Of a stretch of 64,000 nt of DNA, positions 1 to 64,000 are shown one piece after another. Each line of letters opens with the position of its first letter. The first letter of the stretch is position 1. This DNA comes from Guptibacillus hwajinpoensis (GTDB taxonomy: Bacteria > Bacillota > Bacilli > Bacillales > Guptibacillaceae), in assembly GCF_020171785.1 (NCBI RefSeq), contig NZ_JAIVAE010000003.1:434001-498000 (forward strand). The letters are read 5' to 3'. The translations under genes were made by a program, and so were the position numbers. The notes under the pieces are model-generated. The model worked only from the letters and a program-made list of their open reading frames with translations, did no database searches and was not told where the DNA came from.

Positions 1-655
1 CATCCGTATCAAATAATAGAGGTTCACCTTTTCGCTGTGGAATAGAAACAGGGAGAATCTCTTCTTTAAATCGTCCTCCTTCAATAGCAGCCTGTGCTTT
101 TTGTTGACTCCAGGCAGCAAATTCATCCATCTCTTCTCTGGTTAGATGATAATGATCACAAAGGTTCTCAGCAGTAACCCCCATATGATAATCGTTAAAT
201 GCGCACCATAATCCATCTTGAATCATGCTATCCACCATCTTTTGGTCACCCATTCGCAAGCCTTCTCGCGCTCCGTTTAATAAATAAGGTGCCTGACTCA
301 TATTCTCCATCCCACCGGCGACAACAATATCTTGATCGCCAAGCATAATAGATTGAGCTCCTAGATGAACAGTTTTCAATCCTGAACCACATACTTTATT
401 AATTGTCATCGCAGGAGTTGAAACTGGGATTCCCGCTTTAATCGCAGCCTGACGAGCAGGATTTTGTCCGAGACCCGCTTGAAGAACGTTTCCCATAATG
501 ACTTCTTCCACCTGATCTATCGATAAGCCAGCTTTTTCGATCGCTCCCTTAATGACCGCGGCCCCAAGTTCTGTAGCAGAGATAGATTTTAGTGAACCAT
601 TAAATGAACCTACCGGCGTTCTGATAGCGCTTACAATTACGACATCTCGACTCAT
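1..655 (-). CDS. Acetyl-CoA C-acetyltransferase (thiolase), partial
   Basis: Condenses two acetyl-CoA to acetoacetyl-CoA or runs the thiolytic reverse; cytoplasmic. Reading leftward from ATG 655, the first 218 residues are visible and the rest lies beyond the window edge. The N-terminus [19 protein letters not shown], the nucleophile motif KVCGSGLK (Cys89) and [11 protein letters not shown] are standard for biosynthetic/degradative thiolases. An AAGGAGG ribosome site sits just upstream (662-668). It is divergent from HMG-CoA lyase, which suggests ketone-body or leucine catabolism. A cre-like site overlaps codons 8-11. The substrate chain length cannot be settled from this fragment. Confidence 0.93.
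622..635. promoter_or_regulatory. cre-like site inside the thiolase 5' end
   Basis: TGATAGCGCTTACA matches 13 of 14 positions of the strong CcpA operator TGAAAGCGCTTACA. It lies 20-35 bp inside the thiolase coding region. A second copy of GATAGCGCTTACAA lies before the divergent HMG-CoA lyase. Carbon catabolite repression is inferred. Confidence 0.5.
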
Positions 656-792
656 TTCGATTTCCTCCTTATGTATCTATGACTCTCTTCTACATAATTC
701 TTACTGCATTCAAATAAATCCTTCCTCCAAGTAAGAATTTCCATTATTCAAACGATTCTCTTGCCAGACTCTATTTCCTTTGTTTTAATTAA

Positions 793-806
793 AGATAGCG
801 CTTACA
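793..806. promoter_or_regulatory. cre-like site before HMG-CoA lyase
   Basis: AGATAGCGCTTACA, 12 of 14 matches to TGAAAGCGCTTACA, ends about 10 bp before the HMG-CoA lyase start and overlaps its ribosome binding region. A bound CcpA here would block initiation; binding itself is inferred. Confidence 0.45.
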
Positions 807-816
807 AAGAAGGGTG

Positions 817-1734
817 ATGAATGTTTTGCTACCACAACACGCTACAATCATTGAAGTAGGTCCAAGAGATGGGCTTCAAAATGAACAAAATCAGATCAAA
901 ACAGATGATAAAATCCGTTTTATTAAAGCTCTAAAAGCGGCAGGAATGAAAGAAATAGAGATTACTTCATTTGTCTCACCGAAATGGGTTCCCCAAATGA
1001 AAGATGCCAGTGAAATAGTTAAAACATGCCTTGATGATACTCGGAACTTTGTCTTAGCTCCTAACCGTAAAGGGATAGAGAGAATTAAAGAAACGAATGT
1101 GAAAGCCATAGCACTTTTTGCTGGTGTTAGTAACTCCTTTAATCAAAAGAATAGCAATAAAGGAACAAAGGAGCTTCTTCATGAGCTCTTGCCTTTAGTC
1201 GAAGAATTAAAAGCGGATGGTTACTTCGTTCGAGCCTGTATTTCCACTGCTTTCTATTGCCCATATGAAGGGAAAATAGACGGTAATGATACAATTGACG
1301 TGTGTCAACAATTTGTTAATGCAGGTGTAGATGAATTAAGCGTAGCAGATACTATTGGAATGGCCACTCCAGAGGAATCGCACAACCTTTTTAGCCAACT
1401 TGTAAAGGAGTTTCCAACAACGTTGTTAACAGCGCATTTCCATGATACACGTGGAATGGCCCTTGCTAACATCTATGCATGTCTCCAAGCTGGAATTTCA
1501 AGATTTGATACATCAGCTGGCGGACTAGGTGGCTGCCCTTTCGCCAAAGGAGCGACAGGCAACGTCGCCACAGAAAGTGTTGTTTATATGTTGGAGCGAA
1601 TGGGGATCGAAACAGGTATTAATCTAGAAAAACTAATGGGAGCAATAAATGAGATTGAGCCTCACCTATCTAGATCCATCCTAACACCTTACCGAACGTT
1701 ATATAATAAAGAAAAGGAAGGTTCTATAAAGTAG
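817..1734 (+). CDS. mvaB: Hydroxymethylglutaryl-CoA lyase
   Basis: Cleaves HMG-CoA to acetoacetate and acetyl-CoA at the end of leucine degradation; cytoplasmic. The sequence has the family's substrate/metal motifs: VGPRDGLQNE near the start, AHFHDTRGMA (metal His residues) at about two thirds, and the catalytic-Cys signature GGCPFAKGATGN. Length (~305 aa) is normal. Start choice is uncertain: GTG 814, ATG 817 and TTG 826 are in frame, and the purine-rich AAGAAGGG at 807-814 gives the best spacing to TTG 826. The divergent thiolase would accept its acetoacetyl-CoA product. Confidence 0.93.
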   Translation: MNVLLPQHATIIEVGPRDGLQNEQNQIKTDDKIRFIKALKAAGMKEIEITSFVSPKWVPQMKDASEIVKTCLDDTRNFVLAPNRKGIERIKETNVKAIALFAGVSNSFNQKNSNKGTKELLHELLPLVEELKADGYFVRACISTAFYCPYEGKIDGNDTIDVCQQFVNAGVDELSVADTIGMATPEESHNLFSQLVKEFPTTLLTAHFHDTRGMALANIYACLQAGISRFDTSAGGLGGCPFAKGATGNVATESVVYMLERMGIETGINLEKLMGAINEIEPHLSRSILTPYRTLYNKEKEGSIK

Positions 1735-1761
1735 ACATATAAATATTATGGTAAACCAAAA

Positions 1762-1789
1762 AAATAAGCACACAGAAGTGTGCTTATTT
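1762..1789. terminator. Bidirectional hairpin terminator
   Basis: A perfect 12-bp stem (AAATAAGCACAC / GTGTGCTTATTT) with loop AGAA lies between the convergent HMG-CoA lyase and the small membrane-protein gene. A/T flanks on both sides suit termination in both directions. Confidence 0.85.
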
Positions 1790-1950
1790 CACCCTTTAAC
1801 TATAGTTAAAATAATACTATAGATTAGAGCTAGAATTAGTCCACCGATAACCGTAATTCGATCCATCTTTTGACCTTTAAATAGATTCAATACTCCCTTT
1901 ACGGCCATAAATACTACGAAAAAAATAACAAAATACATCAAAAACGTCAC
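1789..1950 (-). CDS. Small two-helix membrane protein, 53 aa
   Basis: I do not recognise the family. GTG 1950 is preceded by AGGGGGA at 9-nt spacing, a strong ribosome site that decides the start. The product has two hydrophobic segments, about residues 3-19 (FLMYFVIFFVVFMAV) and 34-50 (ITVIGGLILALIYSIILTI), joined by a basic linker FKGQKMDR. The stop codon falls at the edge of the terminator stem. It lies just downstream of the yqkB-like gene and may be cotranscribed. No function can be assigned. Confidence 0.65.
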   Translation of the reverse strand: MTFLMYFVIFFVVFMAVKGVLNLFKGQKMDRITVIGGLILALIYSIILTIVKG

Positions 1951-1971
1951 TCTAGTAAATCCCCCTAATCG

Positions 1972-2286
1972 TTATCCTTTGTTTATATACCGCATTCTCG
2001 GGTTAATGATTTCACTATCGCTCTTAAGCATAAAACACTGGTGTTTCGGAAGGAAATCAATTTTCATTTCTTTATCAAAAAACACTTTATATTGTTTCTG
2101 AATCAATACAGGTCTAAAATTTGATTCAAGCGTCATATTAAAATCACCCTGAGCGGAATCATTTACTAATTGCGTAACCCCGTTCACTACACACCCGCAA
2201 TCTTCGATGTCATAATGTAACTTCATATAACCCTCAGAATCATGTTCTAATTTCTCGATCGCTTGATCTGTGAATGTCACTCTCAT
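1972..2286 (-). CDS. yqkB: HesB/IscA-like protein, YqkB family
   Basis: Belongs to the Fe-S biosynthesis (HesB-like) fold family, of which Bacillus YqkB is a member without demonstrated cluster transfer. The start MRVTFTDQAIEKL is set by a GAGGAGAG site inside the end of the PadR gene; the two genes are separated by a single nucleotide. About 104 aa. The Cys content is atypical: DCGC near residue 30 and a lone Cys in HQCFML, rather than the C-terminal CGC pair of true A-type carriers, so a scaffold role should not be assumed. Confidence 0.75.
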   Translation of the reverse strand: MRVTFTDQAIEKLEHDSEGYMKLHYDIEDCGCVVNGVTQLVNDSAQGDFNMTLESNFRPVLIQKQYKVFFDKEMKIDFLPKHQCFMLKSDSEIINPRMRYINKG

Positions 2287-2287
2287 G

Positions 2288-2848
2288 TTATCTCTCCTCT
2301 CCACTATCTTCTATAATAACGTCTATAAACTTAATAGCCCAGTCACACCACTCAATCCAGGTTTTCATCTGACGTCTACCGTATTCAAGCGTTAGATATT
2401 CCCCCAGTCGATCTTTCTCTATTCTATGATCAACTGCATTTTCTTCTTTCCAGCTGTTCATATGCTCAAGCACCATTTGATGATGCTCTTTACTCTCTTT
2501 TAGAAATTGGATCGCTTCTTCTTTTGGAATAAGGTGAAATAAAGAAACACGCATCAATTGTTCGTTTTTCATTTTAGGTGGGTCTACAGTATGATGAGCA
2601 AGCCATTCAATGAGAAGACGGTACCCTTTATCTTCAATTGAATAGATCTTTTTATCTGGAAGATCTAACTGCGGAACAATTTCAAAGCTTACTAGCTTCT
2701 CTTTCTCCATCTTACCAAGTTCTCGATAAATTTGGGTATGATGCGCAGACCAAAAATGGATCATCGTTTCTTTAAATTGTTGTGTTAGCTCATAACCGGT
2801 TGATGGTTTCTTTGTAAGTAATCCAAGAAGAGCATATCGTAAAGCCAT
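2288..2848 (-). CDS. PadR family transcriptional regulator
   Basis: 186 aa. The N-terminal ~85 residues (MALRYALLGLLTKKPSTGYEL to the wing near KKIYSIEDKGY) form the PadR winged helix. The C-terminal helical half (KEAIQFLKE, WCDWAIKFIDVI) matches the dimerising Vir_act_alpha_C region. This makes it a PadR-s1-type regulator of the PadR/AphA class. PadR proteins usually repress genes for stress or drug export; the only close partner here is the yqkB-like gene 1 nt downstream. The effector is unknown. Confidence 0.88.
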   Translation of the reverse strand: MALRYALLGLLTKKPSTGYELTQQFKETMIHFWSAHHTQIYRELGKMEKEKLVSFEIVPQLDLPDKKIYSIEDKGYRLLIEWLAHHTVDPPKMKNEQLMRVSLFHLIPKEEAIQFLKESKEHHQMVLEHMNSWKEENAVDHRIEKDRLGEYLTLEYGRRQMKTWIEWCDWAIKFIDVIIEDSGEER

Positions 2849-3033
2849 ATCATCATTTCCTTTTCAGCAATTTGCTTCTTCTCCATTATAAACGTCTTTA
2901 CAATATCTTTGCACATTTGAAGTTGCAAATCCACATTTGACAATTAATTTGAACTTTATTTTATTTGTAATGATAATAAAAACGCCCCCTCTCACGGATA
3001 ATATGTTTATACGTTGCTTAAAGATACTGGACA

Positions 3034-3075
3034 AATCAAAAAAGCAGGCTGTCTATTTCGACTGCCTGCTTTTTC
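3034..3075 (-). terminator. Terminator of the bpr pseudogene
   Basis: Stem AAAAGCAGGC...GCCTGCTTTT, with an inner extension broken by one mismatch, ends in a T-run on the minus strand. It sits just past the stop of the bacillopeptidase F reading frame. Confidence 0.8.
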
Positions 3076-3086
3076 GATGGTTTAAA

Positions 3087-6000
3087 CTATTCTTTCGTAT
3101 TGATATTTAGTAATCCTTCCGCTGTTTTTCGTGTCTCGTTGCCAAAAGAATCTTTCACTTTCACTTCGATCTCAGCACCTTCAGCCACCACATTCGAAGT
3201 AGCTGTCCAGTAACCGACATAATGCCCTTCTGATACTTCCATCATTGGAAATTCAGTCATACTTGAAGGCATCATCGTTGGATTCACTAGCGGCATACGA
3301 ATTGAGAAAGTAGCCTTTATTCCTGGAGCGCTATCGAATTCAATTTTCACTGATTCTCCTGCTTGAAGATCTTTATTTTGATCTGGTTTTAATTGATTAA
3401 TGACCAATTCTTCTTGCTGGGAATAAACTTTGATCGACTTTTTCGTTTTATTTCCTGCTTTGTCTTTCGCCACTACTTTTATAATGTTCTCACCTTGCTC
3501 GAGCAGCATCCGATGTGAGAATACACCATCTTCTACTTTCGCTTTCGTTCCGTTAACCTTTACCCAAGCAAGATTTTCATCATGAACGTCACCTTTAACT
3601 GTTACTGATCCTTTATTTGTTTTCCAGTCATCTTTAGGAGATGTGATCGTTAATTCCGGTTTCGTTTGATCTAAAGTGACCATAACAGCATCAGATTCTC
3701 CCGTCATCCCACGATCAGTCGATGCACGAGCTGTTAACTGATTTTCACCATCGCTCAATTGGATTTCTGTTGTAAAATTACCTTCTTCATTAGAAGTTGT
3801 GACAGCTTCTTCTTCGCCATTTTTCATAACATGAACGTCTGTCATTGGTGCCGTCTCACCGTCAACTTCAATGCTATTCTTGTTTGTATACGAACCGTCT
3901 TTTGGAGATGTAATCATTGGTGCTGTTAGTTCATAATCAACGACTGCACGGATCATATAGTTCCCTTCCTCTTCAGGAGCCTTAGACCATGCGCCGCTAA
4001 CATATTGAAAGCTTCGGTCGACATATTCCCCGTCTTCATCTGTTGCAAGACCCGGAGCATTTGGATTGGCATCCGCTTGAATATAAGTGAGATAAAAATC
4101 ACCTTCTACGATCACTCCTTGATCAGACAGATCAACCATCGTCCATTCGCCATTTCGAAGAGCAGTCGCGTCAATTGGACCAGCGAGTTTCTTACCTGGT
4201 GCTCCATCCGGACCTGATGCATCATGAATTTCGACTTTAAAATTTGTGCCGCCTGGATTTGGCCATTCCGTATTCCAGAATCTAAATAACCCTCCAGTCA
4301 CAAGCGCACGTTCTTGACCTTCTGCTAGCGACATTTTCACAGCCCAACCGTTCCCAGCATCATAGAACGCTCTTGCGTTCTCAGCAGTACCATCGTCATA
4401 CCCGATTTCCCCTGCATATCCGATGAATGGGGAAAGATCAGCATTCTGTACAACGGTCTCGTTCGCTTCCACAGCGACGTTAAATGTTTCGCTATAGTAA
4501 CCAGCCGCAAGAACTTTTAACGTATACTCCCCTTCATAACCTGTTACTGAATAATGTCCTTCTTCATCAGTTTGAACAGGTGCTATAGCAGCATCTTCTA
4601 CTAATAAAACAGTTGCATCTTGGATTGGCTCTCCTGTTTCACTATTCGTGACTGTTCCTTCGATTTCTCCCTCTGGTATCGCTTCTAATGTGAAGTCAGC
4701 TTCTGTCACTTCATCATCTACGATCGTCACTTCCTGAGTCTCTGACTGGTAGCCATATGCTTCTGCAATAGCTGTGTAGTCCCCTGCTGCATGAGTCATG
4801 GAATAGCTCCCATCTTCCAAGTTCGTTGTTGCAGAGCGCCCTGTCTCAAGAATAGAAACTTCTGCTTGAAGCGGCAGAGCTTGAGGCGTAGGTGATGGTT
4901 TCTCTTGAACTGGATTTACAACAAGCGGTGAAGGTTTTAACTTGTCAGGATTGACTTTTTCTTTCGCTTTGGCACTAGCAGATTTTTCTTCAGGCTGAAT
5001 AGAAACTTTCGCGCTCTTTTTCTTAGCGGCGACTTCCATCGGCTCTGCTGATAAACTTACATCGTCAATATACCAGCCCTGCTTCATCACGCTACCATCC
5101 GTCTCGACGTGAAAAGCTAAATAAATCCGCTGATTTTCATAGGCTGATAAATCCACCTCTTCACTCACCCATTCATCAGAAAGATTATTATACTCCGCAA
5201 GAGCTTCCCAATTTTCCTGATCGGTTGAAACGAAGAGATGACCATAATCATAGTTTCTTTCTAGTTCATACCATTGATTGAATTGAAGATAAGCTTCACC
5301 TTCTGGTAAATCGATAGGAGGCATCATCAGCGTCATGTTAGCACTGTTGTCATATGCTCCATCAAGGTTGGTTCCATAAACCTTTTCTCCAGAGTAAGCT
5401 TCAGGACCAACCGTTGGCGTCCCCCACTCCCATGAATTATTTTCTCCCCAGCTCATCCATCCAGCTGGCTCTGATTCAAAGTCCGTTTCGTATCCTGTTG
5501 AAATACCAGGGATAATTTCTACCTGATATTCATCCGTTGTGACAACATGTCCACCATAGTCTTCGATTTTAAACCTGTAACTAACGGAAGGTTCACTGAC
5601 GGCGTCACCTGGAATAATAGCTTGATAGGATCCAGAAAGATAGTTCCCATCAATTCTTGTTGCTTCAGTTGACGTCCACTCTCCGTTATGAGCATATTCA
5701 AGCTCTACACTCGTTACGCTCACATTATCTGTCGCTGTGACGGTAAGAGGAAAGTCCATCTGAGCATAAGCCTCTGCAGGAGCATCGTGTTGATACGTAG
5801 GCTCTTCTTCATCGCTTCCTTCTTTCATTACATCACCCTCTAATGTACCGAGCCCACTCATAACAGAAGAAACAGCGTCAAATGCATTCACTAATCCATA
5901 ACCGTAACCATTATTCGGAGAATCTGGGAATTCATCGTCTGTAAGTGGTGTGACGGTGTTTAAAAAGATGTCTTCTATATCATCAACCGTCAACGATGGA

Positions 6001-7373
6001 TCTGCTTGACGAAGGAGAGCCGCGATCGCTGATACGTGGGGCCCAGCCATCGACGTACCATTCCACCCTCCTTCATAGCTACTCCCTGGTACCGCAGAAC
6101 GGATATTAACTCCAGGAGCTGAAACGTCAGGTTTTATTTCATCATATGGGGATGGTCCCTGTAGAGAGAAACTCCCAAGAGCATCATTGATATCTGTAGC
6201 TCCCGTAGCAAATGACTCAGGATAATTTGCTGGTGTTGCGATTGACTCCGGACCTCCGGGATTAAATAGTGTTGTATTACCCGCGGAAAATTATGGAAAT
6301 ATATCTGCATTTCGCCAATTTTGAACCATTGGGCGATACCATTCGTCAAGCCCAGGTCCGCCTCCCCAAGAATTGTTCACGACATCAGGAGCCTTCTCAG
6401 GGTGTGGATTGCCTTCTGCATCCTTAGGAGCAATAATCCATTCTCCTGCTTCAAGAAGATCGATATCTGTTCCACCGTCTTCGCTAAAAGCTTTTACCGC
6501 TATCCATTTTGCCCCAGGAGCGACGCCAATCTCATTCGAACCATCCGGTTCAGCGCCAACCATAGTTCCCATTGTATGAGTCCCATGTGCGAGATCATCA
6601 TATGGGGCGGCTTCTCCGCTTACAGCGTCAAACCAGTTAAATTCATGATCTACTCCTTCAGAACTATATCCTCGATACTGTTCCATAAGAGCGGGATGAT
6701 CCCACTGAACACCGGTATCAATGTTAGCGATCACCGTCCCTGCCCCATCAATTCCCATATCCCATACTTCAGGAGCACCTACTCGATCAATATTCCACTC
6801 AATTGAGTTCGTATCTGCAGTCGTTTTAGCCTTAGTTTTCGTTTTATCTGGAATTGGCTGAATCTGCCTGATTTCGTTAGGAAGTATTTTATCCACTTCA
6901 GGAAACGATGCTAACTGATTCATTACTTTTTTTGTTGCTGTTACTGCCATACCGTTTACGATGTAAAATGATTTTATGTCTTCTGCATTGCCTTTTTTCT
7001 CTTGTTGTTCTAAGTATGTGGACACAGAGTGTTGTGTTTCAATAGACGTAGCTCTTAACGCATTAACAACAGCTGATCGCTTAGTGATTTCAGCTTGAAA
7101 GGAAGTTAAGTTGTTTTTCTTAGCCTTTTCTTCAGCTTCTTTCGCAACTTTTGTCGTATCAGCTTGTTCTGCAAATTTAATCAAGAACGTTACTTTTTCG
7201 TTCTTCTCAAATGCTTTCGCTACCTTCTGATCAACGCGTTTCACTTCATCATTCATGGATACAGAAGAATCACTTTTCGCGTTCGCTTGCATCGCTGGTT
7301 GTATGAAGCTCGTGATGAGGAGAATAAAACAAGCAAAAAGAGCTACGATTTTACGTTTGCTTCGTTTTCTCAA
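3087..7373 (-). pseudogene. bpr: Bacillopeptidase F, interrupted by one in-frame TAA
   Basis: Secreted subtilisin-family serine protease. The frame is continuous for 1429 codons except for TAA at 6291-6293 (codon 361). Before it: a signal peptide (1-32), an inhibitor_I9-like propeptide, Asp219 (NIDTG) and His263 (HGTHTMG). After it, in the same frame: FSAGNTTLFNPGG, GTSMAGPH with catalytic Ser441, then a long C-terminus with repeated carboxypeptidase-regulatory-like and Ig-like domains. In bacillopeptidase F relatives as I recall them, the codon encodes Glu in IFPEFSAGN, so GAA to TAA is the simplest change. The truncated product lacks Ser and cannot be active. No frameshift is present; sequencing error or readthrough remain possible. 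Confidence 0.93.
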
Positions 7374-7440
7374 ATTTCTTCCTCCCTCATTATTAGTTTT
7401 GTATTTACACTCTGCCCTCCTTTTGTATTGCCGGGTTCAC

Positions 7441-7469
7441 TTAATATGCTATACCAGGATTTGTCACAA
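7441..7469 (-). promoter_or_regulatory. Possible sigma-A promoter of bpr
   Basis: On the minus strand TTGTGA, 17 bp, TATTAA lies about 70 bp before the bpr start. The match is moderate. The remaining sequence between 7470 and 7900 shows no gene or convincing signal. Confidence 0.35.
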
Positions 7470-7903
7470 CCCAAACAAAAATGACTAAATTTTCAGAAAA
7501 TGATTCAATTCTCTCAAAGTACTTTTAATATAAAAAAATGATGATTGTCCTAGGTGTATGTAGTATTTTGACGGGCGATATCGTTTTTAAATAGCCTTTA
7601 GCGGTTAAGGACTATGGAAGCAGCGATGATTACTTTAGTAACACGACTATGACGAATTCCCTAAACCTTCTTTTTATTCCATTATGATACCAGTACAAAG
7701 AAGGACTTTTCTCAAATAACGCGTAATCGACATGCCATAAAGATTGAAAAACGATTCTCATTTGTCATCTTTCGCTAGTAATCGTGTCGTCAACCCCTTT
7801 CTTTTCAACACTAAAATCCGACAGTGTTTTCTCATGCCCACTTATAAAGTCGCGGTCTTTTTGTATGAATTAATGCAAAGACCAATTATGATATTTCCAC
7901 ATA

Positions 7904-7936
7904 AAAACCCCTCTTTCTTAAAGAAAGAGGGGTTTT
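7904..7936. terminator. Terminator of the ynj-like operon
   Basis: A near-perfect palindrome (16-bp arms around one base, AAAACCCCTCTTTCTT) lies 45 bp past the last gene of the eight-gene minus-strand operon. A T5 tract follows on the minus strand. The region 7374-7903 upstream of it holds no supportable gene. Confidence 0.85.
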
Positions 7937-7980
7937 GACAGTCTTTTTCATTGCGAGAAAAAAGGGATAACGGTATTTAC

Positions 7981-9069
7981 TTACCCATTCACCTTGTATG
8001 TGTTCATAAACTTTTGATCAATTCGATTTTTTAATTTCCATGAGAGAGGATGATGAAGCACGATTCTCCCATATATCAGTAATCCCTTTTTCTGACCAGT
8101 AGAAAGGATCGACAAGTAAGTATTTTTAGGTTGGAAACGCCGACCATTCGCTTCTTTCATGAATCCCTTAATATTCTCCCAAAGGATCTCGGATTGTCGA
8201 ACGGCTACAACACCCGCTTTAGGAAGACCCGGATACTGCCGGATTGAAGCACAATCTCCCGCTGCAAAAATGGCAGGATACTCCTTTACTTGTAATGTAT
8301 CTTCTACAAGTAAGTAACCCTCTTGATCAACAGGTAATTGAGAAGTTTGAAATAAACCGGGAGCTTTTGGGCCAGTTAACCATAATACTTCATCATAAGC
8401 AATTTGGCTACCAGTTGAGGTGATAATGTGACTAGACGTGACGTTTGCCACTTTTTCTTTCAAATAAAGTGGCAAATTTTTATCTTGAATTATTTGCTTA
8501 ATTTCTTCCTGTGCCTTAGCAGAAGCATTTTCTAACAAGGGCGAATGAGAAATGATTGAAACGGGTTTCTTATCCTCAAGTTTTCGTCTTGCGGATAGAG
8601 ATAAAGCCATTTCAACTCCCGCAGCACCCCCTCCTACAACGACGGGGTTTTTTGCCTCCTGCATTGCTCTCGCTACTTCTTCTATACGATAGTTGGGTTT
8701 TATGCGTAGAGCATGCTTCCTTGCACCAGGGACATCGATTCCGGCTGTTAATGAACCGATATCAACGGAAAGAACATCATATGAGAGAATATCGCCTTTT
8801 TCGGTTAACACAACTTTCGCTTTCGCATCAATCGATAATGCTGCACCCTCTGTAAAATGAATGCCTGCAGCCTTTGCTAGTGTAGGAATATGTATACGCA
8901 TGTCTTCTTTGTTATACAGACCCTCGAGATAGCCCGAGAACATTCCAGAATAATATTGATACTCAGAAGGAGAAATGATTGTCACATCATGCTCTCCTTT
9001 TTCTTCCTTAAGCTTCCTCATGATGTAAAGATGAGCATGTCCTGCTCCAATTAACAACAGCTTTTTCAA
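7981..9069 (-). CDS. FAD-dependent oxidoreductase, SelD-N-terminal-like family
   Basis: 362 aa flavoprotein of the pyridine nucleotide-disulfide oxidoreductase class. The FAD dinucleotide fold is at the N-terminus (LLLIGAGHAHLYIM), the NAD(P) fold near residue 145 (VVVGGGAAGVEMAL), and the second FAD contact near IFAAGDCASI. GHAHLYIM and YQYYSGMFSGYLEG resemble the family often fused to the front of selenophosphate synthase; here it stands alone with no SelD domain. It lacks a CxxxxC redox pair. It is the last gene of the operon, 27 nt after the MerA/Lpd-like gene, so it probably acts in the same pathway. The electron acceptor (quinone or other) is unknown. Confidence 0.82.
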   Translation of the reverse strand: MKKLLLIGAGHAHLYIMRKLKEEKGEHDVTIISPSEYQYYSGMFSGYLEGLYNKEDMRIHIPTLAKAAGIHFTEGAALSIDAKAKVVLTEKGDILSYDVLSVDIGSLTAGIDVPGARKHALRIKPNYRIEEVARAMQEAKNPVVVGGGAAGVEMALSLSARRKLEDKKPVSIISHSPLLENASAKAQEEIKQIIQDKNLPLYLKEKVANVTSSHIITSTGSQIAYDEVLWLTGPKAPGLFQTSQLPVDQEGYLLVEDTLQVKEYPAIFAAGDCASIRQYPGLPKAGVVAVRQSEILWENIKGFMKEANGRRFQPKNTYLSILSTGQKKGLLIYGRIVLHHPLSWKLKNRIDQKFMNTYKVNG

Positions 9070-9096
9070 ACTTCTCCTCCTCTGTCCTCTGATTCC

Positions 9097-10533
9097 TTAT
9101 CGAACCCATTTAATGTATTTTTCTGATACCTTAGGCAGCCAACCATCAAATAATTTTTCTCTCCAAAATAAATCAGCTGCTTGATTTAGGATAGCACCTT
9201 TCGTTGGATATGGATGAATAACTGTAGAAATGTCTCCAATTTTATGGCCATGTTCTTTTGCAAACACAATTTCCTGCATCCAGCTACCAGCATCTTCCCC
9301 AACAGCATGAGCACCTAGAATATGCCCCTTCATGTCTGTTATTACTTTTAGAAGTCCATTTTTTTTGCGCTCAGCTATAAAACGATCCACATCTTCTGTA
9401 CCAACCTTGAAAACACGAATTTGATCGCCATGTTTCTCTTTCGCTTCCTTTTCAGTCATCCCAAGATGGAACACCTCAGGATCAATATAAGTAACCCATG
9501 GAACGTTCTCATAGCTTACTTTTCTCTTTAATCCAAACACCGCGTTTTGTACGATAAGCTTTCCTTCCATACCAGCTCCATGTGTAAACGGAAAGGCGCC
9601 ATTCACATCTCCGATTGCATAGATATGAGATTGGCTTGATTGTAATGTCGCGTTAACTGTAATAAATCCATTGTCCTCATCTACTGAAGCTGCTTTTAAA
9701 TTTAATTTATCTGTATTAGGCTTTCTACCCGTTGACATCATAATCATTTCTGATTGGATCATCTTCTCTTCGCCATTTTCAACATACGTCACAACTTTAT
9801 TCCCATTTTCCTCTTTAATTCCTTTTACTTCTGCATTAAATACAAATGAAAGCTCTTTTTCCAATTCCTTTGTAGCAATTGGAATGATATCATGATCTTC
9901 TTTTTTCAGAATGGTCTCAGAAGTTTCAAGTATGGTTACATTGGTGCCAAATCTTGAGAGAGATTGAGCAAGTTCAAGTCCCACAGGACCCCCACCTATA
10001 AAAACGATACTTTCAGGTAAGTGATCTAAATTGAAAATCGATTCATTCGTCAGATAAGAAACATGTTCCACTCCGTCAATTGGAGGGACTTTCGGGCTTG
10101 ACCCTGTGGAAATCACGATTCGCTTTCCTTTGATAGGGTTCTCTCCATCAATGAGAACAGTATGACTATCTTTAAATGCACCTTTGCCTCGGTAAATGTC
10201 TACCCCTAATTTCTCAAAGCGCTCATCGCTATCAATTTCTTGAATTTCATGGATCGCTTCTTTCACACGATCGATCGCACGACTAAAAAGCACTTCACCA
10301 CTGACCGTAAGTCCAAACTCTTTTGCGCCTTTATAGATAGCATGAACTTCTTTAGCTGCTGTAATAAAGGCCTTTGAGGGAACACATCCAAAATGAAGAC
10401 AATCTCCACCTAAACCTGGTTGATCATCAATTAAAGCCACATTTGCTCCCATATTAGCTGCACCAGATGCAGCAGTAAGTCCACCAGAGCCTCCGCCTAT
10501 TACAATTAGATCATATTCTTTCATTTGTTCCAT
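9097..10533 (-). CDS. Mercuric reductase/dihydrolipoamide dehydrogenase-like flavoprotein
   Basis: 478 aa. FAD fold IVIGGGSGGLTAA near residue 11, redox-active disulfide GGDCLHFGC (Cys45, Cys50), NAD(P) fold VFIGGGPVGLELAQ, and a C-terminal dimerisation domain. At the place where lipoamide dehydrogenase has His-Glu, it reads HPYPTKGA, with Tyr in the position that mercuric reductase uses. It has no N-terminal metal-binding domain and no C-terminal Cys pair, so Hg(II) reduction is not supported. It starts 5 nt after the CDP-alcohol transferase stop. This flavoprotein type is commonly found next to TVP38-family genes. The substrate is unknown. Confidence 0.85.
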   Translation of the reverse strand: MEQMKEYDLIVIGGGSGGLTAASGAANMGANVALIDDQPGLGGDCLHFGCVPSKAFITAAKEVHAIYKGAKEFGLTVSGEVLFSRAIDRVKEAIHEIQEIDSDERFEKLGVDIYRGKGAFKDSHTVLIDGENPIKGKRIVISTGSSPKVPPIDGVEHVSYLTNESIFNLDHLPESIVFIGGGPVGLELAQSLSRFGTNVTILETSETILKKEDHDIIPIATKELEKELSFVFNAEVKGIKEENGNKVVTYVENGEEKMIQSEMIMMSTGRKPNTDKLNLKAASVDEDNGFITVNATLQSSQSHIYAIGDVNGAFPFTHGAGMEGKLIVQNAVFGLKRKVSYENVPWVTYIDPEVFHLGMTEKEAKEKHGDQIRVFKVGTEDVDRFIAERKKNGLLKVITDMKGHILGAHAVGEDAGSWMQEIVFAKEHGHKIGDISTVIHPYPTKGAILNQAADLFWREKLFDGWLPKVSEKYIKWVR

Positions 10534-10538
10534 CTCCT

Positions 10539-11120
10539 CTATCCTAGTATCCTTTTTGCTTCTGCTAGTCTTTGAAAAGCAGTAAATAATTCAATTGCTA
10601 CAAACGCTAGTGTTAAAACAACTAAAAAATTGTGAAACAAAATCATTGCTGTAAATAGAATAAAACCTTCTGTCCTCTCCGCAGCCCCAGCTTGATAATA
10701 GAATGATTTGATCCCTTTTTTCTCTGACACAGCCCCTACTGTAAGGAAGATTGTCATGGCAAAAATGATGGAAGTGCTTAATAATAACAGTGCCCACATT
10801 GCTTCAGGAAATTGAAAAGCAAGACCTAATATGACACTAATTTCAACTACTCGATCAAAACTCACATCCAATACGGTGCCAAAAGCAGATGGCTTTGTTT
10901 TCCGAGCCATTGTTCCGTCCACAGCATCAAGAAAACCTGAAGCCCATAAAACGATAACCGCACAAACATAATAATCAAGGTAAATAAATATACCAGATGA
11001 AATACCAATAATGAATGAGATGACCGTTACTTGATTAGCCGATAAACCTATACGAAGTAGCGAATCTGAAGTGCGATCCATTAAAGGCTGAACATATTTT
11101 CTTGCATGAGTGTCAAGCAT
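10539..11120 (-). CDS. CDP-alcohol phosphatidyltransferase family protein (YnjF-like)
   Basis: 193 aa membrane enzyme that would move a phosphatidyl group from a CDP-alcohol to a second alcohol. The family motif is complete: VDGTMAR, seven residues, then GTVLDVSFD, which supplies the metal-binding Asp residues. About five or six hydrophobic segments follow. It sits 13 nt after the TVP38-like gene inside the operon. E. coli YnjF, beside ynjBCD, is of the same family. It could also be a second PgsA-like enzyme, but the context favours a specialised lipid. The acceptor alcohol cannot be read from sequence. Confidence 0.85.
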   Translation of the reverse strand: MLDTHARKYVQPLMDRTSDSLLRIGLSANQVTVISFIIGISSGIFIYLDYYVCAVIVLWASGFLDAVDGTMARKTKPSAFGTVLDVSFDRVVEISVILGLAFQFPEAMWALLLLSTSIIFAMTIFLTVGAVSEKKGIKSFYYQAGAAERTEGFILFTAMILFHNFLVVLTLAFVAIELFTAFQRLAEAKRILG

Positions 11121-11133
11121 GACAGCACCGTCC

Positions 11134-11790
11134 TTATTTCAGTTCTTCTTCAACAGAAGGTCCGAATGCTTTTCTGCGAATATATAGACTTACGAGTAGT
11201 AATAGAAGCAATACTGCAGCAGCAATAATGACCGATGAAATATTATTTGATAAAAAACTTGCGCCAAGAAAATTCAACGCAATGGCGCCTGGTAGCATCC
11301 CAAGCAGTGTTGCTAAATAGTATTTCCTTCGATTCACATTAGAAACCCCACAAACATAGCTAACTAAATCAAAATGGAGAAAAGGGACGAGACGCAACAA
11401 CAGGACATAAAGAAAACCCTTTTCCGATAATCGTTTCTCCAGGTTTTCTCCCCTCCGCTTCCAAGATTTCGGTAGAATGTTCATCCCTAACTTTCTTGCT
11501 AACGAAAAGAAAAGAAGAGCTCCTATGGAACCACCTACCACAGCAAGAACTGTGCCAAGCAGGGGGCCAAATACTAATCCACCACTGATTGAAATGATCG
11601 ATGTAGGAAAGAGAACAAAGGGACGACCAATACAAATAAGCAGGAAAATTAATGGGGCATAAAAGCCGAATGAGGAAATCCAACTACGAATGTGAGAAGG
11701 TCTAAAATCAAATACATATTGATTTAGTAAATAAATAACAATGATCAGTGCCGTTAATGCTAATCCTTTTAAAATTGTTTTACTTGTCAT
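11134..11790 (-). CDS. TVP38/TMEM64 (DedA-like) membrane protein
   Basis: About 218 aa with 5-6 membrane segments. The SNARE-associated/VTT domain is recognisable from FGFYAPLIFLLICIGRPF, the glycine-rich GGLVFGPLLGTVLAVVGGSIGA, and the conserved LRLVPFLHFDLVSYVCGVS. VTT proteins include DedA flippases for lipid carriers and TMEM41B/VMP1 scramblases. ATG 11790 overlaps the ATPase stop as ATGA, implying translational coupling; an upstream in-frame GTG at 11805 is less likely. A role in moving a lipid across the membrane together with the adjacent transferase is inferred. Confidence 0.85.
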   Translation of the reverse strand: MTSKTILKGLALTALIIVIYLLNQYVFDFRPSHIRSWISSFGFYAPLIFLLICIGRPFVLFPTSIISISGGLVFGPLLGTVLAVVGGSIGALLFFSLARKLGMNILPKSWKRRGENLEKRLSEKGFLYVLLLRLVPFLHFDLVSYVCGVSNVNRRKYYLATLLGMLPGAIALNFLGASFLSNNISSVIIAAAVLLLLLLVSLYIRRKAFGPSVEEELK

Positions 11791-12779
11791 TGGGCAAGTC
11801 CCCACTGATCTTTCTGAGTAGAATATTTTTTCATTTCTTCCCTCTTAGCACTTAACAGCACTTCTTGGCCAACAACTAAACGATTATCTGACATGGCAAG
11901 AACACTTCCCAGTTCCCATGAGATACGATAGCATTCTATGTTGTTTTTCACTGTAATCGCGCTTACCTTTCCTGAGACAAAAGTGAAATCCTGGATACTA
12001 GGTTTATCTTGAACTGGAATAGCTTTTAATTTACTAATAGGAATAAACCCTTCTTCTAGAGCCAAACCTTCTCCAATAATTTTAGCACTCTCCATAGATG
12101 AAGGATTTGTGACAACATCATAAGGATGACCAATTTGGATGAATCTGCCCTCAAACATAACCGCAAGTCTATCGCCCATTTCGATCGCTTCGTCACGGTC
12201 ATGAGTGATAAATAGTGAAGTGATGCCTTCCTCTCTTAATAAATCTTTCACCTCACCACGAAGTGATTCTCGTAGTGTAGCGTCAAGTGAGCTAAAGGGC
12301 TCATCTAATAAAAGTAGATCTGGTTTCAGCACTAGTGCTCTCGCAAGTGATACTCTCTGTTTTTGACCACCTGATAACTCATGCGGAAAGGCATCTTTCC
12401 ATTTAAACAGCTTCACTTTTTTTAACATTCGTTCAGCTTGCCTCACACGCTCGGTTTTTGATACTTTTTTTCTTTTCAAACCATAAGTTACGTTTTCTAA
12501 TACAGTTAAATGAGGAAACAATAACGAATCCTGAAACATCAAGACCACCGATCGATTTTCTGGTCTCAGTCTCACTATTGACTTTTCTCTTAAGTAAATG
12601 TCTCCTTCATCTAGACTTTCTAAACCAGCAAGACACCTGAGGAGTGTACTCTTACCACACCCTGAAGGCCCAACAACTGTAAAATGCTCACCTTCTTCAA
12701 GATGAAACGAAAGGTTTTGCAAAATGGATGTATTTGAAAATTTCTTATAAATATTTCTGCATTGCAATAGCTGGTTCAA
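11787..12779 (-). CDS. ABC transporter ATPase (YnjD-like)
   Basis: 330 aa. Walker A GPSGCGKST (about residue 38), Q-loop, signature LSGGQKQRVSLARAL, Walker B LLLLDEPFSSLD and H-loop ITHDRDEA are all intact, so it should hydrolyse ATP. The last ~110 residues form a TOBE-like extension typical of MalK/PotA/FbpC-class importers. It energises the two permeases encoded 13 nt upstream. The TVP38-like gene starts within its stop codon. Although FbpC-like by motif, the partner binding protein is of the YnjB kind rather than an iron or polyamine binder. Confidence 0.92.
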   Translation of the reverse strand: MNQLLQCRNIYKKFSNTSILQNLSFHLEEGEHFTVVGPSGCGKSTLLRCLAGLESLDEGDIYLREKSIVRLRPENRSVVLMFQDSLLFPHLTVLENVTYGLKRKKVSKTERVRQAERMLKKVKLFKWKDAFPHELSGGQKQRVSLARALVLKPDLLLLDEPFSSLDATLRESLRGEVKDLLREEGITSLFITHDRDEAIEMGDRLAVMFEGRFIQIGHPYDVVTNPSSMESAKIIGEGLALEEGFIPISKLKAIPVQDKPSIQDFTFVSGKVSAITVKNNIECYRISWELGSVLAMSDNRLVVGQEVLLSAKREEMKKYSTQKDQWGLAQ

Positions 12780-12792
12780 AACAATCTTCCTT

Positions 12793-13611
12793 TCAAACGC
12801 GATTAACAGCTCGAATAACCAGCCTCATCATAACTTCCACAAAACCAATAAATAGCAGGGGAAGCAAAGCAAAAAGAATTGAAAATCCTGCAATAACTGC
12901 ATCATTCGAACTCGAAAAATAAGGGTAATATAACATTGGGAGGGTAATCACTGTACCTCCACCAATAATAGCTGTTAGCGCATATTGTCCTAACGATATA
13001 ACAAAAGTTAAAAGCATTAAGCTTCTAATACTTGGTAGTAATAAAGGTAGTGCAATTGTAAAAAAACGCGTGAATAGGCCCGCTCCTAGTACAGATGCTT
13101 GCTCATATAGACTACTTCCCATCCTCTCATACCCTGCCCTCATGACACGAATCGCATAAGGTAGTGTAGGAATCAAATGCACAAAGACAACGCCTATCAC
13201 CTTATCAGCTATACCAAATTGTATCATTGTAAATTGAAGTCCCATTGCAAGTAAAATGCCTGGGATTAAAATAGGAGATAGCAACAGTCCTTCAATAATT
13301 GATTTCCCTTTGAACATATAGTGAGAGAGCGCCCTTGCTGCTGGTATAGCAAGAAGTAGATTTAATAATACAACTAAAAACGCAACCTTGAACGTTGTAA
13401 CAAGTGATTCGATTAATTTAGGGTCTTTCATAATACTCCGCCATGCATCTAAACTTAGTCCGCTTGGTAATAACGCTGGCCATCTCCATCCTACAGAAAC
13501 GCTTTTCAACCCTATTGTTACAAAGGGGAGGATGAATAATATGATAAACAAAATAAGCATAAAACTAGTTGCTAACTCCCTTTTCCCTAAACCCTTCAAA
13601 AATAACCTCAT
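12793..13611 (-). CDS. ABC transporter permease 2 (YnjC C-half-like)
   Basis: 272 aa, six predicted membrane helices. The BPD_transp_1 coupling loop is seen in EQASVLGAGLFTRFFTIALPLL, matching the EAA consensus that docks on the ATPase. Its start overlaps the end of permease 1 by 4 nt. In E. coli the equivalent YnjC is one long protein with two such units; here the function is split over two adjacent genes. Confidence 0.9.
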   Translation of the reverse strand: MRLFLKGLGKRELATSFMLILFIILFILPFVTIGLKSVSVGWRWPALLPSGLSLDAWRSIMKDPKLIESLVTTFKVAFLVVLLNLLLAIPAARALSHYMFKGKSIIEGLLLSPILIPGILLAMGLQFTMIQFGIADKVIGVVFVHLIPTLPYAIRVMRAGYERMGSSLYEQASVLGAGLFTRFFTIALPLLLPSIRSLMLLTFVISLGQYALTAIIGGGTVITLPMLYYPYFSSSNDAVIAGFSILFALLPLLFIGFVEVMMRLVIRAVNRV

Positions 13612-14492
13612 CTGCTTCTCCCCTTTATCATTCTAAGCCTATGTTTTTGCACAGCTCCGATGGAAAGGGTCGCAAGAAGAAGGGCGATCACACCCGGAAG
13701 AATCATAGCTGAAAAAGCAAGTGGGCGCTTGCTCCAATCGCCATTATAGAACCATTCATACGCTCTGACCGGAAGCATTTCTGGTCGTGTGACTCCTAAT
13801 AAGTATGGAATTTCAAACGCCGAAGCGACAAATGCAACTAATATTACTGAAGTTTCAATGAGTACGGGAAGTAACCATGGTAATTCAACTGTTTTAAAAG
13901 CATCCCAATTACTTCCACCCAGCGTACGAACAACTTCTGAATAGCGGTGATCGATCTCATAGTAAACAGGCAAAAGCATGAGAATGACAAAAGGAACTTC
14001 CTTCCATACATATGTTAAAATGATCCCGATTCCAAATTCCTCTTGAACAAGAACTGGAAAGTTTGCTCGATTTTCTAATGCCCCTATTTGATAAAGCAGA
14101 GAAGAAAGCAGTCCGCTTTGTGAAAGGAACAGGAACACTAAATAACCTGCAACAAAATGCGGGATTAACATTGGTATCCATACAAGTAGCTTCCACGTTG
14201 AAACTTTAAATAATTCATATAACATTCTTGTCATTACTAATCCTATCACTAACGATAGTAAGGTTGACAGAATAGCAACTCGAAATGTTAATTTAAGAGA
14301 ATGGAAAAAAGCATCACTACTAAAAAGTTCTGCGTATGTTGCGATCGTCCACTCTCCGTCTATTGTTTGAAAACTTTGAGCTACCGCTGACCACGTTCCA
14401 TACCCTACCAGTAACAATGTGATCGCAAACGCAGGTAATAAATATAAACTTATTTTCCAGTTATTGCTCAACAATCCGATTCGCCCATTCAT
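13608..14492 (-). CDS. ABC transporter permease 1 (YnjC N-half-like)
   Basis: 294 aa inner-membrane permease of the binding-protein-dependent importer type, about six helices. The EAA-like loop is SEVVRTLGGSNWDAFKTVELPWLLP. The gene overlaps the 3' end of the binding-protein gene by 32 nt and the next permease by 4 nt, so the three are translationally coupled. Substrate direction is import, judged from the dedicated lipoprotein binding protein. Confidence 0.9.
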   Translation of the reverse strand: MNGRIGLLSNNWKISLYLLPAFAITLLLVGYGTWSAVAQSFQTIDGEWTIATYAELFSSDAFFHSLKLTFRVAILSTLLSLVIGLVMTRMLYELFKVSTWKLLVWIPMLIPHFVAGYLVFLFLSQSGLLSSLLYQIGALENRANFPVLVQEEFGIGIILTYVWKEVPFVILMLLPVYYEIDHRYSEVVRTLGGSNWDAFKTVELPWLLPVLIETSVILVAFVASAFEIPYLLGVTRPEMLPVRAYEWFYNGDWSKRPLAFSAMILPGVIALLLATLSIGAVQKHRLRMIKGRSR

Positions 14493-15699
14493 TATTAATC
14501 CACTCCGTGTAACCTGTATCTATGTCTGGTAGCTTATACTCGTTTAAGGCTTCTGTTGAAAGAACACTTTCTCCTCGATTAAGAGTTTCAATCATTTGCT
14601 GGTCCTCTTCACTCAATTTATCGAAATTCAAAACCGTTCCTTCTCCCCACATCTTAGGATCCATTTTAGCTATTTGAGCTTCTGGCGACTCCAAAAAATT
14701 AATAACCGTCATAGCTCCTTCTGGATTTGGGCTATTAAATGGAATACTGAGATAATGTGTATTTGAAATCGAGCCAGGATCTTTTAGAACAAATGACTTC
14801 GTACTATCAGGGAACGTTCCATTCTCAATTAAACTTTCACCTCTTGCTTCATTAAAGCCCATCGTCATTAAGATTTCGCCCTGACTATAAAGCGTATCAA
14901 GTTTGGTTAATGATTCAGGGTATGTTTCACCATTACGCCAAAGGTCAGACTTAATATCATTAAGGTAGTTCCAGACGTACTCCTCAGAGTCTTGAATAAC
15001 TTTTTTGTCAAACCCCTTAGATAGAAGACTTGACTCTTCACCTGCCCCCTTCATGAGAAGGTGCTTCACAAATGTATTGCCCGTAAAATCAGAAACGTTA
15101 GGATACGTAAACATCCCAGGATTATCGTGAATCCACTGTTTTAATTCACCAAGTGTACTAGGAGGTATGTCGACTTTACTTGAATCGTAATGAAAAACAA
15201 ATTGAACATTTCCCCATGGAGCTTCTAAACCATTAATCTCCGTTCCCTGGTCATAGTTAGCATTTTGGTCCTGAGTTCCAATATATTCTTGAAAATGAGG
15301 CAATTTCTTTGAGAAAGAACCTAGTAATAAATCTGCATTCTTAGCATTTTTAAAGTTTGAGCCATTAATCCATATGACATCAATCGTACCCTCATTTTTG
15401 TTCGCTTTTTTCTCTGTCAAAAGCTTTTGCATAAATTCTTCAGTATTCATCGGTTGACGGTTAAGAGTAATATTGTGTTCTTCTTTTAATCGTGGGGCAG
15501 CCCATTTATCAATGTATTGATTAATCCCTTCATCTCCTCCCCACATAAAGAGATTAACCTCTGTTCCCTTAGAGGAGGTTACGATTTCATCCCACTCCTT
15601 TGACAATACCTCTTTGTTACCCATTTCATTGGATTCACTATTCCCACATGCAACAATAAAAAGTAGCGTTGCAATGATGAATGTAACCTTTCGCTTCAT
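14461..15699 (-). CDS. ynjB: YnjB-like ABC substrate-binding lipoprotein
   Basis: 412 aa lipoprotein; the lipobox is FIVACGN with Cys18, so it is tethered outside the membrane. The mature protein keeps motifs I recognise from E. coli YnjB: a WGGDEGINQYID-like stretch after the N-terminus, IDVIWINGSNF, EAPWGNVQFVF, FTYPNVSDFTG, and a C-terminal DPKMWGEGTVL block. The ligand of YnjB proteins is not established. ATG follows AAGGGGGAAACGAG. It is the first structural gene of the operon and is preceded by an 18-codon leader-like ORF. Confidence 0.88.
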   Translation of the reverse strand: MKRKVTFIIATLLFIVACGNSESNEMGNKEVLSKEWDEIVTSSKGTEVNLFMWGGDEGINQYIDKWAAPRLKEEHNITLNRQPMNTEEFMQKLLTEKKANKNEGTIDVIWINGSNFKNAKNADLLLGSFSKKLPHFQEYIGTQDQNANYDQGTEINGLEAPWGNVQFVFHYDSSKVDIPPSTLGELKQWIHDNPGMFTYPNVSDFTGNTFVKHLLMKGAGEESSLLSKGFDKKVIQDSEEYVWNYLNDIKSDLWRNGETYPESLTKLDTLYSQGEILMTMGFNEARGESLIENGTFPDSTKSFVLKDPGSISNTHYLSIPFNSPNPEGAMTVINFLESPEAQIAKMDPKMWGEGTVLNFDKLSEEDQQMIETLNRGESVLSTEALNEYKLPDIDTGYTEWINNEWANRIVEQ

Positions 15700-15725
15700 C
15701 TCGTTTCCCCCTTGTATAAACTATC

Positions 15726-15782
15726 CTAGCAACTGAAAGACACATTTGACGAACTTGATTGTGCTATATACGCATCCATCAT
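15726..15782 (-). CDS. Possible 18-aa leader peptide of the ynj-like operon
   Basis: ATG 15782 is preceded by AGGGGGAAATAG, a strong ribosome site, and by TATAAT on the minus strand about 20 bp further up. It encodes MMDAYIAQSSSSNVSFSC and stops 26 nt before the binding-protein start. Four Ser codons in a row, two more Ser and a terminal Cys recall attenuation leaders. No clear competing hairpins were found between it and the next gene, so coupling rather than attenuation is equally possible. Confidence 0.35.
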   Translation of the reverse strand: MMDAYIAQSSSSNVSFSC

Positions 15783-15907
15783 CTATTTCCCCCTATTATT
15801 ATACCCTTTTCAAAAACATGATGCTGTAACGCTCCTTACATCTTAAGCATTAGTAATACCACTTCATTTAAAATAAGATTTCTAAGTTTATCTTACGATC
15901 CAAGAAG

Positions 15908-15937
15908 AAAAGCAATAGCCAAATGGCTATTGCTTTT
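15908..15937. terminator. Terminator of the surface-protein gene
   Basis: Perfect 13-bp stem AAAAGCAATAGCC / GGCTATTGCTTTT with loop AAAT, followed on the minus strand by TTTTCTTCTT. It separates the surface-protein gene from the ynj-like operon. Confidence 0.85.
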
Positions 15938-15976
15938 CTAGTGGGTATGTTAGGCTACCCGGTCATTTATTTTACC

Positions 15977-17368
15977 TTAACTGTTTTGCATCTTTCTACG
16001 AACAATCACACCGGTTGCTGCCATCGTTGCAAGAATCGCTGCAACAATCCATTCGATTGGCATTTGCTGTTCAGCTCCACCCATACCTGTTTTCGGCATC
16101 TCAGTAGGCATTGCTTCCATAGCGAATTTATCCGGGAATTGATCTACAAAAGCTCCTGATAAACCTTTTGCTGGCATATACATATGTGCGTAAGCTTCAC
16201 GAACAGAATCATAAGCAGCATCATAATCTTCCATTGTGTAGTTATCAAAAGCAGAAATTAGCTGGGTAACGTGCATTTGAAGTCCTTCAGATAATGCACC
16301 CGCTTCTAGTCTTCCTTCAGTAGCTGTTTCAAGGAAGCTTGAGAAATCAGCTCGATAATTTTCTAATGCTTTCATCGCTGCTTCTTTTGCTTCTTCATCT
16401 TCAGCTCCTGTTGCTTGAACGTACTCGACAAAGTTACCGATATGTCCAGACCACATTTCTTTAAATTGATTTCCTGCTTCCTCACCATAGACGGAGGTAA
16501 TGGCAGCTGCGAGATCATCCGTATTCTCACTTAATGCAGCAGCAGAAGCATCGAAATCTTTAGATCCGTCAATACCGTTTTGCATCGTCATCATAGCAAG
16601 CCCAGCATGCTCAGATAGAAGGTGACCTAGTGTTGCACGAAGATCCGATGCTGGCGTTACGGCTTTTGTATTTTCGAATTTATCCGGAAACTGGTCAGTA
16701 ATAGCTCCAGAGAATCCTTTAGCAACCATTTGCATGTGCGCAATAGCCTCACGTTCTTTCTCATAAGCCATTTCATAATCTCCAGCTACATAGCTATCGA
16801 ATGCGCCTATCAATTGATTAATGTGGGCTTGAAGTCCTTCGGATAACGTATCGGCTTCTAGACGTTCACCAGTGGCATTTTCAAGGAACATGGAGAAATC
16901 TTCTTTATAACCATCTAAGCTATCTAGCGCTTTTTGTTTTGCATCTTCATCTTCATTCCCTGTTGCCTTCACGTAATCAACAAAGAATCCGATATGATTA
17001 CTCCAGATTTCATTAAATTCAGCACCAGCTTCTTCACCGTAAACAGATGTAATCGCTGCTGTAAGATCTTCTGTATTTTCACTTAAGGCTCCGGCTGAAG
17101 CTTCAAAATCGGCAGATCCCTCAGCACCTTTTCTCATTGTTTCAACTGCAAGATAAGCATGCTCACTAAGTAAATGACCAAGATCTGCACGAAGATCAGC
17201 TCCTGGGGTTTCAACTGTTGGCTTGTCCATTTGCTTCTCGTGATCAGCAGCGAATGCTCCAGCTGTTGGTATTAGAAGTGAAAAACTAAGTGGAACAATT
17301 AGAAGCCCTTTTTTCCAGTCAATTACTTTCTTTTTCATATTCTTGTTCGTATTCATTTTCAAATCCAC
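15977..17368 (-). CDS. Secreted, sortase-type anchored protein with two His-rich helical repeats
   Basis: 463 aa; family not recognised. A signal peptide (about 1-41, ending AGAFAA) is followed by two ~175-residue repeats, residues 57-231 and 241-415, that align without gaps at an offset of 184 (GHLLSEHA, ALSENT, ITSVYGEEAG, QFPDKF recur). Each repeat looks all-helical and keeps His residues in GHLLSEH, HIG, AHIN/MHVT and AHMxM. The C-terminus is a cell-wall sorting signal: MPKTG at 424-428 instead of LPxTG, a hydrophobic helix, then RRK. The His/Met pattern suggests a metal- or haem-binding helical bundle, which is inference. It may start at Met5 or Met11 rather than Met1. Confidence 0.75.
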   Translation of the reverse strand: MDLKMNTNKNMKKKVIDWKKGLLIVPLSFSLLIPTAGAFAADHEKQMDKPTVETPGADLRADLGHLLSEHAYLAVETMRKGAEGSADFEASAGALSENTEDLTAAITSVYGEEAGAEFNEIWSNHIGFFVDYVKATGNEDEDAKQKALDSLDGYKEDFSMFLENATGERLEADTLSEGLQAHINQLIGAFDSYVAGDYEMAYEKEREAIAHMQMVAKGFSGAITDQFPDKFENTKAVTPASDLRATLGHLLSEHAGLAMMTMQNGIDGSKDFDASAAALSENTDDLAAAITSVYGEEAGNQFKEMWSGHIGNFVEYVQATGAEDEEAKEAAMKALENYRADFSSFLETATEGRLEAGALSEGLQMHVTQLISAFDNYTMEDYDAAYDSVREAYAHMYMPAKGLSGAFVDQFPDKFAMEAMPTEMPKTGMGGAEQQMPIEWIVAAILATMAATGVIVRRKMQNS

Positions 17369-17475
17369 TCCCCTTAATTTTTGATTTACACTTAGCTAAC
17401 GGAGAGAAGATCAGTTTGGATCATTCTTTTTTTATATTTTTTGTGATTTCTATTTTATTCGATGTAAAAAAAAAG

Positions 17476-17504
17476 AGCAAACCCCGGTGTAAAGGGGGTT
17501 TGCT
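17476..17504. terminator. Terminator of the yuiH-type gene
   Basis: Stem AGCAAACCCC / GGGGTTTGCT flanked by A9 on one side and T9 on the other, so it can act in both directions. It ends the minus-strand molybdoenzyme gene. Confidence 0.85.
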
Positions 17505-17586
17505 GTTTTTTTTAGTATATTATATTTTTTAAAAAAGTAGAAATACAGCAAAGCTCATTATCTAGTATTCATTGGTTTTTAATAAT

Positions 17587-18249
17587 TTAGTCAAAATCCT
17601 TTTTCTCCCATTCGTCTTCAGGTATATCTAAATCCTCACCTGAAAAACGTTCTTCTTTAAACGGATCAGCATGATTATGAAAACCATTTTGTTCCCAAAA
17701 ACCAGGTGAGTCCGCCTCAATAAATTCAATCCCTCTTATCCACTTAATACTTTTCCAAAAATAAAGGTGTGGAACGACTAGACGTAATGGCCATCCGTGT
17801 TTCGCTGTTAACTGCTCTCCGTCGATCGAGTGAGCAAGCATAACATGATCTTCTAATAAATCGGTAAGGTGAATATTTGTCGTATAATTATGGTCTCCAT
17901 GAAGCATAACATGATTCGACTCAGGCTTAATATCGAGTTCTTTTATAAAATCCTTCATCAACACGCCTTCAAACGTATTATCAAAGCGAGACCATCGGGT
18001 AACGCAGTGTATGTCACATGTCACCTTTTTCTGTGGTAATGCAAGAAGTTCATCATAGGAAAGAGAGAATTCACTCGCTACATTTCCAAAAACCTTTAAG
18101 TCCCACGTTGTCATATCATAAGTTGGTACATCTCCTTCATGGAGAATAGGGAATCTTTCCGTTAATACCTGTCCTGGAGGAAGACGCTCTCCATACTTTT
18201 CGTTTGCTTTAGGTACTTTCATTTTCCGAATACGGTCCGCTTTCTTCAT
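17587..18249 (-). CDS. yuiH: Sulfite oxidase-fold molybdenum-cofactor oxidoreductase (YuiH family)
   Basis: 220 aa, single sulfite-oxidase catalytic domain. The molybdenum ligand is the Cys in DIHCVTRW (Cys82); the cofactor-binding stretch HGWPLRLVVPHLYFWKSIKW is intact. No signal peptide or Tat motif, so it is cytoplasmic. ATG 18249 is chosen because AAAGGTG lies at proper spacing; ATG 18267 has no ribosome site. A SAM-I riboswitch and its terminator directly precede the gene, tying it to methionine/sulfur supply. The superfamily includes MsrP (methionine sulfoxide reductase), which fits, but no MsrQ partner is seen and the substrate is unknown. Confidence 0.88.
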   Translation of the reverse strand: MKKADRIRKMKVPKANEKYGERLPPGQVLTERFPILHEGDVPTYDMTTWDLKVFGNVASEFSLSYDELLALPQKKVTCDIHCVTRWSRFDNTFEGVLMKDFIKELDIKPESNHVMLHGDHNYTTNIHLTDLLEDHVMLAHSIDGEQLTAKHGWPLRLVVPHLYFWKSIKWIRGIEFIEADSPGFWEQNGFHNHADPFKEERFSGEDLDIPEDEWEKKDFD

Positions 18250-18283
18250 AAACTTCACACCTTTCATTTTTTCATATGTAACT

Positions 18284-18311
18284 AAAAAACTCTTCCAATA
18301 TAGGAAGAGTT
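18284..18311 (-). terminator. Riboswitch expression-platform terminator before yuiH
   Basis: Minus-strand stem AACTCTTCC / GGAAGAGTT with loop TATATT followed by T6. It lies between the SAM-I aptamer and the yuiH start, the standard S-box attenuator position. Confidence 0.9.
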
Positions 18312-18431
18312 CAGTCTTTAACAGAGCTCTCCCTCATCTTCCAGAGCTAAAGCTCTGCTGGAATTAGCACCTTGTTTATCAGGTTGCCGGGCATCAAAGG
18401 GCCAGTCCCTCCGCCTCTCTCGATAAGGAAA
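18312..18431 (-). promoter_or_regulatory. SAM-I (S-box) riboswitch
   Basis: Minus-strand sequence contains the S-box core in order: GAGAGGCGGAGGGACTGGCC, GATGCCCGGCAACC, AAGGTGCTAATTCC, then a GC-rich P4-type hairpin AGAGCTTTAGCTCT and GAAGATGAGG. These are the diagnostic conserved blocks of the SAM-I aptamer. With the following terminator it should switch the yuiH-type gene off when S-adenosylmethionine is plentiful. Confidence 0.95.
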
Positions 18432-18512
18432 AAAACATGTAATTGTGATTCATTCTATCGGTATCCTTTATTTATTGCAATCCTTTTTCTAGCGTGTTTC
18501 ATCTCTCATCTA

Positions 18513-18977
18513 CTAATCTAGTTCTTTCTGCATCTTAATAAAAGGGTAAACTCCTCCATTTGTATGTTGTTCAAAAGAATCAATTTTTTGAAACCCTGCT
18601 CTATGATAGACTTTAATTGCCCTCTCATTGAAATCTGCAACAGACATAACGAGTGATGATGGTCTATACAATTCAATCGCTTTTTCTATGCCAGCTTTTA
18701 AATACTCATCTCCATGACCATTCCCTACCAAACCTGGACTCATCCCAAGTCCGATTTCAACTTGGTTATCTGATTTAAGAACGTAACTAAAAAAACCTAT
18801 AAGCTGGTCCTGGCGATAAACGCTCCAGTAATGTGGATTATTAGTTGCCTCTTCTCGAAACTCATACAAATCTTCAGGATCCTCATCCATATTATAAAAT
18901 GAGTAATCACCGGTGTATTCCCACGAAATGACTCTCTCTACATCTTGTTCACTCATTTGTTTAAAAATATAGTTCAT
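18513..18977 (-). CDS. GNAT family N-acetyltransferase
   Basis: About 154 aa. The start MNYIFKQMSEQ at 18977 is set by AAGGAGAGG; the longer frame to 19004 has no ribosome site. The GNAT core is readable: LKSDNQVEIGLGMSPGLVGNGHG supplies the acetyl-CoA phosphate-binding region with a slightly altered Q/RxxGxG/A loop (VGNGHG), and VYHRAGFQKID is the C-terminal strand/helix. Substrate unknown. It is monocistronic or follows the GNAT at 19172, from which a terminator separates it. Confidence 0.82.
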   Translation of the reverse strand: MNYIFKQMSEQDVERVISWEYTGDYSFYNMDEDPEDLYEFREEATNNPHYWSVYRQDQLIGFFSYVLKSDNQVEIGLGMSPGLVGNGHGDEYLKAGIEKAIELYRPSSLVMSVADFNERAIKVYHRAGFQKIDSFEQHTNGGVYPFIKMQKELD

Positions 18978-19010
18978 TCTTTCCCTCTCCTTCTTTGTAC
19001 TCATAGGAAA

Positions 19011-19038
19011 AGCCCCATGCCGGGAAATGCATGGGGCT
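19011..19038. terminator. Hairpin terminator between two GNAT genes
   Basis: Stem AGCCCCATGC / GCATGGGGCT with an 8-nt loop, followed on the minus strand by TTTTCC. It ends transcription of the GNAT at 19172-19603. Confidence 0.75.
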
Positions 19039-19055
19039 CACACTTTATATTTTAA

Positions 19056-19083
19056 GGGGGACAGGAACCGGGGAAGTTCCTGT
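19056..19083. repeat. REP-like palindrome
   Basis: GGGGGACAGGAAC...GTTCCTGT forms an 8-bp stem with a GGGGACAGG-type flank. It resembles short palindromic intergenic elements I associate with Bacillaceae genomes. Only one copy is seen in this window, so the assignment is tentative. Confidence 0.25.
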
Positions 19084-19171
19084 AAAAACAGTGTAGCAAG
19101 TTCCAGGAGAATGCTGATTGATTATGAGTTGTTTTTCACATTCTTTTAATAAATGAAAAGAATGTGGTCAA

Positions 19172-19603
19172 CTATTTATAAACCATGATCGTTTGAAGTT
19201 CTCGAAAACCAATGTCTTTATAAATGTATTTAGCGAAGTTAGAGGAATACACATTCAAACGAATCTCCTCATATCCCTGTTCTTTGAAATTTTCAATACT
19301 CGCTTGCACAAGCTGCTTAGAGTATCCCTTTCCACGAAACTTCGGAAAAACAAATACATCGTAAATGAAACCATGTTTGCTTTCTGTAAAGTAATCCGTG
19401 TTTTCTCCAAGTAGTACCCAACCAGCAATTTCCCCTTTATCACGATAAATGAGGTGGTAACCGCCTCGATCAAGTATGGAAGATACAATTTCAAGTGCTT
19501 TCTCTTCTTTTACGATACCTGGATTTGTCGTTCCTTCGTTAACAGATTGAATGGAATTCGACAAAATAAAATCTCTTTCTTCGATTGTCGCTCGTTCGAT
19601 CAC
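19172..19603 (-). CDS. GNAT family N-acetyltransferase
   Basis: About 143 aa. GTG 19603 (MIERATIEERDF) is preferred: GGAGGGG lies just upstream, inside the longer in-frame extension to 19624. The acetyl-CoA site is VFVFPKFRGKGYSKQLV (R/GxxGxG form RGKGYS), and YIYKDIGFREL is the usual C-terminal motif. Central NxDYFTESKHGFIYDVF is typical of small GNATs like those related to YjcK/PaiA-type families. The hairpin CACATTCTTTT / AAAAGAATGTG lies just past its stop (about 19138-19166). Substrate unknown. Confidence 0.82.
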   Translation of the reverse strand: MIERATIEERDFILSNSIQSVNEGTTNPGIVKEEKALEIVSSILDRGGYHLIYRDKGEIAGWVLLGENTDYFTESKHGFIYDVFVFPKFRGKGYSKQLVQASIENFKEQGYEEIRLNVYSSNFAKYIYKDIGFRELQTIMVYK

Positions 19604-19744
19604 ACTATTCCCCTCCATCGCCAAAGTCTTTCGTTAATCGTTACTTCTTGATAACAGAATCTAGTTCCTTCTTATAAATCAATTCCTTTATTATCCAAAC
19701 GATCAAATCATCATTACACCACTAGCTCTAGCATAGGTGAAATG

Positions 19745-20308
19745 CTACTCGGTCGTTATGGCATAAACATACGTATCGATTAACTTATTCTTATCTACTG
19801 ATTGACTATTATTTTTTAAAATCGCCTCAAGCTGAAAGAAACATCGTTCTGCGACCTTTCGACTTTTCCAATTTTCCGCATTGCAACGGATTTCAATTCT
19901 TTTCGCACGAAGTTCTCGAATCGCAAATCTAACAATTCCCTGAACAGCCTCCGTCATATATCCCTCTCCACTATAGTTCGAATCAATCCAGTAACCAATT
20001 TCAAACTTACGAACGTTCCAGTCAATGCGATGCAAACCAGAAGAGCCAATGAACCTACCAGATTGTTTATGGAAGAGCAGCAGCCGTAAGTCTTCTCTTT
20101 TTAAGAAAGCTGCGTGAGATTCTCGAATATTCGCTTCAACATCGGCTTCTGACTGACCATTATGCGCAAACGGCATATATGGCTTAAGTTCGCTTAACGA
20201 GGCATCAATCGACTTATGCACTGCTTTGCCATCACCTGGCAACGGATAACGTATATGTAAACGATCCGTGTAAAATTCATTAGGAAAATCAAGTAGAATC
20301 GGCTGCAT
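19745..20308 (-). CDS. RimJ/RimL-type GNAT acetyltransferase
   Basis: 187 aa. FYTDRLHIRYPLPGDG is the RimL-like opening; IGSSGLHRIDWNVRKFEIGYWID and YSGEGYMTEAVQGIVRFA give the acetyl-CoA loop (SGEGYM). GGAGGG precedes ATG. It is paralogous to the GNAT at 62788-63348 along its whole length: PGDGK, FLKRE, EIGYW and GYMTEAVQ are shared. These enzymes acetylate protein N-termini or small amines; the target is not predictable. Confidence 0.85.
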   Translation of the reverse strand: MQPILLDFPNEFYTDRLHIRYPLPGDGKAVHKSIDASLSELKPYMPFAHNGQSEADVEANIRESHAAFLKREDLRLLLFHKQSGRFIGSSGLHRIDWNVRKFEIGYWIDSNYSGEGYMTEAVQGIVRFAIRELRAKRIEIRCNAENWKSRKVAERCFFQLEAILKNNSQSVDKNKLIDTYVYAITTE

Positions 20309-20516
20309 GAAAAAAGCCCTCCAAAAACTCTAAAAGATGTCAGAATTATACCATTAATGAGAAATCTGTCAAGAAAGATACCCTTTTCTTCTAATCTTTA
20401 TCTTTGTTTTTCGTCAATCTAGAAATCTCCTGAAGGACTGATTTTAGCTAATGTTTGTCTTTCCTCCGCTCTATACTTGTGAGAATGTCCTTGCAGGAAT
20501 TATTTAAGACCATAGG

Positions 20517-20668
20517 ATAAGGAGTAATGATGTCCGATGATAAACTCTATTTATACATCGTCCGGTGTCATTTATACGATTCTTATTGAAAGCACGAATG
20601 TCGGATCACCTCCTTGTGGCTTTGCAAGGGGTGATCATATGTAGAAGTTCCGGCATGTCTCTTTTTTC
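20517..20668 (+). ncRNA. Candidate structured RNA upstream of the LysE gene
   Basis: This lies in the 536-bp gap 20309-20844. Two folded elements are visible. (1) ATAAGGA (20517-20523) pairs with TTCTTAT (20580-20586), enclosing AATGA/TCATT and CGATGATAAA/TTTATACATCG with loop CTCTA. (2) ATGTCGG (20598-20604) pairs with CCGGCAT (20650-20656), enclosing GATCACC-CCTTG / CAAGGGGTGATC. T6 follows at 20662-20667. It matches no riboswitch or housekeeping RNA that I recognise. It could be a regulatory leader or a free sRNA. The rest of the gap shows nothing further. Confidence 0.35.
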
Positions 20669-20844
20669 CATATCATGAAGTAACAACGTCTCGGAAAGCA
20701 ATTTGCCAATCTTCTAGAGTTTTCTCCCTTCAGATAGAGTGGTCTAAATTTCGACTATTAGGTGGCTGCTCCTTCAAACGAGCCTTTATACATTTCCCCC
20801 CCTCCTATATACTAATAATTAGATCCCGTCTGAAAGGAGAATTT

Positions 20845-21471
20845 GTGTTGGATGTTACACTCATTTTATCATTCTTAGGAGCTGCTGTTCTCTTAACAAT
20901 CATGCCAGGTCCTGATAATTTATTTGTGTTAGCTCAAAGTATCACTCAAAATAAAAAAGCAGGTATTGCTACCTCCCTTGGGCTTTGTTCAGGGCTTCTC
21001 GTACATATTTCTGCTGCAGCTGTTGGATTATCCGCGATTCTTTACCAATCTTCATTTGCCTTCACTATCGTGAAATTAATTGGGGCTGCTTATTTACTGT
21101 TCATGGCTTATGAAGCTTTTAAAGAGCGAAACGAATCGTCAATGCTTCAGAATCATCCATCTCGAACTTATTTTTCTCTATATAAGAAAGGCATTGTAAT
21201 GAATGTTTTAAATCCAAAAGTTTCTTTGTTCTTCCTTGCTCTCCTACCACAGTTTATTGACCATCAAGCTGGCTCTCCCACTTTTCAGATGTTTTTGTTA
21301 GGTTTGATGTTCATTGTTCAAGCACTTATTATTTTTAGTCTGATTAGTGTTTATTCTGGAAAATTAGCAAGCTATATTACTGGGAATTTAACGTTGTTAA
21401 GAAGATTTAATCTCACGAAAGCAGTGCTGCTCGCTTTTATTGGTATCCAAATTGCCTTCAGTAAAAACTAA
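20845..21471 (+). CDS. LysE/RhtB family exporter
   Basis: 208 aa, six predicted membrane helices. The family hallmark GPDNLFVLAQSITQNKKAGIATSLGL with PGPDN is near residue 22, and LNPKVSLFFLALLPQFID is the second conserved block. Members export amino acids (lysine, homoserine, threonine, others) by proton exchange. AAAGGAG precedes GTG 20845; TTG 20848 is an equally spaced alternative. A candidate structured RNA ends 177 nt upstream and could control it. Confidence 0.9.
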   Translation: MLDVTLILSFLGAAVLLTIMPGPDNLFVLAQSITQNKKAGIATSLGLCSGLLVHISAAAVGLSAILYQSSFAFTIVKLIGAAYLLFMAYEAFKERNESSMLQNHPSRTYFSLYKKGIVMNVLNPKVSLFFLALLPQFIDHQAGSPTFQMFLLGLMFIVQALIIFSLISVYSGKLASYITGNLTLLRRFNLTKAVLLAFIGIQIAFSKN

Positions 21472-21472
21472 A

Positions 21473-21504
21473 AAGCAGCGCCTCCAAAAAGAGAGGCGCT
21501 GCTT
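21473..21504. terminator. Bidirectional terminator
   Basis: Perfect 12-bp stem AAGCAGCGCCTC / GAGGCGCTGCTT between the convergent LysE and 3-hydroxybutyrate dehydrogenase genes. Confidence 0.85.
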
Positions 21505-21529
21505 AACATTTTCGATCTACTAATGAACG

Positions 21530-22306
21530 TTATTGAGCTGTATACCCACCATCAATAAGAAGAGCTTGGCCAGTAATACTCTTCGCTGCATCGCTTGCGA
21601 TAAACATTGAGTAGTCGGCAATCTCTTTCACTTCAAGTAGTCGTTTTTGTGGAACAAGAGGGTAAATAACTTCTTCCAATACCTTCTCAAGCTCTACTCC
21701 ACGTTCTTTCGCTAAATCTTCCATTTGTCCTCTAACAAGTGGTGTATCCACATAGCCAGGCGCCATAGCATTTACTGTAATGCCGTGCTCTGCACCTTCT
21801 AATGCAGATACTTTTGTAAGACCAATTACACCATGTTTCGCGCTGTTATAGGCGGCTTTACCAGCAAAACCAATTACTCCATTGATTGATGCCATGTTTA
21901 TAATTCGCCCAAATCCTTGTTCCTTCATAATTGGAAAAACATGTTTCGTAGCAATAAATGGAGCTGTTAGCATAATATCTTGCATCATTCTGAATTTCTC
22001 AGTTGGAAAATCTTCTAATGCAGCAACATGTTGAAGCCCCGCATTATTAATAAGTACATCTACGCGACCGTATTCTTCAACAGTACGATCAATCGCCTGT
22101 TTGATTTCATCTTCACTTGTAACGTCTGCTTTAATCCCGATAACTTCATAGCCTTTATCTCGAAGTTTTTGGGCAGCTTCCTTTGTACCCTCTTCATTTA
22201 TATCAGAAAGAACAACTTTTGCACCGTTTGCTGCAAATGTCTCACCAATTTCAAATCCAATTCCTCTAGCTGCTCCTGTAATAAATACAGTCTTGTTGTT
22301 AACCAT
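21530..22306 (-). CDS. 3-hydroxybutyrate dehydrogenase (SDR)
   Basis: 258 aa classical short-chain dehydrogenase. NAD fold TGAARGIGFEIG, INNAG, catalytic Ser in MASINGVIG, YNSAKHG (Tyr/Lys), and GYVDTPLVRGQMEDLAKERG, a stretch characteristic of 3-hydroxybutyrate dehydrogenases. It interconverts 3-hydroxybutyrate and acetoacetate with NAD, cytoplasmic. Acetoacetate is also the product of the HMG-CoA lyase encoded at the left end, though the genes are 20 kb apart. TAGGAGGAA precedes ATG. Confidence 0.88.
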   Translation of the reverse strand: MVNNKTVFITGAARGIGFEIGETFAANGAKVVLSDINEEGTKEAAQKLRDKGYEVIGIKADVTSEDEIKQAIDRTVEEYGRVDVLINNAGLQHVAALEDFPTEKFRMMQDIMLTAPFIATKHVFPIMKEQGFGRIINMASINGVIGFAGKAAYNSAKHGVIGLTKVSALEGAEHGITVNAMAPGYVDTPLVRGQMEDLAKERGVELEKVLEEVIYPLVPQKRLLEVKEIADYSMFIASDAAKSITGQALLIDGGYTAQ

Positions 22307-22566
22307 GAATCGTTCCTCCTAGTGTAAATCCTAATTTTTTTCATTCTCACACACTTCCATTTACCCTTTACAACGATTTATAAACAAATTCTATCTCATT
22401 TTTTAACTTCACGCTTTTCGTTATTTTCAATTAATTCACCGAAAATATCTACTTGTATAAAGGTTCTTAAGGCTTTACGAACGAGAAGATCTTCTGTTTG
22501 ATGGAACTGCATTTTGGGTACTGAGAATAGACAGAATGATCCAAAACTGGAAGGAGATAAAAAGTA

Positions 22567-23274
22567 ATGACGTTTCGCTACGCCCTTTTTGTAATCGTTA
22601 TCATTTCAGCTTCTGGATGTTCTAATATAGCTGTTTTGAATCCTAAAGGCTCAGAAGCACAGTCAGAGCTTAACTTACTTTACCTTAGCTTAGCCTTAAT
22701 GAGCATTGTCTTACTTGTTGTTTTTACTTTATTTACCCGATTTTTAATGAAGTATCGCGAGCTTCCTGGACAAGAAAACGACTTTCCCACTCAAGTTAAC
22801 GGGAATAAAAAACTCGAAATTACCTGGGTAGTTATACCGATAGCAATTTTAACTATCCTGGCAGTTCCTACATTTGCTACTACATATCAACTTGATAACA
22901 AGACAGAGATCGTTCGTGAACCTTTAGAAATCAATGTTACAGCCCAGCAATACAAATGGAAATTTCATTATCCAGAACACGACATAACGCTCGAAAATGA
23001 AGTGAAGCTACCTGTGGATCGGCCGGTTGTCTTTACGCTTCATTCGAAAGATGTGATTCATTCTTTCTGGTTACCACAACTAGGTGGAAAAAAAGATGTT
23101 CTCCCCAACCAAGTAAACAAGTTAACACTAACACCACTTGAAACTGGAGTCTATGACGGAAAGTGCGCTGAGCTTTGTGGAGCAAATCATGCCCTCATGA
23201 CATTTGATACTACCGTTATTGAACAAGAAGCATTTAATCAGTGGACGCGTGTTGCTGATATACAGGAGGATTAA
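22567..23274 (+). CDS. Haem-copper oxidase subunit II with CuA site
   Basis: 235 aa lipoprotein (lipobox SASGC, Cys18) with two membrane helices (about 38-60 and 86-106) and an outer cupredoxin domain. The leader CSNIAVLNPKG is like QoxA of quinol oxidases, but the CuA ligands lost in QoxA are all present: His165, Cys200, Glu202, Cys204, His208, Met211 (CAELCGANHALM). There is no fused cytochrome c domain. It should accept electrons from a cytochrome c or another one-electron donor. First gene of a four-gene operon; AAGGAG precedes ATG. Confidence 0.92.
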   Translation: MTFRYALFVIVIISASGCSNIAVLNPKGSEAQSELNLLYLSLALMSIVLLVVFTLFTRFLMKYRELPGQENDFPTQVNGNKKLEITWVVIPIAILTILAVPTFATTYQLDNKTEIVREPLEINVTAQQYKWKFHYPEHDITLENEVKLPVDRPVVFTLHSKDVIHSFWLPQLGGKKDVLPNQVNKLTLTPLETGVYDGKCAELCGANHALMTFDTTVIEQEAFNQWTRVADIQED

Positions 23275-25227
23275 ATGATGAATGTGATTTTAGACTACCT
23301 CTTATCACTACCTTCAGATATTATTTTTGCAGATATTTCATTTACTATTATGCTGATTGCCACTGTTTATTTTTTAACGAAGTACGCAAAATGGAAATGG
23401 CTGTGGAGTTGGATTACTTCTACAGATCATAAAAAAATTGGAATTATGTATTTATTTGTATCGTTTCTCTTTTTTATACGTGCTGGAATTGAAGCATTGC
23501 TTATCCGAATGCAGCTTGCTTTCCCTAATAATGAATTCTGGGTATTTCAAGGCGAACGATTTAACCAATTGACTAGTACTCACGGAACAGTGATGATTTT
23601 TCTCGTCGCTACTCCTCTACTAATCGGTTTGATGAATGTGATTGTTCCTCTCCAAATTGGTGCGAGGGATGTTGCATTTCCTTTTATGAATTCTTTAAGT
23701 TTGTGGTTATTCATTTCAGGTGGCATTTTGATTAATGCAAGTTTTGTAGCAGGAGGCTCACCTAATGCCGGGTGGACAACGTATGCTCCTTTAGCATCGA
23801 AAGAGTTTACGCCTGGACCCGGGAATAGTTATTACCCGATAGGACTTCAAGTTGCTGGACTCGGAACAATTATGGGCGGAATCAATTTTATCGTTACGAT
23901 TATAAAAATGAGAGCGCCCGGCATGCGATTTATGAGAATGCCCTTATCAACATGGTCGATGTTCATTACGTCTATCCTCATCGTGTATGCATTCTCAGCT
24001 CTTGCCGTTGCTCTACTATTGCTGACATTTGAGCGACTTTTTGGAACAGTTATCTTATCAGCATCGGAAGGCAATCCATTAATCTGGCAGCACCTTTTCT
24101 GGATATTTGGTCACCCTGAAGTTTATATCATCGCCCTACCTGCTTTCGGGATATTTTCCGACGTCATTAGTGTTTTTTCAAAGCGAAAACTCTTTGGTTA
24201 TCCTTCTATGGTTTTCGCCATTATCCTTATTGGATTTCTCGGTTTTATGGTGTGGGTTCATCATATGTTCACAGTAGGGTTAAATACGAATATTACTATC
24301 TTTTTTGCCCTTACAACGATGCTAATCGCTGTTCCTACTGGAATTAAGATATTTAACTGGCTATTTACGATGCGAGGAGGTAGGATTCGCTTTGATACAC
24401 CTATGCTCTATGCATTAGGATTCATCTTCACTTTTGTTATCGGTGGCGTTACTGGTGTTATGCTTGGAACCGTTCCAGCGGATTATCAATACCACGATAG
24501 CTACTTTGTCGTTGCTCACCTTCATTACGTGATCATTGGTGCCACTATTTTCGGAGTGTTCTCTGGTGTTTATTATTGGTGGCCAAAAATGTTTGGAAAA
24601 AAACTGAATGAAACCCTTGGTAAATGGAACTTTTGGACTTTTGGCATTGGATTTCATATTACTTTCTTCCCCATGCACGTTATGGGATTAATGGGAATGC
24701 CACGACGTGTTTTCACGTATCCGGAAGGGGATGGATTGGGCTTTCTTAATTTCATTAGTACGTGCGGTGCTTTTATGATGGGGATTGGCGTATTATTTTT
24801 CATGATAAATATCTACATAACGACGCGTTATACGAAAAAACGCGTATTAAATGACCCCTGGTTCTCTAGAGGACGAACGCTCGAATGGACAATCCCATCT
24901 CCACCTCCAGCCTATAACTTCGCACGTCTACCCGAGGTGAAGAGTCGTGAGCCTCTGTGGGATGCTTATGAAAGAGGAAATAAGAATATCAACTTTATAG
25001 GTGAATACGAAGATATTCATCTTCCTAACTCCACTTCTCTTCCATTCTTTATGGGAATTGGCTTTCTAATTGCTTCTTTTGGTTTCGTATTCGAGATATG
25101 GCCAGTCGCTCTTTCGGGAATGTTGATCGTTTTTCTTATGATGAGTATTCGATCGTTTCAACAGAAAAACGGTATTCATCTTCCTAAGGAGAAGGTAAGG
25201 GTACAAGACATGAGGGGTGAAGATTAA
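23275..25227 (+). CDS. Haem-copper oxidase subunit I (QoxB-like)
   Basis: 650 aa catalytic membrane subunit. Haem and copper ligands: His103 (STHGT), His280 with cross-linking Tyr284 (GHPEVY), His329-His330, and His415/His417 (VAHLHYV); Glu282 of the D-channel is present. The extended N-terminus and overall wording (STDHKKIGIMY, NVIVPLQIGARDVAFP, GMPRRVFTYPEGDG) resemble quinol oxidase QoxB. By eye, positions matching the quinol-site residues of E. coli CyoB read Arg69, Glu73, Arg95, Gln98, so the site is only partly kept. Starts directly at the stop of subunit II with AGGAGG. Confidence 0.94.
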   Translation: MMNVILDYLLSLPSDIIFADISFTIMLIATVYFLTKYAKWKWLWSWITSTDHKKIGIMYLFVSFLFFIRAGIEALLIRMQLAFPNNEFWVFQGERFNQLTSTHGTVMIFLVATPLLIGLMNVIVPLQIGARDVAFPFMNSLSLWLFISGGILINASFVAGGSPNAGWTTYAPLASKEFTPGPGNSYYPIGLQVAGLGTIMGGINFIVTIIKMRAPGMRFMRMPLSTWSMFITSILIVYAFSALAVALLLLTFERLFGTVILSASEGNPLIWQHLFWIFGHPEVYIIALPAFGIFSDVISVFSKRKLFGYPSMVFAIILIGFLGFMVWVHHMFTVGLNTNITIFFALTTMLIAVPTGIKIFNWLFTMRGGRIRFDTPMLYALGFIFTFVIGGVTGVMLGTVPADYQYHDSYFVVAHLHYVIIGATIFGVFSGVYYWWPKMFGKKLNETLGKWNFWTFGIGFHITFFPMHVMGLMGMPRRVFTYPEGDGLGFLNFISTCGAFMMGIGVLFFMINIYITTRYTKKRVLNDPWFSRGRTLEWTIPSPPPAYNFARLPEVKSREPLWDAYERGNKNINFIGEYEDIHLPNSTSLPFFMGIGFLIASFGFVFEIWPVALSGMLIVFLMMSIRSFQQKNGIHLPKEKVRVQDMRGED

Positions 25228-25820
25228 TGGAAACAATGTCCACTCAAATGCACCTGAACCATAAGCAAGCACAAATGAATATCCTTGCTTTTTGGTTCCT
25301 TATCGGTGCCGAGGTTGTGGTGTTTGGTTGTTTATTCGGCATTTACCTCGCTGTTAAATCCTTAACAGGTCAGGGGCCAACTCCGAATGAATTATTTAAA
25401 TTAAATGAAATAATGCTTTCAACTGTTGTTTTACTAACTAGTAGTTTTACTTGCGCAATTGCGGTTTATTTTCTAAACCTTTCTAAGAAGTTATTGACGC
25501 TTCTATTCTTTCTTATCACAATTTTACTTGGCTTAGCTTTCATTGGGTTGGAAATAAGAGAATTCACTCTTTATGTAGAAGAAGGCGCTAAGATTTCTAC
25601 TAGTGCTTTTCTTGGTGCATTCTATCTACTTCTTGGCACTCATGGCTTTCACGTCTTATTTGGTGTCATCTGGATTTCTTTATTATTAGTGCAACTTTGG
25701 CTAAAAGGAATAAATCAAGAAACAGCTCCAAAGTTATTTATCGCGAGTCTTTACTGGCACTTTATCGATGTGATTTGGGTGATAATTTTTACTATTGTTT
25801 ATTTAATAGGAAAGGTGTGA
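25227..25820 (+). CDS. Haem-copper oxidase subunit III
   Basis: 197 aa, five predicted helices, the short five-helix form typical of QoxC/CyoC-like subunit III. HLNHKQAQMNILAFWFLIGAEVVVFGCLFGIY and LLLGTHGFHVLFGVIW are the family blocks. It stabilises subunit I and has no cofactors. ATG overlaps the subunit I stop by one base (TAATG), so translation is coupled. Confidence 0.92.
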   Translation: METMSTQMHLNHKQAQMNILAFWFLIGAEVVVFGCLFGIYLAVKSLTGQGPTPNELFKLNEIMLSTVVLLTSSFTCAIAVYFLNLSKKLLTLLFFLITILLGLAFIGLEIREFTLYVEEGAKISTSAFLGAFYLLLGTHGFHVLFGVIWISLLLVQLWLKGINQETAPKLFIASLYWHFIDVIWVIIFTIVYLIGKV

Positions 25821-25825
25821 AACGA

Positions 25826-26101
25826 TTGAGCAAGCATACTAATAAAGAGATTCATAAACTCTTCCTTTCTTTCCTCCTAATGATTTTATTAACAGCTTTA
25901 GCTTTTTTCCTTGTTCTTTATCAACTCATTTCACCACCTTTTTTAATCGTTCTTATCACCTTTTTTGCTCTCATTCAAATCGTGATTCAGCTGGACCGAT
26001 TTATGGATATACGGGAAAAGGAAGGTGGATATCGTTTAACTTCTCTGATAGGTGGAAGTTTTGTTGCTCTCCTGGCGATCGTTTTTTTAATACTTCTTTA
26101 G
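25826..26101 (+). CDS. Haem-copper oxidase subunit IV (QoxD-like)
   Basis: About 91 aa with three membrane helices. The likely start is TTG 25826 (MSKHTNKEIHKLF), 8 nt after AAAGGTG; GTG 25817, overlapping the subunit III stop, is an alternative. HTNKEIHKL then LSFLLMILLTALAFFLVLY and IQLDRFMDIREKEGG match the bacterial COX4/CyoD assembly subunit. It closes the operon. Confidence 0.85.
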   Translation: MSKHTNKEIHKLFLSFLLMILLTALAFFLVLYQLISPPFLIVLITFFALIQIVIQLDRFMDIREKEGGYRLTSLIGGSFVALLAIVFLILL

Positions 26102-26125
26102 AAGGTCGTTTTTTGATTTTTCACA

Positions 26126-26170
26126 TACAAGAATACTCCGAAGGGCTTAGCTCTCCGGAGTATTCTTGTA
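26126..26170. terminator. Bidirectional terminator overlapping the FUSC stop
   Basis: Perfect 15-bp stem TACAAGAATACTCCG / CGGAGTATTCTTGTA. The FUSC gene's stop codon (26147-26149) lies in the loop and its last codons form one arm. It serves both the oxidase operon and the FUSC gene. Confidence 0.85.
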
Positions 26171-28384
26171 GAAATCATAGCTTGCTGCTTCTCTTTTCTT
26201 CGAAACACCTAACTCTTTTCCTAATATTAAAAGCGACTGGTTTATTCTCCAGATATAGTACAAGTCATTCACGAATTTCTTCACTTCTTGATCTTCTTGA
26301 GGAATGTTTTCTGAAAGACCTTCAATATATTCCCTTTCTTTATTTAAATTGTACATAATTAATCCAGTCTCACCTTTTAGAAGTTTCAGTAAGGTAAGAA
26401 TATTGTGTTTTATTACTTCCTTTACTAGCTGAAGCGTTTTTTCTGATCCTTTGACAATAGTCGAACGACTGTTACGGTTTGTAGAAGCAAGCAAATGCTT
26501 AGCAAAATAATTAATCGCGGTTAGAACGGTCAACCAACGCTCAATTCCTGAACGAGCTAGAATAGCAGGTCTATTTCGAAGTGGCCTTGCATCTTCTGCT
26601 ATTTTCCTCATCTGTTCGTCAATGCCAAACGCTTGGTTGGTAAAATCATAGTGCTTCTTACCATCTGTAAAAGATTCAAGATAATCAGTCACGTACGTAC
26701 TTAATTTGGTTAAAAAATCTTCAGCTGTATTGGCAACCTTATCACGAGTGCTTTTCGGATAAATAATTGCAGCTGCAAGAAACCCGATAAATGCTCCTGC
26801 AAGTGTATCAAATACTCGAGCCATTAGTATCTGCTCAGTAATACCACCCAATATAAAATCGTACATTATCGCGATCAGCATCGTCATCCAAAACATCATC
26901 ATAGCATAGGAAATGGATAATAAATAAAATGCCATAAAGATGCAGCAGAACAACGCAATTAACTCTAAAATAACCTGACCCGCAAGAAGATGTGCCAGTC
27001 CAAAACCAGCAATGGCACCAAAAATTGTCCCAAGAGATCTTTGAAATGCTTTCTGGAGGGTCATTCCTACGGTATCCGTACCTAACAAAACAACAAAAGC
27101 AGAGAGAAGAACCCAGTATTGATGAGCGGGCGATAGAAAATATCCTAGAAAAATCGCCACTGCTCCTGCTACTATAGCCTGTAAAGCTTTTATTGTTGCA
27201 GCTCTCGGCTGTTTCGCCTTTTCTTCTATGTTTACGTTCTCTTTCTTTATTTCTTCCGCTTCTTCTAGCCGCTCTTTCTCCTCAATGTTTGCTATCCGTC
27301 TTTCTCCGAGTTCGATTGAACTATCAACTAGGTGATTGGCAATTGACTCAATCCTTCTAATTAGCCACAGCCAATCTTTATTTTGATGATCGGAATCCCT
27401 CAGTTCAATTAACTGATTTTTAAGCTCTTCTATTACGTTCTCTGTTTGCTTTAAGTTTCCGACAATGTCATGACTTCGCAACACTTCCGCATCTCGGACC
27501 GATTCTACCAGTTGATACAGCAGCTTTCTAACTTCATTATGCTCTAGCGCGTGAAGTTCTTTCATTCTTTTAACTGCTGGATAAAGAGTTTCAATTAACA
27601 TCTCAGCATCGAATACGTACATTCTTAATTGCTCTGCGTCTATACCTGGCCATACTTCTCCTGGATCTGTCGTTGTTAATTGGCTAGAAATGACCTGGGC
27701 ATATTCATTTAACTTTTTGACATCACGTTTTAATAGAAGTGCCCGATAGCGATTTGGAGTAGGATCTGCAATTGCATCAAGAACAAGATCAAGCGTAAGG
27801 TTTGTTTGGATGTGGAAAGAGTTCATACTGCGACTTAGTTGTCTTTTCGGTTTGTTTTTGAAAAGGATAAAATGATACAGATAAGAAAACCCGCCACCTA
27901 CCAGTATCCCGATAATAAATCCAGCCAAATCAGATGGCTGAAGATTTAAAAGGGTAGAAAAATAAATCGATAAAAAGGCAATCATAAAGATACCAAAATA
28001 CCGAAAACCATAATGCTGTAAATAGTAAGCAAAAAAGATCACGAGCAAAAACAATCCATCTGTCATAAAGGGGATTGAACTAAGATAAGTTCGCACAGTT
28101 AACCAGATCATACTTGAAATAACTAGCAAAAGCGCAGTGATTTTTTTCTTTTTATCTGTGTCATCATTCACAAGCAATAATGATAAAAGACTCACGACAC
28201 CTGCAAGAATTGCCGGTGTAAACGACATTTCGAGTATTGCCGTCAACCATAGCATGAACATAACAGATGTAAAAACACTAATTGTAATTCTCGCTGCTTG
28301 ATGTAACCTTGTCCTGCCGGGGTCTGCAGCAGCTAAACGAGCCCACCAGCTTTTTATAATCGATTTTTTATTTTTAGTCACCAT
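26147..28384 (-). CDS. FUSC family membrane protein
   Basis: 745 aa. Two blocks of hydrophobic helices (about 25-185 and 395-545) flank a charged, largely helical cytoplasmic region, the layout of aromatic-acid exporter/fusaric-acid resistance (FUSC, YccS-like) proteins. AADPGRTRLHQAARITISVF and QAFQRSLGTIFGAIAGFGLAHLL fit this family; the latter repeats the conserved R-x-GT-x2-G motif. The substrate is unknown. ATG 28384 has no good ribosome site; GTG 28381 is an alternative. It is convergent with the oxidase operon. Confidence 0.8.
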   Translation of the reverse strand: MVTKNKKSIIKSWWARLAAADPGRTRLHQAARITISVFTSVMFMLWLTAILEMSFTPAILAGVVSLLSLLLVNDDTDKKKKITALLLVISSMIWLTVRTYLSSIPFMTDGLFLLVIFFAYYLQHYGFRYFGIFMIAFLSIYFSTLLNLQPSDLAGFIIGILVGGGFSYLYHFILFKNKPKRQLSRSMNSFHIQTNLTLDLVLDAIADPTPNRYRALLLKRDVKKLNEYAQVISSQLTTTDPGEVWPGIDAEQLRMYVFDAEMLIETLYPAVKRMKELHALEHNEVRKLLYQLVESVRDAEVLRSHDIVGNLKQTENVIEELKNQLIELRDSDHQNKDWLWLIRRIESIANHLVDSSIELGERRIANIEEKERLEEAEEIKKENVNIEEKAKQPRAATIKALQAIVAGAVAIFLGYFLSPAHQYWVLLSAFVVLLGTDTVGMTLQKAFQRSLGTIFGAIAGFGLAHLLAGQVILELIALFCCIFMAFYLLSISYAMMMFWMTMLIAIMYDFILGGITEQILMARVFDTLAGAFIGFLAAAIIYPKSTRDKVANTAEDFLTKLSTYVTDYLESFTDGKKHYDFTNQAFGIDEQMRKIAEDARPLRNRPAILARSGIERWLTVLTAINYFAKHLLASTNRNSRSTIVKGSEKTLQLVKEVIKHNILTLLKLLKGETGLIMYNLNKEREYIEGLSENIPQEDQEVKKFVNDLYYIWRINQSLLILGKELGVSKKREAASYDFYKNTPES

Positions 28385-28549
28385 AAGTTAATCATATCGA
28401 AAATACTTTCGTTCTGCCAACTATGAGTATCGAATCTTTACTTTTTTCTTCTTTTAGCTAGTTGGTCTTATCGCCTTGACCACTTGCTATGCCCCCTTTT
28501 TGATCAATAAGGAGGCTATGTTTTTGTTACTAGTGTGTAATAGAAAAAC

Positions 28550-28571
28550 CTTTGAAGAAAACTCTTCAAAG
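28550..28571 (-). terminator. Terminator of the BCCT gene
   Basis: Minus-strand stem CTTTGAAGA / TCTTCAAAG with a 4-nt loop, then GGTTTTT. It lies 9 bp past the stop of the BCCT transporter. Confidence 0.8.
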
Positions 28572-28579
28572 CTTTTTCG

Positions 28580-30118
28580 TTAAACTGTTTTTAAATCTTT
28601 CTTCGCTTTCACTTTCTTATCCGTAGTCTTCTGCTTTCTAGGAACTTCTTCATTAAAAGATTTAAGCATTCCCCAACACGTAAATAGAAGGATGATGGTT
28701 AGTGGAAAGGCACTGACAATAATCGCCGTTTGCATGCTCTCAAGACCACCTGTCACCATTAAAACGACTGCAGAGGCAGATAAGATGAAACCCCAGCTGA
28801 ATTTCACGAAATTTGGAGGATTTAAGCTTCCATTCGTCGTTTGCATACCTAAAACAAACGTTGCGGAATCAGCTGATGTGATAAAGAAGGTAGAGATTAA
28901 CAATAACGTTACAACGGTTAAAATGCTTCCCAAAGGAAGTTGCTCATATAAATAAAACAAACCAGTTTCAAGACTTTGACCTGCTATATCGGTTCCCTGT
29001 GTAAAATCAAAGAATATGCCCGAGCCACCGAAAATACCAAACCAAAATGCACAAACAACCGTAGGTACAACCGTAACAGCGACCATAAACTCTCTAATCG
29101 TCCGTCCTTTTGAAACCCTGGCGATAAACGTTCCTACAAACGGTGACCAGGCAATCCACCACGCCCAATAAAAGATCGTCCAGTTCTGAATCCATGATTC
29201 ATTCTCCGCGTTCATCGGTGCTAATCTCATTCCCATTGCAAATATGTTTTGTACATATTCACCAAACGTGGTCACAAAAAGATCTAATACAAATTTTGTT
29301 GGACCTAGAATGACAAAAAGAATAAGAAGGACGACAGCAAGAGCCATGTTGGCATTACTTAAATATTTGATTCCTTTTTTAATACCTGTCCCAGCTGAAA
29401 TTGTAAAGAGAACCGTAATAATAGCGATAATAATCAATTGTATTGTAAAGTTATTCGGGATATTAGTTAAATAGCTCAACCCTCCGTTGATTTGCTGAGC
29501 ACCAAGTCCTAACGAAGCAGCTACACCAAATATTGTTGCAAAAACGGCTACGACATCAACCGTAATCCCGATCGGACCTTTCACTTTATCGCCTATAAGT
29601 GGATAAAGAGTGGCACTCATTAATCCAGGCGCCCCCTTACGAAATTTGTAATACGCTAACGCTAAAGCAATCGTAGCGTAAATGGCCCATGCATGGAATC
29701 CCCAATGTAAATATGTATAGCGAAGGGCCAGGTGTGCGGATTCAACCGTTCCTCCTTCACCATATGGCGGGGTAGAAAAGTGGGACATCGGTTCTGATAC
29801 TCCAAAGAACAATAGCCCTATTCCCATCCCGGCGCTAAAGAGCATGGCAAACCAGGTAAGTCTACTGTATTCAGGCTTATCAGTATCTTTTCCTAACTTG
29901 ATATGCCCGAACCTGCTAAAAATTAAATAAATGGCAAATACTAAAAAGAATGTTGCAGCAAGCTGATAAAACCATCCAAACTGATCTAAAAAGAAATTTT
30001 GAGATACCGTCATAACCTGGTCTAGATTGCCTGGAGAGATCACACCCCAACTGACAAAAGCCATTGCAATTGCAATTCCAATCCAAAAAACTTTTGTAAC
30101 TTTGTTCATTTTGTCCAC
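28580..30118 (-). CDS. BCCT family glycine betaine/osmolyte transporter (OpuD/BetL-like)
   Basis: 512 aa, twelve helices. The BCCT signature is intact: GMGIGLLFFGVSEP (sodium-type glycine-rich stretch) and WTIFYWAWWIAWSPFVGTFI, which carries the Trp box lining the betaine site. The basic tail KQKTTDKKVKAKKDLK resembles osmosensing C-termini of such carriers. It imports betaine or a related compatible solute with Na+, fitting a salt-exposed organism. A good sigma-A promoter lies upstream. Exact substrate (betaine, choline, ectoine) is not decidable. Confidence 0.92.
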   Translation of the reverse strand: MDKMNKVTKVFWIGIAIAMAFVSWGVISPGNLDQVMTVSQNFFLDQFGWFYQLAATFFLVFAIYLIFSRFGHIKLGKDTDKPEYSRLTWFAMLFSAGMGIGLLFFGVSEPMSHFSTPPYGEGGTVESAHLALRYTYLHWGFHAWAIYATIALALAYYKFRKGAPGLMSATLYPLIGDKVKGPIGITVDVVAVFATIFGVAASLGLGAQQINGGLSYLTNIPNNFTIQLIIIAIITVLFTISAGTGIKKGIKYLSNANMALAVVLLILFVILGPTKFVLDLFVTTFGEYVQNIFAMGMRLAPMNAENESWIQNWTIFYWAWWIAWSPFVGTFIARVSKGRTIREFMVAVTVVPTVVCAFWFGIFGGSGIFFDFTQGTDIAGQSLETGLFYLYEQLPLGSILTVVTLLLISTFFITSADSATFVLGMQTTNGSLNPPNFVKFSWGFILSASAVVLMVTGGLESMQTAIIVSAFPLTIILLFTCWGMLKSFNEEVPRKQKTTDKKVKAKKDLKTV

Positions 30119-30177
30119 TCCTATTAATGTTTATGTGGATCTAAAAAATATTTCGAAATAATAACCACATGTTTTTT

Positions 30178-30206
30178 ATCATAAGCATAAACGAGAGTAT
30201 TTTCAA
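30178..30206 (-). promoter_or_regulatory. Sigma-A-type promoter of the BCCT gene
   Basis: Minus-strand TTGAAA (30201-30206), 17-bp spacer, TATGAT (30178-30183), 60 bp before the BCCT start. Confidence 0.5.
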
Positions 30207-30331
30207 ATTTTTATAAGAATTTAGTATAATATACCCCGTTCGTGTTTACTACAAACAATTGTGTGTTTCCACGTATGTTGTATTCTCTTACGAATATCAA
30301 TTAACACCTTCCTTCCCTATTTTTCTCAATA

Positions 30332-30361
30332 AAAAAGCAGAGGCGACCGCCTCTGCTTTTT
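30332..30361. terminator. Terminator of the sigma/anti-sigma operon
   Basis: Perfect 14-bp stem AAAAAGCAGAGGCG / CGCCTCTGCTTTTT with only AC between the arms, so the top pairs open in practice; T-run on the minus strand. Confidence 0.88.
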
Positions 30362-30366
30362 GGAAA

Positions 30367-31128
30367 TTATAAACCTGAACTTAATACGATTTTTCCTTTA
30401 GGTGTTTCACTTTTACTATCCGGCTCCAGTGTAATTGCAACAGCATCCCATTCGTGCTCTCCCTCATATTCAACCTGGTAGGCAACTTCACCTTTACCTT
30501 CTTGATTTGGGGTAAAGAAACCAGCTCGATAAGGCTTATCATCTTCAAGCAACCAAACTTGGTACACTTGATCACCTTCTGTTTCTGCCACGTCGTTAAC
30601 CTCAACCACTAAATTCATTTTTCCATCTTCATTCATTAGAGCAGCAGAGCCTGCCGATGCTTCTGCTTCAGAAGGCTGTAATTGAACCGCTTTGATCAAG
30701 GAGGAGATTTCTTCTGGCTGTGTAGCCTCATCTTCACCTTCATTTACGAATGTATAAACATTTCCTGCTAGAGAAAGAAATAGAGCTGCTGCTAAAGCTG
30801 GGGCTACCCACTTTTTTTGTTTTGACTTTCTCTCTGTTTGGAGATCGGTTACGTTATTTTTTTCTTCAACTGAAAGACTTTCATTTGTAATATCATTTGA
30901 TTCAACCATATCACTTTCAAAAACGCTTGCCAGAACGCGTTCTTTCATTCCGGCAGGCGGCTCTTCCGGGATGGAGAGATAAGGAAGGTCACCTGTCAAT
31001 TCTTCCAGCTCCTTTAACTCCTCTCTGCACTCTTCACATGATAAGAGATGAGCTTCGAACTGATCTCTTTCTTCGTTTGATAAGGTTCCATTAAAATAAT
31101 CGAGCAGTTGTTCACAATTTCCTTTCAT
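30367..31128 (-). CDS. Anti-sigma factor (zinc-finger ASD plus RskA-like domain)
   Basis: About 253 aa. N-terminal zinc-binding anti-sigma domain: FEAHLLSCEECREELKELEEL supplies the H-x3-C-x2-C ligands. One membrane helix near residue 110 (WVAPALAAALFLSLAGNVYTF), then an outer RskA-type domain (VYQVWLLEDDKPYRAGFFTPNQEGKG). It would hold the ECF sigma factor at the membrane until signalled. ATG 31128 is set by AAAGGAGGGG and overlaps the sigma gene by 17 nt. Confidence 0.9.
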   Translation of the reverse strand: MKGNCEQLLDYFNGTLSNEERDQFEAHLLSCEECREELKELEELTGDLPYLSIPEEPPAGMKERVLASVFESDMVESNDITNESLSVEEKNNVTDLQTERKSKQKKWVAPALAAALFLSLAGNVYTFVNEGEDEATQPEEISSLIKAVQLQPSEAEASAGSAALMNEDGKMNLVVEVNDVAETEGDQVYQVWLLEDDKPYRAGFFTPNQEGKGEVAYQVEYEGEHEWDAVAITLEPDSKSETPKGKIVLSSGL

Positions 31129-31684
31129 CTGAGACCCCTCCTTTCTCACCGAGACTGGTTTTTAAATGTTTTAACGCTAGCCGAATTCGGCCTTTCACAG
31201 TACCCAGCGGGAGGTCGAACTCTTCCGAAATTTTTTTATGGGTCATGCCTTTAAAATAAAACATTTCAATTATTTTCTTTTGATCACCTTTTAGTTTAGA
31301 CACAGCTGTACGAAGTATCTGACCTCTTTCTTTCCACTCAACCTGGTCCTCCACTGATGCTTCATCACTATGCAATGCGTCACGTTCATCTAATTCAAAG
31401 TCTGGCTCTTTCGACTGCTTACGTAAGAGATCAATAGCTGTATGTCTCGTCATTGTCAGTAGCCATGACGAAAACTTTCCTTTCTCTTCACTATACTGAG
31501 CCTTTCCTTTCCATAGCTTAATAAATACTTCTTGCATCACTTCTTCAGCAAGTCCTCCATCTTTTACAATTCGGTATGAGAAAGAATATAAAAGTTTTTC
31601 ATATCGATCGTAAAGAGACGAGAGAGCTTTTTTATCCTTTGCCTGAACCTTGTCATACAGCTCGGCATCGTTAAGTTCTCTCAT
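31112..31684 (-). CDS. ECF-type RNA polymerase sigma factor
   Basis: 190 aa. Region 2 (LYDRYEKLLYSFSYRIVKDGGLAEEVMQEVFIKLW) and region 4 (KIIEMFYFKGMTHKKISEEFDLPLGTVKGRIRLALKHL) are both complete. Paired with an RskA-like anti-sigma, it resembles SigK/YlaC-type groups; B. subtilis YlaC is a plausible counterpart, not proven. Its regulon is unknown. AAAAGGAGAATGAT precedes ATG. No other gene in the window shows a recognisable matching promoter. Confidence 0.92.
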   Translation of the reverse strand: MRELNDAELYDKVQAKDKKALSSLYDRYEKLLYSFSYRIVKDGGLAEEVMQEVFIKLWKGKAQYSEEKGKFSSWLLTMTRHTAIDLLRKQSKEPDFELDERDALHSDEASVEDQVEWKERGQILRTAVSKLKGDQKKIIEMFYFKGMTHKKISEEFDLPLGTVKGRIRLALKHLKTSLGEKGGVSDERKL

Positions 31685-31847
31685 ATCATTCTCCTTTTCA
31701 TTAAAACTGACGCTAGCCTGAAGAGGCAGAAAAGCTTATGTATAGCTAACGTTACTCAGTCTACTTTAGATGTGTTTTTTTGAAAAAATTTCTTAGAACG
31801 CATGAAACCGTTTAATAAATCAACAAAAAAATTAGACTCTCCCCTTT

Positions 31848-31871
31848 AAAAAAGCCTTCCAATGGAAGGCT
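31848..31871 (-). terminator. Terminator of the HPr-like gene
   Basis: Minus-strand stem AGCCTTCC / GGAAGGCT, loop ATT, then T6. The stem abuts the stop codon. Confidence 0.8.
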
Positions 31872-32116
31872 CACGCTTCTTCAAATAACCCTAGTGAAAG
31901 GAATGCATCTTTAACGGCTGATGACTGACCACCTTTAACATCCAATTCGAGCGTCTGATCAGGTTGTAATGAAAGCGCTAGGACACCTAGAAGACTTTTG
32001 GCATCGACTACCCAATGTTCTTTTTTCAATAAGATCGTTTCCTCAAAACGACTTGCAGAATTCACAAGTTGACTAGCAGTTTCAGCAAAAACTGGTTTTA
32101 ACACTTTTAACTTCAT
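31871..32116 (-). CDS. HPr-like protein lacking the active-site His
   Basis: 81 aa, HPr fold. The phosphocarrier motif GIHARPA aligns with PVFAETA, so the phosphorylated His-15 is replaced by Phe10. The regulatory-site region DAKSLLGVLALSL keeps a Ser (Ser41) where HPr and Crh have Ser-46. This resembles Crh taken one step further: no PTS transfer, but possible HPr-kinase phosphorylation and CcpA cofactor use. Monocistronic, with its own terminator. Whether Ser41 is phosphorylated is unknown. Confidence 0.82.
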   Translation of the reverse strand: MKLKVLKPVFAETASQLVNSASRFEETILLKKEHWVVDAKSLLGVLALSLQPDQTLELDVKGGQSSAVKDAFLSLGLFEEA

Positions 32117-32305
32117 CTCCGCTCTCCTCCCACTTACTCGTAATTCTTTATCTAATTCGAATTATAACATAACTGTCCGTGTCGATAATCTTTAAGCTTT
32201 TTAGAGTGCTATTTCGAGATCAATCTACCCGCTTTTTCATTTGCGAAACTTTTCACTTGATGCATGTTCCTGTATGATAGGAATGATTAGATAAAAAAGA
32301 GGTGA

Positions 32306-33067
<762 letters not shown>

Positions 33068-33074
33068 TGAGGTG

Positions 33075-33101
33075 AAAGACAGCGGTCGTTCCGCTGTCTT
33101 T
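33075..33101. terminator. Bidirectional terminator
   Basis: Stem AAAGACAGCGG / CCGCTGTCTTT, loop TCGTT, T5 after it on the plus strand; between convergent fabL and the CdsA-like gene. Confidence 0.85.
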
Positions 33102-33143
33102 TTATGGTTATGTACATCCTAGGCTACAATTGCACGAGTATAG

Positions 33144-34058
33144 TTACATAAAATCGAAAAAGTAACGAATCACGTGAAAGAAAACAGGCGAAGTATAGGC
33201 AAGGCTGTCTACCCTACTCAAATAACTCTCTTTTAAAGCTTTCGATTTTTTGCTATCTCCTAGTAGCAGGTCGCGTTTCAAAACTGAGATGGTTAAACTT
33301 CCAAGAAAACCAGCAACGCTAATTAATACCCCACAAAAAACGCCGAACAATGAATCAAACGGTGTTAAATATGGAAATAGTGTATAAGCAAACGCAGTTG
33401 TTGTGAGTAACGAACAGAAAAAACCTTCTAACGTAATGTAAGGATTTGATGAAGGTACAACTTTTCTCTTTCCTGCATATAGCGATACCACATAATGAAC
33501 CACATCATTTATTTGAGTTAAAAGAACTAGGAACAAAACGAGATTTGCTCCATATAGAGGAGAAGCAATCTGGAAATAAGCTAGATGACTTAAACCAAAA
33601 ACCATCAGCATTAAGCCCCATTGCGTCGAACTTACTGATCTCAGAAATCCGAGTGTACCCTTTCCAACTATACGAGGCAGTGGAAGTAATAAGAAAACGT
33701 ATACGGGAATAAAAACGATGAACATACCATACCAATCAATGAATATCCAGTAAAATTGAATAGGCACCGCCACATATGACCATAAAAAAATTCTTCGATC
33801 AGCTTTTCTTGTTTTCATCATAGAGAAGTATTCTTTCAGCGCAAAGAAACTTAGAACCATTAACGAAAACAGAGAAACGACTGGGTTAAATAATGTGGCC
33901 AAACAAAAAACTCCATACATCCCCCACCATGTTTTCACTTTTATTGTAAGCCCCGTAAAATCCTTTTCAGGTTGTTTTTTTCTCACAATAATAAAAATCG
34001 TCTGTGCACATATCAAAGCAAACAATATAACGGTCAGAGTCCATACTGTACTTTCCAG
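33144..34058 (-). CDS. CDP-diglyceride synthase-like protein (CdsA/YnbB type), probable CTG start
   Basis: About 304 aa, eight or more membrane helices. The cytidylyltransferase signature is present: SVLKRDLLLGDSKKSKAL followed by YLSRVDSLAYTSPVFFH. The LxRxDS form, rather than the housekeeping HGGxLDRxDS, groups it with YnbB-like paralogs. It would make CDP-diacylglycerol from phosphatidate and CTP. The only start with a ribosome site is CTG 34058, 7 nt after AAGGAGG; TTG 34025 has none and would cut the first helix. It could supply the CDP-alcohol transferase at 10539, an inference. Confidence 0.8.
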   Translation of the reverse strand: MESTVWTLTVILFALICAQTIFIIVRKKQPEKDFTGLTIKVKTWWGMYGVFCLATLFNPVVSLFSLMVLSFFALKEYFSMMKTRKADRRIFLWSYVAVPIQFYWIFIDWYGMFIVFIPVYVFLLLPLPRIVGKGTLGFLRSVSSTQWGLMLMVFGLSHLAYFQIASPLYGANLVLFLVLLTQINDVVHYVVSLYAGKRKVVPSSNPYITLEGFFCSLLTTTAFAYTLFPYLTPFDSLFGVFCGVLISVAGFLGSLTISVLKRDLLLGDSKKSKALKESYLSRVDSLAYTSPVFFHVIRYFFDFM

Positions 34059-34131
34059 AAAGGCACCTCCTTACCATGATTGAAATGTTATGTATAATGA
34101 AAGAAAACGTCAAAATAATGAGGAGGCGATT

Positions 34132-34683
34132 ATGACTCAAAAAGTATACATTTTACTTTCTGATACAGGAACTCTCTTTACAAAATCGATCAAAACATAT
34201 ACCAAAGCTCCATATAATCATGCCTCTCTTGCATTCGATGATCAATTGCATGATATGTATAGCTTTGGAAGAAAAAAACCGAATAACCCTCTAAAAGGCG
34301 GGTTTGTAAAAGAAAATGTCCTCACAGGAACATACCGCCGATATCCAAACACAACATGTGTGATTTACGAATTAAATGTTACCGAACGTGATGTAATTAA
34401 AATGAAGCGGTTACTAACAATCTTCATTAAAAATAAACAACGGTTTCTTTACAACATTCTTGGTGTTCTCGGTGTCTCAATGAATGAACCTATTGAGTTT
34501 AGTAATTCTTACTTTTGTTCGCAGTTCGTAGCTGAAGTCCTTCATCGATCAGGCATTGAACTTTGGGATAAGCTCCCAGCCCTTGTTACGCCTGACGATT
34601 TTCGAAAATGCGAACGGCTCTCCCTCATTTACGAAGGAAAACTATTTGATTATGAACCTATTAAAAAGCAATTATTGAAGTAA
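34132..34683 (+). CDS. YiiX-like permuted NlpC/P60 papain-fold protein
   Basis: About 183 aa. ATG 34132 follows GAGGAGGCGATT. His in PYNHASLAF near residue 30 and Cys in SYFCSQFVAEVL near residue 140 are spaced as in circularly permuted NlpC/P60-like enzymes (YiiX/YebB group), where His precedes Cys. No signal peptide or membrane segment, so cytoplasmic. These proteins act on amide or thioester bonds of lipids or peptides; the substrate is unknown. It is divergent from the CdsA-like gene, 70 bp away. Confidence 0.72.
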   Translation: MTQKVYILLSDTGTLFTKSIKTYTKAPYNHASLAFDDQLHDMYSFGRKKPNNPLKGGFVKENVLTGTYRRYPNTTCVIYELNVTERDVIKMKRLLTIFIKNKQRFLYNILGVLGVSMNEPIEFSNSYFCSQFVAEVLHRSGIELWDKLPALVTPDDFRKCERLSLIYEGKLFDYEPIKKQLLK

Positions 34684-34740
34684 TCTCACTCTTTATCAGT
34701 TTCCTTATATGGGTAATTTTTACACATTTATTTATTAATA

Positions 34741-34767
34741 AGGACAGATTCCGATAGAATCTGTCCT
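34741..34767. terminator. Hairpin between the YiiX-like gene and ppaC
   Basis: Stem AGGACAGATTC / GAATCTGTCCT with loop CGATA. T-tracts on both sides are poor, so termination is likely but weak. Confidence 0.55.
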
Positions 34768-34782
34768 CGCTTGGAGCGTATA

Positions 34783-35712
34783 TTACGATGTAAACGTTTC
34801 TGTTAAAACAGGTACAATTTGTTTTTTACGAGAAACAACACCTTCAAGTACTGCCAGATTTTCGATTAACGTTACGTTAAACGCCTTTTCTACTTGTCCA
34901 GCTTGCTTTCCTAATGCAAGAACTGTGGAGTTGTTTGTCAAAATGTCTGTTACTACAAGAAGGAATAGATCGAGCTCTTTTGCTTCAATCGTTCTTCTCA
35001 TCTCTTCTTCCACCACGTCCTGACGTGCAAGTACATCGAGAGTATCAACAACATTTACCTGAGCTACTTCAACCTTAGCAGGTCCCATTCCAAATTCTTT
35101 TGCATCGAGTGAAATGAGTTCTGCTGGCGTTTTGCTGCTCATATCTGCCCCAGCCTTAAGCATTTCAAGACCGTAAGTTTCTGCATCAACGCCTGCAATT
35201 CCTGCCAGCTCACGAGCTGCAGCGATATCCTCCTCCGTACATGTTGGTGATTTAAAAAGAAGAGAGTCAGAGATAATCGCAGAAAGCATAAGACCCGCTA
35301 TATTTTTATCAATCTGAATGTTGTTTTCTTTATATAGCTTGTTAAGGATTGTCGCCGTACAACCAACCGGTTCTGCGCGATAATAAACAGGATCAGCTGT
35401 CTCAAAGTTTGCGATTCGGTGATGATCAATTACTTCTAAAATTCGTACTCTTTCGATGTCTTCAGCACTTTGTTGACGTTCATTATGGTCAACAAGAATA
35501 ACTGTACTCGCTTCGTTAGAAACCGTTTGAACCATACGAGGAGCTTCAACATTGAATTGATCTAATGCATACTGTGTTTCACCATTAACTGCACCAAGAC
35601 GGACAGGCTCTACATCCATACCTAGTTTACTTTTTAAGTCTGCATAAACAAGTGCAGAAGTGATCGTATCTGTGTCAGGATTTTTATGTCCAAAAATCAA
35701 TACTTTTTCCAT
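34783..35712 (-). CDS. ppaC: Manganese-dependent inorganic pyrophosphatase
   Basis: 309 aa DHH-family (family II) pyrophosphatase, cytoplasmic. Metal ligands: His9, Asp13, Asp15 (FGHKNPDTD), Asp75 (LVDHNE) and His97 (DHHRIANF); the C-terminal DHHA2 domain with SRKKQIVP binds the diphosphate. It removes PPi from biosynthesis. Length is standard for PpaC without CBS regulation. A single gene, running leftward toward the hairpin before the YiiX-like gene. Confidence 0.96.
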
Positions 35713-35855
35713 TGTTCGACTCCTTTTGAATGAAAAGATTTATGTACTCAATACATATTGTAAAGATCTCTTCCTATAAACTCAATATTATTTCATATTA
35801 TTCTAACAAGAAAAGTAAGGAAACGGATCCCCACTTAGGAGAATCCGTTCTTATC

Positions 35856-36503
35856 TTATAAAGAATCAATCGCTTTACTAATCTCATCATCTCCTGAAAT
35901 GAGGTCAAACGAGCGACGAATCGTATTCTCTTTTGTAAGTGAAGAAACCACCACTTGAGCTACATCTTCACGCGAGATTGACCCGCTACCGAGGTTTTCA
36001 GCAATTGATACCTTCCCTCTTCCTGGTTCATTTAATAGTCCACCTGGACGAACAATTGTATAGTCTAATTTACTCACTTCTAACAATTTGTCTGCGTAAT
36101 GTTTGGCTGCATAGTACGGCAGGAGTGACTCATGCCAATTTTCTCGATTGTGCGCCTGAAGTGCACTAATCATAACATACCGTTTAACCCCTATCTTTTC
36201 AGCAGCTTCTATCGTTTTTACAGCTCCATCTAAATCCACTAATAGCGTTTTATCTGATCCCGTACTCCCACCTGAACCTGCGGCAAAAATTACCGCGTCG
36301 CTCCCTTTCATAGCTTCAGAAATAACTTCAACTGAGTCTTCAAGACTTGCCACTACAGATTCAATTCCCCTATTGGCTAATTCATCTGCCTGCTCTTGTT
36401 TTCGAACCATTGCTTTCAAGGAATGGTCCTTGTTGCTATGAAGAAGATTAACAATATTTTGGCCAACCTGGCCGTTTGCTCCAATAACGAGTACATTCAT
36501 CAT
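35856..36503 (-). CDS. yhfK: NAD(P)-binding atypical SDR, YhfK-like
   Basis: 215 aa. NAD(P) fold VIGANGQVGQNIV at the N-terminus, FAAGSGGSTGSDKTLLVDLDGA, and YVMISALQAHNRENW with YAAKHYAD; it matches the SDR_a5/YhfK group and lacks a classical YxxxK in full context. Function in B. subtilis is not defined; relatives reduce or merely bind flavin/NAD(P). ATG at 36503 or 36500 after AAAGGAGCG. It is 59 nt from the end of the MFS gene upstream, so cotranscription is possible. Confidence 0.85.
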   Translation of the reverse strand: MMNVLVIGANGQVGQNIVNLLHSNKDHSLKAMVRKQEQADELANRGIESVVASLEDSVEVISEAMKGSDAVIFAAGSGGSTGSDKTLLVDLDGAVKTIEAAEKIGVKRYVMISALQAHNRENWHESLLPYYAAKHYADKLLEVSKLDYTIVRPGGLLNEPGRGKVSIAENLGSGSISREDVAQVVVSSLTKENTIRRSFDLISGDDEISKAIDSL

Positions 36504-36561
36504 AAAACGCTCCTTTCGAACAATCTATGCCCATTATTTCAAACCCTTTTTACTATCGCAA

Positions 36562-37737
36562 CTAACTAGCTTGCTTTTTCAACAGGGACGACACGGTCCG
36601 ACGATCTCTTGTCATAGAAAATACCGCTGAAGCTAACGCTAGTAGTATAAACATTCCTCCAACTGTTGCGTTCATTTCCACTGTGTATTTTTCAATAGCA
36701 TAGGCACCAACAGAAGATCCGAGGGCAATACCGAGATGAAGAGCCGAGTTATTTAAACTTTGTTGAATATCAGATGATTCAGGTGCCAATTCAATTAAAT
36801 AACTTTGTTGAGCCGGTGTGATCCCCCAGCTTAGCATACTCCAAATCACCATAATAATAAGAAAAAGCGGGAAAGAGAACGTGGTATAAGGGATGACAAA
36901 CATCGCCACTGCAAAAACTATAATGGATATTAGTATAGTTGGCCTTGTACCAAACCGATCGGAAGCAACTCCGCCTAATCCTCCTCCAGCAACAGCTGCT
37001 ACTCCAAAGATTAGATAAACAATACTTACCCAATTTCCCGATAATCCAAGCGTTGTTTTTAAAAACGGGGTGAGGTAGCCATAAAGTGTTAGATGACCAG
37101 TTAGAAACAGAAAAGATGTTAATTGAGCAGTTAAAATACGCTTATCCTTAAGTGTTCTGATTTGCTTACGAATTGGAATGGCTGGTTTTGGCTGGATTTT
37201 TTCCATAAACAAAGCAACCCCAGCCATTGCTAATACTGTAAGACCAATAATCAGAATAAATGGTGCCTTCCATCCAAAAGCATTTCCTAGCATTAAGCCA
37301 ATCGGGACACCTAAAACGAGTGATGCACTGATTCCCATAAAAACAACACCGATTGCTCGTGCGCGATATTCCTGTTTGACGATGTTTGATGCCATCGTAA
37401 CGCACAGAACAACTAAAAGAGACCCACTTGCTGCAGAAATGATCCTTGCTGCCATTAACACCGGAAATGTTGTACTTAATACAGCGATGAAATTACCTAC
37501 AAGAAAAATAACAAGCGATAAGAGCGTCAGTTTTTTTCGTTCTATTTTTGCGGTCATCGATAATAGGATTGGCCCCATTATCGCAAACACAATGGAGAAA
37601 ACACTAATTAGCAGGCCTGTTTTACCTAGACTAATCTTTAAATCATCTGCTACCAGATCAAGAATACCGCCAATAATTAATTCAACCATACCAACTACAA
37701 ACGAAACGATGGTAAGTAAGTACACGCGTTTATTCAT
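36562..37737 (-). CDS. MFS transporter, AraJ/drug-efflux type
   Basis: 391 aa from ATG 37737 (AGGA precedes it; GTG 37749 is an alternative), twelve helices. The helix 2-3 loop reads LSMTAKIERKKLTLLS and helix 5 has the GVPIGLMLGNAFGWKAPF block of DHA1-family exporters. Likely exports a small molecule or drug. Divergent from the TrmB regulator gene, with an inverted repeat in between, so regulated by it in all likelihood. Confidence 0.87.
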   Translation of the reverse strand: MNKRVYLLTIVSFVVGMVELIIGGILDLVADDLKISLGKTGLLISVFSIVFAIMGPILLSMTAKIERKKLTLLSLVIFLVGNFIAVLSTTFPVLMAARIISAASGSLLVVLCVTMASNIVKQEYRARAIGVVFMGISASLVLGVPIGLMLGNAFGWKAPFILIIGLTVLAMAGVALFMEKIQPKPAIPIRKQIRTLKDKRILTAQLTSFLFLTGHLTLYGYLTPFLKTTLGLSGNWVSIVYLIFGVAAVAGGGLGGVASDRFGTRPTILISIIVFAVAMFVIPYTTFSFPLFLIIMVIWSMLSWGITPAQQSYLIELAPESSDIQQSLNNSALHLGIALGSSVGAYAIEKYTVEMNATVGGMFILLALASAVFSMTRDRRTVSSLLKKQAS

Positions 37738-37761
37738 TATTCCTCGCACTCCTCATTAAAA

Positions 37762-37783
37762 AGTTACCACTAAAAGGGTAACT
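37762..37783. promoter_or_regulatory. Inverted repeat between the MFS and TrmB genes
   Basis: AGTTACC, 8 bp, GGTAACT. A related half, GGTTAC-TTTT-ACCC, lies at 37816-37829. The position between the divergent genes suggests a TrmB operator. Confidence 0.45.
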
Positions 37784-37889
37784 CTTTTCAAATGATTAAG
37801 CAATAGGAAAATGAAGGTTACTTTTACCCACTTAAATGGTTGTGCTATCATTAAAAGAAATGACCAGTAGAAGCAAGGAGAATAGTGAC

Positions 37890-38648
37890 ATGTTACAGCA
37901 GTTTGGATTTACGCAATACGAAAGCCAGGTCTATGAAGCACTTATTACAATCGATGAGGCTCTCGACGCCACTGCCATTGTCAAACGTTCAGGTGTTCCA
38001 CGATCTAAAGTGTATGATGTTCTGCGGCGTATGAGTGAAAAAGGAATGGTATTGGAATCAACAACAGAAAAAAAACGGCTCTATGCTCCTCTTCCACTTG
38101 AATCAGCAATTAAGAAACTTCAGCGTGACTTTAACGAAAATATAACCCAATTAAAAACCATTCAATCTCGTGAAAAAAAAGCTGATGATCGTGTTTGGAC
38201 ACTTAAGGAAGAACAGTCCATTCACTCCCTCGTCTCAGAACTCCTTCATTTATCATCTTCTTCGATTATCTTTTCTGGTTGGTCGGATGATATTGAGCAA
38301 CACCTTTCTATACTGGAGGAAAAAGAAGCTGAGGGGATATCTGTGGAAATTCATACAATAGGAAAGATACATTCTAACCTTAAAAATGTTACTACACTAA
38401 TACCAGACACAGATCATCAAAAACTGGAGCGAAGTCGAATTGTCGTCATTGATCATCATGAAATCTTGTTTGCTGGAATTGAAGAATCGAATTGGCAAGC
38501 GATCCATACGAAATCAAAACCACTCGTTACTTTCTTCACTGAATTTTTCTATCATGATATTGCGCTAACAGAAATTACCCGAAAGTTTGGGTCCACAATG
38601 ATGGAAGATTCCCACATTCGAGATGTACTGTTGAAATTACGTTATTGA
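37890..38648 (+). CDS. TrmB family transcriptional regulator
   Basis: 252 aa from ATG 37890 (MLQQFGFTQYESQVYEALI), preceded by AAGGAG; upstream in-frame GTG 37836 has no ribosome site. The N-terminal ~75 residues form the TrmB winged helix (SGVPRSKVYDVLRRMSEKGMV), then a coiled coil and a C-terminal sensor domain with the phospholipase-D-like fold seen in sugar-binding TrmB proteins. It probably controls the divergent MFS gene. Effector unknown. Confidence 0.88.
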   Translation: MLQQFGFTQYESQVYEALITIDEALDATAIVKRSGVPRSKVYDVLRRMSEKGMVLESTTEKKRLYAPLPLESAIKKLQRDFNENITQLKTIQSREKKADDRVWTLKEEQSIHSLVSELLHLSSSSIIFSGWSDDIEQHLSILEEKEAEGISVEIHTIGKIHSNLKNVTTLIPDTDHQKLERSRIVVIDHHEILFAGIEESNWQAIHTKSKPLVTFFTEFFYHDIALTEITRKFGSTMMEDSHIRDVLLKLRY

Positions 38649-38751
38649 CGGTGTACCACTATCTTATCAAGTAAAATTAACAACTCTTCTCATGGAAAAC
38701 ATGACGCACATGCCCTTAAAGACTTCTTTCACTTCTACACCTTCTAACTTC

Positions 38752-38784
38752 AAAAAAATCCCCTTCCATGATTATGGAGGGGAT
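38752..38784 (-). terminator. Terminator of abrB
   Basis: Minus-strand stem ATCCCC-TCCAT / ATGGAAGGGGAT with one bulged base and loop AATC, followed by T7. Confidence 0.82.
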
Positions 38785-38795
38785 GTAACGATCGC

Positions 38796-39101
38796 TTATT
38801 CGGCATTTAGCATTTCTTCCCTTTTCTTACCTAATTTCATTTCCAATTCTTCTTGTAGTAAAGCCATCCCTTCTTGACTGAGCACAATGTTACCATTTCC
38901 GAAAGTTTGGTTATTGTCTAGAATTTCACCTGTAATCATACAGGCCATGTCTGCTTGATACTTCTGTAATATGACCTTGTTTTCACTTGTGAAGATTTCA
39001 ATAGGATCTTTCACATTAATATCTAACGTACGTCGCAGTTCTTTTGGAATGACAATTCGGCCTAGTTCATCAATTTTCCTTACCACACCAGTGCTCTTCA
39101 T
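38796..39101 (-). CDS. abrB: Transition-state regulator AbrB
   Basis: 101 aa. The swapped-hairpin DNA-binding domain MKSTGVVRKIDELGRIVIPKELRRTLDI is nearly that of B. subtilis AbrB, and the C-terminal half (CMITGEILDN, LSQEGMALLQEELEMKL) fits its multimerisation region. It represses exoprotease and other stationary-phase genes in exponential growth. ATG 39101 lies 7 nt after GGGAGG. Neighbouring secreted proteases (bpr remnant, npr) are classic AbrB targets; no binding site was tested. Confidence 0.92.
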   Translation of the reverse strand: MKSTGVVRKIDELGRIVIPKELRRTLDINVKDPIEIFTSENKVILQKYQADMACMITGEILDNNQTFGNGNIVLSQEGMALLQEELEMKLGKKREEMLNAE

Positions 39102-39317
39102 CCTCATTCCTCCCTTTCGTTTTAGCGAACGTCTCTCTATTTCTTTTATCATAATATTGATAACATTTTAATGCAACGTTTATTGTGCCAAAATTCTGTA
39201 AATTTTCATTATTTCTTACTATTTCACAGGACTTTCCTTTTAATCCTGCTCCTTCAAAATATTTGGTTGAAGTTCACTATCTTTTCTACATAACCTTTAA
39301 TAGTTGCAACCATCTTC

Positions 39318-39354
39318 GTTTAGGGGGTAAACTAATAATGTTTAGACGGTAAAC
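39318..39354. promoter_or_regulatory. Two MarR-type operator palindromes
   Basis: GTTTAGGGGGTAAAC (39318-39332) and GTTTAGACGGTAAAC (39340-39354), each GTTTA-N5-TAAAC, centres 22 bp apart, i.e. two helix turns on the same face. The second ends 17 bp before the marR start. Confidence 0.75.
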
Positions 39355-39370
39355 TAGTGGAGGTAACGAA

Positions 39371-39823
39371 ATGGATAAAAAATTATGTGAAGCCGTTGAG
39401 CTTTTTGAAGAAGTCATTATGTATGGAACTGAGCGCATTATACGATCTTTCGAACATCAATTATTTGAAGAATACTCTTCTGAACAGCTCCAGATGCTTC
39501 AAATCATCTCGAAATCTGGTCGTATTTCACCTGGAAAACTCGCAGCCTTACAAGGTGTACATAAAAGCGCGATTTCCAACCGTTACAAAAAACTTGAAGC
39601 GAAAGGACTTTTAACGACGGTCGATTCAGAAAAGGATTTAAGAGGAAAAGCGATCACGCTTACGCAAAAAGGGAATGATGTTGTTGCTTTATTTAATGAA
39701 GTTATCTATGAGCATGTGGAAAATATCGTATTAAATGATTTTCACGAAGAAGAAATAAATGAATTCTTGCGTATCTTTCGCAAGTTAAGTTCAATTTTAA
39801 AAACAGAAGGAGATGCAAAATGA
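39371..39823 (+). CDS. MarR family transcriptional regulator
   Basis: 150 aa. Winged helix: SEQLQMLQIISKSGRISPGKLAALQGVHKSAISNRYKKLEAKGLLTTVDSEKDLRGKAITLT, including the wing with D-x-R. GGAGG precedes ATG. The stop overlaps the start of the MMPL gene (ATGA), so the regulator and the transporter are translationally coupled. Two palindromes immediately upstream imply autorepression. Ligand unknown; a membrane-active or lipophilic compound would suit an MMPL pump. Confidence 0.9.
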   Translation: MDKKLCEAVELFEEVIMYGTERIIRSFEHQLFEEYSSEQLQMLQIISKSGRISPGKLAALQGVHKSAISNRYKKLEAKGLLTTVDSEKDLRGKAITLTQKGNDVVALFNEVIYEHVENIVLNDFHEEEINEFLRIFRKLSSILKTEGDAK

Positions 39824-42465
39824 GACAAATTTTAAAATTTAAATGGCCAATTGCTATTGCCCTTATTGCGTTAACCGCCGTTTTATTTATTTTATCCCCC
39901 AACCTCACAAAACAAGCTGAAGAAGCCGGAACGTTTCAACTACCAGAAAACGCTGATTCTAAAATTGCAGCAGACTTACTAGAGGAAGCTGGTGCGGGAG
40001 ATGAAACGATTTCTGTTGTGTTTACTTATGATCAACCCGTCGAAGATAAAGCGCAACAGACGGTTTCTTCTATTGCAGAAGAACTCGAAGGAGAAGGATC
40101 CCTCATTAAAAATGTGCTCGATCCTTTTGGAAGTGAAGAATTAACAGAACAACTCGTTTCTGAAAATAAACAAACGGTTCTATTGCCTATTACGGTGGAC
40201 GGCACAGATGAAGAAGTGAATGATCTAGCAAATCGGATTCAGGAAGACATGATTCCAGATGACACAACGGCATATGTCACTGGAGAAGCGATTATTAATC
40301 ACGATGTGAACGAAAGCGCCCAGAAAGGTCTTGAGCGTACTGAAATAATAACTGTGGCTTTAATTTTCGTTTTATTACTTGCTGTTTTTCGTTCCATTAC
40401 AACTCCCTTTATCCCATTAGTTGCAGTTGGTATTACGTATCTCCTTAGTCAATCGATTGTTGCGTTTCTTATCGATTGGATTGGTTTTCCTGTATCCAAT
40501 TATACGCAAATTTTTCTAGTTGCCGTCTTATTCGGGATTGGCACAGACTACTGTATCCTCTTGTTGAGTAGATATAAAGAAGAATTAGCTGAGGGGCATT
40601 CTGTTGAAGATGCGATTGTAAATACGTACAAGACTGCCGGACGTACTTTATTAATAAGTGGATTAGCCGTTTTCATTGGTTTTGCTGCGATCGGCTTCGC
40701 TGACTTCCCTATCTTTAAATCTGCTGTTGGGGTTGCTGTCGGAATTGCTGTCTTAATGCTCGTTTTATTTACAATTGTTCCATTCTTTATGGCATTGCTA
40801 AAAGATAAACTGTTTTGGCCATCTAAACAATCAGCGTCTCATAAAGATAGTAAACTATGGACCAAGTTCGGTCGTTTCTCTATAAATAAACCAATTTGGT
40901 CGATGCTCGTTGTTGCTGTTATTATGGTTCCACTCCTTTTCACATACGACGATCAGCTGTCGTTTAATACTGTAAATGAGATTGGTAGTGACTATGAATC
41001 TGTGAAAGGCCTTGATGCGATTGAGGAAGGCTTTGGTAAAGGAGATTCGCTTCCTGTAAAGGTGATTCTTCAGCAAGATGACGCGATTGTAACTGAAGAA
41101 CTGCTTCCTTATATCGAAACAATCAGCAATAACATTGAGAAAAATGAAGACGTGGATTCTGTTAGATCAATTACAAGACCCACCGGAGAGGTTATTGATG
41201 ATTTCTATGTTGATTCACAACTTTCCCAGGTTGGTGATGGTCTAAATGAAGCAACGAGTGGACTAAATGAAGTTCAAAGCGGATTAACAGAAGTACAAAA
41301 CGGATTGGACCAAATTAACGGTCAAATCCCTTCTGATAGTAACGCTGGAGGCCTTGAAGAGGCAGTAAACGGATTAGGGCAAGTGAATGATCAGCTTGGT
41401 TCCATTTCACAGGGGCTTCAACAATCACAAAATGTAGCTGCAGCTTCAGAGCAGCTCGGTCAAGTTCAACAACAACTTGGACAAATTCAACAGGGGCTTG
41501 CTGGTGCCTCTTCCGATCTGCAAGGTCAGTCAGGTCAGGTTTCTGAACTAAGCGGGGGCATTTCGGATCTATCAAAAGGTGTTGGGTCATCAATTGATGG
41601 ACTGAATGAAATAAAGAACGGCTTACAGGACGCAGCAGATTTGGTAACCAATATGGGGAATTCGAACGCACTTCGAGACACGGGTGTTTTCATTCCAAAA
41701 GGTACGCTTGATAATGAAGAGTTTGAACCAGCCATTGAACGGTATGCATTCGATGAACAAAAGGCTGTTACGCTTGAAGTGATCTTAAAAGAAGATCCTT
41801 ATTCAACTGAGGCTATTCAAACCGTTCGTGAGATAAAAGAGACCGTCTCACGATCAATCGACGGAACACCACTTGAAGATGCTACTGTTGCTTATAGCGG
41901 GGTTTCAAGTATTAATAGCGACTTATCAGACATTTCAACGAGTGATTTTACAAGAACGGTTATCATCATGCTTGTTGGTTTATTTATTATCCTAACTGTC
42001 CTTTTCCGCTCCATGATTATGCCGATTGTGATGATTGGATCACTTCTACTTACGTACTTTACATCAATGGCGATTTCTGAATTAATCTTTATTAATCTAC
42101 TAGGCTATGACGGAATAACGTGGGCCGTTCCATTCTTTGGTTTTGTTATGCTCATAGCGCTTGGAGTCGACTATTCAATTTTCCTACTTGACCGATTTAA
42201 TGAAGAAGCTTCGATTGGCATTATGGAAGCCATGCATCGATCCATGGCTAAAATGGGTACGGTTGTCATCACTGCTGCAATTATATTAGCAGGTACATTT
42301 GGTGCAATGATGCCTTCTGGTGTACTAAGCTTAATGCAAATTGCTACAATTGTTATTACTGGATTGTTACTTTACGGTCTAATCGTTCTACCTCTTCTCA
42401 TTCCTGCTATTGTGGTATCATTTGGGAATGGCATTTGGTGGCCTTTTAAACCTAAAAAGCGATAA
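39820..42465 (+). CDS. MMPL/RND family transporter
   Basis: 881 aa. Two RND halves, each with one leading helix, an outer loop and a five- or six-helix bundle; FGIGTDYCILLLSRYKEEL and ALGVDYSIFLLDRFNEEA are the paired MMPL helix motifs. The second outer loop (about residues 470-620) is a long Gln/Gly-rich coiled coil (GLNEVQSGLTEVQNGLDQIN and similar), like YdfJ and Pip-type proteins, that could span the wall or dimerise. Expected to export lipids or hydrophobic compounds using the proton gradient. AAGGAG precedes ATG. Confidence 0.92.
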   Translation: MRQILKFKWPIAIALIALTAVLFILSPNLTKQAEEAGTFQLPENADSKIAADLLEEAGAGDETISVVFTYDQPVEDKAQQTVSSIAEELEGEGSLIKNVLDPFGSEELTEQLVSENKQTVLLPITVDGTDEEVNDLANRIQEDMIPDDTTAYVTGEAIINHDVNESAQKGLERTEIITVALIFVLLLAVFRSITTPFIPLVAVGITYLLSQSIVAFLIDWIGFPVSNYTQIFLVAVLFGIGTDYCILLLSRYKEELAEGHSVEDAIVNTYKTAGRTLLISGLAVFIGFAAIGFADFPIFKSAVGVAVGIAVLMLVLFTIVPFFMALLKDKLFWPSKQSASHKDSKLWTKFGRFSINKPIWSMLVVAVIMVPLLFTYDDQLSFNTVNEIGSDYESVKGLDAIEEGFGKGDSLPVKVILQQDDAIVTEELLPYIETISNNIEKNEDVDSVRSITRPTGEVIDDFYVDSQLSQVGDGLNEATSGLNEVQSGLTEVQNGLDQINGQIPSDSNAGGLEEAVNGLGQVNDQLGSISQGLQQSQNVAAASEQLGQVQQQLGQIQQGLAGASSDLQGQSGQVSELSGGISDLSKGVGSSIDGLNEIKNGLQDAADLVTNMGNSNALRDTGVFIPKGTLDNEEFEPAIERYAFDEQKAVTLEVILKEDPYSTEAIQTVREIKETVSRSIDGTPLEDATVAYSGVSSINSDLSDISTSDFTRTVIIMLVGLFIILTVLFRSMIMPIVMIGSLLLTYFTSMAISELIFINLLGYDGITWAVPFFGFVMLIALGVDYSIFLLDRFNEEASIGIMEAMHRSMAKMGTVVITAAIILAGTFGAMMPSGVLSLMQIATIVITGLLLYGLIVLPLLIPAIVVSFGNGIWWPFKPKKR

Positions 42466-42477
42466 GTTTCACCATAC

Positions 42478-42508
42478 AAAAGCTCAGAGCAAACCGCTCT
42501 GAGCTTTT
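42478..42508. terminator. Bidirectional terminator
   Basis: Stem AAAAGCTCAGAGC / GCTCTGAGCTTTT, loop AAACC, between the convergent MMPL and APH(6)-type genes. Confidence 0.88.
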
Positions 42509-42528
42509 TAAATCTATTTACCACTACT

Positions 42529-43458
42529 TCACCTTGCATACTGGCCTATTTCTCTTCCATACGTTTTTAAATACAACTTCTCAAAAATCTCAATCATTTG
42601 ATAAAAACGCTTATCATAGTTATCGCCTTCTACTGTCCATGAGGTCGCCAGTACGGTATGACAATAGCCCCAAAGTAGCAACCGCTCTTTATCTAGATTA
42701 AGATCCTTAGTGAAGATGTCTACTCGTTTTTGGGTCACTTCATAGACGTCTTTTTCCGGTAGCTTATTTAAAAGAAATTGAATTAAATCATACTCAGTTT
42801 CCCCCAATAATCCTTTTGGATCAATCGCAACCCAGTCAGTGTCCTCTGAAGCAAGCACATTGTAGTGATGAAAATCTCCGTGTAGTAACTTGTACTGAGC
42901 GATTGATTGATTCAGTTTCGTAAAAAGGCTTAGGGAAGTCCTAAGGACATGCGAAGAAAGTGGTCCATATCCATCCACATTCTGCATTACAGTATCTCGA
43001 AGCAACTTCTCTCTAACGGCTGTTGTTTGTAGCCGAGTATGACTTGGAGCAGGTATTGATAACTTTTTCATCACTAATCCAGCCTCGCGACAGGCTAGCT
43101 CATCGTTTTCTACTGTCGCAAGCGTGTGACCAGGAGATAATTTTTCTAAAATGATAATGCCTTTTTCTTTATCAAAGGCATTAACTTTAACCATCCCTTG
43201 GTGATTACACAAGCGCAAAGATTCCAGTTCATCAAGAAAGTCTGCTCCTGGTATACATAGTTTCACCACAACTTCTTTTCCACTCTCCAGCTTAGCTGGA
43301 GCAACATAGTTGATCGAGAGATGATAAGGATCCTCCATTTTCAGAGACCATTTTTGTTCACAATAGCGGATGATTTCCGGTAATTTCTGTAGCCATACTT
43401 TTCCTTCTTCCTTAAAATAAAAACAAACGGATTGAACAAACTGCTCTTGAAACTTCAT
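42529..43458 (-). CDS. APH(6)/hydroxyurea-type small-molecule phosphotransferase
   Basis: 309 aa protein-kinase-like fold. LLHGDFHHYNVL is the catalytic loop, AIDPKGLLGETEYDL the metal-binding segment; PKGL in place of the usual DxE/DFG form is typical of the aminoglycoside 6-phosphotransferase/hydroxyurea kinase family. KLCIPG carries the ATP Lys region. Such chromosomal genes may or may not confer streptomycin resistance; the natural substrate is unknown. It follows the permease gene by 15 nt and is probably cotranscribed. Confidence 0.82.
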   Translation of the reverse strand: MKFQEQFVQSVCFYFKEEGKVWLQKLPEIIRYCEQKWSLKMEDPYHLSINYVAPAKLESGKEVVVKLCIPGADFLDELESLRLCNHQGMVKVNAFDKEKGIIILEKLSPGHTLATVENDELACREAGLVMKKLSIPAPSHTRLQTTAVREKLLRDTVMQNVDGYGPLSSHVLRTSLSLFTKLNQSIAQYKLLHGDFHHYNVLASEDTDWVAIDPKGLLGETEYDLIQFLLNKLPEKDVYEVTQKRVDIFTKDLNLDKERLLLWGYCHTVLATSWTVEGDNYDKRFYQMIEIFEKLYLKTYGREIGQYAR

Positions 43459-43473
43459 TCTACACCTCCCCTT

Positions 43474-44847
43474 CTAATAAAGAAATAAAGTACAGTATGC
43501 GATCAAAACGCCGATAAAACCACACATCAAACTATACGAGATGTTTTTCAAAACAATTTTATAAGGATTCATTTTCAAACCTACGGAAGTTAGTGTAACG
43601 ATAAGGCCATAAGGAGCTGATGGAACAGTTGCGATCGCGCTACTGGCGAGCAGAATCGTTAACGTAACAGAAGGAAAAGCACTTAACAACAGCTCACTTA
43701 CGCCGCCAAAGATCCCCATTGTTGCAATGGGATGAACGCCTAATAATGTCATTATTAAAAAAGTAGCCTGGATGAAAAGCATAATGTAAACTTGATGCCC
43801 CTCAAGTGCCACAAGGGGGTCCTGTAAATATCGTAGGTATGGAGACGCGTTTAACGTTTCTGTGAAAAAAGATAGCGTTAGCAGTAAAACAATGAAATTA
43901 TGTAAATGGTTTGTTTGCCTTTTCCAATTGGGCCAGCCAATTTGAAAGAAACTTCTTTTTCGTTTCAACAATAATGCCCAAATGTACGCAAAGGGAAAAA
44001 GGGCGATCGTAACGGCAAACAAAAAGTTGAACTGAATAACATTGGTTAGAAAAACGACAACCATTAAGAACAGAACCAGCGCCACGATAAATTCCATTAA
44101 CTTCTTCTTACTACTTGCTCCTAACTTTGTAGGCGTACCAACCTCTTCTACCACTTCGTTGCGAAAGGTGATTTTTCCAATAATAGAATCAAACGCAAAG
44201 CCTAATAAAGCAACGAGCAACATCCAAGGTAACACCTCTAAGTAATTAGCATTTGTAATAAAGATTGATGTAGCGAGTAAAATTTCCAATGGACTCCAAA
44301 GTAACGCTAGAGAATATCCCCTTAAAGTCGACATGGCGATAAAACGGTTTCTGACGTGTGTTTTGGATTTTTTTAATTGATTTTTTAAAAGATCTTGAGA
44401 AATGGTTGCGGACGATAAATTCAAAAAGGCAGCTAGAGAAACCATGGTCGCTTCTCCTCGCACATATAAATCTCCCATTTTCTTCACATTGCCCCCGAGT
44501 AATGTTTGCAATATCTTATTATATCTCCCGGCTTTTACAACGCTATTCATCCATGGAAGCATGGATAAAAGAAACAACAATCCTATATTCCCTGCGAAAA
44601 AGGATGGAATCTGAACGATACTCATATCGCTTGAAAAATAAAAAAAGCCCCCTGCACTTAAAAGAATAATGCCAAGTATTTTAAAAACACGATCCGCTTC
44701 TTTGAAATTAATAACGATCATCACTATTGCTAATAGTCCAATTGTTGTATAAAGAGAAGCGTTTGACCAAAAGAGGTAGATCACATCCAATAGAAAAACG
44801 AATAAATAAAAAACGTAAATATGTTGAAACAGTCTAGTATTCCACAT
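43474..44847 (-). CDS. Ion-transporter-superfamily permease, unknown substrate
   Basis: 457 aa with about 11-12 membrane helices. The layout (two halves, each with a hairpin-like polar segment such as LNLSSATISQDLLKNQLKK and LLGVHPIATMGIFGGVSELLL) resembles ArsB/DASS/citrate-type permeases of the IT superfamily. HPIATMGIFGG corresponds to the second re-entrant region. I cannot name a substrate. Closest neighbour is the APH(6)-type kinase 15 nt downstream. Confidence 0.6.
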   Translation of the reverse strand: MWNTRLFQHIYVFYLFVFLLDVIYLFWSNASLYTTIGLLAIVMIVINFKEADRVFKILGIILLSAGGFFYFSSDMSIVQIPSFFAGNIGLLFLLSMLPWMNSVVKAGRYNKILQTLLGGNVKKMGDLYVRGEATMVSLAAFLNLSSATISQDLLKNQLKKSKTHVRNRFIAMSTLRGYSLALLWSPLEILLATSIFITNANYLEVLPWMLLVALLGFAFDSIIGKITFRNEVVEEVGTPTKLGASSKKKLMEFIVALVLFLMVVVFLTNVIQFNFLFAVTIALFPFAYIWALLLKRKRSFFQIGWPNWKRQTNHLHNFIVLLLTLSFFTETLNASPYLRYLQDPLVALEGHQVYIMLFIQATFLIMTLLGVHPIATMGIFGGVSELLLSAFPSVTLTILLASSAIATVPSAPYGLIVTLTSVGLKMNPYKIVLKNISYSLMCGFIGVLIAYCTLFLY

Positions 44848-45053
44848 GTTATTCTCCTATCCTATAGGCGAACGATGAGAGAATGTGATCAGTTCGTCTA
44901 CTTTCCCATTGTTAGTTTGCTTCCCTTATCCTATCGATAACCTCTCAAATTTTCAAGAATTCAAAATTCTTAAACTGCTAAAAACTCATTTTCAGCTAAC
45001 TGATGATCTCAAACACTGAGCATTCTTTGTCTTTACTTTGTTAAACTGTAATC

Positions 45054-45087
45054 AAAAAAAGTACCGCCCGATTTAACGGACGGTACA
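45054..45087 (-). terminator. Terminator of the cwlK-Nudix operon
   Basis: Minus-strand stem GTACCGTCC / GGGCGGTAC with one mismatch, then T7. The interval 44848-45053 shows no gene. Confidence 0.75.
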
Positions 45088-45164
45088 AAAGGGGGAAAAT
45101 TATGTTAGTTTAAATTTACCCCTTTTTAAAATACCTAAACCTTTTTTTCTAAAAATCTTTTCAT

Positions 45165-45629
45165 TTATTTCTCGCTTATGATTTGACTCCTGTTTCTAGT
45201 GACAAACTCTTTTGATTCGTCGTGTTCTAAAAGACTTAATAACGCTTGTTCATGAACAAAACAAATTTGATTAATTTCTTTGTCATTCGCTTCAAGGTCC
45301 TTACCGTCGCCAACATATTCGAAATGAAACATTGTCGTTATTTGGTTATGATAACCGATTTTCGTTTGCATTTTTTCTGGAAATTCAAATGATATCGTTT
45401 CATTAAATCGCTTCTTTAACGTGTAGGCGACGGACCCCGTTTCTTCTAATAACTCTCTTCTCATTGAGGCTTCGACTGTTTCATCTTCGTCTTCAACGCC
45501 ACCTTTAACAAAATCCCACGTTCCATTTTGAAGCTCTTTCCCCATTCTGGTGTTTATCGTGACTTTGCGAACGATGAGAAAGCGATTTTTGTGCGTAACA
45601 ATTGCCCCAACAGCCTTCCTAGTTTTCAT
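45165..45629 (-). CDS. Nudix hydrolase
   Basis: 154 aa. Complete Nudix box: GGVEDEDETVEASMRRELLEETGS, with the REx2EE metal ligands in RRELLEETG. It hydrolyses a nucleoside diphosphate linked to another group; the substrate is not predictable. The start lies 15 nt past the CwlK stop, so the two genes form an operon. Confidence 0.9.
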   Translation of the reverse strand: MKTRKAVGAIVTHKNRFLIVRKVTINTRMGKELQNGTWDFVKGGVEDEDETVEASMRRELLEETGSVAYTLKKRFNETISFEFPEKMQTKIGYHNQITTMFHFEYVGDGKDLEANDKEINQICFVHEQALLSLLEHDESKEFVTRNRSQIISEK

Positions 45630-45644
45630 AACACTATCTTCTCG

Positions 45645-46202
45645 CTAGTTTGTCGCATACTCACTTTCATCAGGTCTTTGACCATTCTGTAATTGGCGCA
45701 TCGTTAAACCGAAATCCATTTGCAAGTGAGGATAGTCTTTAAAACTACTCCAGTCTCCTCCCCAATCAAAACCAAGATCTTTCGCAATAGCGACTACTTC
45801 CATCCAATCTGATTTTCCATTCTCGTTATCGTCTCGCTCCATATCCCATACAACATCACCATCATCTAACTTCAAAGCAAAATCGATCGCTAGACCATAA
45901 TTGTGATAAGAACCGCCCCCGGCAACATTTGTAACGACTTGCCCTTCGGTTGACCGTCCTTTTTCATAAAGAGCATCCTGTTCTTCTTTCGTTCGGTGTG
46001 CAGCTGTAATCACAATCTCAACTCCCTTATCGGCAGCTCGATTGATCAACGTATCTTTCGCTTCACTTACCGTTGGATGCAGCTCCGTTGGCAAGGGAAC
46101 ATCCTTTTGAATAAACATTCCCTCTAGATCTTCCTTAAAGTTGATGAAGATAAGACCAATTCCTATTATGAAAAGGAAGGTTATAAGATTGAATCCTTTC
46201 AA
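45645..46202 (-). CDS. cwlK: Peptidoglycan L-Ala-D-Glu endopeptidase CwlK
   Basis: 185 aa, membrane-anchored M15C peptidase. TTG 46202 (MKGFNLITFLF) follows GGGAGG; the longer GTG frame at 46217 has none. One N-terminal helix (about 5-20), then the catalytic domain with zinc ligands in SYHNYGLAIDFAL (His, Asp) and YPHLQMDFG (His). LHPTV, VITAAHRTKEEQ, WDMERDDNENGKSDW and GFDWGGDW match B. subtilis CwlK. Cuts the L-Ala-D-Glu bond of the wall peptide on the outer face. Confidence 0.92.
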   Translation of the reverse strand: MKGFNLITFLFIIGIGLIFINFKEDLEGMFIQKDVPLPTELHPTVSEAKDTLINRAADKGVEIVITAAHRTKEEQDALYEKGRSTEGQVVTNVAGGGSYHNYGLAIDFALKLDDGDVVWDMERDDNENGKSDWMEVVAIAKDLGFDWGGDWSSFKDYPHLQMDFGLTMRQLQNGQRPDESEYATN

Positions 46203-46437
46203 ACCGAAACCTCCCACCTTATTAATCTAATATTTTGATCATAACATAGGTGGAGGTTAGGCATTCCAAATGGAGGCTTCATAGAATTTGTAAGCTTCTC
46301 CACAGAGGTTTACATTATTCTTCTTAAGAAATCAATTACTTCGTTTCGTCACTCTGCATACCGCTAACTGCACAATCCTAGTATAATAAGAAGAACATAA
46401 CCGCTTTTTATCCATTCCCTAGCAAAAGGAGACGCTT

Positions 46438-46713
46438 ATGAAAAGATTAGTAATTGCAAATTTTCTTCTTATAATCTCTCTTATTTATCGCATTACGAAA
46501 CCAAACTTATATCTCCCTGCATTCTCTATTGAAGCAGAAAATCCTGTCAAACTTACATTCACTACTCTCACCATCGATACTGGTTTCGTTACCGGTAACA
46601 ACGGCCTCCAACTACTCAATTTGGTTAAGTCCAATCTACCTTCTTATTTCAATCGCATGCGTCTTAACGATTTCTCCCTTGATTTCCAAGAAGCGGTAAG
46701 ACTATTTCCCTAA
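46438..46713 (+). CDS. Hypothetical protein, 91 aa, N-terminal membrane anchor
   Basis: Family not recognised. ATG 46438 follows AAAAGGAGACGCTT, a strong ribosome site, and TATAAT lies at 46382-46387. Residues 1-17 (MKRLVIANFLLIISLIY) form a signal or anchor helix; the rest is polar with no motif. The last 12 bases overlap the end of the converging nucleotidyltransferase pseudogene. Real expression is plausible but not certain. Confidence 0.45.
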   Translation: MKRLVIANFLLIISLIYRITKPNLYLPAFSIEAENPVKLTFTTLTIDTGFVTGNNGLQLLNLVKSNLPSYFNRMRLNDFSLDFQEAVRLFP

Positions 46714-47412
46714 TGAAAATCCTTCAAACAAGCGACCACCGTATGGTTGTAAAACGTCATCAACAAACGTAATGACGCTTTCCTTTTCACGTGTTTCATA
46801 ATAATGATCAAACACTTGTCCATACCTATCCGCCAGTGTTTGATCATAGATTTTTAATGCACGGACTATCCATTTAGATGAGCCGATCCACTGTTTATTC
46901 GTCCGAAGAATGAATTCATGAACTTGCTCTGCAAGAGTAGCTGCACAGCACATTTCTTCCCCTCGATCGGTAGCGCCAATAAAATCTTCTAATACATCTG
47001 TAAGAAAATAGCGTTTTAGCGTCATCTCGTTTTCTCCCCATGGAGACGGCCCCTTTTTCAGGATCATACCCGCCTCATCCTGCAGTACTTTTCCCTTCCC
47101 CTTGTCATTAAGAATTACGCCTTCAGACACCATTTTCGGAAGTGATGGTTTTGCTCGGGTACAGTCACTCTCATAAAAGGCATAATAGCTTTCTAAATTA
47201 TGAACATACCATTAGATCGGCCACCCCTCATAGAAAAAGGTCTCCCGATACGAAACAGTTACCGATGAATCAAAGACGACTATATCAAGATCAGATGTAG
47301 CTGTCGCTTCCCCTCGAACAACGCTTCCAACTAGAAAAGCAGCCTCACATTCGGGGGATCTTGTTTGTACTAGATCCTTAGCTATAGAAACGATGAGTTG
47401 TAATGATTCCAT
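46702..47412 (-). pseudogene. Nucleotidyltransferase, interrupted by one in-frame TAA
   Basis: From ATG 47412 (MESLQLIVSIAKDLV, after GGAGGTTGGAAA) the frame runs 237 codons with a single TAA at 47212-47214 (codon 67). The N-terminal part carries the polymerase-beta-fold motif LVGSVVRGEATATSDLDIVVF with the two metal Asp residues. Past the stop the same frame goes on WYVHNLESYYAF...CTRAKPSLPKMVSEG, which reads as the rest of the protein. Relatives as I recall them have Glu at the stop (GWPIE), so GAA to TAA is likely. The frame also extends upstream to 47571 through an unrelated hydrophobic stretch without a ribosome site. Confidence 0.8.
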
Positions 47413-47694
47413 TTTCCAACCTCCATTTCGATTTTTTATATTTTGAGGAAATAGTAGGCCCAGCTTAGGTAAAAACGATAGCTTTATTATCCAAATAACT
47501 AATAGAATGACAGCTAAAACAAGCCAGCAAGTTACCCCTACTAGTTCTTCTTTGACGTCAAAAAACACCATTCTGCATTCTCAAAATGCAACTAACTTTA
47601 ATTAAAATCTTCGTTAACGTATCTCGTGAAAATTTCTAGTCCTCCGCTACCAATTTTTTCAAATCAGTACGGATATCTCAATCTTTTTTCACGT

Positions 47695-47732
47695 AAAAAG
47701 GAGCTTACCTTATTTAAGATAAGCTCCTTTTT
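47695..47732. terminator. Terminator of the Cof-type phosphatase gene
   Basis: Perfect 13-bp stem AAAAAGGAGCTTA / TAAGCTCCTTTTT with a 12-nt loop; A/T tracts on both sides. Confidence 0.85.
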
Positions 47733-47775
47733 ATTAGAAGAGAGATAGCTTTTTTTCTTTTAACTCAGCCCTGAT

Positions 47776-48651
47776 TCATGTGCTTTTTATTGACGATGGG
47801 ACGATTAAAGACTTTAAATAATGATAGACTCCATCTTCATCACATGTAAATTCCGTTACATCGTCGACAATTTCTTTTATTTGATCCGATGCATTTTTCA
47901 TTGCTACTGCATAATCAACAAACTGGAACATCGGTAAATCGTTGTTACTATCCCCGACCGCCAATGTTTCTACATCCGACAAATCAAAATAGTGCAACAT
48001 TTTCTTAATACCAGTGGCTTTGTTTACATTTGCTACCATTACTTCAACATTATGAGCAGAAGAGATTGAGGTTGTAAAATCGATATCTTGCTTTATTTTT
48101 TCTAACTCATCTTTCCACCGATTGATATTGTCTTTTGTTCTAGCGAAGAAATAGAATTTAGAAAACTTATCTCCTTCGATGTGACTTTTCCAGTCGATCG
48201 CTTCTTTGATCGCCTCTTGACGTGAAAGCCATTCATTAAGCCCAACACTTTCTGGCTTTGGATCTTTCACCTCATCTTCCATAAATATACGATCTTGTTG
48301 TAAAGCGATACGGTCCGCTCCATATGGGAAAAGTTCATAATAAACTTTATGTTCTCTCGCTTTTTCGATAACCTGTTCTACTAATTCAAGAGGGAGTGAA
48401 TGTTCAAATATAGCCTCGCCCTCAACATACCCGGCCATCCCATTTGAAGAGATGATCCCATCGACCTGGAATCCATCCGGTACAAGATCGCTTATTTCGT
48501 CTGCAGCTCTGCCTGTCGCGATAAAAACATAAAGTCCATTATCTCTTAACTCATCAATAATTTGCTTCGTAAGTCCACTTACCTTATTGTTGTGATTTAA
48601 GATCGTACCGTCCATATCTAAGAAAATAGCCTTTGGCTTTGTTACCATCAT
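47776..48651 (-). CDS. Cof-type HAD-IIB phosphatase
   Basis: 291 aa. HAD motif I FLDMDGTILN (nucleophile Asp), motif II FIATGR, and motif III/IV AVGDSNNDLPMF with the closing Asp residues; a C2B cap domain lies between. Such enzymes dephosphorylate sugar phosphates, pyridoxal phosphate or flavin precursors. AAGGGGAG precedes two adjacent ATG codons (48651, 48648). Single gene, substrate unknown. Confidence 0.9.
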   Translation of the reverse strand: MMVTKPKAIFLDMDGTILNHNNKVSGLTKQIIDELRDNGLYVFIATGRAADEISDLVPDGFQVDGIISSNGMAGYVEGEAIFEHSLPLELVEQVIEKAREHKVYYELFPYGADRIALQQDRIFMEDEVKDPKPESVGLNEWLSRQEAIKEAIDWKSHIEGDKFSKFYFFARTKDNINRWKDELEKIKQDIDFTTSISSAHNVEVMVANVNKATGIKKMLHYFDLSDVETLAVGDSNNDLPMFQFVDYAVAMKNASDQIKEIVDDVTEFTCDEDGVYHYLKSLIVPSSIKST

Positions 48652-49097
48652 GACTCCCCTTACTGTAATAAATTCTACTTTTAATTTTTTTACATCTTAT
48701 CTCTCATTTTAATAGTAACCAGTACAATTATTGTTACAAATCGAAGCCAATTGCAATTGTTGTTTATCAACAAATAACATGTTACTCCTCTTCACTTAAC
48801 TTGTTCAAGTTATTGATACCAATTTTCATAAATTGGCATCGTTGGTTTGATTCGTTCTTTCAATTTAAAAGAGCCTATCTAATTGCAGATAAGCTCCAAC
48901 ATAATAGTGAACGCAAAATCAATCGATTTTTTCTGTATGTTATTCATGTACATTCTTTCTTCCAATCGTTAAAACCATCAGTACTGAAAACCTCATTTAA
49001 ACACTGCTTCTTCATACAAATATTGTCTCTATTTATAGCAATAATCAGACAGAAGTTCACTTCATTTCTTCTTAAAATAAAAGATGAGGTGATAAAG
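48652..49097. other. Gene-free interval before the MFS remnant
   Basis: No coding region supportable. It contains a degenerate hairpin (GAGCCTATCT-AATTGC-AGATAAGCTC, about 48870-48898) related in sequence to the terminator at 47695. The whole stretch is AT-rich and looks like decayed DNA. Confidence 0.5.
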
Positions 49098-49506
49098 ATG
49101 TACAAAAGATTATGGCGAAACAAAAATATACGGTATTACTTACTTGCTAGAGGAATTTCTCGACTTGGCGATGTTCTTCCGGAATGGCCTTTTTATCTTT
49201 AGCGTACGATTTAACTGGTTCCAATCTTCACACTACACGAATGGCTATGGCTGAGACCTTACCATACCTTCTTTTTGGATTAATAGGTGGTGTTATGGCT
49301 GATTGGTTACCTAAAAAAAATTATTAGTCTATCTGGACTTAGCTCGCATCCCATTCATTCTTTCTATCGTATTTTTGCATTATTTGGATGCACTTACTTA
49401 CACATATCTATTAATCGTGAGCTTTCTGACCCAGAGTATAGGATGTTTCTTTAACCCGACCCATCGATCTGTCCTACCTTCTATAACGACGGAAGAGGAA
49501 CGAACG
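49098..49506 (+). pseudogene. MFS drug-efflux transporter remnant, frameshifted and truncated
   Basis: ATG 49098 after GAGGTGATAAAG begins MYKRLWRNKNIRYYLLARG, ISRLGDVL. A one-base loss near 49177 (CTTCC for CTTTCC) breaks the frame; the next frame continues SLAYDLTGSNL...LLFGLIGGVMADWLPKK. A second loss in the A-tract near 49319 shifts it again into LDLARIPFILSIVFLHYL...FFNPTHRSVLPSITTEEERT. After ERT (49506) homology stops and the sequence becomes the antisense of an AraC remnant. About one third of an MFS protein remains. Confidence 0.78.
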
Positions 49507-49791
49507 GGATGCGGCTTTAATGCCCAATCGATCAGCTGTCTCTTGCAGAAAAGATGGCTTTATCTCCACGAGAAATTTCTCATTTGTAGCCATAAGTTGT
49601 TTATGATCTTCATATGGGTTAAATATTAGAAACTCTCCTTTATCAATGGAGATGTCACCATGATTTGTTTGATAAGATCCTCTCCCGAATAGAGAAAAGA
49701 TTAATTTATAACATCCATCACTTCTTCAAATCCGCTCACCTAATTGGTCATTACGGATAAGTAATAGTCCGTTCTCGTTATCTAGTATCAT
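49507..49791 (-). pseudogene. AraC family regulator remnant (cupin part)
   Basis: From ATG 49791, after AGGAGCTTAACTA, codons read MILDNENGLLLIRNDQLGERI, a TGA at codon 22, then CYKLIFSLFGRGSYQ, ISIDKGEFLIFNPYEDHKQ and KFLVEIKPSFLQETADRLG. This is the ligand-binding cupin half of an AraC-type regulator; the helix-turn-helix half is missing. The break coincides with the end of the MFS remnant. The interval 49792-50109 holds only a small hairpin (AATCAGCTT / AAGCTGATT near 49967-49989). Confidence 0.6.
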
Positions 49792-50109
49792 TAGTTAAGC
49801 TCCTAGTACAATAATGAGTTTTCATTCGTTTATGACAATAAACCCTTCACTTAATTATGAGACCTTGGGAACATAATTAAGAAATTCCTTCTACATCTGA
49901 TTCACTTATCAATACTTAATTCTAATTTTAACATTTTACGGAATTTGTTTTGTTTCAAAATCCGGAATCAGCTTATTAAAAGCTGATTTTAGAACTAACG
50001 GTTAAAACAAAAGTACGTTATCTCCTTATTACACAAAGCAATTCTTACGTATCCATTCATTTTTTGGTAAACTTTTGAAGGAACGCAATACCTTAAGGGA
50101 GGCACGAAT

Positions 50110-50646
50110 GTGAACCGGATTATGGTAATGGGCGCTTCAGCAGGAGCAGGTAAATCGACATTTGCAAAGAAACTCGGTGACATACTAGACTATGAGGTTC
50201 ACCACCTCGACGCTCTGTTTTGGAAACCGGGTTGGATTGAAGCGAGTCTTGATGAGTTTCGCACTTCCCAGGAGAAGATTGCTTTAACTTCTAGATGGAT
50301 TATTGAAGGAAATTATAGCAACTCCTATGATATCCGAGTGGCGCAAGCTGATACGATTATTTATATAGATGCCCCGCGACTCCTTTGTCTTTATCGGGTT
50401 TTAAAACGCTGGATCACTCATCTCGGGAAGACACGATCAGATATGGGAAAAGGCTGTAATGAAAAAATGGAATGGTCTTTTTTAACATTTATTTGGACAA
50501 CCTACTATCCTCGTAAGGAAAAGATGAAAAAGAGATTTGAAGAGATCCAACAAACTTCACCCGAAAAAAAGATTATTTTTTTACAAAACAAATCAGAAAT
50601 AGCGAATTTTCTTCATGAACTTCAGACAAATCATACAAATTTGTGA
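50110..50646 (+). CDS. P-loop kinase-like 'topology modulation' protein (FlaR family)
   Basis: 178 aa adenylate-kinase-like NTPase. Walker A GASAGAGKST at residues 8-17; HHLDALFWKPGW, WIIEGNYSN and DTIIYIDAPRLLCLYRVLKRWI are the family blocks. GTG 50110 follows GGGAGG. Named after FlaR in Listeria/Bacillus, but most members are uncharacterised small-molecule kinases. It probably forms no operon; the next gene starts 87 bp on. Confidence 0.82.
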   Translation: MNRIMVMGASAGAGKSTFAKKLGDILDYEVHHLDALFWKPGWIEASLDEFRTSQEKIALTSRWIIEGNYSNSYDIRVAQADTIIYIDAPRLLCLYRVLKRWITHLGKTRSDMGKGCNEKMEWSFLTFIWTTYYPRKEKMKKRFEEIQQTSPEKKIIFLQNKSEIANFLHELQTNHTNL

Positions 50647-50733
50647 GAACCCATGATAAGATAAAGTGCAGTACGTTTGAATCCTTATTTTCCTGTTTAA
50701 ACTAGAAATACTACTGAAGCACATGGAGGCATT

Positions 50734-51195
50734 ATGCTAACTTTTGAAGAAAAACTAGAGATTATTGAATCATCCTTTCCTGAACTGACCCGAAAAGACG
50801 TTTCGCTTGGACGTGTGAACTTTCACTATGAAGAAGCGGTTATCGATAAGAAAAATGTTGTTTATCATCTTCACCCGAATGGGAACGGCTATGTATTTGG
50901 TGACCTTATTGAAGGATATCCATTAGATGAAAGAGGTATGGTTAACATTCGTGATTTTTCAAGCAATGAGCTTCGAAAAATCATAGGTGAGTCCATCCAG
51001 TCTCTTTCTGTTCTTCCTGGGTCAGACATCGAAATCCAAACTTGGGTAAACGATGAAGATCAAACGCTTGAACTAATGTACGAGCCTGAACTCGAGCTAT
51101 GGAATGTCTACGCTGGCGATATTCTTGATGGCACATTCCCTTCTCGTAATGAAGCGGTTCAATACCTTGATGAAGAAGGATTTACTAGAAGATAA
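50734..51195 (+). CDS. Conserved hypothetical protein, 153 aa
   Basis: Family not recognised. Soluble, acidic, no signal or membrane segment. ATG follows GGAGG. The middle reads as a beta-rich domain (VVYHLHPNGNGYVFGDLIEGYP), then an alpha segment (FSSNELRKIIGESIQSL) and a C-terminal domain (TWVNDEDQTLELMYEPELELWNVYAGD). Followed by a strong terminator, so it ends its transcription unit. No function can be proposed. Confidence 0.7.
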   Translation: MLTFEEKLEIIESSFPELTRKDVSLGRVNFHYEEAVIDKKNVVYHLHPNGNGYVFGDLIEGYPLDERGMVNIRDFSSNELRKIIGESIQSLSVLPGSDIEIQTWVNDEDQTLELMYEPELELWNVYAGDILDGTFPSRNEAVQYLDEEGFTRR

Positions 51196-51202
51196 TGGCA
51201 TT

Positions 51203-51228
51203 AGCCTTCCGCTTTTACGCGGAAGGCT
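51203..51228. terminator. Bidirectional terminator
   Basis: Stem AGCCTTCCGC / GCGGAAGGCT, loop TTTTAC, T7 following on the plus strand; it sits next to the stop of the convergent GNAT gene. Confidence 0.88.
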
Positions 51229-51235
51229 TTTTTAT

Positions 51236-51667
51236 TTAGCCAAGCGACTTATAAAACCCCGTTGATTTTCCCAAATAACCACACGCTTCATAGAATTGAT
51301 GTGCAGCTCTTCGTTCTTCGCGGTTCCCACTGTTTAACACAACTGTGGAAGCCCCTTTCTCATTGGCCAATCTCTCAGCTTCACGAATTAACTTCCTTCC
51401 GATTCCTTGCTGGCGATATTTTTCTGCTGTTACCATCGTAATAATTCTTGCGATAAGAATGTTAGCGACATACGAACGTTCATAATGCATGCCAAGCATC
51501 CCTAGTAGTTCCTTTTTTTCTTCGACTACAAGGGTGACATACAGATCGTCATTCATAATCGGTATTAGTCGTTCTTGCACTTCATGTACAGATGTTTCAT
51601 AGCCCATATCTGAAAGTAAAAGAGTGATTCCCAGTTCATCACCCCTCCTCGCCTTCCTCACGTTCAT
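51236..51667 (-). CDS. GNAT family N-acetyltransferase
   Basis: 143 aa. EKYRQQGIGRKLIREAERLANEKGASTVVLNSG is the acetyl-CoA loop and following helix, and HQFYEACGYLGKSTGFYK the usual C-terminus. Its ATG overlaps the stop of the MFS gene upstream (ATGA), so the pair is translationally coupled. An acetyltransferase with an efflux protein suggests detoxification of one compound, an inference. Confidence 0.87.
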   Translation of the reverse strand: MNVRKARRGDELGITLLLSDMGYETSVHEVQERLIPIMNDDLYVTLVVEEKKELLGMLGMHYERSYVANILIARIITMVTAEKYRQQGIGRKLIREAERLANEKGASTVVLNSGNREERRAAHQFYEACGYLGKSTGFYKSLG

Positions 51668-52899
51668 CTTGCCTTCTCCTCTCGGAAATCATTCTTTCGA
51701 TATCGTTTTGAAACTTGTTTTTGTGAAAACATTGCAAGGAGCGGTACGACGAGCACAAGCAAACTTACTACTCCACCCCATCCAAAACGGTCCCACAATA
51801 CACCAACACCTGAACTGCCTGCAGCGACACCTGCATAATAGCTAATTAAATAAAAGCTTGAGGCTCCACTTTTGTGATGTTCGGCTGTCTTAGCTACGGA
51901 AGCAGATGCCATTGAATGCGCGATAAAAAACCCAGCACAAATGATGCAAAGCCCAATCATGACAAGCGTTATTGATTGATGAATGGTTAGGACCACTCCT
52001 ACTAGTAGTGTGAATAGCCCGATGATCATCGTTCGTCGAAGACCGATACTTGAAGAAATTCTTCCAGCCATGGGAGGAGAAACCACCCCAAGGATATACG
52101 CAGAATAAGTAAACGATATCCATTTCAACGAAAGTGTAAAAGGTTCTGCTTCCAAGTAGAAGGGCAAATAGGTCCAAACACCTGTAAAGATCACTTGAAT
52201 GAGAAAACCAAGTGTAAAGAGAGACAACAATCGCCTGTCTTTAAGATGGACGAACATTCCTTTCATATCATGAATCATACTTCTACTCCCCCCGTTAAAA
52301 AAACGAGAAGCAGGCAAAAGCAAGTAAAAACACACTGTTACGACAAGTCCAAAAGCCGCAAGAGAGAGCAAGCTTATTTTCCAGCTATATACATCCGTCA
52401 AATAACCTGTTGTTACGCGGCCGCTAAGGCCTCCCATTGCATTACTAGCAATGTAAATACTTGTGGCTAGGCCGATGTTGTAAGGCTCAACTTCATCTGC
52501 TAAATAGCCCATTGCTGATGCTGGTATACCTGCAAGAAAAAATCCCTGGACACATCGAAGAATTAAAAGAAGTAGAAACGAATTCATCAATGGCATGAGA
52601 AGTAGTAATCCTAGAACAAAAAGCAACGATACTTTCATCACCATTGTTCGTCCGTAGCGATCTGATACAAACCCTAGAATAAGAAGACCAGGAATCATTG
52701 TAATGACCGGCAATGACATCAGTAGACTTGATGTTGTAGGCGTTATTTGAAATTCTTTCACAAATATAGGAAGAAGCGGTTGGAAAGCATATAAGGAAGA
52801 AAAAACTAGCAATGCTCCACAACCAAGACTAGCTGCCGCTTTCCAAAACCCTGCATCTTTTGATGTATAACGCTGCTCCCAATTTACTTGATCGACCAC
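51664..52899 (-). CDS. MFS transporter, YnfM/AraJ-like
   Basis: 411 aa, twelve helices. Helix 2-3 motif GFVSDRYGRTMVMKVS is the canonical MFS motif A; the sequence GFFLAGIPASAMGYLADEV after helix 4 matches the YnfM/YtbD-like DHA1 group. Cytoplasmic tail SKRYRKNDFREEKAR. Promoter-proximal gene of a two-gene unit with the GNAT. Substrate unknown. Confidence 0.88.
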   Translation of the reverse strand: MVDQVNWEQRYTSKDAGFWKAAASLGCGALLVFSSLYAFQPLLPIFVKEFQITPTTSSLLMSLPVITMIPGLLILGFVSDRYGRTMVMKVSLLFVLGLLLLMPLMNSFLLLLILRCVQGFFLAGIPASAMGYLADEVEPYNIGLATSIYIASNAMGGLSGRVTTGYLTDVYSWKISLLSLAAFGLVVTVCFYLLLPASRFFNGGSRSMIHDMKGMFVHLKDRRLLSLFTLGFLIQVIFTGVWTYLPFYLEAEPFTLSLKWISFTYSAYILGVVSPPMAGRISSSIGLRRTMIIGLFTLLVGVVLTIHQSITLVMIGLCIICAGFFIAHSMASASVAKTAEHHKSGASSFYLISYYAGVAAGSSGVGVLWDRFGWGGVVSLLVLVVPLLAMFSQKQVSKRYRKNDFREEKAR

Positions 52900-52928
52900 T
52901 GTATCATCACCTTTATCCTTTGATCTGT

Positions 52929-54557
52929 TTATTTAAATTTAGTAGGAATGTGCGTTAGATCGATGCTCCACACGATTGGCATATAAAAATAGATCGCTAG
53001 CGTGATGATCACCACAGATGTTGCGTTAAGCCAGAACCCTGCTCTTGCCATGTCAGGAATCTTTAAATACCCCGACCCAAACACGACTGCGTTTGGCGGC
53101 GTAGCAACTGGAAGCATGAATGCGCAACTCGATGCAATGCCTGCCCCAATCATCAAAGCATACGGATGTACACCAATCGCTGCTGATAAAGATGCCATTA
53201 TTGGAAACATCATTGTGGCTGTCGCCGTGTTCGATGTAATTTCTGTTAAGAAAATAACGAGCGTCGTAACAAGAAGTAAAATAACAAATAAATGGATACC
53301 TTCAAGAACAGTTAGCTGCTCACCAATCCACTTCGCTAGTCCTGATTCTTGAAATCCAGAAGCAATTGCAAGTCCGGCCCCGAAGAGTAAGAGAATCCCC
53401 CACGGCAACCCTTTCGCGGTATTCCAGTCCAACAAAAACGATCCTTTGTTAGAAGGTGCAGGAATAAGAAACAACAAAATCGCTGCTGTCATCGCAATAA
53501 TCGTATCATTAATGTTTGGATTAAGCTCATTTAGAACAAATGAACGACTAATCCACGCAAGTGCTGTTAATGAAAAAATCAATAAAATAACTTTTTCTTC
53601 AACCGACATTTTTCCTAGATCCGTCTTTTCCTTATTGATAACTTCTTTTCCACCTGGTAATTCTTTAATGTTCATTGGAAAAGCCATTTTCACAAGGTAA
53701 TACCAACATCCAATTAAAAGTAAAACGGTTAACGGTACACCAAACATCATCCAACGAGCAAATGAAATTTCAATGCCATAAAGTTCATTCACAACTGCTG
53801 CAAAGATGGTATTAGGTGGCGTTCCAATTAATGTCGCAAGACCCCCAATCGAAGCGCTATAAGCAATACCTAACATAATTGCTTTTCCGAAATTAAATCT
53901 CGGAGCTCCCTCTTTCGTATCCAGATCAAGCTGTTCTGACACCTGATAAATCACCGCAAGTCCAATTGGTACCATCATCATAGCGGTCGCGGTATTCGAA
54001 ATCCACATCGATAAAAAACCTGTCGCCGCCATAAAGCCAAGTACAATTTTCTCCGTACTCGTTCCGATTGCTGATATAATAAAAAGAGCAATGCGTTTAT
54101 GTAAATTCCATTTCTGCATTGAAAGCGCAATCAAAAAACCACCCATAAAAAGAAATATCGTATTGTCGCCATAAGCAGATGCTGTTAAATCACCTTCAAG
54201 TGCACCCGTTAGCGGAAATAGGATGAGTGGCAAGAGAGATGTTGCAGGGATCGGGATAGCTTCTGTTATCCACCACGTTGCAATCCATGCGGTACTTGCT
54301 AATACGGCTAAACCAGCTTCCGAAAGACCGTTCGGATGAAAAAAGAGCATAAGACAAAGAAATAATGCCGGTCCTAAAACTAACCCAGTAATCTTTCTCT
54401 TGTCGTAGGCTGGTCCTGGTCCTGAAGTAAGCGTAGGATTTTTTTGTGAACTTTGGGAAGGGATTTCAGGCGTGTGTGAAGAAGCGAATGTTAAGAGATT
54501 CTTTGCACGATAATGTTCTTTCCAAAAATAACTCCAAAATAGACGGGCTTGTTCCAT
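52929..54557 (-). CDS. DASS family sodium/dicarboxylate symporter (SLC13 type)
   Basis: 542 aa with a ~60-residue hydrophilic N-terminus and eleven or more helices. The two Na+/substrate motifs are present: SNTATAMMMVP in the first half and SNTATATMMFP in the second; ASSCAFMLPVATPPNAVVFGSG is the family's C-terminal signature. It resembles SdcS, importing C4-dicarboxylates with Na+; sulfate or citrate are alternatives. Monocistronic, downstream of nothing obvious; the interval 54558-54840 upstream shows no gene. Confidence 0.9.
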   Translation of the reverse strand: MEQARLFWSYFWKEHYRAKNLLTFASSHTPEIPSQSSQKNPTLTSGPGPAYDKRKITGLVLGPALFLCLMLFFHPNGLSEAGLAVLASTAWIATWWITEAIPIPATSLLPLILFPLTGALEGDLTASAYGDNTIFLFMGGFLIALSMQKWNLHKRIALFIISAIGTSTEKIVLGFMAATGFLSMWISNTATAMMMVPIGLAVIYQVSEQLDLDTKEGAPRFNFGKAIMLGIAYSASIGGLATLIGTPPNTIFAAVVNELYGIEISFARWMMFGVPLTVLLLIGCWYYLVKMAFPMNIKELPGGKEVINKEKTDLGKMSVEEKVILLIFSLTALAWISRSFVLNELNPNINDTIIAMTAAILLFLIPAPSNKGSFLLDWNTAKGLPWGILLLFGAGLAIASGFQESGLAKWIGEQLTVLEGIHLFVILLLVTTLVIFLTEITSNTATATMMFPIMASLSAAIGVHPYALMIGAGIASSCAFMLPVATPPNAVVFGSGYLKIPDMARAGFWLNATSVVIITLAIYFYMPIVWSIDLTHIPTKFK

Positions 54558-54840
54558 AGTGATACCTCCTATCGTTCATTTCACTCTAGTGTAGGATTCG
54601 CCAGGTACACCTGTCAATATTTTCACAATTTTGGGTATATATTACTCTTTTAAGAAAAGGACTTTTGCTCGATTATTGGTTTATCAATCACATTAACGCT
54701 TCCAAACCCCCTTATATTTCCAATGAGGGCGAACATTATAAGTTGATAGTGTGATTTTTAATAATTCAAACAATATATTACAGGAATTAGCGTTTCAATT
54801 CGATTGACAACAAGTTGCTCAAAATCGATCCAGGGGGTAT

Positions 54841-55521
54841 ATGATGAGAAAGATACAGCAGACGACGATTAATTCGGTTGTAAAATATGGACAAACGAAG
54901 CTTCCAAAATCAGCGAATACAGAATGTCCTGAATGTGGAAATGATGCCGCATTTCAATTAAAATTTGATTATCAAATTAACCAGGCCGTGTTCTCAACGC
55001 TTTCTCGCTGTTCCGTTTGTAAAGAAGCGGTGCTCTTCATTCTAATTAAAACTTCACACGGTGATCGAGGTGAGGAAGTCGAACTTTTTGTTCATCAAAC
55101 GTCCTTTACACGTGAACCACTCGGTAGACTAACGAGTTCTGCTCGACTGCCTGATGACCTTGAACGTGTTTACCGCTCTGCCGTAAATGTACATAACATG
55201 AAAGACTGGACGGCAACAGCTGTAATGGCTAATCGCGTCCTCGAAAGCATTACCGGCAGCTTTCTAGCCGAGAATGAATTAGGACAGCCGCTATCCAAAC
55301 AGCTCGAAACGCTGGCAAAACAAATTGATTTAGAAGAACCGATTGTAAAATTAGGTCAGCTCCTTGGAAAAGGAAGTAATCTAAACGATCTCCTTTGCCT
55401 CGAAAAAGCGACAAGCGAAGAAACCGCAAATCTTATTATTGATCTACTTGATTCATTAATAGAATACTTATATATTCTTCCTCAGCGAATTGTTCATCTT
55501 CAAAAACAAATTGAAGGATAA
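54841..55521 (+). CDS. DUF4145 domain protein with zinc ribbon
   Basis: 226 aa. N-terminal zinc ribbon: CPECG near residue 29 and CSVC near 57. The C-terminal half is DUF4145-like (PDDLERVYRSAVNVHNMKDWTATAVMANRVLESI, then GSNLNDLLCLEKATSEETANLI). Domains of this type often occur in defence or restriction proteins, but here the gene is alone and a housekeeping role is equally possible. GGGGG precedes two ATG codons (54841, 54844). Confidence 0.8.
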   Translation: MMRKIQQTTINSVVKYGQTKLPKSANTECPECGNDAAFQLKFDYQINQAVFSTLSRCSVCKEAVLFILIKTSHGDRGEEVELFVHQTSFTREPLGRLTSSARLPDDLERVYRSAVNVHNMKDWTATAVMANRVLESITGSFLAENELGQPLSKQLETLAKQIDLEEPIVKLGQLLGKGSNLNDLLCLEKATSEETANLIIDLLDSLIEYLYILPQRIVHLQKQIEG

Positions 55522-55522
55522 T

Positions 55523-55564
55523 AAAGAAAAGCAGGTAGCTCATTGGAGCTACCTGCTTTTCTTT
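55523..55564. terminator. Bidirectional terminator
   Basis: Perfect 19-bp stem AAAGAAAAGCAGGTAGCTC / GAGCTACCTGCTTTTCTTT, loop ATTG, between the convergent DUF4145 and metT-type genes. Confidence 0.92.
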
Positions 55565-55589
55565 ATCTCGTTTCATTTAACAGCTACTT

Positions 55590-56897
55590 CTAACCGTTTG
55601 CTTCCTCTTTCTTTTGAAGAGAGGGATAGTTAATGGAAATCGCAATCACTCCAGCAACCGCAATAAGAATAGGATAAATCGAATATGGTAAGAGGGCAAG
55701 TGGCGAGATCGATGCAAGTCCTGCAACCGCTAGAACCTGAGCACCATATGGGAGCATCCCTTGAATACTACCTGAGAAAATGTCTAGAATACTAGCTGAT
55801 TTCCGTGGATCCACGCCATACTTTTCAGAAATGTTCTTCGCCAGCGGCCCACCCATGATGATTGAAATCGTATTATTCGCTGTCGATAAATCAAGCACAC
55901 TAGCCAAACCAGCTATACCAAATTCCGCTCCTCGACGTGAGTTTACTCTACTTAAAATCTTATCTAGCACGTACTGAATACCGCCATTATGCTTGATCAC
56001 TTCGATCATACCACCGATTACTAGGGCAATCATCGCAAGGTCTTCCATTCCTTTAATCCCTTCTGTAACGGTGGAAATAAGTCCACTCATTCCAAATGAA
56101 CCGTTAAATAGACCGACTATTCCAGCAAATAGCGTTCCGCTCACAAGGACAACAAGAACATTAACCCCAGCGATCGCTGCGATTAGAACACCTAAATATG
56201 GAAGAATCGTGATCAAGTCAAAAGCACGTTCTCCACCAACTGTTGCCTGTTCTCCGATCGTTAACACGCCATATATAACGGCAGTGACAATAGCAGCAGG
56301 CAATACGATAAAGAAGTTTACTTTAAATTTGTCTTTCATTTGCGTATTTTGTGTTCGAACTGCTGCAATGGTTGTATCTGAAATCATGGAAAGATTATCA
56401 CCGAACATCGCTCCACCAATAACTGCAGACAAGGCAAGTGCTGGCGCAACTCCCGTTTGTTCTGCGATTCCAATTCCAATCGGTGCAAGAGCTACGATGG
56501 TTCCCATTGACGTTCCCATTGAAATGGAAATAAAACATGCGATCAAAAATAAGCCAACGATTAACAAATTCGCTGGAAGAATGGATATTCCAAGATTCAC
56601 AATCGAATCTACCGCGCCAATTTTTTCAGCAGTTCCAGCAAAAGCTCCTGCCAATAAGAAGACAAGAATCATTAATATAATATTGGTGTTTCCTGCTCCT
56701 CGGCAGAACACTTCCACTTTCTTCATAAAGTTTTCTTTTCGATTCATTGAAAGAGCTACACCCGCAGCAATTAATGAAGCAAGTATAACCGGCATGCTAT
56801 AAAAATCCTTTGTCACAATCGCCGTGCCAATAAAGAGCACAATAAAAATGCCAAGAGGAAGTAACGCCAGGCCATTTCCTTTAATTTCTTTTTCCAT
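55590..56897 (-). CDS. metT: NhaC-family transporter, probable methionine importer MetT
   Basis: 435 aa, about eleven helices. MGTSMGTIVALAPIGIGIAEQTG and GGAMFGDNLSMISDTTIAAVRTQ are the NhaC antiporter core motifs. A complete SAM-I riboswitch with terminator precedes the gene, and NhaC proteins with S-box leaders have been proposed as methionine transporters (MetT) by comparative genomics. So uptake of methionine rather than Na+/H+ exchange for pH control is the better guess. AAAAGGAGAT precedes ATG 56897. Confidence 0.87.
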   Translation of the reverse strand: MEKEIKGNGLALLPLGIFIVLFIGTAIVTKDFYSMPVILASLIAAGVALSMNRKENFMKKVEVFCRGAGNTNIILMILVFLLAGAFAGTAEKIGAVDSIVNLGISILPANLLIVGLFLIACFISISMGTSMGTIVALAPIGIGIAEQTGVAPALALSAVIGGAMFGDNLSMISDTTIAAVRTQNTQMKDKFKVNFFIVLPAAIVTAVIYGVLTIGEQATVGGERAFDLITILPYLGVLIAAIAGVNVLVVLVSGTLFAGIVGLFNGSFGMSGLISTVTEGIKGMEDLAMIALVIGGMIEVIKHNGGIQYVLDKILSRVNSRRGAEFGIAGLASVLDLSTANNTISIIMGGPLAKNISEKYGVDPRKSASILDIFSGSIQGMLPYGAQVLAVAGLASISPLALLPYSIYPILIAVAGVIAISINYPSLQKKEEANG

Positions 56898-56929
56898 TCT
56901 CTCTATCTCCTTTTACTTTTCTACAGCAT

Positions 56930-56956
56930 AAAAAAACCCACTTCAAGAGAAGAGGG
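56930..56956 (-). terminator. Riboswitch expression-platform terminator before metT
   Basis: Minus-strand stem CCCTCTTC / GAAGTGGG (one mismatch), loop TCTT, then T7, 33 bp before the metT start. Confidence 0.85.
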
Positions 56957-56962
56957 CTTTTG

Positions 56963-57066
56963 CTCTTATCTCTCAAGATTTCTCTTGCTGGAAGCAGCAC
57001 CTTTCTGAATGTCAGAGGTTGCTGAAGCTTCTTCGGGCCAGATCCCTCCACTTCTCTTAATAAGAA
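56963..57066 (-). promoter_or_regulatory. SAM-I (S-box) riboswitch
   Basis: Minus-strand blocks in order: CTTATTAAGAGAAGTGGAGG, GATCTGGCCC, CAGCAACC, AAGGTGCTGCTTCC, TTGAGAGATAAG. P1 forms between the opening TCTTAT and the closing ATAAGA. This is a complete S-box aptamer; SAM binding would let the following terminator form and shut off the transporter. Confidence 0.95.
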
Positions 57067-57182
57067 ATATGCAATTATTAATGAGCATAAGCTCAAATTT
57101 TATTTGATTTGAATTCACAATCGAATGAGCTTTACTTTATCACGCATGATTCTGCTGAGTCAACTCTTTCTACCTGCATGAA

Positions 57183-57211
57183 AATAAACTCCTTGCTTAA
57201 AGGAGTTTATT
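57183..57211. terminator. Terminator of the alpha/beta hydrolase gene
   Basis: Perfect 12-bp stem AATAAACTCCTT / AAGGAGTTTATT with loop GCTTA, 26 bp past the hydrolase stop. Confidence 0.8.
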
Positions 57212-57236
57212 CTCTACCATTGACACTTGCTTTTAT

Positions 57237-58076
57237 TTAACGAGTTAAAAACTGTTCTATGTCTTTCATAATCGATGCTGGTCGCTCCTCAGGAAGAAGA
57301 TGACCCGTTTTTTTATAGACAATCAGCTCAGCATTTGGTAAGTCGCTGCTTAAACGTTTCCCAATTTTCAATGGCACAACCCTGTCATTTTCTCCCCATA
57401 TTAAAAGGCTGGGTGTATGAATTTGTTTTAGCTCCGCTTCGGACAGGTCACCTTCTCGATCACGGATCATACGAACCAGCGATCTAAAAATCCCTTCGTT
57501 AAAGAAGGGTTGAATATAGCCATCCATCATCTCTTCATCGATAAGCGCTGGGTCATAAACACAATTGAGCAAATTCCCCCTAACTCCTTTTCGGTAAAGC
57601 CAACGTTTTAAGTAGACAGAAAAGAAAGGTAAGTAGGATGTATAGACGAGACTCTGTTTGGCTTTCTCGAGATATCCTGAGCTACATAGCAAGATATTTT
57701 TACTCACAAAATCTTCTTTTAACACTGATACTCTCATAGCTACCTGTCCGCCCATGGAATGCCCGATTATGACCGTGTTTTCAATCGAAAGTCTTTCCAA
57801 TAGCTCAACAACCACCTCTGCATAATTTTGGTAAGAGTGAACAAAGCGATGAGACTTCTCGCTTTTCCCAAACGGCGGGAGGTCGATTGCAACAACGGTG
57901 TAGACCTTTGTTAATAATGGAATTAGTCTTCTAAAACTAAAGCTTGAAGACAAAAAGCCGTGAAGCAGGGTTATAACTGGGCGATCAACAGCTTCTTCAT
58001 TTCTGTAATACTCATAATGAATGTCAATCCCTTTAATTTTCTCCGTATTTTCTTTTAAATTTTGAGCTAATAACAT
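57237..58076 (-). CDS. Alpha/beta-fold hydrolase
   Basis: 279 aa. Oxyanion loop LLHGFLSSSFSF, nucleophile elbow GHSMGG (Ser about 107), Asp in WGENDRVVPL and His in KTGHLLPEE form the triad; a cap region lies between. Related proteins include esterases, haloperoxidase-like enzymes and C-C hydrolases, so the substrate is open. No signal peptide. Single gene with own terminator; the 148 bp upstream hold no gene. Confidence 0.88.
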   Translation of the reverse strand: MLLAQNLKENTEKIKGIDIHYEYYRNEEAVDRPVITLLHGFLSSSFSFRRLIPLLTKVYTVVAIDLPPFGKSEKSHRFVHSYQNYAEVVVELLERLSIENTVIIGHSMGGQVAMRVSVLKEDFVSKNILLCSSGYLEKAKQSLVYTSYLPFFSVYLKRWLYRKGVRGNLLNCVYDPALIDEEMMDGYIQPFFNEGIFRSLVRMIRDREGDLSEAELKQIHTPSLLIWGENDRVVPLKIGKRLSSDLPNAELIVYKKTGHLLPEERPASIMKDIEQFLTR

Positions 58077-58225
58077 CTGTCATCTCACTCCGGATTTTGA
58101 TTTTGCTTGTTCTGATGATAGTGGTTTTCCAGTCAAAATGTCTTGGCAAAGTTTGCGTTATACGTATTTTACCCCAATCAAGAAATGAAAAACTTTTTAC
58201 CCCCCGGAGTGTACATCCATTTTTT

Positions 58226-58555
58226 TCATTCTAATTCAACGTGAATAAGGTTCAACAATTTAACGTTTCTCTTTTGATTCTTATGGTCAATGATGCGTAG
58301 CTCCTTCGTCAATGGCTCGATATAATGGACGTAGCCCGTGAAGACGTGTGTTTCACCGTTTTTAAAATAGTGAAGGCGCAGCGGCCAATGGAATTCCATA
58401 GCCTCGCAGATCACTTCATTCATTTCCTCTATTTTTTGCTCATCCAGTACCGGCATCTGATTTCTTTTCTCTTCTTCTTTCCAATCACGTAGCTCTTTCA
58501 CATGCTCAGGTAACATCATTGACGTCCACTTTATATTTCCGCGATCACGAATCAT
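58226..58555 (-). CDS. YolD-like protein
   Basis: 109 aa from ATG 58555, set by AAAGGGGGG. RDRGNIKWTSMMLPEHV is the YolD-family opening and FTGYVHYIEP the conserved centre. YolD proteins accompany UvrX-type polymerases and are SOS-controlled; an accessory UmuD-like role has been suggested for the family but is not shown. It begins 14 nt after the uvrX stop and shares its LexA-controlled promoter. Confidence 0.9.
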   Translation of the reverse strand: MIRDRGNIKWTSMMLPEHVKELRDWKEEEKRNQMPVLDEQKIEEMNEVICEAMEFHWPLRLHYFKNGETHVFTGYVHYIEPLTKELRIIDHKNQKRNVKLLNLIHVELE

Positions 58556-58568
58556 CTCTATCCCCCCT

Positions 58569-59825
58569 TTACGCTTTATGCCCACCGACAAGCTTACTTC
58601 TGTGTAAAGCTGTACCAGCTTTTGTGTACGAAACAGCGCGTAGCAGAGCATCCGATCCGTATTTCTCTCTAATGGAATCCATCACATAGCCAAGGTCTCG
58701 CTGCTTCGGCCGAGCAGTATTAAATAAATCCAACTGCACTTCCTCATCATTACAAATATTCGAAAGAGTGATGGAAATTTTCCGTACCGTTTTTCTTTCA
58801 TAAAATTCATCAAATAGCTGAAGACAAACGCGATATACTTCAAGCGTAATCGCCGTCGGACTGTTGATGCTCCTTGAGCGGTGAAAACCACCGCCGCCTT
58901 CTTCTTTGCTATAACTAATTCCTAGACTAATCGTACGACCTGCTTTCCCGGCTCTTCTAGCACGTCTCGCCACTTCTTCACTCATTTCAAGAATAACGTG
59001 TTGAATTTCTTTTTGATCATGATAATCCCTTAATAAGATCTGACTTTTCCCAAAACTAATCTGTCCCTGCATAATGGGAGCACCCATTTCAGAAAGGTCG
59101 ACTCCCCACGCATGATGATAAAGTTGATTCCCCATGACACCAAATTTCTCTTCTAATAAGTGAAGCGGATAGTGAGCCAGCTGCTTTACATTTCGAATCC
59201 CCATTCGATTTAACGTACGTTCCACTCGTGCGCCAATTCCCCACATTTGACTAAGTGGGGAAAGCGGCCACAGTTTTCTAGGAATGTCTTCATAGCTCCA
59301 CTCAGCTACCCCTTTTTCTTTCGCCTCAAGATCCAGGCAAAGCTTAGCCATCAGAAGATTTGGTCCAATTCCAATCGCGCTTGGCAAGCCGAATGTCTCA
59401 CTTATTTCATTTTTAATCTTATGAGCCACTTCAAATTTATCTCCCCATAGTCGTTCTGTCCCATCAACCTGCAAAAATGATTCATCAACGCTATACGTAT
59501 GGATACATTCTGATGGTACATAACGATGAAAAAGCCTCGTTATTTCCATTGATTGTTTTAAATAAGAGGACATTTTCGCATTAACAATATGGATTCTTTT
59601 GTCATTTGGAATTTCAAACAACCTGCTCCCTGTACGAATCCCAAATTCTTTTTTTAGGGCTGGGGAAGCTGCTAGCACAACACTCCCCTGCCGTTCCACG
59701 TCTCCTACTACCGCAAGATAACACGTCAGCGGATCAAGCCCCATCTCTACCGCTGAGCAGCTAGCATAGAAGCTTTTCATATCAATACATAGAATTGTTT
59801 TCTTTGGAAATTGTGAATAATCCAC
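58569..59825 (-). CDS. uvrX: Y-family DNA polymerase UvrX (UmuC-like)
   Basis: About 418 aa translesion polymerase. GTG 59825 (MDYSQFPKKTILCIDMKSFYASC) follows AAAGGAGGAGG; the longer frame to 59858 overlaps the LexA box. Catalytic Asp in CIDMKSFYASC, YSVDESFLQVDGT with the Asp-Glu pair, then the helix-hairpin-helix region and a little-finger domain. TCYLAVVGDVERQGSVVLAASP matches UvrX of B. subtilis. It probably bypasses DNA damage during SOS. Co-transcribed with yolD. Confidence 0.94.
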   Translation of the reverse strand: MDYSQFPKKTILCIDMKSFYASCSAVEMGLDPLTCYLAVVGDVERQGSVVLAASPALKKEFGIRTGSRLFEIPNDKRIHIVNAKMSSYLKQSMEITRLFHRYVPSECIHTYSVDESFLQVDGTERLWGDKFEVAHKIKNEISETFGLPSAIGIGPNLLMAKLCLDLEAKEKGVAEWSYEDIPRKLWPLSPLSQMWGIGARVERTLNRMGIRNVKQLAHYPLHLLEEKFGVMGNQLYHHAWGVDLSEMGAPIMQGQISFGKSQILLRDYHDQKEIQHVILEMSEEVARRARRAGKAGRTISLGISYSKEEGGGGFHRSRSINSPTAITLEVYRVCLQLFDEFYERKTVRKISITLSNICNDEEVQLDLFNTARPKQRDLGYVMDSIREKYGSDALLRAVSYTKAGTALHRSKLVGGHKA

Positions 59826-59851
59826 TTGTATCCTCCTCCTTTTCATCAAAC

Positions 59852-59865
59852 AGAACATTTGTTCT
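59852..59865. promoter_or_regulatory. LexA (SOS) box 1
   Basis: AGAACATTTGTTCT is a perfect inverted repeat fitting the Bacillus consensus CGAACnnnnGTTCG at the inner eight defined bases. It lies 27 bp before uvrX. Confidence 0.85.
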
Positions 59866-59889
59866 CTTTATCTATACCCGTATTTTACT

Positions 59890-59903
59890 CGAATATACGT
59901 TCT
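59890..59903. promoter_or_regulatory. LexA (SOS) box 2
   Basis: CGAATATACGTTCT matches CGAACnnnnGTTCG at eight of ten positions, 38 bp upstream of box 1. Two boxes suggest tight repression. Confidence 0.65.
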
Positions 59904-60115
59904 CTTTACAATAAGTACTTTCTTCCAATCAAAAAAGTTACGACTTTAACTATTGATGTTGTGATAAAAAAAGATCCAGCCTAATGAACTATACGGTCAT
60001 GATCTTCCAGGTAATTAGTCCTGTTAATACATACAAAAGGATAGGTCATTACTATCAATAATTATTAAAATAGTTTGAATATTAAAACTTTCGTGATAAA
60101 GTAAGCACATCTTAA

Positions 60116-61786
<1,671 letters not shown>

Positions 61787-61797
61787 TAAGGTAGTTA

Positions 61798-61825
61798 AGA
61801 CAGGTAGCCCGCTGGCTACCTGTCT
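61798..61825 (+). terminator. Terminator of npr
   Basis: Perfect 12-bp stem AGACAGGTAGCC / GGCTACCTGTCT, loop CGCT, then TTTTC. Confidence 0.88.
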
Positions 61826-61898
61826 TTTCGTTTGTTGAAGGTTTTATAAGTCTTCAAACGGGAAAGAAATGGCTAGAACAAAAAAGGAGGAAGGAATC

Positions 61899-62702
61899 AT
61901 GGCGATTTTTAAAGAAGACGCACTAAAGCAAGAGCACGTGTTGATCACTGGAGCGACTGGTGGTATTGGATTTGAAACGGCAAAAGCCGCTGTTCAAGCC
62001 GGGGCTACCATTACGATTACAGGAAGAAATAAAGAGAAATTAGAGACGTTAAAGAACGAGTGCGAAAAGCTAGTTGCAGATGCTAAAATTACCGTGCTTC
62101 CAGCAGACTTAAACAGTGAGCAAGATCGTGCTACCTTAATCGAAAATGCGATAAAAGAAAGAGGAACGATTACAGGGTTAGTTAATTCAGCGGGAATTGG
62201 TGGCGGCGATACGCTCGATCAGTTACAAGAAGAAGACCTTCGTAAGGTGATGGAACTAAATTATTTCTCAACGGTTTTACTCACACAGCTCGTTTACAGT
62301 AAAATGCGTGATGATAAGAAAAAAGGTTCCATTGTGAACCTCTCTTCTCTATCGGGGCTTCGAGGAACTTTTGGAAATACCGCCTATAGCGCTTCAAAGT
62401 TTGCCATTACTGGATTTACACAGTCATTTGCACATGAAGCGATTCGTGATGGAATTAGAGTGAACGCCGTCTGTCCAGGCTTCGTTGACACAGAAATGGG
62501 AAGAAATAGCATTGAGTCAAAAGGAAAAAGAGAAAACAAAAGCTTTGAAGAAGAATTAAAAGCAGTAGAAGAAGGAATGCCTTCAGGTAGAATCACACAA
62601 CCCGAAGAAGTAGCGAACAGTATCATTTACCTCCTATCAAACGCATCTGAGAACATTATTGGAGAATCTTTAAAGATTTCAGGCGGAAGTGTAATGCGTT
62701 AA
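61899..62702 (+). CDS. Short-chain dehydrogenase/reductase
   Basis: 267 aa from ATG 61899, set by AAAAGGAGGAAGG. NAD(P) fold TGATGGIGFETA, NSAGIGGGD, catalytic Ser in NLSSLSGLRGT and YSASKFA (Tyr/Lys), C-terminal GESLKISGGSVMR. The classical SDR fold resembles 3-oxoacyl-ACP reductase-like enzymes of unassigned substrate. Alone between two terminators. Confidence 0.88.
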   Translation: MAIFKEDALKQEHVLITGATGGIGFETAKAAVQAGATITITGRNKEKLETLKNECEKLVADAKITVLPADLNSEQDRATLIENAIKERGTITGLVNSAGIGGGDTLDQLQEEDLRKVMELNYFSTVLLTQLVYSKMRDDKKKGSIVNLSSLSGLRGTFGNTAYSASKFAITGFTQSFAHEAIRDGIRVNAVCPGFVDTEMGRNSIESKGKRENKSFEEELKAVEEGMPSGRITQPEEVANSIIYLLSNASENIIGESLKISGGSVMR

Positions 62703-62722
62703 GCTTCCTTCATTCATTGCAA

Positions 62723-62772
62723 AAAAACTCATGGCCATTCGATCCATTAAGATCAAGCAGCCATGAGTTTTT
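62723..62772. terminator. Bidirectional terminator
   Basis: Perfect 13-bp stem AAAAACTCATGGC / GCCATGAGTTTTT around a 24-nt loop; between the convergent SDR and GNAT genes. Confidence 0.8.
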
Positions 62773-62787
62773 CTATTAGCGATAAAT

Positions 62788-63348
62788 TCAAATGATACTT
62801 GAGTAGATACATGTATCCGTTATTTTCGTCCCATCAATGGCCAAGTCGTCATTTTTGAGCGTTCCTTCAAGAAGATAACCCAAGCGTTCAGGAATCGCTC
62901 GACTCCGCGCATTCTCTCGATCACACTGAATTTCAACTCTTCTACAATCCAGTCTTTGATGAGCATATTGAGTCAGCTTTTGAACAGCCTCCGTCATATA
63001 ACCATGTCCACTATGCCCTGTCGCCATCCAATACCCAATTTCAAGCTTCGGAACATCCCAATGAATGTTATGAAAACCTGTTGATCCTACAAACTCATTT
63101 GTTTCTTTCAAAAAAACAAGAAACCGCAAACTTTCACGCTTTAGGAACTTGATGTGCGCTTCTCTTATATTAATTTCCGTTTCCTCGGGAGTAGGTGTTA
63201 CCCGCGCAAAGCCTAGCCACGGCCTTAGTTCCTCAATAGACGTTTGAATCGCTTCATTCACTATTTTCCCATCACCAGGCTGAGGCATTCTTAGCAGCAA
63301 TCGTTCTGTTTCAAGGGACGTTTCAATTTCCATTAATATCGGATTCAC
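62788..63348 (-). CDS. RimJ/RimL-type GNAT acetyltransferase
   Basis: About 186 aa. GTG 63348 (MNPILMEIETSLETERLLL) is 6 nt after GGAGAG; the in-frame ATG at 63354 directly abuts that site. The opening is like MQPILLDF of the paralog at 19745. MPQPGDGKIVNEAI, VGSTGFHNIHWDVPKLEIGYWMATGHSGHGYMTEAVQ gives the acetyl-CoA loop. Substrate unknown; the two paralogs probably differ in target. Confidence 0.85.
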   Translation of the reverse strand: MNPILMEIETSLETERLLLRMPQPGDGKIVNEAIQTSIEELRPWLGFARVTPTPEETEINIREAHIKFLKRESLRFLVFLKETNEFVGSTGFHNIHWDVPKLEIGYWMATGHSGHGYMTEAVQKLTQYAHQRLDCRRVEIQCDRENARSRAIPERLGYLLEGTLKNDDLAIDGTKITDTCIYSSII

Positions 63349-63400
63349 GATCATCTCTCCAATGTGTTGAATAATTAAGGACCAAATCTAACTAGAAGAT

Positions 63401-63429
63401 AAACCGCTAATCAGGTGGATTAGCGGTTT
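63401..63429. terminator. Terminator of the DUF805 gene
   Basis: Perfect 12-bp stem AAACCGCTAATC / GATTAGCGGTTT, loop AGGTG. Confidence 0.8.
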
Positions 63430-63458
63430 ACATGAAAACACCTTCACATTCCGACAAA

Positions 63459-63806
63459 TTAAACGGCTTTAGGATTGGGGCCGAAGCGATTTTCTTCTCG
63501 CTCACTTTCAAGACAGGTGAAAACAAGAATAACTATACTACCAATAAAAGGAATGAGTCCAATCAATACCCACCAGCCGCTTCGGCCTGTATCATGCAAT
63601 CTGCGAACCGTTACAGCAAGGCCCGGTAAAAGGATGAATAAAGAATAAATCCCTGTTAGAAATGGAGTAATATCAGCAAGCGATTCGATTAGAGTTAGGA
63701 CAACTGAGAAAATGATGTTAAAAAGAGTAAACATCCAATATTCTTTACGCCTTGCTCTCCCTTGAAAGTTCACATAGTTCTTCAACACTTTCAAATACCA
63801 ATTCAT
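63459..63806 (-). CDS. DUF805 membrane protein
   Basis: 115 aa, three or four membrane helices. NYVNFQGRARRKEYWMFTLFN at the N-terminus and VTVRRLHDTGRSGWWVLIGLIPFIGSIVILVF in the centre are the DUF805 hallmarks. Small inner-membrane proteins of unknown function (E. coli YhaH/YhaI-like). AAGGAGAAGTTGT precedes ATG. Confidence 0.9.
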   Translation of the reverse strand: MNWYLKVLKNYVNFQGRARRKEYWMFTLFNIIFSVVLTLIESLADITPFLTGIYSLFILLPGLAVTVRRLHDTGRSGWWVLIGLIPFIGSIVILVFTCLESEREENRFGPNPKAV

Positions 63807-63914
63807 ACAACTTCTCCTTTAGCGATTAGATTAAGTTTAGTAGAATAATATCGTGATTCACATGATAGTATAGCACAAAACATGACAATAATAGGCAAAA
63901 ACCTCAGTAATTGG

Positions 63915-64000
63915 TTAGATAAACTCTCTCCTTAAGAGACTCATTCTAAGTCGATCAACGTAATGCCCTTCTCGGTAGCGATCTTCTCGCAATATACCTT
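63915..64000 (-). CDS. GNAT acetyltransferase, 3' end only
   Basis: The last 27 codons before TAA (63915-63917) read GILREDRYREGHYVDRLRMS then LLRREFI on the minus strand. This is a frequent C-terminus of GNAT enzymes of the RimJ-like type. The rest lies past the right edge. Confidence 0.6.
   Translation of the reverse strand, partial: GILREDRYREGHYVDRLRMSLLRREFI

Follow-up and report, generated by a model that had tools for sequence, protein, structure and literature searches.

Related systems

Several described systems share parts with the operon analysed here. In the route of choline import and phosphatidylcholine synthase (ChoXWV, Pcs), an ABC-imported head group is joined to CDP-diacylglycerol by a CDP-alcohol transferase; we know of no scramblase or flavoproteins in this route, and its binding protein is of a different family. 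The E. coli K-12 ydjXYZ-ynjABCDEF cluster brings together in one locus YnjB, YnjC (one gene), YnjD, the CDP-alcohol phosphotransferase (CDP-OH) YnjF and two DedA/VTT proteins, YdjX and YdjZ, along with the redox partners YdjY (4Fe-4S), YnjA (AhpD-like) and YnjE (a rhodanese-type sulfurtransferase). The consulted parts of the literature give ydjXYZ-ynjABCD and ynjE as FNR-activated (PMC3688515), and in them neither ynjBCD nor ynjF was found to have an established role. DedA proteins of COG0398 have been described as putative phospholipid scramblases linked to aerobic metabolism, with a pyridine nucleotide-disulfide oxidoreductase, the same flavoprotein fold as in the present operon, as their commonest fusion partner (Todor et al. 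2023, PMC10127716); the consulted parts of that survey do not mention YnjBCD, a CDP-alcohol transferase or a stand-alone SelD-N-terminal-type flavoprotein as partners.

Organization of the operon

The window, a stretch of 64,000 nucleotides from Guptibacillus hwajinpoensis, contains eight verified ORFs on the minus strand (7981-15699), which form a compact co-directional operon with junctions between successive genes of -32, -4, +13, -19, +13, +5 and +27 nt, as the original prediction had described. The first gene encodes a YnjB-type substrate-binding lipoprotein (14461..15699), whose N-terminus ends in a lipobox-like IVAC, and is followed by ABC permeases A (13608..14492) and B (12793..13611), both PF00528, and a YnjD-like ABC ATPase (11787..12779; PF00005). 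Downstream are a VTT/TVP38 membrane protein (11134..11805; PF09335), a YnjF-like CDP-OH (10539..11120; PF01066), a lipoamide-dehydrogenase/MerA-like flavoprotein with CxxxxC and HPYPT motifs (9097..10533), here called MerL, and NSelD (7981..9069; TIGR03169), a stand-alone SelD-N-terminal-type flavoprotein resembling NDH-2 and FSP1. Domain and family profile searches returned SBP_bac_8, BPD_transp_1 (twice), ABC_tran, VTT_dom, CDP-OH_P_transf, Pyr_redox_2 with Pyr_redox_dim, and TIGR03169 Nterm_to_SelD, in agreement with the families predicted for all eight genes.

A leader-like ORF of 18 codons (15726..15782, minus strand) lies behind a GGGGG Shine-Dalgarno-like stretch; the unaligned regions ahead of the binding-protein gene from eight relatives showed no counterpart by eye, and the ORF is probably incidental. 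The last gene is followed on the same strand by an intrinsic terminator-like hairpin (7903..7932), perfect and AT-rich with a T run behind it, which is not among the entries of the automatic terminator scan; the automatic scan gave no promoter match directly ahead of the operon. A Crp/Fnr-type regulator was observed near five Bacilli operons.

The correspondence to ynj is well founded, since the binding protein passes the cut-off of the YnjB family (NF008633, 429.5 bits against 203) with permease, ATPase and CDP-alcohol transferase genes adjoining. MerL and NSelD take the place of the E. coli redox partners, and the CDP-OH gene is co-directional whereas ynjF is convergent. Two details of the prediction have to be corrected. 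The VTT protein is not new relative to ynj, as ydjX and ydjZ belong to the same cluster, and the supposed splitting of ynjC is nothing special: a fused-permease profile matches in 10/136 YnjB loci of the survey below and in 23/23 Pseudomonadota loci, the other loci having two genes.

Properties of the components

Structure comparison places the fold of the binding protein in a tie with glycoside binders, the listed matches falling within 2 Z units in a PDB rich in sugar binders; its closest PDB matches by sequence are polyamine binders, with weak E-values (5e-5).

The CDP-OH family retains the signature DxxDGxxAR...G...D...D, whose eight residues are invariant in 76/76 aligned members, the window protein among them, and this intact motif shows at the sequence level that the enzyme is of the CDP-alcohol transferase class. 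The window genome has three CDP-OH matches, the operon gene being one. The nearest solved relatives are PIP synthases (PgsA1/PIPS), which share the signature and in which R155 and R195 are, in the consulted parts of two reports, phosphate-binding arginines (PMC4634129, PMC6506517). The R155 position is Arg in 0/76 family members, which makes a phosphorylated acceptor less likely; the R195 equivalent is Arg in 73/76 and that of R94 is kept in 66/76, so that a phosphate-bearing acceptor may still be accommodated. The equivalents of S132 and K135 are not kept in either of the two alignment registers tried. An assignment as PIP synthase was rejected, given the missing R155 equivalent and a PIPSynth profile score (NF045883) of 65.6 bits, below the cut-off of 170.

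The VTT protein (90.9 bits against PF09335, cut-off 33.9) is one of seven VTT matches in the window genome; from its TVP38 type we take it to belong to COG0398. Its top identity within the set, 44%, is to the VTT protein of a Metabacillus plasmid operon.

MerL has the fold of mercuric reductase and lipoamide dehydrogenase, the CxxxxC motif and a Tyr as in MerA, and its best PDB match is mercuric reductase 5x1y. MerA carries a C-terminal cysteine pair, whereas the only two cysteines of MerL are those of CxxxxC; with 352 bits against TIGR02053 (cut-off 454), it was rejected as a mercuric reductase. It was likewise rejected as a dihydrolipoyl dehydrogenase, having HPYPT instead of the HAHPT-type catalytic His motif and 346 bits against TIGR01350 (cut-off 409). 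Judged by its sequence, NSelD is a near relative of the SelD N-terminal flavoprotein domain: it matches TIGR03169 over its full length (2-365/365) at 295 bits, just below the cut-off of 310, and the ORF stops after this domain, the C-terminal selenophosphate synthetase domain being absent. It has one Cys, among solved structures an NDH-2-type protein and FSP1 match it best, and it stands alone in the window genome, where the next best TIGR03169 match reaches 123 bits.

Recurrence across bacteria

Neighbours were counted for 136 YnjB loci, within 9.5 kb, and for a separate Pseudomonadota sample of 23 (159 together), with 39 stretches of 20 kb at arbitrary, hand-picked coordinates as controls. 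CDP-OH was found in 76 of the 136 loci, VTT in 70, MerL in 41 and NSelD in 29; the controls contained no CDP-OH, VTT or NSelD and a single MerL-profile match, which has the lipoamide-dehydrogenase HAHPT motif. YnjB, ATPase, CDP-OH, VTT, MerL and NSelD are all present in 21/136 loci, the window included, and in 1/23 Pseudomonadota loci (L334), so the repeated co-occurrence of all parts by which the original prediction proposed to be checked was found. The recurrence spans Bacillota, Fusobacteriota, Spirochaetota, Chloroflexota and Pseudomonadota. In all six MerL loci of the Pseudomonadota sample the VTT and MerL parts form a fusion, as they also do in Pseudoalteromonas (L014). With co-occurrence in distant bacteria, fusions and controls all bearing out the grouping, the eight genes look like one real, uncharacterised system, modular and recurring, of which the operon is one variant.

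The modules vary between lineages. CDP-OH was present in 25/25 fetched Bacilli loci, any redox gene in 21/25 and VTT in 18/25, while 15/23 Pseudomonadota loci have CDP-OH and six of the eight without it have no attachment gene at all; in L041 (Exiguobacterium) and in the loci of family f143, CDP-OH occurs without VTT or MerL, in some cases together with NSelD. VTT accompanies 61/76 CDP-OH loci, 6/14 kinase/GT loci and 3/46 others. In tree-aware contrasts VTT and redox genes changed jointly in 7.6 pairs versus 0.1 (median p 0.008), and any attachment gene and VTT in 6.2 to 0 (median p 0.03); an 88-row tree gave 7.3 to 0 (p 0.016) and 4.9 to 0 (p 0.06), respectively. CDP-OH alone did not reach significance in these contrasts, either with VTT (5.5 to 0.3 pairs, median p 0.06) or with redox genes (5.0 to 0.5, p 0.125).

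In some YnjB loci CDP-OH is swapped for a kinase and/or TIGR04282/TIGR04283 enzymes, and the two kinds of attachment gene never occurred together (0/159 loci; Fisher p 4e-7, kinship ignored), although the tree-aware exclusion test, with too few independent pairs, gave 0 to 1.1 pairs (p 1). Elsewhere the electron arm is replaced, by genomic context, by 4Fe-4S/FAD and rhodanese proteins.

The prediction had also held that the grouping would be accidental if relatives kept the ABC genes without the lipid and redox genes. This is the case in 41/136 loci, where attachment, VTT and redox genes are all missing from the neighbourhood, and it speaks in part against the prediction. The transporter family is thus broader than the system; in these loci, and in the Pseudomonadota loci lacking CDP-OH, the importer must have another use or partners located elsewhere. 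The same absences would favour an accident or general operon clustering, an explanation made extremely improbable by the empty controls, the five phyla, the fusions and the tree-aware contrasts.

Proposed route and alternatives

It is about an even question whether the operon represents a widespread modular system that builds a small molecule salvaged from outside into a membrane lipid, with flipping by VTT and a flavoprotein arm. YnjBCD would import a neutral, glycoside- or nucleoside-like alcohol, whose hydroxyl the CDP-alcohol transferase would join to CDP-diacylglycerol, giving a phosphatidyl-X with X the putative acceptor. The VTT protein, judged by its family to be of scramblase type, would shift phosphatidyl-X between leaflets, and electrons linked to NAD(P)H or quinone would pass through MerL and NSelD either to the head group or to a membrane partner. 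In other loci the genomic context shows a kinase in place of the transferase, alone or accompanied by TIGR04282 and TIGR04283 enzymes.

The operon could instead be centred on redox chemistry, with YnjBCD importing a sulfur or other redox precursor, VTT, MerL and NSelD acting as a membrane electron-transfer device and CDP-OH doing no more than provide the lipid surroundings or anchor for it. The best-supported pairing is that of VTT with redox genes, VTT and MerL occur fused, the E. coli genes are listed as FNR-activated, a Crp/Fnr-type regulator is found near the five Bacilli operons and a PrdB-like selenoprotein gene with an in-frame TGA occurs in three clusters (L030, L031, L259); this reading is nevertheless unlikely, as CDP-OH is the most constant neighbour in the Bacilli sample and its replacement by kinase/GT would fit poorly with a mere lipid background. 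A role of NSelD and the operon in selenium metabolism is very unlikely. SelD is above cut-off in 17/22 YnjB genomes, the window genome included (13 of the 17 with an in-frame TGA), and similarity to NF045663 ('near Sec') and to YedE-like genes was noted, both below cut-off; however, in a 299-genome Bacilli sample SelD was found in 12/47 YnjB genomes vs 77/252 others (p 0.60), a difference appearing only post hoc with one family left out (12/21 vs 77/252, p 0.016). Moreover, NSelD adjoins the operon at four loci (L020, L025, L027, L041) whose genomes lack a SelD above cut-off, and in 3/6 Pseudomonadota genomes with VTT-MerL no match to SelD was found at E 1e-30.

A further alternative, also unlikely, is that an As-, S- or Se-bearing ribose or nucleoside is imported, the operon being an import-fed counterpart of the ArsS arsenolipid route with the same lipid and redox modules. 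Some of 20 fetched ArsS (TIGR04167) neighbourhoods do resemble YnjB loci in holding VTT (8), TIGR04283-type (7) and TIGR04282-type (6) genes, MerL adjoining VTT (3, all with the HPYPT motif of the window MerL), DUF3047 (2), rhodanese (2) and an FA hydroxylase (1), and both TIGR04282 and TIGR04283 exceed their NCBIfam cut-offs in the one YnjBCD locus tested (L073). A nucleoside hydrolase is present in 12/136 YnjB loci, with PNP in five of them, and anaerobe loci contain rhodaneses and YedE-like Sulf_transp pairs. Against this, 'arsenosugar' is a database name for TIGR04282/83, 11/20 ArsS loci have none of the profiled genes, YnjB or CDP-OH occurs in 0/20, ArsS is above cut-off in 0/42 YnjB genomes examined, and nucleoside hydrolase accompanies CDP-OH in 0/12 such loci and once in Pseudomonadota (L334). 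The window genome, with a best TIGR04167 E-value of 1.7e-5, below cut-off, was rejected as an ArsS arsenosugar cluster carrier. Neither a general selenium link nor an ArsS link of YnjB operons was found when tested.

Implications

What is new here is that CDP-OH is replaced, never accompanied, by a kinase and/or TIGR04282/TIGR04283 enzymes, and that VTT, MerL and those enzymes recur beside ArsS genes. A distinctly unlikely extension of the salvage route is a lipid-borne redox cycle, in which an imported heteroatom or thiol glycoside would be put on phosphatidate and, once VTT had flipped it, be oxidised on the outside and re-reduced by VTT-coupled MerL and NSelD; a diffusible lipid of this kind would take metalloid/chalcogen chemistry or reducing power from one side of the membrane to the other, and a shared lipid-redox module would be entered by two routes, through ArsS arsenolipid clusters and through YnjBCD clusters. 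Bacterial COG0398 DedA/VTT proteins are kin of human TMEM41B and VMP1 and, in the consulted parts of the survey, only putatively scramblases (PMC10127716); a recurring operon in which a VTT protein is joined by an importer, a lipid-attaching enzyme and a flavoprotein, one of each, offers a testable substrate route, and the swap of CDP-OH for a kinase and TIGR04282/83, together with the genes in common with ArsS clusters, gives a handle on the lipid steps of arsenosugar metabolism.

Organization of the operon

The operon consists of eight ORFs on the minus strand, running from 15699 to 7981, to which Pfam and NCBIfam assign a YnjB-type binding protein, two permeases and an ATPase (YnjBCD), a VTT/TVP38 protein (VTT), a YnjF-like CDP-alcohol phosphotransferase (CDP-OH), a MerA/lipoamide-dehydrogenase-like flavoprotein (MerL) and a stand-alone SelD-N-terminal-type flavoprotein (NSelD). 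The junctions range from -32 to +27 nt and a terminator-like hairpin ends the unit, in agreement with the eight compact, co-directional genes and the single terminator of the original prediction. Leader-peptide attenuation was discarded, as no counterpart of the leader ORF was seen by eye in eight relatives, and at Rfam gathering thresholds the window holds only two SAM riboswitches (RF00162; 18331-18429 and 56963-57066, minus strand, 88 and 87 bits), both outside the operon. The genome contains one match to YnjB, seven to VTT, three to CDP-OH and one close match to NSelD. Downstream of the operon a secreted subtilase-like protease gene is, from its translations, apparently split into ORFs 3087-6050 and 6291-7373 (minus strand). 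Five Bacilli neighbourhoods (L019, L023, L026, L250 and L262; the L019 member was scanned) have a gene for a Crp/Fnr-family regulator close to the operon.

In E. coli K-12 the order is ydjX (VTT)-ydjY (4Fe-4S)-ydjZ (VTT)-ynjA (AhpD-like)-ynjB-ynjC-ynjD-ynjE (sulfurtransferase), with ynjF (CDP-OH) convergent. The VTT gene had been taken as new relative to ynj, which does not hold, given that ydjX and ydjZ both encode VTT proteins; VTT is common to the two loci, whereas the redox partner differs. A list of FNR-activated genes includes ydjXYZ-ynjABCD and ynjE (PMC3688515), and a BaeR regulon table has ynjA and ynjB as slightly up (PMC2731931). Within the parts consulted of the open literature on ynj, TVP38-flavoprotein, arsenosugar-lipid and TIGR04282/83 genes, with subscription papers and preprints outside the scope, no description of the combined system was found.

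Recurrence of the gene set

A total of 136 YnjB loci was assembled from the window, E. coli, nine plasmid loci, 80 genome loci (the best 80 of at least 576 confirmed, ranked by similarity to the window protein), 20 of the 26 loci of a Bacillota sample (299 genomes) and 25 of the 47 of a Bacilli sample (299 genomes; 19/21 outside and 6/26 inside the bacterial family f143). A Pseudomonadota sample was added later, with YnjB over the cut-off in 23 of 249 genomes and all 23 loci scored. Neighbours were scored by profile within 9.5 kb of YnjB, at score thresholds of our choice; the clusters behind the profiles come from the first set of loci, within which matches are partly circular, and L156-L175, L250-L274 and L315-L337 were scored after profile building. 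Two pairs of loci, L025/L270 and L084/L337, are counted twice (same contig or gene position).

Among the 136 loci, 80 of them the best of at least 576, CDP-OH accompanies YnjB in 76, VTT in 70, MerL in 41, NSelD in 29, an NF045663-like FeS/FAD protein in 21 and rhodanese in 19. The neighbourhood check proposed with the original prediction recovered the full set of YnjB, ATPase, CDP-OH, VTT, MerL and NSelD in 21/136 loci, window counted, and the content of the window recurs in the Pseudomonadota locus L334 (CDP-OH, VTT-MerL and NSelD, plus DUF3047 and a divergent nucleoside hydrolase). In 39 control stretches of 20 kb the profiles found no VTT, CDP-OH, NSelD, rhodanese, kinase, GT (TIGR04282/TIGR04283 enzyme) or nucleoside hydrolase, and a single MerL match, itself lipoamide-dehydrogenase-like. 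All 25 Bacilli loci carry CDP-OH, 18 VTT, 14 MerL, 13 NSelD and 21 some redox gene; the corresponding Pseudomonadota counts (n = 23) are CDP-OH 15, VTT 8, MerL 6 and NSelD 2. On a tree of the 136 YnjB proteins, VTT and redox genes co-change in 7.6 versus 0.1 independent pairs (median p 0.008), and attachment genes (CDP-OH or kinase/GT) and VTT in 6.2 versus 0 (median p 0.03); the signal is weaker there for CDP-OH alone with VTT (p 0.06) or with redox genes (p 0.125), and an 88-row tree gave p 0.016 for VTT/redox and p 0.06 for attachment/VTT. The proposed grouping stands in that its parts recur jointly, but it is not universal: none of these genes lies within 9.5 kb of YnjBCD in 41/136 loci, and six of the 23 Pseudomonadota loci have the ABC genes only, where an absent gene may still sit elsewhere in the genome and some contigs are short.

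Fusions and alternative modules

In all six Pseudomonadota MerL loci VTT and MerL share one reading frame, the fused proteins carrying CxxxxC and IHxYPT motifs. COG0398 DedA proteins have been described as TMEM41B/VMP1 kin and putative phospholipid scramblases, with PF07992/PF02852 as their commonest fusion partner, in the sections consulted of PMC10127716. The window VTT falls within a supported 29-row set (27 operon VTTs, itself and one paralog from its own genome); VTT phylogeny was left out as evidence because of the long branches in the tree. A fusion of MerL to DUF1499 occurs in a Planococcus-type operon (L033 7417-9309), and a gene resembling the membrane part of lysylphosphatidylglycerol synthase in the VTT clusters L030, L031, L164, L167, L169, L261 and L263 (L031 member scanned).

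CDP-OH is not the only attachment gene. Three Bacillota loci (L160, L166, L168) combine VTT, FeS/FAD and YnjBCD, with rhodanese in L160 and L166, and replace CDP-OH with an APH/choline-kinase-like kinase and TIGR04282-type and TIGR04283-type enzymes; the L073 representatives of the latter score 193.6 against a cut-off of 134 (TIGR04282) and 253.5 against 182 (TIGR04283). Kinase/GT genes occur in 14 of the 136 loci, with GT enzymes in six and the kinase alone in the others. The same swap is seen in Pseudomonadota in L315, where VTT-MerL and NSelD are present, the NSelD frame extending to the edge of the stretch and SelD lying elsewhere in that genome. CDP-OH and kinase/GT never occur together (0/136 and 0/23 loci), an exclusion with a Fisher p of 4e-7 over 159 loci when kinship is ignored and the two duplicate pairs are included, and a p of 1, from few independent pairs, in a tree-aware test. 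Because TIGR04282 is CofC-like, by family name and a weak match, kinase, nucleotidyl and glycosyl transfer may provide an alternative way of putting the imported molecule on an acceptor.

Ligand and alternative functions

The residues D107, D150, W110, N60, N112, N115, F210 and some glycines are kept in 136/136 YnjB proteins, and the idea of a YnjB lacking a conserved basic residue was dropped, with Arg/Lys at positions 212 and 120 in >90%. YnjB is tabulated as a homologue of polyamine-transporter binding proteins (table in PMC9397018); the 50 PDB rows listed as its fold matches all lie within 2 Z units, and so narrow a spread proves no ligand class. Five Chloroflexota/Actinomycetota loci (L066, L068, L069, L070, L077) have YnjBCD with a nucleoside hydrolase, PNP and a TIM-barrel gene; an ADP-ribosylglycohydrolase is also encoded in three, and the five represent another context of this transporter family.

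Several other functions were weighed. Mercury detoxification was rejected, since MerL is not MerA: it has two cysteines only and scores below the cut-off (the C-terminal cysteine pair was judged on the whole window protein, the family alignment covering domains only). Sulfide:quinone reductases need two cysteines; NSelD has one, and among solved structures it best matches an NDH-2-type protein and FSP1, these reductases ranking lower, so that this assignment was also abandoned. Selenium was suggested as a common theme by SelD in 17/22 YnjB genomes at first look; it was given up when the matched Bacilli sample showed SelD in 12/47 YnjB genomes versus 77/252 others (p 0.60; p 0.016 in a post hoc subset without family f143). 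NSelD adjoins the operon in L020, L025, L027 and L041, where SelD is not over the cut-off, and need not therefore serve selenium. The window's genome probably uses selenocysteine, as its SelD gene has an in-frame TGA (G000:C2:570417-571343, minus strand). Near YnjB, L030 (8975), L031 (8988) and L259 (13757) (+) encode a PrdB/GrdB-like selenoprotein whose gene has a TGA in frame (PG-U-YICHQS), and L252 and L257 have members of the same ORF cluster. Pairs of YedE/YeeE-like Sulf_transp genes lie on the YnjB strand in L050, L157-L160, L162, L163 and L168 (one per ORF cluster scanned); a role in selenium transport has been proposed for YedE, in the part consulted of PMC5322559.

The arsenosugar pathway as such was rejected, the arsenosugar enzyme ArsS (TIGR04167) being over the cut-off in 0/42 YnjB genomes (the window's own and those of 41 named loci among the 80 best of at least 576). 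A version of it is retained only as a rival because ArsS and YnjBCD clusters have modules in common. ArsS is over the cut-off in 46/148 genomes of another phylum, and the 20 neighbourhoods fetched from these 46 contain VTT (8), TIGR04283-type (7) and TIGR04282-type (6) enzymes, MerL beside VTT (3), DUF3047 (2), rhodanese (2) and an FA hydroxylase (1), with no YnjB or CDP-OH in any and no profiled gene at all in 11; YnjBCD loci likewise include DUF3047, DUF547 and FA hydroxylase. The two kinds of cluster may represent one lipid-redox module with different entries.

Proposed function

Gene content, recurrence, fusion and motif states of the system were observed directly. In the most likely scheme, whose ligand, product, direction and redox step are inferred, YnjBCD would import a molecule to which CDP-OH would transfer a phosphatidyl group, VTT may then move the resulting lipid between leaflets, and MerL and NSelD would supply electrons. 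Head-group salvage is exemplified by choline import coupled to phosphatidylcholine synthase, which appears the closest in its working, and the operon would represent a variant of head-group salvage set apart by its scramblase-flavoprotein arm.
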